The position numbers were made by a program, and so were the translations under genes. 46,215 nt of DNA from Acidithiobacillales bacterium SM1_46 (GTDB taxonomy: Bacteria > Pseudomonadota > Gammaproteobacteria > Acidiferrobacterales > Sulfurifustaceae), in NCBI GenBank assembly GCA_001304215.1, contig LJVB01000003.1, positions 1 through 46,215 on the forward strand. The letters run 5' to 3'. Shown here piece after piece: positions 1 to 46,215 of this stretch. How positions within the stretch are numbered: the first letter of the stretch is position 1; each line of letters opens with the position of its first letter. Below the pieces are notes generated by a model. The model did not search any database. It had not been told where the DNA came from and worked only from the letters and a program-made list of their open reading frames with translations.

Positions 1-357
1 TTTGGCGTCAAGCCACGTTGGCTTGAGGAGCAATCGCGCACTACCCGCGAAAACGCCGAACTAACACGTGCCATCTTGCGCCGTGAACGCATTGGACGCA
101 TCTACCTTGTTACCCATGCCTGGCACATGCCACGCGCGATGTATGCCTTCAGCGCAGCCGGCGTGGACGCCGTCCCAGCGCCGATTGGCTTTCACACGTT
201 GTCGGCAGCGGATCGCACCTATTTGGGTTATCTGCCCAGCAGTCACGGACTCAGCATGAGCAGTCTTGCAATCCGGGAACGCATCGGCTTGCTGTGGTAC
301 AAGAGCAAGTCATTCGCGCCGACGCGGGCGAGCCCGACGCCAAGACCGGAGAGCTGA
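1..357 (+). CDS. YdcF/SanA/ElyC-like DUF218 family protein, 5'-truncated by window edge
   Basis: Open from base 1 in the frame of ORF 76..357; EEQSRTTRENAELTRAIL...RIYLVTHAWHMPRAMYAFSAAGVDAVPAPIGF is typical of DUF218 proteins. Confidence 0.85.
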   Translation, partial: FGVKPRWLEEQSRTTRENAELTRAILRRERIGRIYLVTHAWHMPRAMYAFSAAGVDAVPAPIGFHTLSAADRTYLGYLPSSHGLSMSSLAIRERIGLLWYKSKSFAPTRASPTPRPES

Positions 358-1026
358 CCTCTGCCAGCGGCTGCGACGGCGTAGCCGAAAAACCTTTTCC
401 CGCAATTGGGTGAGTCCCCGCTCCCGCATGCGTGCTTCTGCCGCAAGAATGTCCTCATCCAGGAGGCGGTCGATTTCGTACCGCGCACCGTAGAGCGCTC
501 GCACCTCATCCTCCCCAACGCTAAACGGTGGGCCCGACATCTCGGCCTGCGGGTACTCCATGGTGACTAGCAGCATTGGCAACGGGGCCGGCAGAAGGGT
601 CTGCAGGTGCGATGCATAGCGGGCACGCATGTGCATGGGAAGCGCCACCAGTGCGGCCCGATCGTAAATTCCGCTGACATCGGCCAGATTTTCGGTAGCA
701 AGGTGAAAATAGTCGCCGCATAGCAGCACAATCTCTCCCGCCGACCAGCGCTCAAACTCGCCCACCCGGTCGACGACGGGCGAGAGCGCGTTCTCGGCAA
801 AGAAGTCCCGCACCGCGACCGGGCTCAGCTCTACTCCAAGTACGCGATGGCCCTGCGCTGCCAGCCAAATCATGTCGCGACTCTTACCGCACAGTGGCAC
901 TAAGATCCGGGAACCTGGCCCAAGCCCGAGCGTTGGCCAGAATGCAAGCACATGGGGGTTCACCTCCTCGCGGTGAAACCCGATCAAGTTCTTCTGCCAG
1001 CGATCCAACCAGAATTCGCGATCCAT
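310..1026 (-). CDS. tpm: Thiopurine S-methyltransferase (TPMT) family
   Basis: MDREFWLDRWQKNLIGFHREEVNPHV...LVPLCGKSRDMIWLAAQGHRVLGVELSPVAV; overlaps the convergent upstream gene by 48 bp. Confidence 0.9.
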   Translation of the reverse strand: MDREFWLDRWQKNLIGFHREEVNPHVLAFWPTLGLGPGSRILVPLCGKSRDMIWLAAQGHRVLGVELSPVAVRDFFAENALSPVVDRVGEFERWSAGEIVLLCGDYFHLATENLADVSGIYDRAALVALPMHMRARYASHLQTLLPAPLPMLLVTMEYPQAEMSGPPFSVGEDEVRALYGARYEIDRLLDEDILAAEARMRERGLTQLREKVFRLRRRSRWQRSALRSWRRARPRRRE

Positions 1027-1048
1027 CTTGTCGTCCTTGGAGCTCCGA

Positions 1049-1750
1049 TCAGGCGTCTTGGATGCGACTGTCTCGCATCCGTTTCAGCCAGTCTTCGATC
1101 CTCGGCGTCAACGTCTCAATGGACGCGTACCCCGCCGTCAGCAATGTCGCTGCTTGCTCGTCCACCAATGCAACGGTTGGAAATCCGTGCACACCGAAAT
1201 CGCGCGAAAGCTGAAAGTGCGTCACAGTCTTGTCCTGGAATTCTGGCAAGTGAAAGGCTTGAAGGAACCTGTCGCGGTCCACTCCGTTCTGATCGGCAAT
1301 TCCCGCGAGCACATCGCTGCGAGTGATATCGCGTCCTTCGGCGTAAAACGCCTGCTGCAGTGAACGCAAGAACCCGAGCGTCCTGGCCGATTCCAGCTCC
1401 GCCATGGTCACCACGGCGCGGCAAGCGGGTTCGGTGTCATAGACGAAACCATCGGGAAGTGCGCCATCGAAAAGAAACGGCTGCCCCGTGCACTCGCGCA
1501 CCGCTTGCCAGTGATGCAGGATTTCCTCGCGGAACGGACCGTCGGTCGGCACGGTGTTGCCTGCCCGCAAGCCGCCCATTACGCAGTGGATCGAGATGGC
1601 ATCACGATAGCGCTCGGCCAGTCCGGCGATAACCGGCGAGAAGCCCCAGCACCACGAACACATAGGGTCCGCAAAATAGAGCGCCGTCGGGGCGGGCGCC
1701 ACCAGGCCAATCGCTTGAAGATGCTTCCAGAGTGGAGATGGGTCGGTCAT
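1049..1750 (-). CDS. DsbA family protein (FrnE/COG3531-like thioredoxin fold)
   Basis: ALYFADPMCSWCWGFSPVI with CxxC motif; MGGLRAGN. Confidence 0.85.
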   Translation of the reverse strand: MTDPSPLWKHLQAIGLVAPAPTALYFADPMCSWCWGFSPVIAGLAERYRDAISIHCVMGGLRAGNTVPTDGPFREEILHHWQAVRECTGQPFLFDGALPDGFVYDTEPACRAVVTMAELESARTLGFLRSLQQAFYAEGRDITRSDVLAGIADQNGVDRDRFLQAFHLPEFQDKTVTHFQLSRDFGVHGFPTVALVDEQAATLLTAGYASIETLTPRIEDWLKRMRDSRIQDA

Positions 1751-1874
1751 TGCGTTCTTATGGGCGGCGGCTCGACATTAGCATGCTGGGCGTGTTGTCG
1801 CGGGTAAAGGGTGCGGGACACCCGCCATTGCTAAACGGGTTTGTGCACGGATACCGATAGAAAATTGGAGAGAA

Positions 1875-1950
1875 TGGTGGGCCCGCCAGGACTCGAACCT
1901 GGAACCAAGAGATTATGAGTCTCCTGCTCTAACCATTGAGCTACAGGCCC
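1875..1950 (-). tRNA. ileX: tRNA-Ile2 (CAU anticodon; lysidine-modified type)
   Basis: Reverse complement GGGCCTGTAGCTCAATGGTTAGAGCAGGAGACTCATAATCTCTTGGTTCCAGGTTCGAGTCCTGGCGGGCCCACCA folds as a cloverleaf with encoded CCA; body resembles E. coli ileX more than elongator tRNA-Met. Confidence 0.88.
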
Positions 1951-1993
1951 GCTGGGCGGATTCTAACAGCAGCGCCCGGCGCCGGACCAAAAC

Positions 1994-2021
1994 AAAAAGG
2001 GCCGCAATAGCGGCCCTTTTT
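1994..2021 (-). terminator. Bidirectional rho-independent terminator downstream of rpoD
   Basis: AAAAAGGGCCGC-AATA-GCGGCCCTTTTT: 7-bp GC stem with flanking A/T tracts. Confidence 0.9.
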
Positions 2022-2039
2022 GATTCCGTTGCGCTGGCG

Positions 2040-3959
2040 CTAATCGAGAAAACTGCGCAAGTGCTCGGAGCGCGACGGATGCCGCAGCTTGCGCAGTGCC
2101 TTGGCCTCGATTTGGCGAATGCGCTCACGCGTGACGTCAAACTGCTTGCCCACTTCTTCCAAGGTGTGGTCGGTGTTCATTCCGATCCCAAAGCGCATGC
2201 GCAATACCTTGGCCTCGCGCGGTGTGAGCGTCTCGAGAATATCCGAGGTAGCGTATTTCAGCCCTGCGATCGTCGCCGCATCGGGCGGTGCCACGGTGTT
2301 CGCATCCTCGACGAAATCGCCAAGATGCGAGTCCTCATCGTCGCCGATCGGCGTCTCCATTGAGATCGGCTCCTTGGCAATCTTCAGCACCTTGCGAATC
2401 TTGTCCTCGGGCATGTCCATCCGCTTGGCCAGTTCTTCGGGCGTCGCCTCGCGGCCCATCTCCTGGAGCATCTGGCGGCTGATGCGGTTCAGCTTGTTGA
2501 TGGTCTCGATCATGTGCACCGGGATACGAATAGTGCGTGCCTGATCGGCGATCGAACGAGTGATGGCCTGGCGAATCCACCAGGTTGCATAGGTCGAGAA
2601 CTTGTAGCCGCGGCGGTACTCGAACTTGTCGACCGCCTTCATCAGGCCGATGTTACCTTCCTGGATTAGATCGAGGAACTGCAGCCCGCGGTTGGTGTAC
2701 TTCTTGGCAATGGAGATCACGAGGCGCAGGTTGGCCTCCACCATCTCCTTCTTCGCGCGCCGCGCCTTGGCCTCGCCGATCGACATGCGACGGTTCACTT
2801 CCTTCAATTCCGAAATCGGGATGCCGACGCGGTCTTCGAGCGTCTTCAGCTTGGTCTGAGATGCCAGAATGGTCTCGCTGTTCACCTCGATAGTGTGCGA
2901 GTTGCCCTCGCCGCACTTGATGGCCTTCTTGACCCAGCGCTTGTTGGTCTCATTGCCGGGAAACAGCTTGATGAAGGTCTTGCGCGGCATGCGCGCCTTG
3001 CCCACACAGACGTCCATGATGACTTTTTCCTGCGAACGGGCCTCATCGACCAGGCTGCGCACGTACTCGACCAGACGATTGATCTGGCGCGAGACGAACT
3101 TGATCTGCATGAACTCTTCAGCGAGCTTCTTCTGCACGCGCCGCACTTCCGGTGCGTCGTAGCCGTGCTTTTCGATCGCCTTGAGCAGGCTGGCGTGCAG
3201 CTTGCGAATGCGGGCGAAGCGCGCGAGCGCCTCTTCGCGGTTCGGACCGCCTTCCTCGTCGCTGTCGCCGCCGCTACTGCCCTCGGATTCGTCCTCCTCC
3301 TCGCCCTTTTCCTTCGCCCCGGCCGCTTTTGCTGGGGCGGGCTTGGGCGCGGCGGGCTTGGGAGCTGCCGCCTTCGGCGGAGGGGTCTTCGCACCCGAAT
3401 CCGGCTCCGGAATCGGCATGTCGGCAGCATTCGGATCGACGAAATCCACCACGAGATCGGTGAGACGAACGCGGTCGTTCTCAACCTCATCCATCAGACG
3501 CACCACCTCGGCGATGGCCGCTGGGCAGGCTGCGATAGCTTCGGTGGTCTGACGAACGCCGTCTTCAATGCGCTTCGCGAGCTCGATCTCGCCTTCGCGG
3601 GTAAGCAATTCGACGGTACCCATTTCGCGCATGTACATGCGCACCGGGTCGGTGGTTCGGCCGAATTCACTCTCCAACGCCGAGCTCACAACCTGCTCGG
3701 CCTCTTCGGCGGTTTCTTCCTCATCCTCGGCGGGCGCCGGCTCCTGTTTGAGAAGCAGGGTCTCCGGGTCCGGGGCCTCGTCATAGACCTGGATGCCCAT
3801 GTCGTTGATCATGTTCACGACCGCCTCAATCTGGTCGGTGTCATGAACATCCTCCGGCAGGTGGTCGTTGATCTCCCCGTACGTGAGGAAACCCTTTTCC
3901 TTGCCCTGCAGGATCAGTTTCTTGAGTTGGGAACGCTGTGCTTCTTGATCAATCGACAT
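2040..3959 (-). CDS. rpoD: RNA polymerase sigma factor RpoD (sigma-70)
   Basis: Regions 1.1-4.2 recognisable: [99 protein letters not shown]. Confidence 0.99.
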
Positions 3960-4058
3960 CGGTGGACTCGGGGAAATGCCCTAAAACATTGAGCGGAATG
4001 GGAAAACGCGAAAGTATAGCTTAGATGGGAGCTTAGCCCAAATAATTCAACGTCGCGG

Positions 4059-5834
4059 TTAATCGGGGGCCGCAGGATGCAACTTTTCGGCCAACAGGCG
4101 GGATAACTCGCGTTTTTCGTCAGCGCTGAGCCCGGAAACTTTCTCTTTCTGAATAAGCTGTTGGGTCCGCTCCTTGGTGACCGCTCGTCCGATCTGTCCG
4201 ACCACTCCCTCGAACTCCGCCTCCACCCCGTCCGGTTCCAGGGCTGGGTGCTGCCAGCTGGCAAGCCGCATCAACGCATGTTCCTGCTCGTGGCCACGAA
4301 AATGCTCCAGCAGAGCCGCAGTATTGAGTCCCGGGTGCTCACGCAGCACCGACACCACCTCCCGGAGCAGCCCCAGCCCGCGCAGACTGACATCCAAGAA
4401 ATCAAGCCTCCCCGCACGCGCGGCCGCCAAGCGCGGATACTGAATTAGCATGGCAATCGCCATGCGGACGGCCGACGGAGGTTCCCGACTGCTGCCTGTG
4501 CCGAGGGGCCGGCCGGCGAACGACGTGGACACGCGGGCTGGCGCCCTCAGGAGCGCCGCGAGCTTGTCCGCCCCCATTTGTGCGAACTCGGCCAATCGAC
4601 CTACCAGCATCTCGTGGAGTACTCCCGGGGGCACCTTCGACAGCAGCGGGCGCGCGAGTTCCACCAACCGTGCCCGGCCGTCCATACGCGACAGGTCGAC
4701 TTGGCGGGCCAGCGTCTGAAACAGATAGTCCGGCAGTGGTGTCGCCGCGCGCAGTCGCGCGGCGAAGGGCTCTGCCCCTTCTTTGCGCACCAGCGTGTCG
4801 GGATCCTCGCCTTCCGGCAGAAACAGAAAGCTCACCTGCCGTCCTTCGTGCAGCACCGGAAGGGCCACATCGAGTGCTCGCCAGGCTGCTTCGCGCCCAG
4901 CGCGATCCCCATCGAAGCAGAACACCACTTCCGGCGCATGACGAAACAAGCGTTCCAGGTGCTCGCGGGTGGTGGCCGTGCCAAGAGTCGCCACCGCATA
5001 ATCAATACCGAATTGGGCGAGCGCCACCACATCCATGTACCCCTCGACCACCAGTACGCGGTTTTCGTTCTTGATCGCATCACGCCCGCGGAAGAGGCCG
5101 TAGAGCTCACGCCCCTTGTGAAACAGCGGCGTTTCCGGCGAGTTGAGGTATTTGGGCTCGCCCCCGCCGATGACGCGACCGCCAAAACCTACGACCCGGC
5201 CGCGGTGATCGTGAATAGGGAACATCACGCGGGCCCGAAACCGGTCGTAGTAGCCGCCGCCTTCTTTCTTGACCGCGAGGCCTGCTGCTACAAGCGCCAC
5301 ACGGGTAGCCTCGTCCTTGCCAAGCGCCCGCAGCAGGTGATCCCAGCCTTCTGGCGCGAAACCGAGCTCAAACTCCTTGGCGATTTCGCCAGTGATGCCG
5401 CGACCCTTCAAATACTCAACCGCGGTTGGTGCATCGGGGTGCTCACGCAGCTGGCTGCGATAGAAGCGCGCCGCTTCGCGCATCAGCTCCCACAGCTCCG
5501 CGCCGGCCTGCGGCTCGGCACCACTTTTTCCGCCTTCGTATGGCACGGTAAGTCCGGCCTGACGCGCCAACTCCTCGACCGCCTCCGGAAAAGAGAGGTG
5601 CTCGTACTCCATGAGAAAGCCGATGGCGGTGCCGTGCTTGCCGCAACCGAAGCAGTGAAAGAACTGCTTGTCGGCACTTACCGTGAAGGACGGGGTTTTT
5701 TCCTCGTGGAACGGGCAACAGGCCTTGTAGTCCTTGCCCGCCTTGCGCAGAGGCACGCGCGCGTCAATAACTTCAACGATATCCGTTCGGGTAACGAGAT
5801 CGTCGATGAACTGCCTTGGGATGCGACCGGCCAT
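4059..5834 (-). CDS. dnaG: DNA primase
   Basis: Zinc-finger CPFHEEKTPSFTVSADKQFFHCFGCGKHG; TOPRIM VLVVEGYMDVVALAQFGI. Confidence 0.98.
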   Translation of the reverse strand: MAGRIPRQFIDDLVTRTDIVEVIDARVPLRKAGKDYKACCPFHEEKTPSFTVSADKQFFHCFGCGKHGTAIGFLMEYEHLSFPEAVEELARQAGLTVPYEGGKSGAEPQAGAELWELMREAARFYRSQLREHPDAPTAVEYLKGRGITGEIAKEFELGFAPEGWDHLLRALGKDEATRVALVAAGLAVKKEGGGYYDRFRARVMFPIHDHRGRVVGFGGRVIGGGEPKYLNSPETPLFHKGRELYGLFRGRDAIKNENRVLVVEGYMDVVALAQFGIDYAVATLGTATTREHLERLFRHAPEVVFCFDGDRAGREAAWRALDVALPVLHEGRQVSFLFLPEGEDPDTLVRKEGAEPFAARLRAATPLPDYLFQTLARQVDLSRMDGRARLVELARPLLSKVPPGVLHEMLVGRLAEFAQMGADKLAALLRAPARVSTSFAGRPLGTGSSREPPSAVRMAIAMLIQYPRLAAARAGRLDFLDVSLRGLGLLREVVSVLREHPGLNTAALLEHFRGHEQEHALMRLASWQHPALEPDGVEAEFEGVVGQIGRAVTKERTQQLIQKEKVSGLSADEKRELSRLLAEKLHPAAPD

Positions 5835-5924
5835 GGCAATATTCTAATCGGGGCGCCGCAAGCGGCATGGCGGGATAAGTGGCCGGGGCCCCGCCGGCTG
5901 GAAAACGGGCGAAAAATGCCGGGT

Positions 5925-6371
5925 TCAGGCGCCGAGCTTGGCTTTGATCTTGCCGCCCACCGCTCCCATGTCTGCGCGGCCAGCAAGCTTGGGTTTGAGG
6001 ACGCCCATCACTTTGCCCATATCCTTGATCGATGCCGCACCGGTCGACGCAATTGCTTCGGCTATCAGGTCGTCGACCTCGGCGTCGCTAAGCTGCTTTG
6101 GCATATAGACCTGCCAGACGGCGATATCGGCCTGCTCCTTGGCAGCCAGGTCCGGGCGGTTGCCCTTGGTGTACTGGTCGATTGACTCGCGTGACTGCTT
6201 GATGAGTTTCTCCACGACCCCGACGATGCGGGCGTCGTCGAGCTCAATACGCTCGTCCACTTCGCGCTGCTTGATCGCTGCCGTGAGCATGCGCAATGAG
6301 ACGAGGCGAGCCTCGGCCCTCTCGCGCATGGCGGTCTTCAGGTCTTCCTGGATGGCCTGCTTGAGGCTCAT
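5925..6371 (-). CDS. GatB/YqeY domain-containing protein
   Basis: MSLKQAIQEDLKTAMRERAEARLVSLRMLTAAIKQREVDER...MGKVMGVLKPKLAGRADM. Confidence 0.95.
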   Translation of the reverse strand: MSLKQAIQEDLKTAMRERAEARLVSLRMLTAAIKQREVDERIELDDARIVGVVEKLIKQSRESIDQYTKGNRPDLAAKEQADIAVWQVYMPKQLSDAEVDDLIAEAIASTGAASIKDMGKVMGVLKPKLAGRADMGAVGGKIKAKLGA

Positions 6372-6385
6372 CGGCGGGCGACGCG

Positions 6386-6592
6386 CTAGACGCGCGGCGT
6401 GGTGTAACGGGAGCGCTTCTTCAGCGTACGCTTGCGCGCTGCTGCCGCCTTACGCTTGCGGATTTCCGTGGGCTTCTCGTAGTGCTCGCGCCGACGCATC
6501 TCGGCGAACACGCCGGCCTTCTCACAGGAGCGGCGGAAGCGGCGCAGAGCCATCTCGAACGGCTCGTTCTCTTTGACACGAACTGAAGGCAT
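6386..6592 (-). CDS. rpsU: 30S ribosomal protein bS21
   Basis: [48 protein letters not shown]. Confidence 0.98.
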
Positions 6593-6719
6593 GCCTTGGT
6601 CTCACCCTCTTCAAGTTGGGGCCCCGGCGGGGCCGGCCGACCCATAGAAAGCGGGCGATTCTATAGACTCCGTCCCCCTTTGTCGACGCTGGCCCCGGGC
6701 CCGGTAGAATCCCCCTGCC

Positions 6720-7760
6720 ATGAGAGTCCTTGGAATCGAGACCTCCTGCGATGACACGGGGGTGGCCATCTTTGATAGCGAGCTCGGACTGCTTGCGCAC
6801 CGGCTGTACTCCCAGACCGCTCTGCACGCCGACTACGGCGGCGTGGTCCCGGAACTGGCCTCGCGGGACCACGTCCGCAAGGCGCTCCCGCTGTTACGGA
6901 CAGTCATGACGGATGCCGGCTGCGCCCCGGCCGATATCAACGGAATCGCCTATACGGCGGGTCCGGGATTGGCGGGCGCCCTGCTGGTAGGTGCCGCCCT
7001 CGGTCAAAGCCTTGCCTTTGCTTGGGGCATCCCGGCGGTTGGTATTCACCACATGGAAGGACATCTCCTCTCGCCGATGCTGGAACCCGATCCGCCCCCT
7101 TTTCCATTTCTCGCCTTGCTGGTGTCAGGTGGCCATACCCTGCTTGCGAACGTAAAGGGTCTCGGCCAGTACCGAATTGTCGGCGAATCGATCGATGATG
7201 CCGCCGGCGAAGCATTCGACAAGACCGCCAAGCTTCTCGGACTCGGATACCCGGGCGGACCGGCCATCGCAACTGCCGCGCTGAAAGGCAGTGCCGGGCG
7301 TTTTCGCTTCCCGCGCCCAATGACCGATCGGCACCGCACTCACGGAGCCGCGCCGGGACTCGACTTCAGCTTCAGCGGGCTCAAGACAGCGGTTGCGACC
7401 GAGGTTGCGAGACTGGGTTCGCTGGATTCGCAAACGATTGCCGACGTGGCGCTGGCGTTTGAACAGGCCGTCGTGGACGTCCTGGCAATCAAGTGCGAGT
7501 GGGCGATCGAAGCCACCGGCGCCGAGCGGCTGGTCGTCGCAGGCGGGGTAAGCGCGAACCAAAGCCTGCGTGCGCGACTGAATGAGCTCGGCAAGCGATT
7601 CCGAGTGCGTGTGTACTTTCCACGCCCGGCGTTCTCCACCGACAACGGTGCGATGATAGCGTACGCAGGTTTGTTGCGGTTGCAGGCCGGCGTTAGCGAA
7701 CCAGCTTCGTTTAACGTCCACGCCCGCTGGGCGATTGAAGACTTAACCGCGCCGTCCTAG
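6720..7760 (+). CDS. tsaD: tRNA N6-adenosine threonylcarbamoyltransferase TsaD
   Basis: [19 protein letters not shown]...[14 protein letters not shown]...[14 protein letters not shown]. Confidence 0.98.
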
Positions 7761-7812
7761 GCACACGTCCCTCGCCTCGATCCCATCGGCGAGGACCTTG
7801 CGACACCGTGAT

Positions 7813-8412
7813 TCAGCTACGGCGCTGGCCGATGCGCGATTCCTTACCGGCTAGGAGATTGCGGATATTGCGGTGATGCCGCGCAATCAACAACACGCTC
7901 ATCGCGATGCTCATCATCACGAAGCCCGTCACAGGCATCCACCAGTACACGTACAGTGGGGCAATTGCCGCTGTAATCAGCGCGGCCAGCGATGAGTAGC
8001 GCAAGACGATGGCCACTACGATCCACGTCGCGGCGAGCGCCAACCCGATCCACGGATTAATCGCAAGCCACACCCCTAGCGCCGTCGCCACCCCCTTGCC
8101 GCCCTTGAAGCCGTGAAACACCGGCAACAGATGCCCGAGGAAAGCCGCAAACCCGCTCGCGGCCACAATCATCGGGTCGCCGCTGATCCAGCGCGCCAAC
8201 AACACTGCCAACACGCCCTTCAGCAAGTCGCCGAGCAAGGTGAGCACCGCGGCAGTCTTGCCGCCGTAGCGCAACACGTTGGTCGCGCCAGGATTGCGCG
8301 AACCGACTGTGCGAGGATCAGCAAGCCCCATGACGCGCGAAATCACAATTGCGCTCGAGACCGAGCCAAGCAGGTAGGCGAGAACCGGCAACAGGTAATG
8401 CCAGGTAATCAT
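7813..8412 (-). CDS. plsY: Glycerol-3-phosphate acyltransferase PlsY
   Basis: YLLGSVSSAIVISRVMGLADPRTVGSRNPGATNVLRYGGK...HGFKGGKGVATALG. Confidence 0.97.
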   Translation of the reverse strand: MITWHYLLPVLAYLLGSVSSAIVISRVMGLADPRTVGSRNPGATNVLRYGGKTAAVLTLLGDLLKGVLAVLLARWISGDPMIVAASGFAAFLGHLLPVFHGFKGGKGVATALGVWLAINPWIGLALAATWIVVAIVLRYSSLAALITAAIAPLYVYWWMPVTGFVMMSIAMSVLLIARHHRNIRNLLAGKESRIGQRRS

Positions 8413-8495
8413 GAGCGAATCGTAATTGGGTCAGTCACTGCAAAAAAGACAGCGTACGGGCTTTTCGTTATAGTCGAGCCGCACGGGGAAACCGC

Positions 8496-8852
8496 ATGGA
8501 CATTATCTATCTTCACGATCTCAAAATCGAGTGCGTGATCGGCATCTGGGACTGGGAGCGCAAGATCAAGCAGCGTGTGATCATCGACCTCGACATGGGG
8601 TTCGATATTCGCCGTGCCGCGCAGACCGACGCGATCGACGACACCCTCAATTACAAGGCGGTCGCCAAGCGGCTGCAGCAATTCGTCGGTGACTCTCAGT
8701 TTCAGCTAGTGGAGACCATGGCGGAACGGGTCGCAGAGATCCTGCTCGCGGAGTTCAAGCTCGCCTGGGTACGGGTGCGCATCAACAAGCGTGGCGCGGT
8801 GCGCGGGGCCGGCGATGTGGGAGTGATGATCGAACGCGGAAAAGACTCCTGA
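8496..8852 (+). CDS. folB: Dihydroneopterin aldolase
   Basis: MDIIYLHDLKIECVIGIWDWERKIKQRVIIDLDM; DTLNYKAVAKRL. Confidence 0.95.
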   Translation: MDIIYLHDLKIECVIGIWDWERKIKQRVIIDLDMGFDIRRAAQTDAIDDTLNYKAVAKRLQQFVGDSQFQLVETMAERVAEILLAEFKLAWVRVRINKRGAVRGAGDVGVMIERGKDS

Positions 8853-8859
8853 TCCTCGC

Positions 8860-9345
8860 ATGCCGCGTGTATTCGTCAGCATCGGCAGCAACGTTGACCG
8901 GGAAGAAAATATTCGCGGAGCAGTTGAAAGCCTTACCCGGCGCTTCGGCCCCCTGAACCTTTCTACCGTCTACGAAACGAAGTCCGTAGGTTTCGAGGGC
9001 GAGGACTTTTTCAACCTCGTGGTCGGTTTCGATAGCAGCGAGTCGATCGAGGCAATTCGCACGGAGTTGCACCGCATCGAGGATATGCACGGCCGCAAAC
9101 GTGAGGGGGTATCGAGGTTCTCCGCCCGAACGCTAGATCTGGACCTGATCCTCTACGGCGATGTAGTCGATCCAGCCGCCAATCTTCCGCACCCTGACAT
9201 ACTGCGATACGCCTTTGTGCTTGGGCCGCTTGCCGAACTTGCCCCGAATCTTGCGCATCCTGTGAAAGGCGTTCCCTACCATACCCTATGGCAGCAGACC
9301 TTCGCCGACGGTGGGGGCCTGCGACGACAGAGCTTCCGCTTCTAA
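8860..9345 (+). CDS. folK: 2-amino-4-hydroxy-6-hydroxymethyldihydropteridine diphosphokinase
   Basis: VFVSIGSNVDREENIRGAVESL...FSARTLDLDLILYGD...LPHPDILRYAFVLGPLAELAP. Confidence 0.96.
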   Translation: MPRVFVSIGSNVDREENIRGAVESLTRRFGPLNLSTVYETKSVGFEGEDFFNLVVGFDSSESIEAIRTELHRIEDMHGRKREGVSRFSARTLDLDLILYGDVVDPAANLPHPDILRYAFVLGPLAELAPNLAHPVKGVPYHTLWQQTFADGGGLRRQSFRF

Positions 9346-10094
9346 ACCGTCACGTGCCGTCCGCCGTCGACAGTGAGCACTTCGCCGGTGGTATAAGTGG
9401 CGTCGCGGATCAGGTAGAGCACGGCGCGGGCGATGTCCTCGGGCTCACCGCCGCGCTTGAGCAACGTGCGGGAAACAATGCGCTGTTTGGACATCTCATC
9501 GAGCCCGCGCTCCGGCCAGAGAATCGCCCCGGGCGCGACGGCATTGACCCGCACCTCGGGTGAAAGCTCGCGCGCCAGGGTCTTGGTCAGCATCACCAGG
9601 CCCGCCTTGGTGATGCTGTAGACAGGAAATCCTGGCAATGGTCGCTGCCCGTAAAGATCTGCAATATTGACGATGCAACCGCTGGACTTTTTCAGGTGCG
9701 GGGCAGCCGCCTGCGCCAGGAAGAACGGCGCCTTGAGATTGGTGCTCAAGAGATCGTCCCACTGTTGCTCAGTGACACTCCCCATCGGCGTCTCGTAGAA
9801 CCGGGCGGCATTATTGACCAGCACATCCAGTCGGTCGAAGGATTCCACCGTCTCGAACACCAGGTTACGCGCCAGTTTGTCGCCGTGGGACAGATCGCCG
9901 CGCACCAGCATCACGGAATCGGGACGAACCGCGTGCAGCTCGGCCTGCAACGAGTGGGCTGCGCTTTCGGATGAGAGATAATGCACCACGATCTGCATGC
10001 CCTCGGCATGCAGCGCCCGTGCGATCGCGGCCCCGAGGCGATGTGCGCCGCCCGTTACCAGCGCCACCTTGCCAGCCAGCTGCATGTCCGCCAT
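9342..10094 (-). CDS. SDR family oxidoreductase, pteridine reductase/FolM-like
   Basis: KVALVTGGAHRLGAAIARALH...VLVNNAARFYETPMG...YSITKAGLVMLTKTLARELSPEVRVNAVAPGAILWPE; start set at MADMQLAGK; lies next to folB-folK. Confidence 0.88.
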   Translation of the reverse strand: MADMQLAGKVALVTGGAHRLGAAIARALHAEGMQIVVHYLSSESAAHSLQAELHAVRPDSVMLVRGDLSHGDKLARNLVFETVESFDRLDVLVNNAARFYETPMGSVTEQQWDDLLSTNLKAPFFLAQAAAPHLKKSSGCIVNIADLYGQRPLPGFPVYSITKAGLVMLTKTLARELSPEVRVNAVAPGAILWPERGLDEMSKQRIVSRTLLKRGGEPEDIARAVLYLIRDATYTTGEVLTVDGGRHVTV

Positions 10095-10117
10095 AGGGCC
10101 TCGCGCTTGCCTGTAGA

Positions 10118-11440
10118 ATGAAGCGCACACGATACCGACAAGCCGCCGACCGGCCAAGCCGCAGCCACCCGATGCAACCACTCTCGCCCGAGTCCGACCT
10201 GCCTGCGCTTGCGCCCGCCGAGCAGGCGCACTGCGAACGTGTGGCCGCCGAAATTCGCCGACGCATTGAGGCCGCCGGGGGCGCGATCGATTTTTCGGCA
10301 TTCATGGACGCCGCTTTGTACACGCCGGGCCTGGGTTATTACGCCTCTGATGGTGCGACTTTCGGGGAAGCGGGCGACTTTGTCACCGCGCCGGAGCTCG
10401 GACCGGTTTTCGCCAGGTGCCTCGCCCGCCAGTGCAAGGAGCTGTTCGAGCAGACAGGTGTGCAAGAGATTCTTGAGGCCGGCGCCGGCAGCGGCGCGCT
10501 CGCCGCCGAATTGCTCGCCGAATTCGAGCACCTCGGCGCTCCGCACGTTCGTTATCGGATTCTGGAGCTGAGCGGAGCACTGCGTGCGCGACAACAGAAA
10601 ACGCTTGCCGCGCGCGTGCCACATCTTGCAGCGCACGTCGAGTGGCTCGATCGCTGGCCAGGGTCGATTCGCGGCGTGGTCATTGCAAACGAACTACTGG
10701 ATGCACTGCCGGTAGAGCGCTTTCGAGTGACTGGCAGTAGCATTCTTCAACTACAGGTCGGAATCGGGAGCGACTTCGGCGACGGAAATGATGCGAGCGC
10801 CGCGGGCCGGCGGCCGCCCGGAATGGCGGCAGGCCGAACAAAGCAGGACCAACCGTCGGGACGGCCAGGTCGCGGCTTTGCATGGCGCGAGCGGCCGGCG
10901 GATGCGATCGTCTCCGAGCGTGTCACGCCGCTCGGTCTACCCGAAGGCTATATCTCGGAGCTTGGCTTGCAGGCCGAGGCCTGGGTCGGCAGCCTCGGCG
11001 CGAGACTCGAACATGGCGTCGCGTTGTTCATCGACTACGGCTTCCCGCGCGCCGAGTTTTATCACCCCCAGCGCGCAACCGGCACGCTGATGTGCCACTT
11101 CCGTCACCGTGCTCACACGGATCCTTTGATTCGTGTCGGGCTGCAGGACATCACCGCGCATGTCGATTTCAGCGCTATTGGCGACGCGTCACGTGCCGCC
11201 GGCCTCCATGTGCTCGGCTACACCAGTCAGGCGATGTTCCTGCTCGGCTGTGGGCTGGACGAGATTGTTGCCGCTTCCGATGCGAGTGATGCGGCAACGC
11301 ACCTGCGGCTGACTAACGAAGTGAATCGCCTCACCTCGCCGGCGGAAATGGGTGAGTTATTCAAAGTGCTCGCCGTCGGTAGGGGCGTCGATGGACCGCT
11401 GCGTGGTTTTAGTCTCAACGATCGCCGTTCGCGGCTCTAG
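10118..11440 (+). CDS. SAM-dependent methyltransferase, MidA/NDUFAF7 family (COG1565)
   Basis: IDFSAFMDAALYTPGLGYYASDGATFGEAGDFVTAPELGPVFARCLARQ...ILEAGAGSGALAAELL; start may be 10172 (MQPLSP). Confidence 0.92.
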   Translation: MKRTRYRQAADRPSRSHPMQPLSPESDLPALAPAEQAHCERVAAEIRRRIEAAGGAIDFSAFMDAALYTPGLGYYASDGATFGEAGDFVTAPELGPVFARCLARQCKELFEQTGVQEILEAGAGSGALAAELLAEFEHLGAPHVRYRILELSGALRARQQKTLAARVPHLAAHVEWLDRWPGSIRGVVIANELLDALPVERFRVTGSSILQLQVGIGSDFGDGNDASAAGRRPPGMAAGRTKQDQPSGRPGRGFAWRERPADAIVSERVTPLGLPEGYISELGLQAEAWVGSLGARLEHGVALFIDYGFPRAEFYHPQRATGTLMCHFRHRAHTDPLIRVGLQDITAHVDFSAIGDASRAAGLHVLGYTSQAMFLLGCGLDEIVAASDASDAATHLRLTNEVNRLTSPAEMGELFKVLAVGRGVDGPLRGFSLNDRRSRL

Positions 11441-11751
11441 TCGGCGGGCGGCGGCATCGGCTGCGGCAACAGCAACTCGCTCGCCGGCCACGGACCGAAG
11501 GGAAACGGTTTCTCGTCCGAATTGAACGTCACATAGGCAACGATCTGGTAGATGAACGCGGCCAGACTCAAGGCGAAAGCGCGCAGACGTGCATTGGTTT
11601 CGCCGGCAAACAATGTCGCCAGGAACTGAAACGCGACAACCGCCACCAGCACGACCTCGGCGACGCTGTAGATGACGGCGAAAATAACGATAAATAGTCC
11701 GCGCAACCAAGTCTCACGCGCGGTCAGGCGCTGCTTCAATTCGGGGTTCAT
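11437..11751 (-). CDS. DUF4389-like membrane protein
   Basis: MNPELKQRLTARETWLRGLFIVIFAVIYSVAEVVLVAVVAFQFLATLFAGETNARLRAF. Confidence 0.75.
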   Translation of the reverse strand: MNPELKQRLTARETWLRGLFIVIFAVIYSVAEVVLVAVVAFQFLATLFAGETNARLRAFALSLAAFIYQIVAYVTFNSDEKPFPFGPWPASELLLPQPMPPPAD

Positions 11752-11892
11752 GCGGCCTCCTGCACGGGTAATGGGCGACGCATTCACCATACCCAATCCG
11801 TTTGTTGCGTGCCACGGTTGCGTGGCAACTGCAGCCGCTCCGGATATCCTGTTGTCTCGCGAGAGTCGTACGTCCCTGCGCAGCGCCATGGA

Positions 11893-12225
11893 CTAAACAA
11901 TCGCGCCGCGCGCCTGAGTAATGCGCACGATTATCTCGCGTGTCGGGTACTCATCGCCGGCCTGCACGAGATAGTCGCGCCAGCTGTCGAATTCCGCAGC
12001 ACACGCCGGTTCGCTGCCGTGACAGCCGAGAACCTGTACCACGGCCGCACCGACTTTCCATGGCCCGTCACCGCGAATCTCCCCTTGCGCGAGCCGCACA
12101 GTCTCGCACGGATCGCCGAGATGCCAGAACGCAGTGAAATAGAGCACGCCCATGGGATGGCGGAAACGCTCCACCATGACCTCCCGGCTGCCATCCGGCA
12201 GACGGATCATAAGCGGCGCGGTCAT
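11893..12225 (-). CDS. Conserved hypothetical protein
   Basis: MTAPLMIRLPDGSREVMVERFRHPMGVLYFTAFWHLGDP...; compactly spaced downstream of rimO on the same strand. Confidence 0.65.
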   Translation of the reverse strand: MTAPLMIRLPDGSREVMVERFRHPMGVLYFTAFWHLGDPCETVRLAQGEIRGDGPWKVGAAVVQVLGCHGSEPACAAEFDSWRDYLVQAGDEYPTREIIVRITQARGAIV

Positions 12226-12235
12226 CGCAAACAGA

Positions 12236-13609
<1,374 letters not shown>

Positions 13610-13612
13610 TGA

Positions 13613-14164
13613 CTACTCGGCCTTCAAATAGGAAAAACCCTGACTCTGCAGTTCCGCGATGCGCACCACGCCGGAGCGCACTGACGTCACGCCGGGAATG
13701 ATTCTGTCCTTCGGCAGATTGAGCGCCTCACGCGTGATCTCGCACAGCTCGAGCTTCACCCCGTAAAGTTCGCGCAGTTGTTGCAGTCGCTGGATGAGTT
13801 CCGGGCGCTCCTTCTTGAAGGACGCGTCTTCGGCGAACGGCGTTCGTTCCAGCGGATCCTCGGTCACAAAGCGAATGCCGCCCGCCAAGAATACGATGCG
13901 CACGTCATAATCCATCAGATCGTTCTGATAGGTCGTAACCATGTTGTTCACATTCTGGATCATGGCGCTAAGGCGACGGGGATCGGAGAAATCGACATGC
14001 CAGACCACCTTCGCCATGCTGGGTGCTGCCGGTGCGGCAGCGACTGGTGCGGCCGCGGGTTTCGCCGGCGCAGCCGTCGTTTGCGGCGATGTCGCGCAGG
14101 CGCTCGTCGCGAGAAACACCACCATCAGCGCGAACCCGTTTCGAATCAATTGCAGAAATTTCAT
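13613..14164 (-). CDS. DsrE-like family protein with N-terminal signal/lipoprotein-like sequence
   Basis: MKFLQLIRNGFALMVVFLATSACATSP..., then AKVVWHVDFSDPRRLSAMIQNVNNMVTTYQNDLMDYDVRIVFLAGGIRF. Confidence 0.75.
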   Translation of the reverse strand: MKFLQLIRNGFALMVVFLATSACATSPQTTAAPAKPAAAPVAAAPAAPSMAKVVWHVDFSDPRRLSAMIQNVNNMVTTYQNDLMDYDVRIVFLAGGIRFVTEDPLERTPFAEDASFKKERPELIQRLQQLRELYGVKLELCEITREALNLPKDRIIPGVTSVRSGVVRIAELQSQGFSYLKAE

Positions 14165-14195
14165 GGCACACCTCCCTCGTTTGCCGGGCCGGCAG

Positions 14196-15422
14196 TCAGT
14201 CCGGTGATGATACCACCGCCTTGACCGCGGCGATTCGTGCTTCACGGATACGCCTCCCGATCTCGGCTCCATCCTTGATTCCGTTCGCCACCGCCGCGCT
14301 GTCGACACCCTGAGCCGCCTCGAAAGCCGCACGAAAAACTGGCCCCTGCGGGTAAGGACGATCCTCGTATCCCGTGCGTCCACGAAAGTCGGCCTCGCTG
14401 GCAAGCACAAACAACCCGACACGCTCAGGCTTGCGGAACGCGTCCATTGCCTCGAAGGTATCGACCAGGGTGGCGGCACGCAGTTCCGTCACGCGGTGGC
14501 AATGCGCATGAAAACGCGCCGCGACCACGCCGAGATCGCGATATTCATTCGGCACGCGAAAGCGTGCACACAGCGCCTTCACGAGTTCGGCCCCGCGTTC
14601 TTCGTGCCCCACGTGCTTCGGCCACTCGGCGGGCGGGGTCTCGCCCTTGCCGAGGTCATGCACCAGCGCCGCGAAGCGCACGCGTGGATCGGCCGAGAGT
14701 CGCGCCGCCGCTTCCAGCACCATCATCACGTGCACACCGGTATCGATTTCGGGGTGGTGCTGCGCCGGCTGCGGGACACCGTAAAGGCGATCTAGTTCCG
14801 GGAACAGGCGTGCCAATGCGCCGCAAACGCGCAGCACGTCGAAGAATGCCGATGGCCGCTCCTCGCCCAAGGCGCGCTCGAGTTCGGTCCACACCCGCTC
14901 GGCGACCAGATGATCGACCTCGCCGGCCGCGACCATGCTGCGCATCAGCGCAAGCGTCTCATCTGCTACGCGGAAGCCGCGCGGCGCGAATCGCGCCGCA
15001 AACCGCGCCACGCGCAGGACTCGCACCGGATCTTCGCCAAACGCTTCGGACACGTGACGTAACAAACCGTTGCGCAGATCCGTGGCGCCGCCATAGGGAT
15101 CGACCAGTCGTCCTTGCTCATCCTCAGCCATCGCATTGATAGTGAGGTCGCGGCGGCGCAAATCTTCCTCGAGCGTTACGTCCGGCGCGGCGTAGACCTT
15201 AAAGCCCTTATAGCCATGTCCGGACTTGCGCTCGGTGCGCGCAAGGGCATACTCCTCCTTGGTTTCGGGATGCAGAAACACCGGAAAGTCCGCGCCCACC
15301 GGCTTGAAACCGCGCGCGATCATCTCCTCCGGTGTTGCCCCGACCACCACATAGTCGCGGTCCTGCACCGGCAGGCCGAGCAACTTGTCGCGCACTGCGC
15401 CACCAACGAGATAGATCTGCAT
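14196..15422 (-). CDS. cca: CCA-adding enzyme / multifunctional CCA protein with HD domain
   Basis: [64 protein letters not shown]. Confidence 0.98.
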
Positions 15423-15428
15423 GTCGCC

Positions 15429-16520
15429 ATGCTAAGGGACGGTCCGGTACGCGCCAAGGGGAATACGAAAGGGATAGGCCGCGCCCTGGCGCTGCTTGTC
15501 ATTGCCAGTCTGGCAAGCGGCTGCGCGACGCTTGGTTATTACGCACAGGCCATCAATGGACATCTTGAGGTACGTGCACTCAGCCGCCCGATCGACGACT
15601 GGCTGGCGGATCCCGACACAACTCCCGAGCTGCGCGAGAAGCTGATCTACGCACGCGCGGCGCGTGCGTTCGCGCTGGATGAACTCGCGCTGCCCGATCG
15701 CGGCAGTTTCGACCGGTATGCCGATCTCGGCCGGCGTTATGTGTTGTGGAACGTGTTTGCCACGCCGGAACTCTCGCTCGAAGCGAAGCGCTGGTGCTTT
15801 CCGGTCGCGGGCTGCGTCAATTACCGCGGCTACTTTGCGGAGGACGACGCACAGGCCTTCGCCCAGTCCCTGGCTGATCAACGCCTGGATGTTTACGTCG
15901 GGGGTGTCGCTGCCTACTCGACGCTTGGCTGGTTCAGCGACCCGCTGCTCAACACCGTGTTGCGCCGCTCGCCGCCGGAAGTCGCGGGTCTTATCTTTCA
16001 TGAGCTGGCCCACGAGCGTGTCTACGCCAAAGGCGACAGCGAATTCAATGAATCCTTTGCGACGGTGGTGGAACTGGAAGGCGTTCGCCGTTGGCTCTCC
16101 GCACGCGGTGATGCGGAAAGTTTTGCCGGCTACCGCGCGCGTCTGTCGCAGCGCGAGGCCTTCACGAAACTCGTGCTGGCGACACGCTCACGGCTCGTCA
16201 CACTCTACGAAAGCAGCATGAGCGATGCGCAGAAGCGCGTCTCAAAGCGTGCCGCCTTCGAGGAACTGAAAAGTGCCTACGCCGACTTGCGCAATCAGGG
16301 GACTTTCGATGAACGCTACGATGCCTGGTTCGCCCAACCGCTCAACAACGCCCATCTGGTAGCGGTGGGCACATACCACTCGCTCGTACCAATTCTTGAG
16401 GTAATGCTGGCACGACAGAACGGGGACTTGCGCGCCTTCTACGGGGAGGCCGAGCGTCTCGCGGCGTTGCCGAAAGTGGATCGTGCCAAACAGCTCGCTG
16501 CTCTCAAAGCAGCGCGCTAG
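15429..16520 (+). CDS. Predicted aminopeptidase, lipoprotein (COG4324 family)
   Basis: Lipobox [33 protein letters not shown] (HExxH); start codon tentative. Confidence 0.85.
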
Positions 16521-17473
16521 CGGCCAGCAATGCCACGCAACGGAGCGAAACGGTCGGCGTCGTGCGGGTTCAACCAGCCGGCCGCCACGCTCTCGAGGGT
16601 GCGCAGCGTGATGCCGAACACGGCCGGGAATCCCTTGCTGCAGACGCTGTCGATCTGAAGTGAACGATAGTTGTCGAGTGAGAACGGCTTGCCCGGCGCA
16701 AACTCCATGATCGCCGCCTGCAGGTGCGAAAGCATGTCGTTTAGCTCAATGATGTGTACGCGCCGGCCGATGAGCGAGGCGATGTATTCCACCAACTCGC
16801 GGAGCCGATAGACTTTTGGCCCGCACAGATCGTAGCGTTGCCCGAAGGTCTGATGGTCATCGAGCGCGTGGACGAAGGCCGCGGCGACATCGTCAACGTA
16901 GACAGGCTGGAAGCGTGCGTCCGGACAGGCGAGCGGGAACAGGCCGGGCACGAGCCGCAGCAGCTGTGCGAAACGGTTGGTGAAGCCGTCGCGCGGACCG
17001 AAGATTACCGAACAGCGAAAGCTCGTGACGGCAAGGTCGCCGCCGTGCGCGCGATGCACGGTCTCCTCACCCAGCGCCTTGGTGCGCAGGTAGTGCGAGG
17101 GAGCATTGAGCGCTGCATGCAATGCCGACATGTGCAACAGCCGCTGGATACCTGATGCGCGACAGGCCTCGACGACCTTCTCTGGCAACTCGGCATGCAC
17201 TCGTGCGAATCCCCGCCCCGAGTGCCCGCGCTCGTTCAGGATGCCCACCAGGTTGATGGCAACATCGTGCCCGGCAAACTCGCGACGCAACACGGCCGGA
17301 TTATGGATATCGGCGTCGACCAGCCGCACTGTCGGCACCACCAGCAGATCGCGGTGGCGCTCGCGCCGGCGCGTGAGGATGGTGACCTCGTGTCCGTCCC
17401 GATACAGCCGCTCGGCAATCTGCCGGCCAACGAAGCCGGTGCCCCCGAGCATACAGATACGTCGCTTAATCAT
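16517..17473 (-). CDS. NAD-dependent epimerase/dehydratase, complex I NDUFA9-like
   Basis: RRICMLGGTGFVGRQIAERLYRDGHEVTILTRR...DVAINLVGILNERG. Confidence 0.9.
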   Translation of the reverse strand: MIKRRICMLGGTGFVGRQIAERLYRDGHEVTILTRRRERHRDLLVVPTVRLVDADIHNPAVLRREFAGHDVAINLVGILNERGHSGRGFARVHAELPEKVVEACRASGIQRLLHMSALHAALNAPSHYLRTKALGEETVHRAHGGDLAVTSFRCSVIFGPRDGFTNRFAQLLRLVPGLFPLACPDARFQPVYVDDVAAAFVHALDDHQTFGQRYDLCGPKVYRLRELVEYIASLIGRRVHIIELNDMLSHLQAAIMEFAPGKPFSLDNYRSLQIDSVCSKGFPAVFGITLRTLESVAAGWLNPHDADRFAPLRGIAGR

Positions 17474-17539
17474 GCCTTCTCCCGCGCGCAGTCCACGGCG
17501 GGTTGTACAAACGCCGGCCCGCGCCGTCAAGGGCGCAAC

Positions 17540-19489
17540 CTAGCGTGCCGGCAGGGAGACCTCCGGCATGCGCTGCCTGAGACGAACCGGCTGCTGTTCG
17601 TTAAGCCGGTGCTCGTACACGGCTGTATAGGCCAGCACGTTCTTTACGTAGTTGCGCGTCTCGTTATAGGGGATCGTCTCCACCCAGACCTCCGCGTCCA
17701 TGACCTCATCGTCTTCCAGCCATTCGACGATGCGGTTCGGGCCAGCATTGTAGGATGCAGTGGCCAGCACCTGATTGCCAGCATAGCGATCGAGCATCTG
17801 GCGCAGATATCCGGTACCGAGGCGCAGGTTGTTCTCGATGTCGAGAATCGCGTGGGTGCTGCGCGCCGGGATCTTGAGCCGGCGCGCCGTAAGCCGCCCC
17901 GTGGCCGGCATGAGCTGCATCAGGCCAAGTGCGCCCACCGGCGAGCGCGCATCCGGCACGAAGGCCGATTCCTGGCGCACGATACCGTAAACCCAACTCG
18001 TATCGATCCCGTGCCGCTGAGCGTTCTCCTCAATCAGGTCCCGATACAGCACAGGGAAGCGCAGCTCCAGGTCATCCTGAAAGTCGCTCTTCGCCACCGT
18101 CAGAATGGCGCGGTCGTACCAGCCCCACTCGCGCGCGACCACCGCGGCCACTGCCAGTTCGCGATTGTTCATATGGTTGGTGGTGTACTGCCACTGGCGA
18201 CGGGCCTCGGTGATCTGCCCCTGCAGATAGAGCTCGCGCGCCATCTGGATGCCGGTGCGAGCCAGTATTGCATTCACTTCCTCGGGTTTCGCTTCGACCG
18301 ATTCGTGCTGCATCGAATACGAAGAGCCGATCCGGTCAGCGGCGAGAAAGCCGTAGTAGCCGCGCTCGAGCGCCAGCGCCCGATAGTGTGCCTTAGCATC
18401 CATGCGCCTGCCGGTCTCTTCCAGGATGCGCGCATTCCAATAGCGCCACTGCGGTTCCTGCTGCTGCTCCTCGGTAAGCGCCGCAACGAAGCGCTTGGCG
18501 CTCTGCCAGTCGCCGGCGCGAAGCGCAGCACGCACGCGCCACAGATGCAGGTTCTCGTCGGACGCGTCGGCCGAAACCGCTGTCAGCCACTTGAGCGCCT
18601 GCGGCAGATGCGCCTGGGCGGCCAGAATGCCCACGTTGCGCAGCACGTAGTTTTCATCCTCGCCAAGGAACAGATACTCCTGCTTGAGATTCTCCCAGCG
18701 CTCCATGGCGGCTTCCGGGTCGCGGTAGGCCAGCCGCACGACGCCATGGCGCACGATCATGCGCGCGATTGGCGTCTCGACTGGATAGCGGAGGCTATCG
18801 AGCTCGGCAACCGGGTTGCGGTGTATGGCGATCCAGCGCGTCACCCACACGCGCTCGCTCGGTTCGAGGTAGCGCGAGAGATCCTTCGCGAGACTGGTGT
18901 TGCGCCGCTCCATGGCAAGGCGGATCCGGGTCCAGACCTCGTCAGCGGTCATGTGGCCTGCGGCGCGCCAGGCCGCGAACACCGGCTCACAAGCAGGCGA
19001 GAGCCGCTTACCGGTTCGCCACAACATCGAAACCTCCTGCATAAGCGCGGCCTGCTGTTCGCTCGAGCGCAGCAGCCGCTCGAGGCGCATGCAAGCGAGC
19101 TCGGTGTCGTTCTCGATCGGTCGGTAGTCGCGCAAGAACTCCGTCCATTCGCCACGTGCTGCGAGGCGCCGCAACCACTTGGCACGCAGCATGTCGCTGA
19201 CCGGTGCGGCCGCGGCGTCATCGAGGAACTGGCGCACGGCTGATGTCGGAACGCTGTCGAGACGCTCTTTGAGATACTCGTAGTCCACGTAGGGGCGCAG
19301 GACATAGCCCTGCAACTCCTCGCTCAACTTACGATAGCGCCGGATGTCGCCGGCACGAGCGGCCTTGAGCGCCGCCTGATAGGTCTCGCGCACTTCCTCA
19401 TCGGTGACGAGGCGCCCGTGCGCAACCGGCAGAATCGATACCAGTCCGCAAATAAACCCCCACACCAACCACCAACGCTTGCTGCGCAT
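17540..19489 (-). CDS. slt: Soluble lytic murein transglycosylase
   Basis: VYGIVRQESAFVPDARSPVGALGLMQLMPATGRLTARR...ATASYNAGPNRIVEWLED. Confidence 0.95.
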   Translation of the reverse strand: MRSKRWWLVWGFICGLVSILPVAHGRLVTDEEVRETYQAALKAARAGDIRRYRKLSEELQGYVLRPYVDYEYLKERLDSVPTSAVRQFLDDAAAAPVSDMLRAKWLRRLAARGEWTEFLRDYRPIENDTELACMRLERLLRSSEQQAALMQEVSMLWRTGKRLSPACEPVFAAWRAAGHMTADEVWTRIRLAMERRNTSLAKDLSRYLEPSERVWVTRWIAIHRNPVAELDSLRYPVETPIARMIVRHGVVRLAYRDPEAAMERWENLKQEYLFLGEDENYVLRNVGILAAQAHLPQALKWLTAVSADASDENLHLWRVRAALRAGDWQSAKRFVAALTEEQQQEPQWRYWNARILEETGRRMDAKAHYRALALERGYYGFLAADRIGSSYSMQHESVEAKPEEVNAILARTGIQMARELYLQGQITEARRQWQYTTNHMNNRELAVAAVVAREWGWYDRAILTVAKSDFQDDLELRFPVLYRDLIEENAQRHGIDTSWVYGIVRQESAFVPDARSPVGALGLMQLMPATGRLTARRLKIPARSTHAILDIENNLRLGTGYLRQMLDRYAGNQVLATASYNAGPNRIVEWLEDDEVMDAEVWVETIPYNETRNYVKNVLAYTAVYEHRLNEQQPVRLRQRMPEVSLPAR

Positions 19490-19542
19490 GTACGAATTCT
19501 AGTCCAAGGCGTTTAACATAAAGGCCGGAAACGCGAGCCACT

Positions 19543-20922
19543 ATGACCTTGACTCTGGAATCTCTCAATCCCGCCACGGGCGAACGGATCAAAACCGTCG
19601 ACCTGTGGAACGCAGCGCAGCTCGATGGCGTGTTGCGGGAAGTCGCCGCCGCGTCGCCCGCGTGGCAGCGTACGCCGTTCGCAAAGCGTGCGCGGCTGTT
19701 TCTCGCTGCCGCTGCGCGGCTGCGCACCGATGCCGAGCGCTTTGCGCGACTGATCACCGCCGAGATGGGTAAACCGATCCGCGAGGCGCGCGCCGAGATC
19801 GAAAAGTGCGCATTGGGTTGTGAGTTTTTTGCTGAGAACGCCGAGCGGATGCTCGCGGACGAGGTGATCGCTACCGATGCGGCAAAGAGCTATGTGCGCT
19901 ACCAACCGCTCGGCACGCTGCTGGCGGTCATGCCTTGGAACTACCCGTTCTGGCAGCTGTTCCGGGCGGCGGCGCCGGCCATGATGGTCGGCAATACTGT
20001 TGTCATGAAGCATGCCTCGAATGTGCCGCAGTGCGCGCTCGCGATCGAGGAGATCTTTATCCAGTCCGGATTCCCGGCTGGCGTGTTCCGCACCTTGCTC
20101 ATATCGGCGGCCCAGGCGGAACAACTAATCTCCGATCCGCGCGTTCACGCCGTGACCCTGACTGGCAGCGAAGCGGCAGGGAGGCGGGTAGCCGCCGCGG
20201 CCGGCACTGCCATCAAGAAGACTGTGCTGGAGCTGGGCGGCTCCGATCCCTTTATTATTTTGGGCGACGGGAACCTCGACACAGCGATCGCGGGCGCGGT
20301 CAGCGGGCGTTTTCAAAACACCGGGCAGAGCTGCATTGCCGCCAAGCGCATAATCGTCACCCCGCAAGTTGCAGACGAGTTCGTCTCGGGACTACGAGAG
20401 CGCATCGCAGCGCTCAAGGTAGGCGACCCGCTACGAGACGACACAAACATTGGACCACTGGCCCGCGCCGATTTGCGCGATCAGCTACACCATCAGGTAA
20501 CTGCGTCGATTTCCGCAGGCGCGAAATTGCTGCTGGGCGGAAGCGCGCTCGCGGGACCGGGATTCTTTTATGCGCCGACACTGATCGATGCGGTTGTGCC
20601 CGGCATGGCGGCCTTCGAGGAGGAGCTGTTCGGACCGGTCGCCGTGATTATTCGTGCCCGCGACGAAGCCGACGCAATGCGCCTTGCCAACCAGAGCCGC
20701 TACGGGCTTGGCGCCAGCATCTGGACCGGCAATCCAACGCGTGGTGAGGCGCTCGCCAGCGAGCTTGAATGCGGCCAGGTCTTCGTCAATGGCATCGTGA
20801 GAAGCGATCCGCGCCTGCCATTCGGCGGCATCAAGGCTTCGGGCTACGGGCGCGAGTTATCGGTGCTTGGGATTCGCGAGTTCGTGAATGCCAAGACGGT
20901 TTGGATCGCGGGAACGACCTAG
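19543..20922 (+). CDS. NAD(P)-dependent succinate-semialdehyde/aldehyde dehydrogenase
   Basis: LGTLLAVMPWNYPFWQLFRAAAPAMMVGNTVVMKHA...ELGGSDPFIIL...NTGQSCIAAKR. Confidence 0.95.
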   Translation: MTLTLESLNPATGERIKTVDLWNAAQLDGVLREVAAASPAWQRTPFAKRARLFLAAAARLRTDAERFARLITAEMGKPIREARAEIEKCALGCEFFAENAERMLADEVIATDAAKSYVRYQPLGTLLAVMPWNYPFWQLFRAAAPAMMVGNTVVMKHASNVPQCALAIEEIFIQSGFPAGVFRTLLISAAQAEQLISDPRVHAVTLTGSEAAGRRVAAAAGTAIKKTVLELGGSDPFIILGDGNLDTAIAGAVSGRFQNTGQSCIAAKRIIVTPQVADEFVSGLRERIAALKVGDPLRDDTNIGPLARADLRDQLHHQVTASISAGAKLLLGGSALAGPGFFYAPTLIDAVVPGMAAFEEELFGPVAVIIRARDEADAMRLANQSRYGLGASIWTGNPTRGEALASELECGQVFVNGIVRSDPRLPFGGIKASGYGRELSVLGIREFVNAKTVWIAGTT

Positions 20923-21305
20923 TCGTTGATTCGAAGCTCGAACGCCAAGTCCCGGCGCAGGTTCATGAGATAGTTGGTGCGTTTGTCGGAGTATTCGGGC
21001 TGGAAACGAATTTCAATGCTGGAGCCCTTGTTCTCCATGTCCACACGGTAGATTGCCCCTTTACGCTCGAGCTCGGCAGTCGCCAGGTTACCCTTCGCAT
21101 CCAATACGTTCCAGCGACGGCGCGAGAAGGCCCGGCGCGCCGCATCCTGAAACTGTTGCTCGGTCAGCGTGAGGTTCTCGAGTGGCAATTCGACCATAAG
21201 CGGCGCGTACGCCTTTTGCTGCTCGCGCGGCGAGACATACTCGGCGTATGAAACCGATACCATCGCCAACAGGAGTACCAGACCAACAGCGAGCGTACGA
21301 CTCAT
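20919..21305 (-). CDS. Hypothetical secreted protein
   Basis: N-terminal signal peptide MSRTLAVGLVLLLAMVSVSYAEYVSPREQ; no family recognised. Confidence 0.7.
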   Translation of the reverse strand: MSRTLAVGLVLLLAMVSVSYAEYVSPREQQKAYAPLMVELPLENLTLTEQQFQDAARRAFSRRRWNVLDAKGNLATAELERKGAIYRVDMENKGSSIEIRFQPEYSDKRTNYLMNLRRDLAFELRIND

Positions 21306-21385
21306 TTCGCAACTTCCGATTCGAGAACCGTGTCAGTGCTGTATTGCAGGGCGAGCCGCGTTGAACAAGGGAACGCGCCGACCGG

Positions 21386-22171
21386 TCAGGCGACGCGCGC
21401 GCGCTGATGACTCCACCAGAGCATCCACGCACCGAGCAGGATCATCGGCAGCGACAGCACCTGGCCCATGGTCACCCAGCCAAATGCCAGATAGCCAAGT
21501 TGTGGGTCGGGCTCCCGCACCAGTTCCACCAGAAAACGGAACAGCCCGTAGAAAATCAGGAACAACGATGATACGGCGCCGACTGGTCGCGGCGAGCGCG
21601 AATAGAACCAGAGGATGAGAAACAGCACCAGCCCTTCGAGTGTTGCCTCGTAGAGTTGCGTAGGATGGCGCGGCAGTGGCCCGCCGGTGCGGAACACCAT
21701 GCCCCAGGGCAGGTCGGTTACCCTGCCCCACAATTCCTGATTGATGAAGTTGCCGATACGCCCGGGCCCAAGCCCGATCGGGGTAAGCACCGCAACAAAG
21801 TCGGTCACGGCGAGAAACGGACGCTTTGTCTTGCGCCCATACAGCCACATGGCGACGCAGACGCCGATCAACCCGCCATGGAACGACATGCCGCCGCTCC
21901 AGATGGCGAATATGTCGAGCGGATGCTTGAGGTAATGGGCTAAATTGTAGAACAGGACGTAACCGAACCGCCCACCCAGGATTACGCCGAGCGCGATATA
22001 GAAGAGGTAGTCGGAGACTTCCTTCGGATCCCAACCGGAGCCGGGGCGCTTCGCGCGGTACACACCAACCCACCAGCCGCCAAGAAACCCGACCAGGTAC
22101 ATGAGACCGTACCAGTGGATCTTGAGCGGACCGAGGTGGATCGCAATCGGGTCGATTTCAGGGGCGAGCAT
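21386..22171 (-). CDS. lgt: Prolipoprotein diacylglyceryl transferase
   Basis: [24 protein letters not shown]...[15 protein letters not shown]...[14 protein letters not shown]. Confidence 0.98.
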
Positions 22172-22180
22172 GGGCGCGCA

Positions 22181-23980
22181 TTATGGCGCAGCCGCAGGCG
22201 TGACACCACGGTCGAGCAATGCGGACGCTTCCCAGATTTTCACTTTCTGCTCGCCGAATGGCGCCTCGAACGCCGCTCGCGCAGCGGCCGCTGCCGGCGG
22301 AAGCCAGCCGCCCGAATAGGTAATGAGATAGCCATCCGGGTGCGCACCGAGCCAGTTGGGCACCTGCGACGGTGATAGCTCGCTGATCGGGCGGCGCAAC
22401 CGCCCCGCGAACTGATAAGTTCCCGGATAGGCGCCGACATGCGCGATCGGGCGCCCGGCGCGATCGAGTGCACCGAGATATTGGCCGGTTTCGTCAACAC
22501 GATTGAACGCGTCAAACTGCGAACCAACGCCAAGCACGACAATCACGACGGCCGAAACGCCAAGCATGACCATGCTGCGGCAGCGACGCTCGGCATCGTG
22601 CAGCGGCAACCAAGCGAGCGCCACGCCGAGGGCGATCACGCCGACACCGATCAGGGGAGACTGGGTCTGCAGGATTTCCGGCAACCACTCGATGCGCGGT
22701 ATCTTCGGCAGTACCGCCAGTCCGCTGCCCAACAACGCGATAGGCAAGGTCATGCCGGTCAGCGGGTTTTCATCGCCACGTCCGCGTAGCTCGTCTTCGA
22801 ACAGCAACCAGGCGACGGCGAGCGCGCAGGCGGGCAGCAGCGGCAGCAGATACTGGGGTTGCTTGGGATCCACGAGAGATAGCAGCCCGAGCACAGACGC
22901 ACCCGTCACGAGCGCGAACATCAAGCCAGCGGGCACGGACAGACGTCGCGCACCCCACAGGCGCAGGTACAGCAAAGGCCACACCGACCACGGCAGTGTG
23001 GCGAGTGGAAGCAGCAGCAGGTACCACCAGATCGGCTGCCTGGCAGCGAACCAATCGAGTGGCGCCAGCGCGCCTTTGAGTGAGAAGAAACGCAGCGCGT
23101 AGGCGGCATCGGTTGCGCGCGCAGCAACCAGCAGCCATATGCCGAACACCAACGCACCAAGCGCACAGGCCTTAAGGAGATCGATATACCAGTATTTCCA
23201 GCGCGGGCGCACGCCTTCGGTGATCCATAGCGGCGCGAGTACGGCAACCGGTAACACGTAAATCAGGAATAACAGTCCTGACGAAAGTAGCCCGAAGCCA
23301 GTCGCAGCGCCGAGCAGCATCCAGGCGCGCATGTCGCGTGCGCGCCACTGGATAAGCAGCGCCGACCATGCGAGTAGCACAAAAAACACGCGGGTCATAT
23401 CGATCAGCACGAGCGTAGTGAAAAGTGCCCACGCAAACATACCGAGCAAAATGAGTGGCGCATGGAGAGCGAGCGGCTGGTTGTTCGGCCAGAACCGCCG
23501 TGCGAGGCGCCAGGTGAGGAGCAGATTGCCTAACCCGAACAGGGCGGGCGCAAGGCGTGCCCAACCCTCCGTCACGCCGAAGAGCTTCCACCCGGCGACG
23601 ACGATCCATAGCAGCAGCGGCGCCTGCGATGCCGGCTCCCCATTTATTCGCGGCACCAGCCATCCGCCCTGCGTCATCTCCCAGGCCATGGCGAGCAACC
23701 GGGTTTCATCAGTCGGCCAGGCTGCGCGCCCATAAAGCGAAGCGAGCACCAGCATGACCCATAACAGCGTCCACGCGCCAAGGTAACTCGCTGTAGCCGC
23801 CCACTGGCGCGGGGCCTCTTTCACCTTGTCCACCACGTGCGCCGCCGCACGCAGGTTGCCGACATCGCCAACCTCGATTTCTTCAACCACGAATTGCTCG
23901 ATGGCACGCTCGCGGCGCGCGGCACGGCGCGCAACCTTGTCGCGACGATCAGGTTTCGAGGGCGGGCGTTTGCCGAACAT
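22181..23980 (-). CDS. ArnT-like glycosyltransferase family 39 protein
   Basis: AAWPTDETRLLAMAWEMTQGGWLVPRINGEPASQAPLLLWI plus about a dozen hydrophobic segments. Confidence 0.82.
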   Translation of the reverse strand: MFGKRPPSKPDRRDKVARRAARRERAIEQFVVEEIEVGDVGNLRAAAHVVDKVKEAPRQWAATASYLGAWTLLWVMLVLASLYGRAAWPTDETRLLAMAWEMTQGGWLVPRINGEPASQAPLLLWIVVAGWKLFGVTEGWARLAPALFGLGNLLLTWRLARRFWPNNQPLALHAPLILLGMFAWALFTTLVLIDMTRVFFVLLAWSALLIQWRARDMRAWMLLGAATGFGLLSSGLLFLIYVLPVAVLAPLWITEGVRPRWKYWYIDLLKACALGALVFGIWLLVAARATDAAYALRFFSLKGALAPLDWFAARQPIWWYLLLLPLATLPWSVWPLLYLRLWGARRLSVPAGLMFALVTGASVLGLLSLVDPKQPQYLLPLLPACALAVAWLLFEDELRGRGDENPLTGMTLPIALLGSGLAVLPKIPRIEWLPEILQTQSPLIGVGVIALGVALAWLPLHDAERRCRSMVMLGVSAVVIVVLGVGSQFDAFNRVDETGQYLGALDRAGRPIAHVGAYPGTYQFAGRLRRPISELSPSQVPNWLGAHPDGYLITYSGGWLPPAAAAARAAFEAPFGEQKVKIWEASALLDRGVTPAAAP

Positions 23981-24089
23981 AGAAGGATCAGTATGGGTTT
24001 AACGAATAATAGAAGCTGCGGCGGCGTTCACCACTTGGCCGACCGACCGAAGGCCCCGTCCTGCCAACGGGCGGCGCGCGCGGACCGGG

Positions 24090-24815
24090 TCAACGCCGGC
24101 GCCCGCGCACTGGCGTGCTCGGCCCGACCACTGCATCCAGCACGGGCATATTGCGGTAGCGCTGAAAGATAACCAATCCAATCACTGCGGAAACCAGGAA
24201 CAGCAGCACGGCGAGCGCGATCTGCAGACCAGCGTCGACGTACACGCCGGTACCGAGGAGGACGAACACCAGTGTCTGCGGGACAAAGCCGATGGCTGAG
24301 CTCGCGAAGTACGGCAGCGCTCGCACGCTCGACACACCAGCCATGAGGTTGACGACAAGATTGTTGGCGATCGGGATGAGCCGCAGGACCAGTGTGGCCG
24401 AGAAAGGATGGCGTTCGAGAAAATGATCGAAGCGGCGCAGGCGCGGCCCGAAACGGCGCCGCAGGGACTCGCGTCCGAGCAAGCGGGCGTAAAAGAAGGT
24501 GGCGATGCAGCCAACGGTAGTGGCGGCCACCGCCAGCGTGGTGCCCTCAGGAAAGCCGTATGCGTATCCGCCAAGAAAACAGAAGATCTGGCGTGGCAGG
24601 CCGATGGCAATGAACAGCCCGCTCACCGCAATGAAGAGCACGACACCGGTTGTGCCGCGCGCCAGTACCTCGCGATCTACCCAGGCTCTGTCGAACGCAG
24701 TGCCAAATTCCGAAAGCTGCAACAGATAGCCGATTGCAACCAGCGATGCGATTAACACCAGTCCACGGGCGAGCGACACCAATGCGGGACGGTTCTGTTC
24801 TTTCGGCGTGCGCAT
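24090..24815 (-). CDS. TVP38/TMEM64 family (DedA-superfamily) membrane protein
   Basis: GLPRQIFCFLGGYAYGFPEGTTLAVAATTVGCIATFFYARLLGR...LIPIANNLVVNLMAGVSSV. Confidence 0.87.
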   Translation of the reverse strand: MRTPKEQNRPALVSLARGLVLIASLVAIGYLLQLSEFGTAFDRAWVDREVLARGTTGVVLFIAVSGLFIAIGLPRQIFCFLGGYAYGFPEGTTLAVAATTVGCIATFFYARLLGRESLRRRFGPRLRRFDHFLERHPFSATLVLRLIPIANNLVVNLMAGVSSVRALPYFASSAIGFVPQTLVFVLLGTGVYVDAGLQIALAVLLFLVSAVIGLVIFQRYRNMPVLDAVVGPSTPVRGRRR

Positions 24816-24976
24816 GCAAGCGGCGTCTTCGTGTGCAAGAGTGACCCGCGGCGGGAGAGCCGCTCCAGAGTGAAGCACGGGTGCTGGCGGATGTGTAACC
24901 GCACGTTGTGTGACGGATACGTTGGCAGTGGCGGGCCTGACCGGTATAGTTGATTGAATTGGTCGGAATCTCGGAA

Positions 24977-27067
24977 ATGAGCGAACACAGCAATCGCCTG
25001 ATTCACGAAACCAGCCCGTACCTGCAGCAACACGCCCACAATCCGGTGGAATGGTATCCCTGGGGCAACGAGGCGCTCGCCAGGGCACAACGGGAAGACA
25101 AGCCGATCCTGCTTTCCATCGGCTACTCGGCCTGCCATTGGTGCCATGTGATGGAGCACGAGTCATTCGAGGACGAGGATGTCGCACGCCTCATGAACGA
25201 GCTGTTCGTGTGCATCAAGGTTGATCGCGAGGAACGCCCAGATCTCGACAAGATCTACCAGACCGCGCACCAGGCGCTGGCCGGGCGCCCGGGCGGCTGG
25301 CCGCTCAACATGTTCCTGACGCCGCAAGATCACATGCCCTACTTCGGAGGAACCTATTTTCCGAAGACCCCGCGCCACGGCCTGATGGCATTTCCCGAGA
25401 TCCTCAAGCGCGTGGCCGCCGCCTATCGTGAGCAACACGACGCGATCACGCAACAAAGCGCATCGTTACGCGAGCTCTTTAGCCGACTCAACCAAACGGG
25501 TCCCGCTCCCGGCGTGCACCTCTCGCCGGACACCTTGCGCGAGGCCTATACGCAGCTCGCGCACCAGTTCGATCGCCAGCACGGCGGCTTTGGCGGTGCA
25601 CCGAAATTCCCGCACCCGGCTTCGCTCGAGTTTCTGCTGCGCTACTACGCGCGCGGCGCGCGTACGGGTCGACCGGAGATGCCGGCGCTGGAAATGGTGC
25701 ATCAGACACTCACTGCCATGGCACGGGGCGGACTGTACGATCAGCTTGGCGGCGGATTCTGCCGCTACGCCGTGGACGAGCGTTGGGAAATTCCGCACTT
25801 TGAGAAAATGCTCTATGACAACGGCCCGTTGCTCGCACTCTACAGCGATGCTGCCATCGCTACCGGCGATGCCCAGCTCGGGCGCATCGCGCGCGAGACA
25901 GGGAAATGGGTCATGCACGAGATGCAGTCGCAGGATGGCGGCTACTACTCCACGCTTGACGCCGATTCCGAGGGACACGAGGGCAAGTTCTACGTATGGG
26001 ACAGAAAGGAGTTGCGGACCCTGCTGAGCAATGCTGAGTTCGCACTGATGGAGCGGCACTACGGTCTTGAAGGCGAGCCGAACTTCGAGGGGCAATGGCA
26101 CCTGAACGTGCGTCGAGGAGAAACCGAGCTATCCGCCACATTCGTTCAAAGCGAGTCCGCCGTTGCAACCACACTTGCGCAAGCCAAGGCGAAGCTGCTC
26201 GCGGCACGCGAGAAGCGCGTGCGCCCCGGGCGCGATGAAAAGATTCTCACCGCATGGAATGGACTCATGATTCGCGGCATGGCGCGCGCCGGGCGGCTGC
26301 TCGACGAACCCGAATTCATTGCTTCGGCCGAACGCGCGTTTGATTTCGTCCACGACAAGCTGTGGCGCAACGGACGTCTCCTCGCGACGACCAAGGATGG
26401 CAAGTCGCACCTCTCCGCCTATCTCGACGACTATGCCTTTCTCATCGATGGCGGGCTGGAACTCTTGCAGGCGCGCTGGCGTACCGGAGATCTCGAGTTC
26501 CTTCGGGTGCTGGCGGACGTACTGCTGGAGCACTTCGAAGACGAGCAGCACGGCGGATTCTTTTTCACGGCCGACGATCACGAACAGCTCGTGCACCGCC
26601 CAAAATCGGCGAGCGACGAAGCGATACCGTCCGGCAATGGAATCGCTGCACAGGTGCTTATTCGCCTCGGGCATTTGCTCGGCGATCTCAACTATCTGCA
26701 TGCGGCCGAACGCACGCTCGAGGCGTTGTACGGGGCCATGCGGCAGTATCCTTCCGCGCATTGCGCGCTGCTGATCGCCCTTGAAGAACACGTCGAGCCG
26801 ACACAGACCATCGTTCTGCGCGGCGACGCAGCGGCAGTTCGCGCGTGGCAACAGCGCTGCGCGCGACACTATGCCCCGCAACGCCTGACTGTCGCGATCC
26901 CGAATGAGGCTGAGGGACTAAGTGGGCTACTCGCCGAGCGTCGCGCCATTGATGGACCGACCGCATACCTTTGCGCCGGCCATAGTTGCAGCACGCCGGT
27001 TACGGACCTTGCGGTCCTGGAACGGGAAATAGCCGGGAGCGAAGTTCGCCCGTCCGGGGTACACTGA
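24977..27067 (+). CDS. Thioredoxin domain-containing protein, YyaL/SSP411 (DUF255) family
   Basis: [65 protein letters not shown]. Confidence 0.96.
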
Positions 27068-27101
27068 CGCTGCGTAGAGTTTTCGAGCGATCGGATCGCA
27101 G

Positions 27102-27476
27102 ATGACGCAAAACCAAGACCCCGCAGTGCACGAAATCAGTGTCGATGAGTTCGACGAATTCATCGAAAATCACGAGACCCTGGTGATTCTCGACGTACGC
27201 GAGCCGGCCGAACACGCCGCCGCGCATATTCCGCGCTCAGTCAACGTGCCGCTCGACTTGCTTGCCGCGGCCGCCACCGCGGGAACACCAACGACGAACC
27301 CAGCGCTTGCGGGCGCGCGCGAGAAGACGATCGTGATCTACTGTGCCGACGGTTCAACGAGCCGCAAGGCGGTGGCGCTCCTGCAGGCCCGGGGTTTTGA
27401 GCGCGTTTACTGCCTCGCCGGCGGTCTCGCCCACTGGCGTGCAGCGGGCCAAGCGGTTATCGCGGAGGATGCCTGA
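27102..27476 (+). CDS. Rhodanese-like domain protein
   Basis: VILDVREPAEHAAAHIPRSVNVPL...IVIYCADGSTSRKAVALLQARGFERVYCLAGGLAHW. Confidence 0.92.
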   Translation: MTQNQDPAVHEISVDEFDEFIENHETLVILDVREPAEHAAAHIPRSVNVPLDLLAAAATAGTPTTNPALAGAREKTIVIYCADGSTSRKAVALLQARGFERVYCLAGGLAHWRAAGQAVIAEDA

Positions 27477-27713
27477 GTCGCCGGGGTGATGCGCGCCCTG
27501 TTATTTTGGCTACGCTTTGGCTCGGTTGCCCGGAACAAGCCTTTTCTCGCCGCGTTCCGATAGCTCCTTCGCCAACCTGTGTCGGGGACCGACGCATCGC
27601 TTTCGGAGTCGGCTTTCGGTCCGGGTGCACAGATAGATTGACCGCGGTAACGGCGCACGCCATCATGGTGTTTCGGTCGTCTCGACCGATCCGCATTTCC
27701 TGAAGTAACGTCA

Positions 27714-28745
27714 ATGGACCTCACAACGCGCGCAACGGCGGCTTCGGATCCGCGCCCTGAAATTTCCGATAGCGCCAGGCCCGATAGACCGTACATCTCC
27801 TGTGTTGCGCCGGCCTACAACGAGGCGGCCAACATCGATCCGCTTGTGGCCGCTCTGGATCAACACTTGCGCCAGAGTGGATTGCCCTATGAGGTCATAG
27901 TCGTCGACGACGGCAGCCAGGATGGTACCGCCGAAGCAGTGATCCGCGCAGGCACAAGCTATCCGGTCCGACTTGTCCAGCTGTCACGCAACTTCGGCAG
28001 AGAGAACGCCATCATGGCGGGGTTGGACCACGCGGCGGGTGATGTCGTGATTCTGATCGACGCTGACCTGCAGCACCCGCCCAGCCTCATCACCGCGATG
28101 CTGGAACGTTGGCGCGAGGGCTACGACATGGTCTATGCGGTACATACTCATCGCGACGACACCTCGTTGAGTCGGCGCTGGGGAACCCGCATTTTCTACA
28201 AGATGCTCTCCGGACTGTCGCAGACAAAAGTCACATTCGACGCGAGCGACTATCGACTGATGGACCGGAAGGTAGTCGACGCCCTGCGCTCGCTTCCCGA
28301 GCGCAGCCGGTTCATCAAAGGTTTGTTTCCTTGGGTTGGGTTCAAGACTATTGGCGTTCCATTCTCCGTCGATGAGCGAACCGCTGGCCGGTCAAGCTTC
28401 AACCCGCGCAGGCTCGCGGCATTGGCGCTTACAGGAATTACGTCGTTTTCCGAACTCCCCTTGAGGATCTGGGGTCTCATCGGTGCAGTCGTTTCCGCGA
28501 TCTCGCTACTGTATGCGGTCTGGATTGTATTCGAAACGCTGGTCATCGGAGATACCGTCCCTGGCTGGGCGACGTTGGCCGCGGCTCTGATGTTCTTCGG
28601 AGGCGTACAGCTGCTGTCGATCGGCATCCTCGGCGAGTATATCGGGCGTATCTACAACGAAGTAAAACAGCGGCCCCTCTACCTCGTGGCCCGCAAGCAT
28701 GGTTTCGGAAGCAGAGGCGACGCGTCTGACGCTCCACGATCGTGA
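27714..28745 (+). CDS. Polyisoprenyl-phosphate glycosyltransferase, GT2 (ArnC/GtrB/FlmF-like)
   Basis: ISCVAPAYNEAANIDPLV...VIVVDDGSQDGT...LSRNFGRENAIMAGLDHAAGDVVILIDADLQHPP; C-terminal TM pair. Confidence 0.93.
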   Translation: MDLTTRATAASDPRPEISDSARPDRPYISCVAPAYNEAANIDPLVAALDQHLRQSGLPYEVIVVDDGSQDGTAEAVIRAGTSYPVRLVQLSRNFGRENAIMAGLDHAAGDVVILIDADLQHPPSLITAMLERWREGYDMVYAVHTHRDDTSLSRRWGTRIFYKMLSGLSQTKVTFDASDYRLMDRKVVDALRSLPERSRFIKGLFPWVGFKTIGVPFSVDERTAGRSSFNPRRLAALALTGITSFSELPLRIWGLIGAVVSAISLLYAVWIVFETLVIGDTVPGWATLAAALMFFGGVQLLSIGILGEYIGRIYNEVKQRPLYLVARKHGFGSRGDASDAPRS

Positions 28746-29110
28746 TTCGACAGCTCTTCGCCTTCGGTATCGTTGGCACCCTTGCTGCAGCGGTTCATCT
28801 ATCCGGCGTGTTCCTGCTCGTGGAGCTCGGCCTGCATCCGCTCAGCGCAAATATCCTGGGATTCATGGCGGGGTTTCAGGTGAGTTACTTCGGCCATCGT
28901 TACTGGACATTCCGTGGCACCCAGGCGTCCCATCCAGTCGCTGCGTCACGCTTCCTGCTCACGGCGACTTCCAGCCTGGCGATGAACGAGGCGATGTTTT
29001 ACTTGTTGCTGCAGTTCACACCGCTCCCATATCTCGCGGCACTTACGCTGGTGCTCATTTGCGTTACTCCGATTACGTTCCTACTTGGTAAGTTCTGGGC
29101 TTTCCGCTAG
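28742..29110 (+). CDS. GtrA family protein (putative lipid-linked sugar flippase)
   Basis: MIRQLFAFGIVGTLAAAVHLSGVFLLVELGLHPLSANILGFMAGFQVSYFGHRYWTFRG...TFLLGKFWAFR; GTG start overlaps the GT2 stop by 4 bp. Confidence 0.9.
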   Translation: MIRQLFAFGIVGTLAAAVHLSGVFLLVELGLHPLSANILGFMAGFQVSYFGHRYWTFRGTQASHPVAASRFLLTATSSLAMNEAMFYLLLQFTPLPYLAALTLVLICVTPITFLLGKFWAFR

Positions 29111-30823
29111 AGGAACCTGGCGATTGCTGAAGAGCGTCGTGTCACCGTGGGTCTTGACCAAGTACAGACGGTAGCGCGCGCGCAGCTCTTCGGACAGGTG
29201 GGTTGGGCCGACCACGAAAAGACGCCGTTCCGCGCGCGCCGCGCGTTCCAGCCAGTCGTCACGCACGATCCAGGCCTGCGCGCGGGGATCCTGCTCAAGA
29301 CCCAACCTGAACTCGCGCTTCCAGTTATCACGGGTCTGCGATGAGGATTCTGGCAGTTCGGCCACGACTACGATAGGACGGATTTGACCGAGATAGACCG
29401 GCAGGTCCTGATAGTATTCCTGATACGTTGCTACGACGTCTTCTGGCCGGATCATCGTTCGCAGCTCAAGAGCCAGCGGCTTGATGCTGTGTGGCGAGAT
29501 CTTGCCGACAACGTGGACGACGGCCATAACGAGCACGAAACCGCTCACCAACATTCCGCCCCAGGCAAGCCGGAGTCGCCGTAACTGTGCGACAGCGGCG
29601 ACAGCCAGCGCGCTCGTGAGCAAGAACGAGCCAATCCGAATAGCCTCCCGGCCGATACCAGAAATATCGGCGATCTTTCGCGGCAGGTGCGACGCGGCAA
29701 CGAACATGCCGATCCCGAACACAGTCGCGAGCGCACTGTAGAGAAATAGATGGACTCGTGCGGAACGCTGGGCGGCATGATCTTCAAGCAAGCTCGCAAG
29801 CAACGCGCCCGTCAGCACCGCTAGCGGGGGCACCAAAGGCAGAATGTAGCCAACAATCTTCGATTGGGGTATGGAGAAGAACCCGAGCACAAACAGCACC
29901 CAGATCAGCAAGTAGATGGTGGCGCCCTCCTGCTGCGGGGAACGACGAACAGCGCCAAGCGACCTTGCGAAGGCATGCCCCACGGCGAATGTCCATGGAA
30001 ACATCCCCATCAGCACAACCGGCAGATAGAACCAGACCGGGTTCGGATTGTTGTATCCTGAACCCGAGAACCGGGAGAAATGCTGGTAGACGAAGAAGAA
30101 GTGCAGGAAGTCCGGGTTGGCCCGTTGCGCCAGCGCGAACCACGGAATGGTGACGACAAGGTAAATCGCCATACCGCTGGGAAGGTACATCTGGGCGATC
30201 AGCTTCCAGTCCCGACGCAAGAGGATCCAGAGGCCAATGACGGCCATCGGGAACACGATGCCGATCAGTCCCTTGGTAAGGGTCGCAAGCGCGGCGCTCA
30301 GGTACGCCAACCACATGAGGTAGCGACGGCGTGGGTCGCCCCAGGGATGCAACGTCCCGAGCAGAAAACACGATAGCGCTGCGGTGATCAACACGGCAAC
30401 GGTCAGGTTCATGTCAGCATATTGGCTGGCGAGGAAGTAGAGGGGGCTGCTTGCCAGCACCGCTACTGAAAGCCACGCCGCGCGTGCGCCAAACACCCGC
30501 CGGCTGACGACGAATGTCAGGCCGCATCCGACAAGACCGAACAGGGCGGACACGAGACGGATGGACCACTCATGCACCCCAAAAACGCGGAGCGAAAAAC
30601 TGGATATCCAGTAGTAGAGCGGTGGTTTGTCCAGAAAGACAACACCGTTCACCCTAGGCGTAATGTAGTCACCGGTAATCAGCATCTCGCGAGCGACCTC
30701 CGCATAACGTCCTTCGTCCGGAACGTTTAGCGGCCGCATCCCAAGAAGAAAGACGAACCAAATCAGCAGCGCAAGCAGCGCAGCCCACGCCAAGCGCCTT
30801 TCGTTATAAGCATGCTCAGTCAT
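29081..30823 (-). CDS. ArnT/FlmK-like glycosyltransferase family 39 protein
   Basis: MRPLNVPDEGRYAEVAREMLITGDYITPRVNGVVFLDKPPLYYWISSFSLRVFGVHEWSIRLVSALFGL. Confidence 0.92.
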   Translation of the reverse strand: MTEHAYNERRLAWAALLALLIWFVFLLGMRPLNVPDEGRYAEVAREMLITGDYITPRVNGVVFLDKPPLYYWISSFSLRVFGVHEWSIRLVSALFGLVGCGLTFVVSRRVFGARAAWLSVAVLASSPLYFLASQYADMNLTVAVLITAALSCFLLGTLHPWGDPRRRYLMWLAYLSAALATLTKGLIGIVFPMAVIGLWILLRRDWKLIAQMYLPSGMAIYLVVTIPWFALAQRANPDFLHFFFVYQHFSRFSGSGYNNPNPVWFYLPVVLMGMFPWTFAVGHAFARSLGAVRRSPQQEGATIYLLIWVLFVLGFFSIPQSKIVGYILPLVPPLAVLTGALLASLLEDHAAQRSARVHLFLYSALATVFGIGMFVAASHLPRKIADISGIGREAIRIGSFLLTSALAVAAVAQLRRLRLAWGGMLVSGFVLVMAVVHVVGKISPHSIKPLALELRTMIRPEDVVATYQEYYQDLPVYLGQIRPIVVVAELPESSSQTRDNWKREFRLGLEQDPRAQAWIVRDDWLERAARAERRLFVVGPTHLSEELRARYRLYLVKTHGDTTLFSNRQVPLAESPELTK

Positions 30824-31697
30824 GTCGGTCGTTCCCTGAAAACACGTTCGTGCCGGCGCCAGACCGGTCGCGGAATCTGCCTGGTCGCACGGACGCGCGC
30901 TCGCAATCGGCAGTGAAGGTGTCGCTGTTCAAGTATGCATACTCGCGACTACGCGCCGCTCCGATCGGATCCGCAGCGGTCGTGTCGGTGCGCGCGGGAT
31001 GACACATGATCAGGTCCGAAGCTTCGACCTGCGACAACCACGCGCGCATGAGCCCGGGGAAGTCTGCATCTGGCGAGAAATCGTAGATTCCGCCGAAGCG
31101 CCTGTTGTGGGGAATCCGTTCCGCGAGCAGGGCCGCCTCCAAACGCCCCGCCCCGAGCGCCGCCACGACGCGTGCCTTGAATTTGGCACTGCGGCTGTGA
31201 ATCACGCGCCGCACGTTCCGGACGTAACAGCTCCGATCAGCGAGGCGCTTTCGATAAACGTCCAACAGCGCATCACGAACGACGGGTAATTGGTGAACAT
31301 GGCGATGACCGTCGACAAAGTCGGGAAGCGCACCAAATCCATCAACGAAGCGGTCCAGTTGACGCTCAATCTCGACCGCAATCTGTTGACGGTCGAGCCG
31401 GCGCAGCTGCGACCGGAGAATCAGCATCGGCAGCGTTGGGTAGCTACCTAGTGCGGATCGATAGCCGGGATCATGATGTAACATCTCGTCGGCAATCAGA
31501 TTGAGATGGAGCCCAACATCGACACGCTTGCCACGGTGACGCAGTTCGGCCGCATGCGTGCGCCAATGAACAGAGGTAACGAGGCAGCTTACGGCTCCCA
31601 ATCGCCCTTGATCGACGAGGTCGACAATTGCTCTGGAAACCGGATCGCTTAGCGCGAAATCATCCGCGCAAAGGACAAAGCGTCGCACAGACGGCAC
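30816..31697 (-). CDS. ChbG/HpnK (YdjC superfamily) carbohydrate deacetylase, NaxD-like
   Basis: FVLCADDFALSDPVSRAI...VDVGLHLNLIADE...PDFVDGHRHVHQLPVVRDAL: conserved metal/active-site motifs; GTG start. Confidence 0.9.
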   Translation of the reverse strand: MPSVRRFVLCADDFALSDPVSRAIVDLVDQGRLGAVSCLVTSVHWRTHAAELRHRGKRVDVGLHLNLIADEMLHHDPGYRSALGSYPTLPMLILRSQLRRLDRQQIAVEIERQLDRFVDGFGALPDFVDGHRHVHQLPVVRDALLDVYRKRLADRSCYVRNVRRVIHSRSAKFKARVVAALGAGRLEAALLAERIPHNRRFGGIYDFSPDADFPGLMRAWLSQVEASDLIMCHPARTDTTAADPIGAARSREYAYLNSDTFTADCERASVRPGRFRDRSGAGTNVFSGNDRHD

Positions 31698-31758
31698 TCC
31701 AAGTTGGCGAAATCAAGCGAGCTCACGCCACACTCATCAATGTGAAACAAGCGCGAGA

Positions 31759-31832
31759 AGGATTTGCAAAATGCATCTGCGTCACTCTAGCCGCTGCATC
31801 TTAGGCATTGCTTAACAAACAGGATTTGCAAA
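31759..31832. repeat. Two copies of AGGATTTGCAAA (31759-31770 and 31821-31832), 62 bp apart, with palindromic core TTTGCAAA
   Basis: Read directly in the AT-richer intergenic region upstream of the deacetylase gene. Confidence 0.75.
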
Positions 31833-31886
31833 GGAAAAGCGTTGGAGCGCATGGATACCCCACCTGGCCGGATGCAAGGCAGCGGC

Positions 31887-32459
31887 TCAATGACGATAGA
31901 GAACGTAGGCAGCGATCAGGGCGTATGCGACCAGCGTACCGAGCAGGTTCCACTGGCCGTTATTGCGTACCAGCACTTCCCAGCTGAAGAACCGCAGGTT
32001 CGGGTCCGTGACTCGCGAGAGCGTCGGCAAGAAGCGATTGGTTCGCCGGCAATACGCTAGGTACGGCTCGCCAAGCAGTGGATCAAGACGCCGCTCTTCA
32101 CGCGCCACACGGTTGTACATATAGAAGTAATAAATTACCGCGAATGCGCCGGCGATGTACGGATTGCCAGGCAGCAACACGATGCCGAGCATCATCACGA
32201 AGCGCCCGAGGTACATGGGGTTGCGCACCAGCACGTAAGGTCCACGCGCCGTGAGCATGTCGTTCTTTACCAGCGCGGCAAATGCCCACACCTGAACGAG
32301 CTCGCCCGCGAGCGAAATAGCGAGCGCCGGCCAAAGCCACTCGCGGCGCGCGTGATAGACAATGAGCGCCAGCAACGCGACCGCCAGCACATAGCGCAAT
32401 CGCAGAAATACGCGGCGCACCCCAGGATGGTTGAAGAACTTGTTGACGGACTCGAGCAC
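31887..32459 (-). CDS. Isoprenylcysteine/phospholipid methyltransferase (ICMT/PEMT-like) family membrane protein
   Basis: LTARGPYVLVRNPMYLGRFVMMLGIVLLPGN...REERRLDPLLGEPYLAYCRRTNRFLP. Confidence 0.87.
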   Translation of the reverse strand: MLESVNKFFNHPGVRRVFLRLRYVLAVALLALIVYHARREWLWPALAISLAGELVQVWAFAALVKNDMLTARGPYVLVRNPMYLGRFVMMLGIVLLPGNPYIAGAFAVIYYFYMYNRVAREERRLDPLLGEPYLAYCRRTNRFLPTLSRVTDPNLRFFSWEVLVRNNGQWNLLGTLVAYALIAAYVLYRH

Positions 32460-32548
32460 GCAACGACCCGGAAGGCAAAGAGGCAGCGATTATAAGCGGA
32501 TCGTGCCTGCACTCCCAGCGAAGTGCCTGCGGCGGTGCCAGAGCGCTT

Positions 32549-32935
32549 CTACAGGTAGCGCGGCACCAGGATGGACGCCCACACGAACACTACCAGCAGC
32601 AGCGACAGCAGCACCGCCGCCGACCCCATGTCCTTGGCGCGACCGGAAAGCTCGTGGCGCTCCTTGCCGATGCGGTCAACCGTCGCCTCGACGGAGCTGT
32701 TGAGCAGCTCAATAATTGGCACCAGCACCAGGCTCCCCACCAGCAGACTGCGCTCGACCCCGTCCGCGCCAAGCCACCACCCGAGCGGCGCGAGAATGAA
32801 AAACACAATGATTTCTTGCCGAAACGCCGCCTCATGATTCATTGCGGCGCTGAAACCCCTTGCTGAATGAGCTCCCGCGCGTGGGATACGCGCGACGTCG
32901 CGGGCACTGTCGAGCAGCTTGCGACCCAAACCCAT
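32549..32935 (-). CDS. dgkA: Diacylglycerol kinase (DgkA)
   Basis: NHEAAFRQEIIVFFILAPLGWWLG...LVPIIELLNSSVEATVDRIGKERHELSGRAKDMGSAAVLL. Confidence 0.96.
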   Translation of the reverse strand: MGLGRKLLDSARDVARIPRAGAHSARGFSAAMNHEAAFRQEIIVFFILAPLGWWLGADGVERSLLVGSLVLVPIIELLNSSVEATVDRIGKERHELSGRAKDMGSAAVLLSLLLVVFVWASILVPRYL

Positions 32936-32986
32936 GTGTTGCTTCCCTTTCCCCCAGCTTTGCGTAGGGCGGCGACGCGACTACTG

Positions 32987-34432
32987 CTACGGCTTCCAGG
33001 TAAGGTCGAGCTCGCGTGCCGCCCGCACGTCATCGAGGCGCTTCACCGGCATGGTGTGCGGCGCGCCCTTCACGACGTCCGGGCTCTCGCGCGCCTCGCG
33101 CAGGATTTCCTCCATCGTGGCGATAAAGCGGTCGAGCTCTTCCTTCGGCTCGGTTTCGGTCGGCTCGATCAGGTGGCACTCTGGCACGAGCAGGGGGAAA
33201 TAAGTGGTCGGCGCGTGGAAACCCTTGTCGAGCAGGCGCTTGGCGAAATCCATGGCCGTAACACCCGCCTCGTCCTTGAGCTTCTTCAGCGTCAGCACGA
33301 ACTCGTGTGTGGCGCGACGGTTTGGAAAGGCCATGTCGAAGCCACGACGCTTCAGCTCGACCATGATGTAGTTGGCGTTCAACGTCGAGTATTCTGCGAC
33401 CCGGTGCATGCCCTCGCGCCCCAGCAGCCGTGCGTACACATAGGCGCGCAGTAACACGCCGGCGTTACCCATATTGGCGCTGAGCCGCCCGATTGTCTGC
33501 GGACGCGTCTTCTCCGTTTCCCAGAAGTACTTGTCCTGGATGCGTCCCACCATTGGCACCGGCAGGAATGGCACCAGCCGATCATTCGCGGCCACCGGCC
33601 CGGCTCCCGGGCCACCGCCACCATGCGGCGTCGAAAACGTCTTGTGCAGATTCATGTGAATCACGTCGAACCCCATGTCACCCGGCTTCACGCGTCCGAG
33701 AATGGCGTTCAGGTTTGCGCCATCGTAATAAAGCAATCCGCCGGCGGTGTGTACGATCTTCGCGATTTCCTGGATCTTGCGTTCGAACACACCGAGCGTG
33801 GACGGGTTGGTGAGCATGAGCCCCGCGGTTTGCGGACCGACCGCGGCCTGGAGCGCCGCGATTTCCACATCACCGTTGGCGTCGGTTGGAATCTCGCGCA
33901 CCGTGTAGCCGCACATCACCGCGGTCGCCGGGTTAGTGCCGTGCGCGGCATCCGGCACCAGGATTTCGGTGCGCGCCCTGTCGTCGCGCGACTCGTGATA
34001 GGAGCGGATCATCGCCACACCGGCAAACTCACCCTGCGCGCCGGCAAGCGGTGTGAGCGACACGCCCTTCATGCCGGTGACGTCCTTCAGCATCTCCTGC
34101 AGCTCGTACATGCAGGCGAGAAACCCCTGCCCGGTGGATTCCGGCGCGTGCGGATGGCGTCCGAGCAATTGCGGCAGCATCGCGAGTTTGTTGCACGCCC
34201 GCGGGTTGTACTTCATGGTGCAGGAGCCGAGGGGATAGAAGTGCGTGTCGATCGAGAAGTTCTTCTGCGATAGACGCGTGAAATGCCGCACCGCCTGCAG
34301 CTCGGACACCTCCGGCAGCAACGGACGTTTGCTTCGGCGCAGCTTGTCCGGAATGTCCTTCAGTTCGCTCTTCGCGAGCGGGGCTTGCGAGTAGTTGCGT
34401 CGGCCCGATTGAGAATGTTCGAAGATGAGCAT
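32987..34432 (-). CDS. gcvPB: Glycine dehydrogenase (decarboxylating) subunit 2
   Basis: [26 protein letters not shown]...[16 protein letters not shown]...[22 protein letters not shown]. Confidence 0.98.
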
Positions 34433-34468
34433 GCCCGGACTCTCTTGGTTATTTCTTTCTGACTGTGG

Positions 34469-34969
34469 CTACTTGAGCGCCGCCAACGCGGCCTCGTAAT
34501 TCGGCTCCTGCCGGATCTCCGGCACGAGCTCGGTGTGCACGACCCTGTCGTTCTCGTCGATGACCACGATGGCGCGCGCCGTGATGCCCCGATACAGACC
34601 ATCGAGCAGCAATACCCCATAGTCCTTGGCAAAGTTGCGATCCCGCATCATCGAGAGCGTCCTCACGTTGTGTGTGTTCTCGACATTGCAGAAGTGCTGT
34701 TGCGCGAACGGCAGGTCCGCCGAAACCATAATGATGGCGACGTCCGGATGCTTTGCCGCGTGCTCGTTGAACTTGCGCGTCGACAACGCACAGGTCGGCG
34801 TATCGATGCTCGGAAAGATATTGAGCAGCTTTTTCTTGCCCTTGAAGTCGGCGAGCGACACATCTTTCAGATTCGCGTCGGTGAGGCGAAAATCCGGCGC
34901 CCGGCTGCCGACCGTGGGCAGCTCGCCAATGGTGTGCACCGGATTACCGCGATGCGTGATGTTGGCCAT
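34469..34969 (-). CDS. tpx: Thiol peroxidase (Tpx), copy 1
   Basis: MANITHRGNPVHTIGELPTVGSRAPDFRLTDANLKDVSLADFKGKKKLLNIFPSIDTPTCALSTRKFN...LPFAQQHFC. Confidence 0.97.
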   Translation of the reverse strand: MANITHRGNPVHTIGELPTVGSRAPDFRLTDANLKDVSLADFKGKKKLLNIFPSIDTPTCALSTRKFNEHAAKHPDVAIIMVSADLPFAQQHFCNVENTHNVRTLSMMRDRNFAKDYGVLLLDGLYRGITARAIVVIDENDRVVHTELVPEIRQEPNYEAALAALK

Positions 34970-34991
34970 GAGGAACCTCCTGCGAACCGCG

Positions 34992-35492
34992 CTACTTGAG
35001 TGCCGCGAACGCCTTGTCGTAGTCCGGCTCGGCGGTGATCTCGGGGCCGAGCTGCGTGTAGAGCACCTTGTCGTTCTCGTCGAGGACTAGCGTGGAGCGC
35101 GCAGTAAGGCCGGCGATCGGGCTGTCGGTCAGCAACACGCCGTAATCCTTGGCGAAGTGCCGGTCACGCATCATCGAAAGCGTCACGACGTTCTTGAGGT
35201 TCTCGCCGGTGCAAAAGCGCGCCTGGGCAAACGGAAGATCGGCGGTTACCACCAGCACCACCACGTCCGGGCGATTCTTCGCGAAATCGTTAAAGCGCTT
35301 GGTGGCGTCGGCACAGGTACCGGTATCGAGGGAATGCGCGATGCTGAGCAGTTTCTTCTTGCCCTTGAAGTTCGCCAGCGTCACGTCCGACAGGTCGCTG
35401 GCAGTGAGCTTGAAATCGGGTGCCTTGCTGCCGACCTTCGGCAGGTCGCCGCTGGTGTGAGCGGGGGTTCCTTTGAAAAGAACATCGGCCAT
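34992..35492 (-). CDS. tpx: Thiol peroxidase (Tpx), copy 2
   Basis: MADVLFKGTPAHTSGDLPKVGSKAPDFKLTASDLSDVTLANFKGKKKLLSIAHSLDTGTCADATKRFN...LPFAQARFC; same length as copy 1. Confidence 0.97.
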   Translation of the reverse strand: MADVLFKGTPAHTSGDLPKVGSKAPDFKLTASDLSDVTLANFKGKKKLLSIAHSLDTGTCADATKRFNDFAKNRPDVVVLVVTADLPFAQARFCTGENLKNVVTLSMMRDRHFAKDYGVLLTDSPIAGLTARSTLVLDENDKVLYTQLGPEITAEPDYDKAFAALK

Positions 35493-35512
35493 GGCTTGGT
35501 CTCCTGGTGAAT

Positions 35513-36910
35513 TCAGACGGGGTTTGCCTTCACGGCGCAGGGCGGATCGAGCCTGCGTTTGCTGACGACGCGCTCCAGGTGGAACGCATACTGGTCGATG
35601 TCTGCCGGCGAGCGCGTCTCGGTAGCGCAGATGAGCAGAGCCTGTCCGAGCTCCGGATAGTGGTCGGCCAGATCGAAGCCACCGAGTATGCCCTGCGGCT
35701 CGAGCGCGCGCAGCGCATCGGCCACCGGCATGTCGAGCCGCAACACGGCCTCGTGAAATACCGGACGACTGAACACGCGCGTGACACCCTTGATAGCGGT
35801 GAGCTTCTCGATCGTGGCGAGCGTATTCGCGTGGCAGGCGGCCGCTACGCGCTCGAGGCCCTCGGGGCCGAGAAGAGACATATATATAGTGGCAGCCGTG
35901 ACGATCAGCCCCTGATTGGTGCAGATATTCGAGGTGGCCTTGGAGCGACGGATATGTTGCTCTCGCGCCTGCAGCGTCAGCGTGAAACCCGATTTGCCGT
36001 CCTTGTCGACGGTACGTCCAATAATGCGGCCCGGCATTTGCCGCACCAGCGGCTCCTTGCATGCCATGAAACCGAAATAGGGTCCGCCCGAGGAGAGCGG
36101 TGCGCCGAGCGGCTGGCCTTCGCCAACGGCGATGTCGGCTCCCTTGCTGCCCCACTCGCCCGGGGCCTTGAGGATGGCAAGCGAGGTCGGATTCACCAGC
36201 GCGATCGCCAGCATGTTGTTGGCATGCGCCCAGTCGGTAAGCGCGTCGACCTCCTCCAGCACGCCAAAGAAATTGGGCTGCGGAATCACCAGCGCTGCGT
36301 ATTCACCGCCGGCGAATGCGCTGAGCGAATCCGGCGCGACGTATCCGCCGACCGTATCGAACGGCACTTCGACGATCTCGATGTTCTGGTTGGCGACGAT
36401 CGCGCCCACCACGCTCCGGTAGATCGGATGCACCGTGCGCGGCATGAGGATCTTGCGGGCCTTCTTGTGCGCGCGCACCGCCATGAGCACTGCTTCGGCC
36501 AGCCCCGAGGCGCCGTCGTAGAGCGAGGCGTTCGAGATGTCCATGCCGGTAAGCGAGGCCATCATGGTCTGGTACTCGTAGAGCAGCTGCAGCGTGCCCT
36601 GCGAGGCCTCGGCTTGATAGGGCGTGTAGGCCGAATAGAACTCGCCGCGCGTCACAATTTCCCACACCGCTGCCGGGATGTGATGTTCGTAGGCGCCGGC
36701 ACCAATGAAATTGAGATAGTGCCCGTCCTGTTGCGCGCGCTCCTGCATCAGCCGCGTTACCTGCATCTCACTCAAGCCCTCTGGCACCTGCGTGAGCTTG
36801 CCGGCACGCAGTTCCTTCGGAATCTCGTCGAACAGATCGTCAATTGATTTCGCGCCGATGCTCTTCAGCATCGCGCGAATATCGGATTCGGTGTGCGGGA
36901 TGAATGGCAT
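35513..36910 (-). CDS. gcvPA: Glycine dehydrogenase (decarboxylating) subunit 1
   Basis: [31 protein letters not shown]...[50 protein letters not shown]. Confidence 0.98.
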
Positions 36911-36937
36911 GACAGGCCTAGAAGAAATTGATTTCTA

Positions 36938-37333
36938 TCAGTGACTCTCGGACGCGACCAGCTCGGCATAGGCCTTGGCATCGAGCAGGGCGCCAAGGTC
37001 AGCGGGACTGGACGGCTTGATGCGAAACATCCAGCCGGCGCCGTAGCAGTCCTTGTTGACCGATTCCGGTGCATCTGCGAGCGCGGCATTCGACTCGATC
37101 ACCTCGCCACTCACCGGCGAATAAATATCGGAGGCCGCCTTGACCGACTCGACCACCCCGCACTCCTTGCCGGCCGTCACCGCGACCCCGGACTGCGGCA
37201 GATCGACATAGACCATGTCGCCCATCAGGCCCTGGGCGTGATCGGTGATGCCGACGGTCACAGTGCCATCACTATTGGACTTCACCCACTCGTGCGACTT
37301 GGTGTACTTGAGATCGCTCGGAATGTTGCTCAT
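36938..37333 (-). CDS. gcvH: Glycine cleavage system H protein
   Basis: [26 protein letters not shown]...[25 protein letters not shown] (lipoyl-Lys motif). Confidence 0.98.
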
Positions 37334-37345
37334 TTGCTCCTCCCC

Positions 37346-38440
37346 TTAGCTAAGACAGCTCTTGCCGTTGCGAACAAACGGATACTTCACTACCCGGACC
37401 GCGGCGGGTTTGCCGCGCAGGTCGACCGTGAGCCGGTCGCCGATCTTGACGGCGGACGGCACGCGCGCCAGTGCAACTGCCTGGTTGAGCGTGGGCGAGA
37501 AGCTGCCGCTGGTAATTTCTCCTTCACTGGCCGCACCGCACAGCACCTTCTGGTGATTGCGCAGCACGCCCTTGCCTTCCAGCACAAGCCCTACCAACTG
37601 GCGCGGTACGCCGGCGGCCAGCTGCTTGTCGAGCACCTCGCGCCCCATGAAATTGCGCTCCGCGGGCTCCAGCGCCACCGTCCAGGCAAGTCCTGACTCC
37701 AGCGGCGTGGTGGTCTCGTCCATGTCGGAACCGTAGAGATTCATGCCTGCCTCAAGTCGCAGCGTATCGCGTGCACCAAGACCGCAAGGCGCGACACCGG
37801 CATCGAGCAGCATCTGCCAGGTAAAGGTGGCGGCCTTGGCTGGCAGGATAATCTCGAAACCGTCCTCGCCGGTATAGCCGGTGGTCGCGATCATCAACTC
37901 ACCGATAGTGACCGAGTGGAATGGCTTGAGGGCACCTGCCGTCTCGCGCAGGTTCTCGCCGAGTGCCGCATAGGTCTTCTCTTTCGCGTTTGGGCCCTGC
38001 ACGGCAATCATCGCCAGCTCGGGGCGCTCCGTCACGACAACTTCAAACTCCTTGGCTGCCGCGCCGATCCAGGCCAGATCCTTATCGCGCGTGGCGGCAT
38101 TGGAAACGATCCGGAACCAACTATCGTCGAGGTAATAAACGATGAGGTCGTCGATCACACCGCCCTTGCTGTTCAACATGCAGCTGTAGAGGGCGCGGCC
38201 CTTGGTCTTCAGCTTGTCGACGTTGTTGGCGAGCAGAATCTTCAGAAATTCGCGGGCCCGTGGACCTTTAAGATCCGACACGACCATATGCGAAACATCG
38301 AACATGCCCGCATCCTGCCGGACCTTGTGATGCTCTTCGATCTGCGAGCCGTAGTGCAGCGGCATGTCCCAGCCACCGAAGTCGACGATCTTGGCGCCGA
38401 GCCTGACGTGCGTGTCGTACAGCGGTGTGCGGTTACCCAT
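37346..38440 (-). CDS. gcvT: Glycine cleavage system T protein (aminomethyltransferase)
   Basis: MGNRTPLYDTHVRLGAKIVDFGGWDMPLHYGSQIEEHHKVRQDAGMFDVSHM; an alternative in-frame ATG lies at 38485. Confidence 0.96.
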   Translation of the reverse strand: MGNRTPLYDTHVRLGAKIVDFGGWDMPLHYGSQIEEHHKVRQDAGMFDVSHMVVSDLKGPRAREFLKILLANNVDKLKTKGRALYSCMLNSKGGVIDDLIVYYLDDSWFRIVSNAATRDKDLAWIGAAAKEFEVVVTERPELAMIAVQGPNAKEKTYAALGENLRETAGALKPFHSVTIGELMIATTGYTGEDGFEIILPAKAATFTWQMLLDAGVAPCGLGARDTLRLEAGMNLYGSDMDETTTPLESGLAWTVALEPAERNFMGREVLDKQLAAGVPRQLVGLVLEGKGVLRNHQKVLCGAASEGEITSGSFSPTLNQAVALARVPSAVKIGDRLTVDLRGKPAAVRVVKYPFVRNGKSCLS

Positions 38441-38463
38441 GAATGTCCCGGTGTTAACAAGCA

Positions 38464-38490
38464 GGGCGATGGCCTGGATGGCCATCGCCC
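38464..38490 (-). promoter_or_regulatory. Perfect 11-bp hairpin between the glycine riboswitch and gcvT (candidate expression platform)
   Basis: GGGCGATGGCC-5-nt loop-GGCCATCGCCC, followed in transcript direction by TGCTTGTTAACACC. Confidence 0.75.
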
Positions 38491-38658
38491 CTCTGTCCGG
38501 TAACCTGAGAGCTTGAGCCCCTTCGGTGGACCAGGCGCCGCTACAAATCGGGCCGGTCGCTCTCCAGAGTCGACGAATGCTTCCCGCGGTCCTTTTGCCT
38601 GAGCGATTCCGGGCGGTTGCGCCTTCGGCGCCTCACACTGAGTGAGGTCTCTCCCGCG
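38491..38658 (-). ncRNA. Tandem glycine riboswitch upstream of gcvT
   Basis: Minus strand shows GGGAGAGACC...GGCGCCGAAGGCGCAA...CTCAGGCAAAAGGACCG then TCTGGAGAG...CCACCGAAGGGG...CTCTCAGGTTACCGGACAGAGG: both gcvT-motif aptamer cores. Confidence 0.93.
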
Positions 38659-38793
38659 GGGTGGCGTCGAGGCGGGCACTATAGCGCAGCCCCCCGGGTG
38701 CGCCAAGCCGCAAACGCGTCATCCCTGGCGCGCGGCCCTCACCTTAATAGCATCGACGAAACACGCAATGGAGCCCGCGTTTCCCGTTACCGA

Positions 38794-39060
38794 TCAGTGC
38801 TGCTGCGTGGCGGAGCGCTGCACCAACATCAGGACAGGAATCAGGCCCGCGATCACCAGCGTCACCGCCGGCAACGCGGCACGCTCCCACTCACCCTCCG
38901 AGGTCATCTCAAAAATGCGCGTCGCCAGCGTGTCTCAGCCGAAGGCCGCAGCAGCGAGGAGCCACGCGAATTGACGGAAGCGCCAACGTCGCCGCAAGCG
39001 CGCCGAAACGACCAAATTTTTTCCAAAGGAGTCGCGGCACAGGTGAAGAACACGTAGAGC
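38794..39060 (-). pseudogene. Decayed C-terminal remnant of an iron(III)-type ABC transporter permease (FbpB/AfuB-like)
   Basis: Minus strand encodes DTLATRIFEMTSEGEWERAALPAVTLVIAGLIPVLMLVQRSATQQH* preceded by an in-frame TGA; upstream SSLLRP continues in a different frame. Confidence 0.72.
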
Positions 39061-39143
39061 TTGGTTCAGCCAGTCGCGGCGTCGCCGAAGCAGTCATCCG
39101 GTCTGGCGAAGCCCCGGTCCGCATGGCACTGATGGGCGAACCG

Positions 39144-39914
39144 CTAGCCGGGTGCGAATTCGGCGATCACCGGTGCATGGTCTGAGGGGCGCTCGGCACG
39201 GCGCGGTTCGACGTCGATACGGCAGACGCGACAAACGCCGGCAAGCTCCGGACTCGCGAGAATGTGATCGATGCGAAGCCCGCGGTTACGCCGAAATGCG
39301 CCTTGGCGATAGTCCCACCAACTAAAGCTCGCCTCTGCCTGCTCGAACAGCCGGAAGCTGTCCTTTAGCCCGAGCGCAAACAAGCCCGCCAGGGCCGCGC
39401 GCTCCGGCTTGCTGAACAGCACTTGGCCCTGCCAGGCCTGCGGATCGTGCACATCGCGATCTTCAGGGGCAATGTTGAAATCCCCGAGCACCGCAAGCCG
39501 CGGATGTGCGGAGAGTTCGGCACGCAGATACGAAGTGAGTGTCTCGAGCCAAGCGAGCTTGAAACGGTACTTTTCCGAGTCCACGGATTCGCCGTTCGGT
39601 ACATACACGTTGATCACGCGTATTCCATCAAGATCCGCGGCAAGGAACCGGCGCTGCGCGTTGTCGACGCCCGGTAACTCGCGCAACAGCGCCGTGGCTG
39701 GCTGGCGACTTAGCAGCGCGACACCGTTGTAGGTTTTCTGCCCGGTGAAGGCGGCGAAATAACCTGCCTCGCGGATGGCGGCTTCGGGAAACTCCTCGTC
39801 GGGAACCTTGGTCTCTTGCAGGCACAGTACATCCGGCATCTCGCGCGCGAGCCACTCGAGCACCTGCGGCAGGCGCACGCGTAACGAGTTCACGTTCCAG
39901 GTCGCGAGTTTCAT
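39144..39914 (-). CDS. xthA: Exodeoxyribonuclease III
   Basis: [43 protein letters not shown]...[12 protein letters not shown]...[10 protein letters not shown]. Confidence 0.97.
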
Positions 39915-39946
39915 GCATCACCCCGCGGGCGCGGGGGGTGCCGCGC

Positions 39947-40465
39947 TCAGCGCGTCGGGGCACGGAATCCGGCGGATTCCTCTCCTTCGCCTTGCTTCTT
40001 TTCTCCCTCCGCTACGACCTTCGGGTAGCCGGCATTATCCAGCTCGCCCTCGAGCAGCGATTCCATGTAGCCACGCATCACTTTCTCACCGATCGTAATC
40101 GTCGGCACCGAGAGGCCACCGCTCTTCTTCCTGAGTTCTTCCTGCGCTTTGGGGTCCCCATCAACATTCTTGTCGGTAAACGGAACGCCGCGCTTGTTTA
40201 GATAGGTGCGCGCTTCATCGCAGGCACCACACTTGGGAACCATATAAAGAACGACGGGCGGTTTGTCGCTCAGGTCCGGTCCACCCGCGTCGCGCGAGCT
40301 GCCGGTGCGGATATTCTTTTGCTCCGCATCGACGTCGCTCCGCGGAGGGCTTGAGCCATAGTGAACAGTGCCGTCCTTGTCGATCCATTTGTACAGCCGC
40401 TCCGCGCTCGCGCCAACGGAGATCGCAAGCAGACCAAGTGCCACCAATAAAGTGCGCGCCATCAT
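39947..40465 (-). CDS. DUF4124 + glutaredoxin-like domain protein, secreted
   Basis: Signal peptide, then RLYKWIDKDGTVHYGSSPP (DUF4124) and VVLYMVPKCGACDEARTYLNKRGVPFTDKNVDGD (CxxC glutaredoxin fold). Confidence 0.87.
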   Translation of the reverse strand: MMARTLLVALGLLAISVGASAERLYKWIDKDGTVHYGSSPPRSDVDAEQKNIRTGSSRDAGGPDLSDKPPVVLYMVPKCGACDEARTYLNKRGVPFTDKNVDGDPKAQEELRKKSGGLSVPTITIGEKVMRGYMESLLEGELDNAGYPKVVAEGEKKQGEGEESAGFRAPTR

Positions 40466-40469
40466 CGTT

Positions 40470-41090
40470 TCAAATCCTGATGTACATGCCGCCGGAGCGG
40501 CGCTTGATGGATTCCCGCAGCCAAAGTATGCCGGCCACGAAACCAACTCCAAGCATAGCAAAGGCACCCAGTACCCAACGCCAGTATCCGCCGGTTTCTG
40601 CGGATGCCGTGGCGCCATCCGGCGGGCCTGCAGTGCTAACCGTCGGTGCGCTGGCGGCCACAACGGGCGGCTCAACTGACGCAGCAGCCTTTGCCTCCAG
40701 GCTCTTTGCCTTGGCACTTTCCTCGGCCAGGGCGGCACGAGCCTTCTTGAGCTCCGCGTCAGCGGCAGCGACTTGCCCGCGCAACTGCTTGAGCTCGTCA
40801 TTGGCGCGCGCAAGCTGTGCCCGGGCCGGCGCCTCGCCGCTCACCTGGCGCGCCTCGAGCCAGCCCTCCGCCCCCTGCTTGTCCTTGACCCGCACAAACG
40901 CTCCGGCACGCTCCAGCACCTCCACCGGTGTGCCTGCCTCAAGTTGCTTGACCAGCGGCGCGGCTTCGCCCTGCGCCCAACGCAGTGGCGCCAACAGCCG
41001 ATCCGATACATAGCCGGTTTCGGCAAGCGCGCTGGCCGACACCAGCGCCAGCACCAACATCAGCATGTTCCGCATCAGTCCTCCCTTCAT
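40470..41090 (-). CDS. SH3 domain protein, TIGR04211-like
   Basis: Signal peptide, YVSDRLLAPLRWAQGEAAPLVKQLEAGTPVEVLERAGAFVRVKDKQGAEGWLEARQVS, coiled coil, C-terminal TM. Confidence 0.85.
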   Translation of the reverse strand: MKGGLMRNMLMLVLALVSASALAETGYVSDRLLAPLRWAQGEAAPLVKQLEAGTPVEVLERAGAFVRVKDKQGAEGWLEARQVSGEAPARAQLARANDELKQLRGQVAAADAELKKARAALAEESAKAKSLEAKAAASVEPPVVAASAPTVSTAGPPDGATASAETGGYWRWVLGAFAMLGVGFVAGILWLRESIKRRSGGMYIRI

Positions 41091-43138
41091 GCCGCGAGCC
41101 CCGAATGGCGCAGCAACGCATCGATGGTTGGCTTTCGACCGCGAAAACGCACGAACAACTCCATCGGATCGTGCGCACCGCCCTGCTCAAGGATGTTTTC
41201 CAGAAACTCCCGGCCGGTTGTCGCATCGAAGATACCGCGCTCCTCGAACTTGCCGAAGGCGTCGGCCGAGAGCACCTCCGCCCACTTGTAGCTGTAGTAG
41301 CCCGCTGCATAGCCACCGGCAAAGACGTGCGAAAAGCCATTCTGAAAACGATTGAAGTCCGGCGGGAACACCACCGCGACTTCGCGGCGCACAGCGTCCA
41401 GCAACTCTTGCACGGTCTGGCTTCCGTCGGGATCGAATTCGGTGTGCAACTGCATGTCGAACAACGCAAACTCGAGCTGTCGCACGCATTGCATGCCCGA
41501 CTGGAAATTTTTTGCTGCGTACATACGCTCGTACAGCGCGGGGGGAATGGTCTCGCCCGTTTCAAAATGACCGGAGATGAGATTGAGCGCCTCGCGCTCC
41601 CAGCACCAGTTCTCCATGAACTGGCTTGGCAATTCCACCGCGTCCCACGCCACCCCATTGATTCCTGACACGCCGACGTGGTCGATGCGCGTGAGCATGT
41701 GGTGCAATCCGTGACCAAACTCGTGGAACAGCGTCTGCACCTCATCGTGCGTAAACAGGGCCGGCTTGCCCTCCACTGGTGGGGAAAAATTGCAGGTTAG
41801 ATAGGCCACCGGCACCTGCACGCCAGAGGCAGTGCGCTTGCGATGGATACAGTCATCCATCCAGGCGCCACCGCGCTTGTTGGCGCGCGCGTAGAGATCA
41901 AGGTAAAAGCGACCACGCAACTCGCCGACCTCATCGTGGATTTCAAAAAAGCGTACGTCTGGATGCCAGGTTTCGGCATCTGGCTTCTCATCGATACGAA
42001 TACCATAAAGCCGCTCGACTACCCGAAACATTCCGGTTACGACGCGGGCAGCAGGGAAGTACGGTCGCACATCCTCCTGCGCGAAGTGATACTTGGCATG
42101 CTGCAGCTTCTCGCCGTAGTAGGCGATATCCCATGCCTCAAGACGCCCGATGGCGTGCTTGTCGGCTGCGTAGGTCGTGAGCTCCTCGAAGTCGCGACGT
42201 GCCGCGGCCTTGGCACGCGCGGCGAGATCATGGAGAAACGCCAGAACCTCCGGCACCTTCTTTGCCATACGGGTCTGTAGAGCGTATTCCGCGTAGTTGC
42301 GGTACCCGAGCAAGGCCGCGGCTTCCCTGCGCAGGCGAAGAATCTTCAGAATCAGCGGCGTATTGTCCCATTTGCCTGCATTCGGCCCGCGGTCGCTGGC
42401 ACGCGTGACATAGGCCTCGTACATGAGACGGCGCATGTCGCGATTGTCGGCATGGGTCATCACGGCAAGGAACGAAGGTTGTTCCAACGTGAATCGCCAA
42501 CCGGGAATGCCCTGCCCCTCGGCTGACTGACGCGCCAGGGCGCGCGCGTCGTCTGGCAAACCGGCGAGGTCGCGCTCGTCGACAATTCGCAGGTCCCAGG
42601 CCTGGGTGGCGTCGAGCACGTTTTCCGAAAAGGTGGAGGACAACGCAGAGAGTTCCTTCTGGATTTCCTTGAAGCGCGCCTTCTTGACTGGCGGCAACTC
42701 GGCACCGCCAAGTCGGAAGTCCCGCAGGGTGTTCTCGACGATCTTTTTTTGCGCGGCTGAAAACGCGGCAAAACCGCTATCCGCGGCAATCTGCTTGTAG
42801 GCTGCGTACAGTCGTTCGTCGTGGGTAAGCTCTGTGTAGTACTCGGAAAGTTTCGGCAGATTCTCGTTGTACTCCTGGCGCAGCGCCTCGTTGTTCATCA
42901 CGCTGTTCAGGTGCGAGACCGGCGACCACAGCCGGTTCAGGCGCTCGTTCATATCCTCGAGCGGTTGGGCGAAGTTGTCCCAATTGAACGCCGGTTGTGC
43001 GAGCAGCCGTTCGCGCGCCTCGCGATTCTCGGCGATCACCCGATCCACTGCGGCAGTTACATGCTCGGGGCGAATCGCCCGGAACCGGGGTAGTCCCGAA
43101 AAATCGAGCAACGGATTCGGCTCAGTGACGGTATTCAT
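41087..43138 (-). CDS. prlC: Oligopeptidase A (M3 family metallopeptidase)
   Basis: ALFTHDEVQTLFHEFGHGLHHMLTRIDHVGVSGINGVAWDAVELPSQFMENW. Confidence 0.97.
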   Translation of the reverse strand: MNTVTEPNPLLDFSGLPRFRAIRPEHVTAAVDRVIAENREARERLLAQPAFNWDNFAQPLEDMNERLNRLWSPVSHLNSVMNNEALRQEYNENLPKLSEYYTELTHDERLYAAYKQIAADSGFAAFSAAQKKIVENTLRDFRLGGAELPPVKKARFKEIQKELSALSSTFSENVLDATQAWDLRIVDERDLAGLPDDARALARQSAEGQGIPGWRFTLEQPSFLAVMTHADNRDMRRLMYEAYVTRASDRGPNAGKWDNTPLILKILRLRREAAALLGYRNYAEYALQTRMAKKVPEVLAFLHDLAARAKAAARRDFEELTTYAADKHAIGRLEAWDIAYYGEKLQHAKYHFAQEDVRPYFPAARVVTGMFRVVERLYGIRIDEKPDAETWHPDVRFFEIHDEVGELRGRFYLDLYARANKRGGAWMDDCIHRKRTASGVQVPVAYLTCNFSPPVEGKPALFTHDEVQTLFHEFGHGLHHMLTRIDHVGVSGINGVAWDAVELPSQFMENWCWEREALNLISGHFETGETIPPALYERMYAAKNFQSGMQCVRQLEFALFDMQLHTEFDPDGSQTVQELLDAVRREVAVVFPPDFNRFQNGFSHVFAGGYAAGYYSYKWAEVLSADAFGKFEERGIFDATTGREFLENILEQGGAHDPMELFVRFRGRKPTIDALLRHSGLAA

Positions 43139-43201
43139 GCAAAATCGGATTTACCATGTTAAAAGGCGTGTGCGATACCGATCGACATTATAGCGAGAAC
43201 G

Positions 43202-44197
43202 TTGCGCATGCACCGCGCTCATCCCTACGACGCCCTGACACCGGACGTGATTCTCGACGCAGTCGAAACCTGCGGGCCGCGCTGCACCGGAAGCCTGCTG
43301 GCGCTAAACAGCTACGAGAACCGTGTCTACCGCGTCGACATCGAAGAGATGGGGCCGTTGGTTGCAAAGTTCTACCGCCCGCACCGCTGGAGCGAGGCCG
43401 CGATCCGCGAGGAACACCAGTTTGCCGCGCTGCTCGCCGAGCAGGAAATCCCGGTCGTGGCGCCGACAGCCTATGGCGGGGATACCCTGCATCGGCACGC
43501 GGGATTCCTGTTCGCACTGTTTCCCTGGCAACCGGGCCGCGCACCGGAGCTCAATCACGCGGCCGATCGCGAACTGCTTGGCCGTTACCTCGGACGGCTG
43601 CATCGCGCCGGTAGCGCAGGGCGTTTTCACCACCGTCCGCAGCTCACCATTGAGGAGTTCGGCACGCATTCGGTGACGTTTCTCATCGGGAGCCCTTTCA
43701 TTCCGCCCGAGCTGCATGAGCCGTTTCGCGCGGTCGCGGAGATGCTGCTTGCCGGCATCTCACGCGCGTTCGAGACCGCTGGCAGCGTACGTTCGCTGCG
43801 GCTGCACGGCGATTGCCATCTCGGCAATGTGCTGTGGAACGAGCGCCGCGGGCCGTTCCTGGTCGACCTCGACGATTGCCTCATGGGACCGGCCATGCAG
43901 GATCTGTGGATGCTGCTTTCCGGCAGCCGTGAAGAGCGTGAACAGCAACTCGCTGACGTGTTACGCGGCTATACGGAGTTCATGGACTTCGATGCACGCG
44001 AGCTGGTATTGATTGAGGCACTGCGGGGATTGCGGTTGTTGCGTTACAACGCGTGGATCGGCAACCGCTGGGACGATCCGGCGTTTCCACGCGCGTTTCC
44101 GTGGTTCGACTCGCGTCGGTTCTGGGAAGATCAGATTCTCACGCTTCGCCAGCAGGTCGCCGAGCTGGATGAGCCGTCACTCGCCTGGTCGCGTTGA
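43202..44197 (+). CDS. srkA: Stress response serine/threonine kinase SrkA (YihE)
   Basis: YDALTPDVILDAVETCGPRCTGSLLALNSYENRVYRV...LRLHGDCHLGNVLWNERRGPFLVDLDDCLMGPAMQDLWML. Confidence 0.96.
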   Translation: MRMHRAHPYDALTPDVILDAVETCGPRCTGSLLALNSYENRVYRVDIEEMGPLVAKFYRPHRWSEAAIREEHQFAALLAEQEIPVVAPTAYGGDTLHRHAGFLFALFPWQPGRAPELNHAADRELLGRYLGRLHRAGSAGRFHHRPQLTIEEFGTHSVTFLIGSPFIPPELHEPFRAVAEMLLAGISRAFETAGSVRSLRLHGDCHLGNVLWNERRGPFLVDLDDCLMGPAMQDLWMLLSGSREEREQQLADVLRGYTEFMDFDARELVLIEALRGLRLLRYNAWIGNRWDDPAFPRAFPWFDSRRFWEDQILTLRQQVAELDEPSLAWSR

Positions 44198-44256
44198 GCA
44201 GATTCCCCGCCATGGCGCCGCACTAATAACACCAACTTAGCATCGCGAGGAGACCC

Positions 44257-44790
44257 ATGGGCATTCGATCTTTTCAGGAAAGTACGCCACGGTTGGGCGC
44301 GCGCGTCTATGTGGATGAACAGGCCGCCGTGATCGGCAACGTGGAACTTGGCGACGATGTCTCGGTCTGGCCAATGTGCTCGATCCGTGGCGACGTCAAT
44401 CGCATTCGTATCGGCGCACGCAGCAATATTCAGGACGGCTGCGTGATCCATGTGACGCATGCGCACGATGCGCTGCCGGGCGGACGGGCGGTGGTGGTCG
44501 GCGATGATGTGACCGTCGGCCACAATGTCGTGCTGCACGCCTGCACGATCGGGAACCGCTGCCTGGTCGGAATGGGATCAGTCATCCTCGACGGCGCTGT
44601 CCTGCACGAGGGTGTGCTGCTCGGCGCCGGCTCCCTGGTCACCGAGGAGAAAATCCTGGAGGGTGGGTATCTCTACGTCGGGCGGCCGGCGCGGCGCGTA
44701 CGCGCCCTTACGGCGGAACAAATGAACTGGTTCGAGTACTCTGCACGCCACTACGTGCGGCTTAAGGACCGCTACCTTGCGGGTCGCTGA
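44257..44790 (+). CDS. Gamma carbonic anhydrase family protein (YrdA-like)
   Basis: Left-handed beta-helix repeats; SIRGDVNRIRIGARSNIQDGCVIHV...VGDDVTVGHNVVLHACTIGNRCLVGMGS. Confidence 0.96.
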   Translation: MGIRSFQESTPRLGARVYVDEQAAVIGNVELGDDVSVWPMCSIRGDVNRIRIGARSNIQDGCVIHVTHAHDALPGGRAVVVGDDVTVGHNVVLHACTIGNRCLVGMGSVILDGAVLHEGVLLGAGSLVTEEKILEGGYLYVGRPARRVRALTAEQMNWFEYSARHYVRLKDRYLAGR

Positions 44791-44799
44791 CTACATAAC

Positions 44800-45087
44800 T
44801 TAGCGGCGTATGTCAGCCAGATAGGCGCGGGCACGCCGCACCTTGTCAACACAGTTAGGGAATTTCTCGAATTGCTTTTGCACATCAGCGGCCGCGAGAA
44901 GACTCGCGGCCTTGGTCACTTCCACCGCCTCGCCGAATCCGTCGACCTTGGCCTTATTAAGCTCTGCATACCCGGCTTCGAGTCCCTCGGAGCACTGCCG
45001 CGCGACGTCGCCGCCGACACGTCCTGAACAACCCGACACGAGCAGGATGGTGGCAAGCGCAAGAATTGTGCGTGTGCTGTTGGTCAT
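44800..45087 (-). CDS. Small lipoprotein of unknown function
   Basis: Lipobox in MTNSTRTILALATILLVSGCSGRVGGD. Confidence 0.75.
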   Translation of the reverse strand: MTNSTRTILALATILLVSGCSGRVGGDVARQCSEGLEAGYAELNKAKVDGFGEAVEVTKAASLLAAADVQKQFEKFPNCVDKVRRARAYLADIRR

Positions 45088-45166
45088 GACTGGATGCCGA
45101 CTCCGATGTGAGAGTTAGTCATTGGACGGCGATTCGGTGCCGTCGGGGCGCTGGCATTTAAGCCAA

Positions 45167-46006
45167 TCACCCTTCGCGGCGCAAGGTTTGAATCACGGTG
45201 GGCGTGGCGGGGCGCACGCCGTGCCACAGGAAATAGGATTCCGCTGCCTGCTCGACCAGCATCCCGAGCCCGTCCGTCACCGTTTCAGCGCCGTGCGTCG
45301 CGGCCCAATCGAGAAACGGCCGGCTCTTCTCGCCATACATCATGTCGTAGGCAAGCGCACGGTTCGCGAATAGGTTCGACGGCAGTGGCGGCACGTCGCC
45401 GCTCAGACTCGCTGCCGTGCCATTGATCACCACATCAAAACGGCGCCCCTTCAGTGCATCGAAACCACTGGCCTCGACACGTCCAAGCGCGGCAAACGTA
45501 CTGACCAGCTCCTTGGCCCGCGCAACGGTGCGATTGGCGATGACCACCAATGCGGGATGCTGGCGCAACAGCGGACCGAGTACTCCGCGTACCGCGCCGC
45601 CCGCGCCAAGCAGCAGGATGTTCCTGTCCCGCAGGTGCACGCCCAGATTGCGCGTCAGGTCATGCACCAAGCCCGCTCCGTCCGTGTTGTCACCGAAGAT
45701 GGAACCATCGGGATCGAAGCGCAGGGTATTTACGGCACTTGCCTGTCGAGCGCGGTCACTCGGGTGCGTGGCAAGCTCGTAGGCATCGCGTTTGAACGGG
45801 ACGGTAACATTCGCGCCGCGACCGCCCGCGATGCGAAACGCGTCCACACCTTCTGCAAAATGCCCTGGCTCAAGATCGATCGCGGTGTACTCGATTGAAT
45901 GCCCAAGCTGCTGAGCGAACAGCATGTGAATGCGCGGCGACTTGCTGTGCGCGACGGGATGGCCGAACACCGCGTATCGCAGCAATGATGATTCGCTCGA
46001 TGTCAT
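45167..46006 (-). CDS. aroE: Shikimate dehydrogenase
   Basis: YAVFGHPVAHSKSPRIHMLFAQQLGHSIEYTAIDL...GRGANVTVPFKRDAYELA. Confidence 0.98.
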   Translation of the reverse strand: MTSSESSLLRYAVFGHPVAHSKSPRIHMLFAQQLGHSIEYTAIDLEPGHFAEGVDAFRIAGGRGANVTVPFKRDAYELATHPSDRARQASAVNTLRFDPDGSIFGDNTDGAGLVHDLTRNLGVHLRDRNILLLGAGGAVRGVLGPLLRQHPALVVIANRTVARAKELVSTFAALGRVEASGFDALKGRRFDVVINGTAASLSGDVPPLPSNLFANRALAYDMMYGEKSRPFLDWAATHGAETVTDGLGMLVEQAAESYFLWHGVRPATPTVIQTLRREG

Positions 46007-46047
46007 GGGGCGCTATCTTACGCTCGCCGCCAACCGGAGGCACGTAC

Positions 46048-46215
46048 CTACCCGCGCGGAACATGCGACGCGAGGCGCGCGTGTATGAGCGCGCGTAGCT
46101 CGAGGAGGCGCCCGTGAAAGAAGTGACCAGCGTCTGGCAGCAACACGAGATCGGGGCGGTGGCTGAGGCCATTGAGCCATTCGCGTACCTTCGAGCACGG
46201 GACGACCTCGTCCTG
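46048..46215 (-). CDS. C-terminal part of an alpha/beta hydrolase (COG2945-like), truncated by window edge
   Basis: Minus-strand frame QDEVVPCSKVREWLNGLSHRPDLVLLPDAGHFFHGRLLELRALIHARLASHVPRG*: DxVVP and GHFFHG motifs. Confidence 0.75.
   Translation of the reverse strand, partial: QDEVVPCSKVREWLNGLSHRPDLVLLPDAGHFFHGRLLELRALIHARLASHVPRG

Follow-up and report, generated by a model that had tools for sequence, protein, structure and literature searches.

Gene layout and genomic context

We analysed a 46,215-nucleotide stretch of DNA (the window), within which four neighbouring genes encode a GT2 glycosyltransferase, a GtrA-family membrane protein, an ArnT-like GT-C transferase and a YdjC/NaxD-type deacetylase (Table 1). 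All four ORFs are long, uninterrupted and unambiguous members of their families. The stop of the GT2 gene overlaps the start of the GtrA gene by 4 bp (GTGA, 28742–28745), and that of the YdjC gene overlaps the start of the ArnT-like gene by 8 bp (30816–30823). The 3′ ends of the GtrA and ArnT-like genes are convergent and overlap by 30 bp (29081–29110). These overlaps make the four genes two closely coupled pairs that converge on each other, and the arrangement described in an earlier note on this DNA was borne out, as its ORFs, coordinates and the GT2/GtrA and YdjC/ArnT-like overlaps could all be read in the sequence. A single GtrA and a single YdjC protein were found across the whole draft genome (2.6 Mb, 91% complete, 182 contigs). 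In a promoter scan of the left edge, a sigma-70-like match at 27638–27666 was weak and not above chance.

Table 1. Positions of the four genes and of the flanking edges within the window
Feature	Position	Strand	Basis
GT2, polyprenyl-phosphate HexNAc synthase candidate	27714..28745	+	GT-A domain and two C-terminal TM helices
GtrA-family small membrane protein, candidate Und-P-hexosamine flippase	28742..29110	+	PF04138
ArnT-like GT-C transferase, candidate enzyme for hexosamine transfer to lipid A phosphate	29081..30823	-	5ezm match, tree
YdjC/NaxD-type N-deacetylase, predicted cytoplasmic	30816..31697	-	PF04794, NaxD-type clade
Insertion left edge, rhodanese gene to GT2; likely GT2-GtrA promoter	27477..27713		module-free relatives
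Insertion right edge, PEMT-like gene to YdjC; likely YdjC-ArnT-like promoter	31698..31886		module-free relatives

At seven sites in relatives from the same family (L175, L177, L178, L179, L182, L183 and L184), the module is missing from an otherwise preserved order gcvPB-DgkA-PEMT-(rhodanese)-DUF255. The four genes thus behave as a single insertion, placed between the rhodanese and PEMT genes. The DgkA gene (32549–32935) and the PEMT/ICMT-like gene (31887–32459) were both considered as members of the operon and rejected because they are in place in the module-free relatives; the latter scores weakly with the model for the Leptospira lipid A 1-phosphate methyltransferase. Among the 4-kb tiles of the window, the stretch that holds the module has the lowest GC content (0.595 vs 0.622) and the lowest tetranucleotide correlation (~0.89), and no match to the deacetylase was found in any same-family genome searched. 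This composition fits horizontal acquisition, which is probably how the four-gene cassette arrived. A search for direct repeats or a tRNA at the edges of the insertion revealed nothing convincing.

The absence of arnA/arnB-type genes had been taken in the earlier note as fitting the use of a generic UDP-HexNAc. We saw none near the module, nor any arn biosynthesis genes in the part of the window that was read, but the argument is weak because a complete arn operon lies on another contig (C166) of the same genome. It comprises ArnD, a split ArnA (ArnA-C and ArnA-N), ArnC, ArnB, a small ArnF-like ORF and ArnT, and is our locus L151. The ArnF-like ORF is 49–51% identical to its positional counterparts in the arn operons of relatives, and the tetranucleotide correlation of C166 with the window is 0.97. 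Three relatives carry a full arn operon close by, between DUF255 and lgt. LpxC is present in the genome, which indicates that lipid A is made; no match was found in the genome for hopene cyclase or HpnK.

Relationships of the four proteins

The deacetylase matches YdjC (PF04794, E = 3e-47). Its scores against the ChbG (79 bits) and HpnK (65 bits) profiles fall below the curated cut-offs of 227 and 233 bits, respectively. In a maximum-likelihood tree of 104 sequences, whose in-group was gathered by similarity to the window protein, it shares a clade (100/99) with the deacetylases of Acinetobacter, which publications on that genus call NaxD, and with the deacetylase of a Francisella-like locus, L044. 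In the same tree, E. coli ChbG, HpnK and the more remote YdjC proteins lie outside this clade. The phylogeny on which the earlier note had made its reading depend therefore came out in favour of the NaxD type, and we rejected ChbG or HpnK membership on the profile scores and the separate clade. The nearest sister, L030, is 46% identical. Residues D12, D13, H64, H131, H133, H135 and H233 are invariant in two alignments, and the metal-site residues are intact. An AlphaFold model (mean pLDDT 90) has ChbG (7vi8) as its best PDB match; ArnD, the enzyme for the corresponding step of the L-Ara4N pathway, is also among its structural matches, ranked lower. Neither a transmembrane nor a signal stretch, nor any other hydrophobic stretch, was found, consistent with a predicted cytoplasmic location.

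The GT2 protein matches PF00535 (E = 8e-33) and has hydrophobic stretches at residues 255–273 and 288–306. Its best solved relative is sll0501 (E = 6e-90), with ArnC at 9e-48. In a maximum-likelihood tree it belongs to a module-specific clade (99/97) that includes the Acinetobacter and Chromobacterium types. The ArnC clade (100/100) and the E. coli GtrB branch are separate from it, and the GT2 beside the L044 deacetylase joins the GtrB branch (96/92, long branches). Judged by this tree, the window GT2 and FlmF2 are not orthologues; because the Francisella-like GT2 falls elsewhere, the tree does not tell GlcNAc from GalNAc.

The third protein matches the GtrA family (PF04138, E = 8e-25; 87.8 bits vs a cut-off of 26.1), whose members are thought to act as flippases in other systems (PMC8035078).

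The transferase matches PMT_2 (PF13231, E = 1e-19) and has Cupriavidus ArnT (5ezm, E = 9e-66) as its best solved relative; it scores 211 bits against the NCBIfam ArnT model, under the 567-bit cut-off. It groups with the transferases of the Francisella-like locus and of Legionellales-type modules (99/95), apart from the ArnT encoded on C166, which groups with E. coli ArnT (96/93, long branches). The ArnT-family transferase linked to the deacetylase is distinct from the L-Ara4N ArnT of the genome. It bears PDEGRY and FLDKP motifs; the module transferases compared have FLDKP or F-HKP and an NN element, whereas ArnT has FEKP and lacks the NN element. Both the catalytic-loop Asp (ArnT D55) and the lysine equivalent to ArnT K203 are kept. 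D158 of Cupriavidus ArnT is said to contact the sugar or the acceptor and to pair with K203 (PMC7801869). At this position the window transferase has Asn, as does the one at L082, and 47 of 49 homologues have Asp; the Asn counts against an aminosugar transfer to lipid A.

Recurrence of the gene set and comparison with known systems

A class-wide sample of 369 evenly drawn genomes contained 17, besides the present one, with a deacetylase of the same subfamily (E < 1e-34), and a GT2 and/or GtrA gene lay nearby in all 17. Across 80 related named loci, a GT2 gene was present in at least 75, GtrA in at least 59, an ArnT-like gene in at least 40 and all four genes in at least 28, the counts being lower bounds as some contigs end early. 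Co-conservation, the other point on which the earlier note had rested its case, thus holds, and recurrence in both samples rules out chance linkage. Gene order and orientation are shuffled among the 80 loci, which indicates that the association outlasts rearrangement. A comparison set of 19 loci with HpnK-type or more remotely related YdjC proteins, analysed with shorter flanks, was mostly partnerless. Five of these (L027, L028, L029, L144 and L145) had a GT2 gene and three of the five also had GtrA, so the link between GT2, GtrA and YdjC exists outside the NaxD-type clade too. The sister module L030 has no adjoining ArnT-like gene, and the GT-C transferases of other modules fall into several types; together these suggest that the acceptor may differ between lineages, a point to be set against transfer to lipid A.

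Pathways of this kind are already defined by the NaxD systems of Francisella and Acinetobacter and by Bordetella Lgm. What is new here is the module as a single insertion; most useful are the recurrent GtrA partner and the occurrence of GtrA and ArnT-like genes beside Acinetobacter naxD. Acinetobacter NaxD is reported to mediate galactosamine (GalN) addition to lipid A, according to a report as cited in PMC6635527. The Acinetobacter naxD loci L059, L065, L080, L088, L091 and L101, the last of them from A. baylyi, have a deacetylase of the same clade with adjacent GT2, GtrA and ArnT-like genes. They differ from the window module in lying on one strand, in the order naxD-GT2-GtrA-ArnT-like, rather than as two convergent pairs, and their transferases form a different sub-clade. 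Acinetobacter naxD is PmrAB-regulated, whereas we found no PmrA box in the window, and A. baumannii lacks the arn genes (PMC9431647) that the present genome has.

The earlier note had called the module Francisella-like. Its deacetylase and transferase do share clades with the Francisella pathway FlmF2-NaxD-FlmK, which places galactosamine on lipid A, but its GT2 groups with the module GT2s of Acinetobacter and Chromobacterium. The shared clades were established by way of L044, a Francisella-like stand-in whose label rests on synteny and GC only. In F. novicida, flmF2 (FTN_0545) and flmK (FTN_0546) lie beside FTN_0544, which we take to be the Francisella NaxD, and sspA is FTN_0549; L044 likewise has sspA nearby. 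No GtrA match was found at L044.

The Bordetella lgmABCD genes, which place glucosamine on lipid A, are likened to the module by description, not by sequence, as a multi-gene pathway of the same kind; lgmA-C are required for the glucosamine modification and the fourth gene, lgmD, is not essential (PMC4993483). With the L-Ara4N pathway (arnBCADTEF) the module shares its logic of an undecaprenyl phosphate (Und-P) sugar, deacylation (there by ArnD), flipping and ArnT-family transfer, but it departs from it in the branch of the sugar, the family of the deacylase, the clade of the GT2 and the presumed flippase. The three-component GtrA-GtrB-Gtr(type) glucosylation systems have in common with it a GT2 with two C-terminal TM helices whose gene overlaps that of GtrA; the window module has a deacetylase and an ArnT-like transferase besides, and its GT2 lies outside the E. 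coli GtrB branch.

Proposed pathway and alternative readings

The deacetylase phylogeny and the co-conservation of the genes support the proposal of the earlier note, a NaxD-type pathway with GtrA as candidate flippase. We put at about 0.78 the probability that the four genes are an aminosugar decoration cassette of this type, acting through Und-P-HexNAc formation, deacetylation, flipping by GtrA and ArnT-like transfer to lipid A. To judge by its family, the GT2 would work at the cytoplasmic face of the membrane and load undecaprenyl phosphate with HexNAc (GlcNAc or GalNAc) taken from UDP-HexNAc. On the same face, the YdjC/NaxD-type enzyme would remove the acetyl group to leave Und-P-hexosamine with a free amine, a step we infer from clade membership and the intact metal-site signature. 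GtrA may then carry Und-P-hexosamine to the periplasmic face, where the ArnT-like GT-C enzyme would add the hexosamine to a component of the outer membrane, a lipid A phosphate being the likeliest acceptor. Hexosamine on lipid A would lower its negative charge; lipid A aminosugars blunt cationic antimicrobial peptides and polymyxins. The cassette would work alongside, not in place of, the separate L-Ara4N pathway of the genome.

The chemistry could be the same up to Und-P-hexosamine with the core, O-antigen or another surface glycan as the acceptor in place of lipid A, which we consider unlikely though worth weighing. Sets of GT2, GtrA and GT-C genes often decorate other cell-surface polymers (PMC8035078), the deacetylase has several unlike GT-C enzymes or none as partners, and the genome already has its own ArnT for lipid A. 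The window transferase is nevertheless ArnT-like, as its match to 5ezm indicates, and it shares a clade with the transferase of the Francisella-like locus; flmK, the counterpart of that transferase gene, encodes an enzyme that acts on lipid A. Its ArnT profile and structure matches would also suit a variant L-Ara4N route in which it transfers L-Ara4N. We regard this as very improbable: the ArnC (100/100) and ArnT of C166 group with the E. coli enzymes whereas the window copies do not, the window GT2 is not ArnC and the YdjC enzyme is not ArnD, and the transferase motifs differ (FLDKP and YNN vs FEKP and HE). Least probable of all is that a ChbG or HpnK enzyme lies by chance beside an unrelated GtrA-GtrB-type glucosyl-transfer set. 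The deacetylase has the same fold as ChbG and scores weakly with both profiles, but these scores are far under the cut-offs, its clade is separate, the genome search returned no hopene cyclase and the linkage recurs across many families.

Under the preferred reading, that of a hexosamine cassette for lipid A, we hypothesize that the frequent GtrA partner explains the passage of the sugar across the membrane. The odds appear about even that NaxD-type pathways usually rely on GtrA to flip the positively charged Und-P-hexosamine. In the open-access literature, a scope outside which most subscription papers lie, we found no relevant paper dealing with GtrA and naxD jointly. According to a 2022 paper on A. 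baumannii, neither the transport enzymes nor the attachment enzymes for NaxD-made GalN had been identified (PMC9431647). The GtrA and ArnT-like genes that adjoin naxD in Acinetobacter are named candidates for these steps and, if the reading is true, GtrA would supply the missing transport step of GalN addition and the ArnT-like gene the missing transfer step. Some bacteria, including the present one, would then carry both L-Ara4N and hexosamine systems for lipid A modification. The present genome shows that one bacterium can have both a module of this kind and a full L-Ara4N operon; ArnD was found in 10 of the 45 module genomes tested, the present one counted.

Lipid A genes elsewhere in the draft genome

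The draft genome that carries the NaxD-type module also encodes a complete L-Ara4N operon with a split ArnA (L151, a locus on another contig), comprising ArnD, ArnA-C, ArnA-N, ArnC, ArnB, a small ArnF-like ORF and ArnT. Both systems are present in one genome. Two LpxC genes, both full-length, were also found in this single draft genome.

Coordinates of the features described
Feature	Location	Strand	Remark
L-Ara4N operon	L151 (C166:18000-29660) 2302-9471	minus	complete, split ArnA
LpxC	C46:10096-10911		377 bits
LpxC	C107:358-1173		350 bits
ArnT-like protein	window 29081-30823	minus	motif YADMNLTVA
Second GT39-like protein	window 22181-23980	minus	599 aa, very divergent
PEMT/ICMT-like methyltransferase	window 31887-32459	minus	weak match, Leptospira lipid A 1-phosphate methyltransferase model
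arn operon	L175 6100-13086		full
arn operon	L176 6186-13144		full
arn operon	L185 4679-11769		full
MEPQ ORF	L175 2769-3300		~110 aa
MEPQ ORF	L177 2886-3413		~110 aa
Module, Coxiella endosymbiont	L107 3499-6791		broken frames

The module neighbourhood in same-family relatives

In three same-family relatives (L175, L176 and L185), DUF255 and lgt flank a full arn operon, near the position of the module in the window, and this region appears to be a hotspot of genes for lipid A sugars. The second GT39-like gene of the window adjoins lgt and a VTT-domain (DedA-like) gene, and its product carries SQAP where a KP motif is usual. In two further loci (L183 and L184), a relative likewise adjoins lgt. 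The PEMT/ICMT-like gene adjoins DgkA, a position kept in relatives. Between rhodanese and PEMT, where the window has the module, L175 and L177 have a short ORF starting MEPQ.

Variation among related modules

GT2 and GtrA genes also adjoin YdjC outside the NaxD-type clade, in L029, L144 and L145; the YdjC proteins of L029 and L144 branch nearer HpnK. These three loci are a second lineage of the YdjC-GT2-GtrA association. The module of the Coxiella endosymbiont of Ornithodoros maritimus appears decayed, with broken frames in GT2 and the deacetylase. In the ArnT-like protein of the window, Asn occupies the equivalent of ArnT D158, where Asp is otherwise conserved; the same change is present in the homologue from locus L082.
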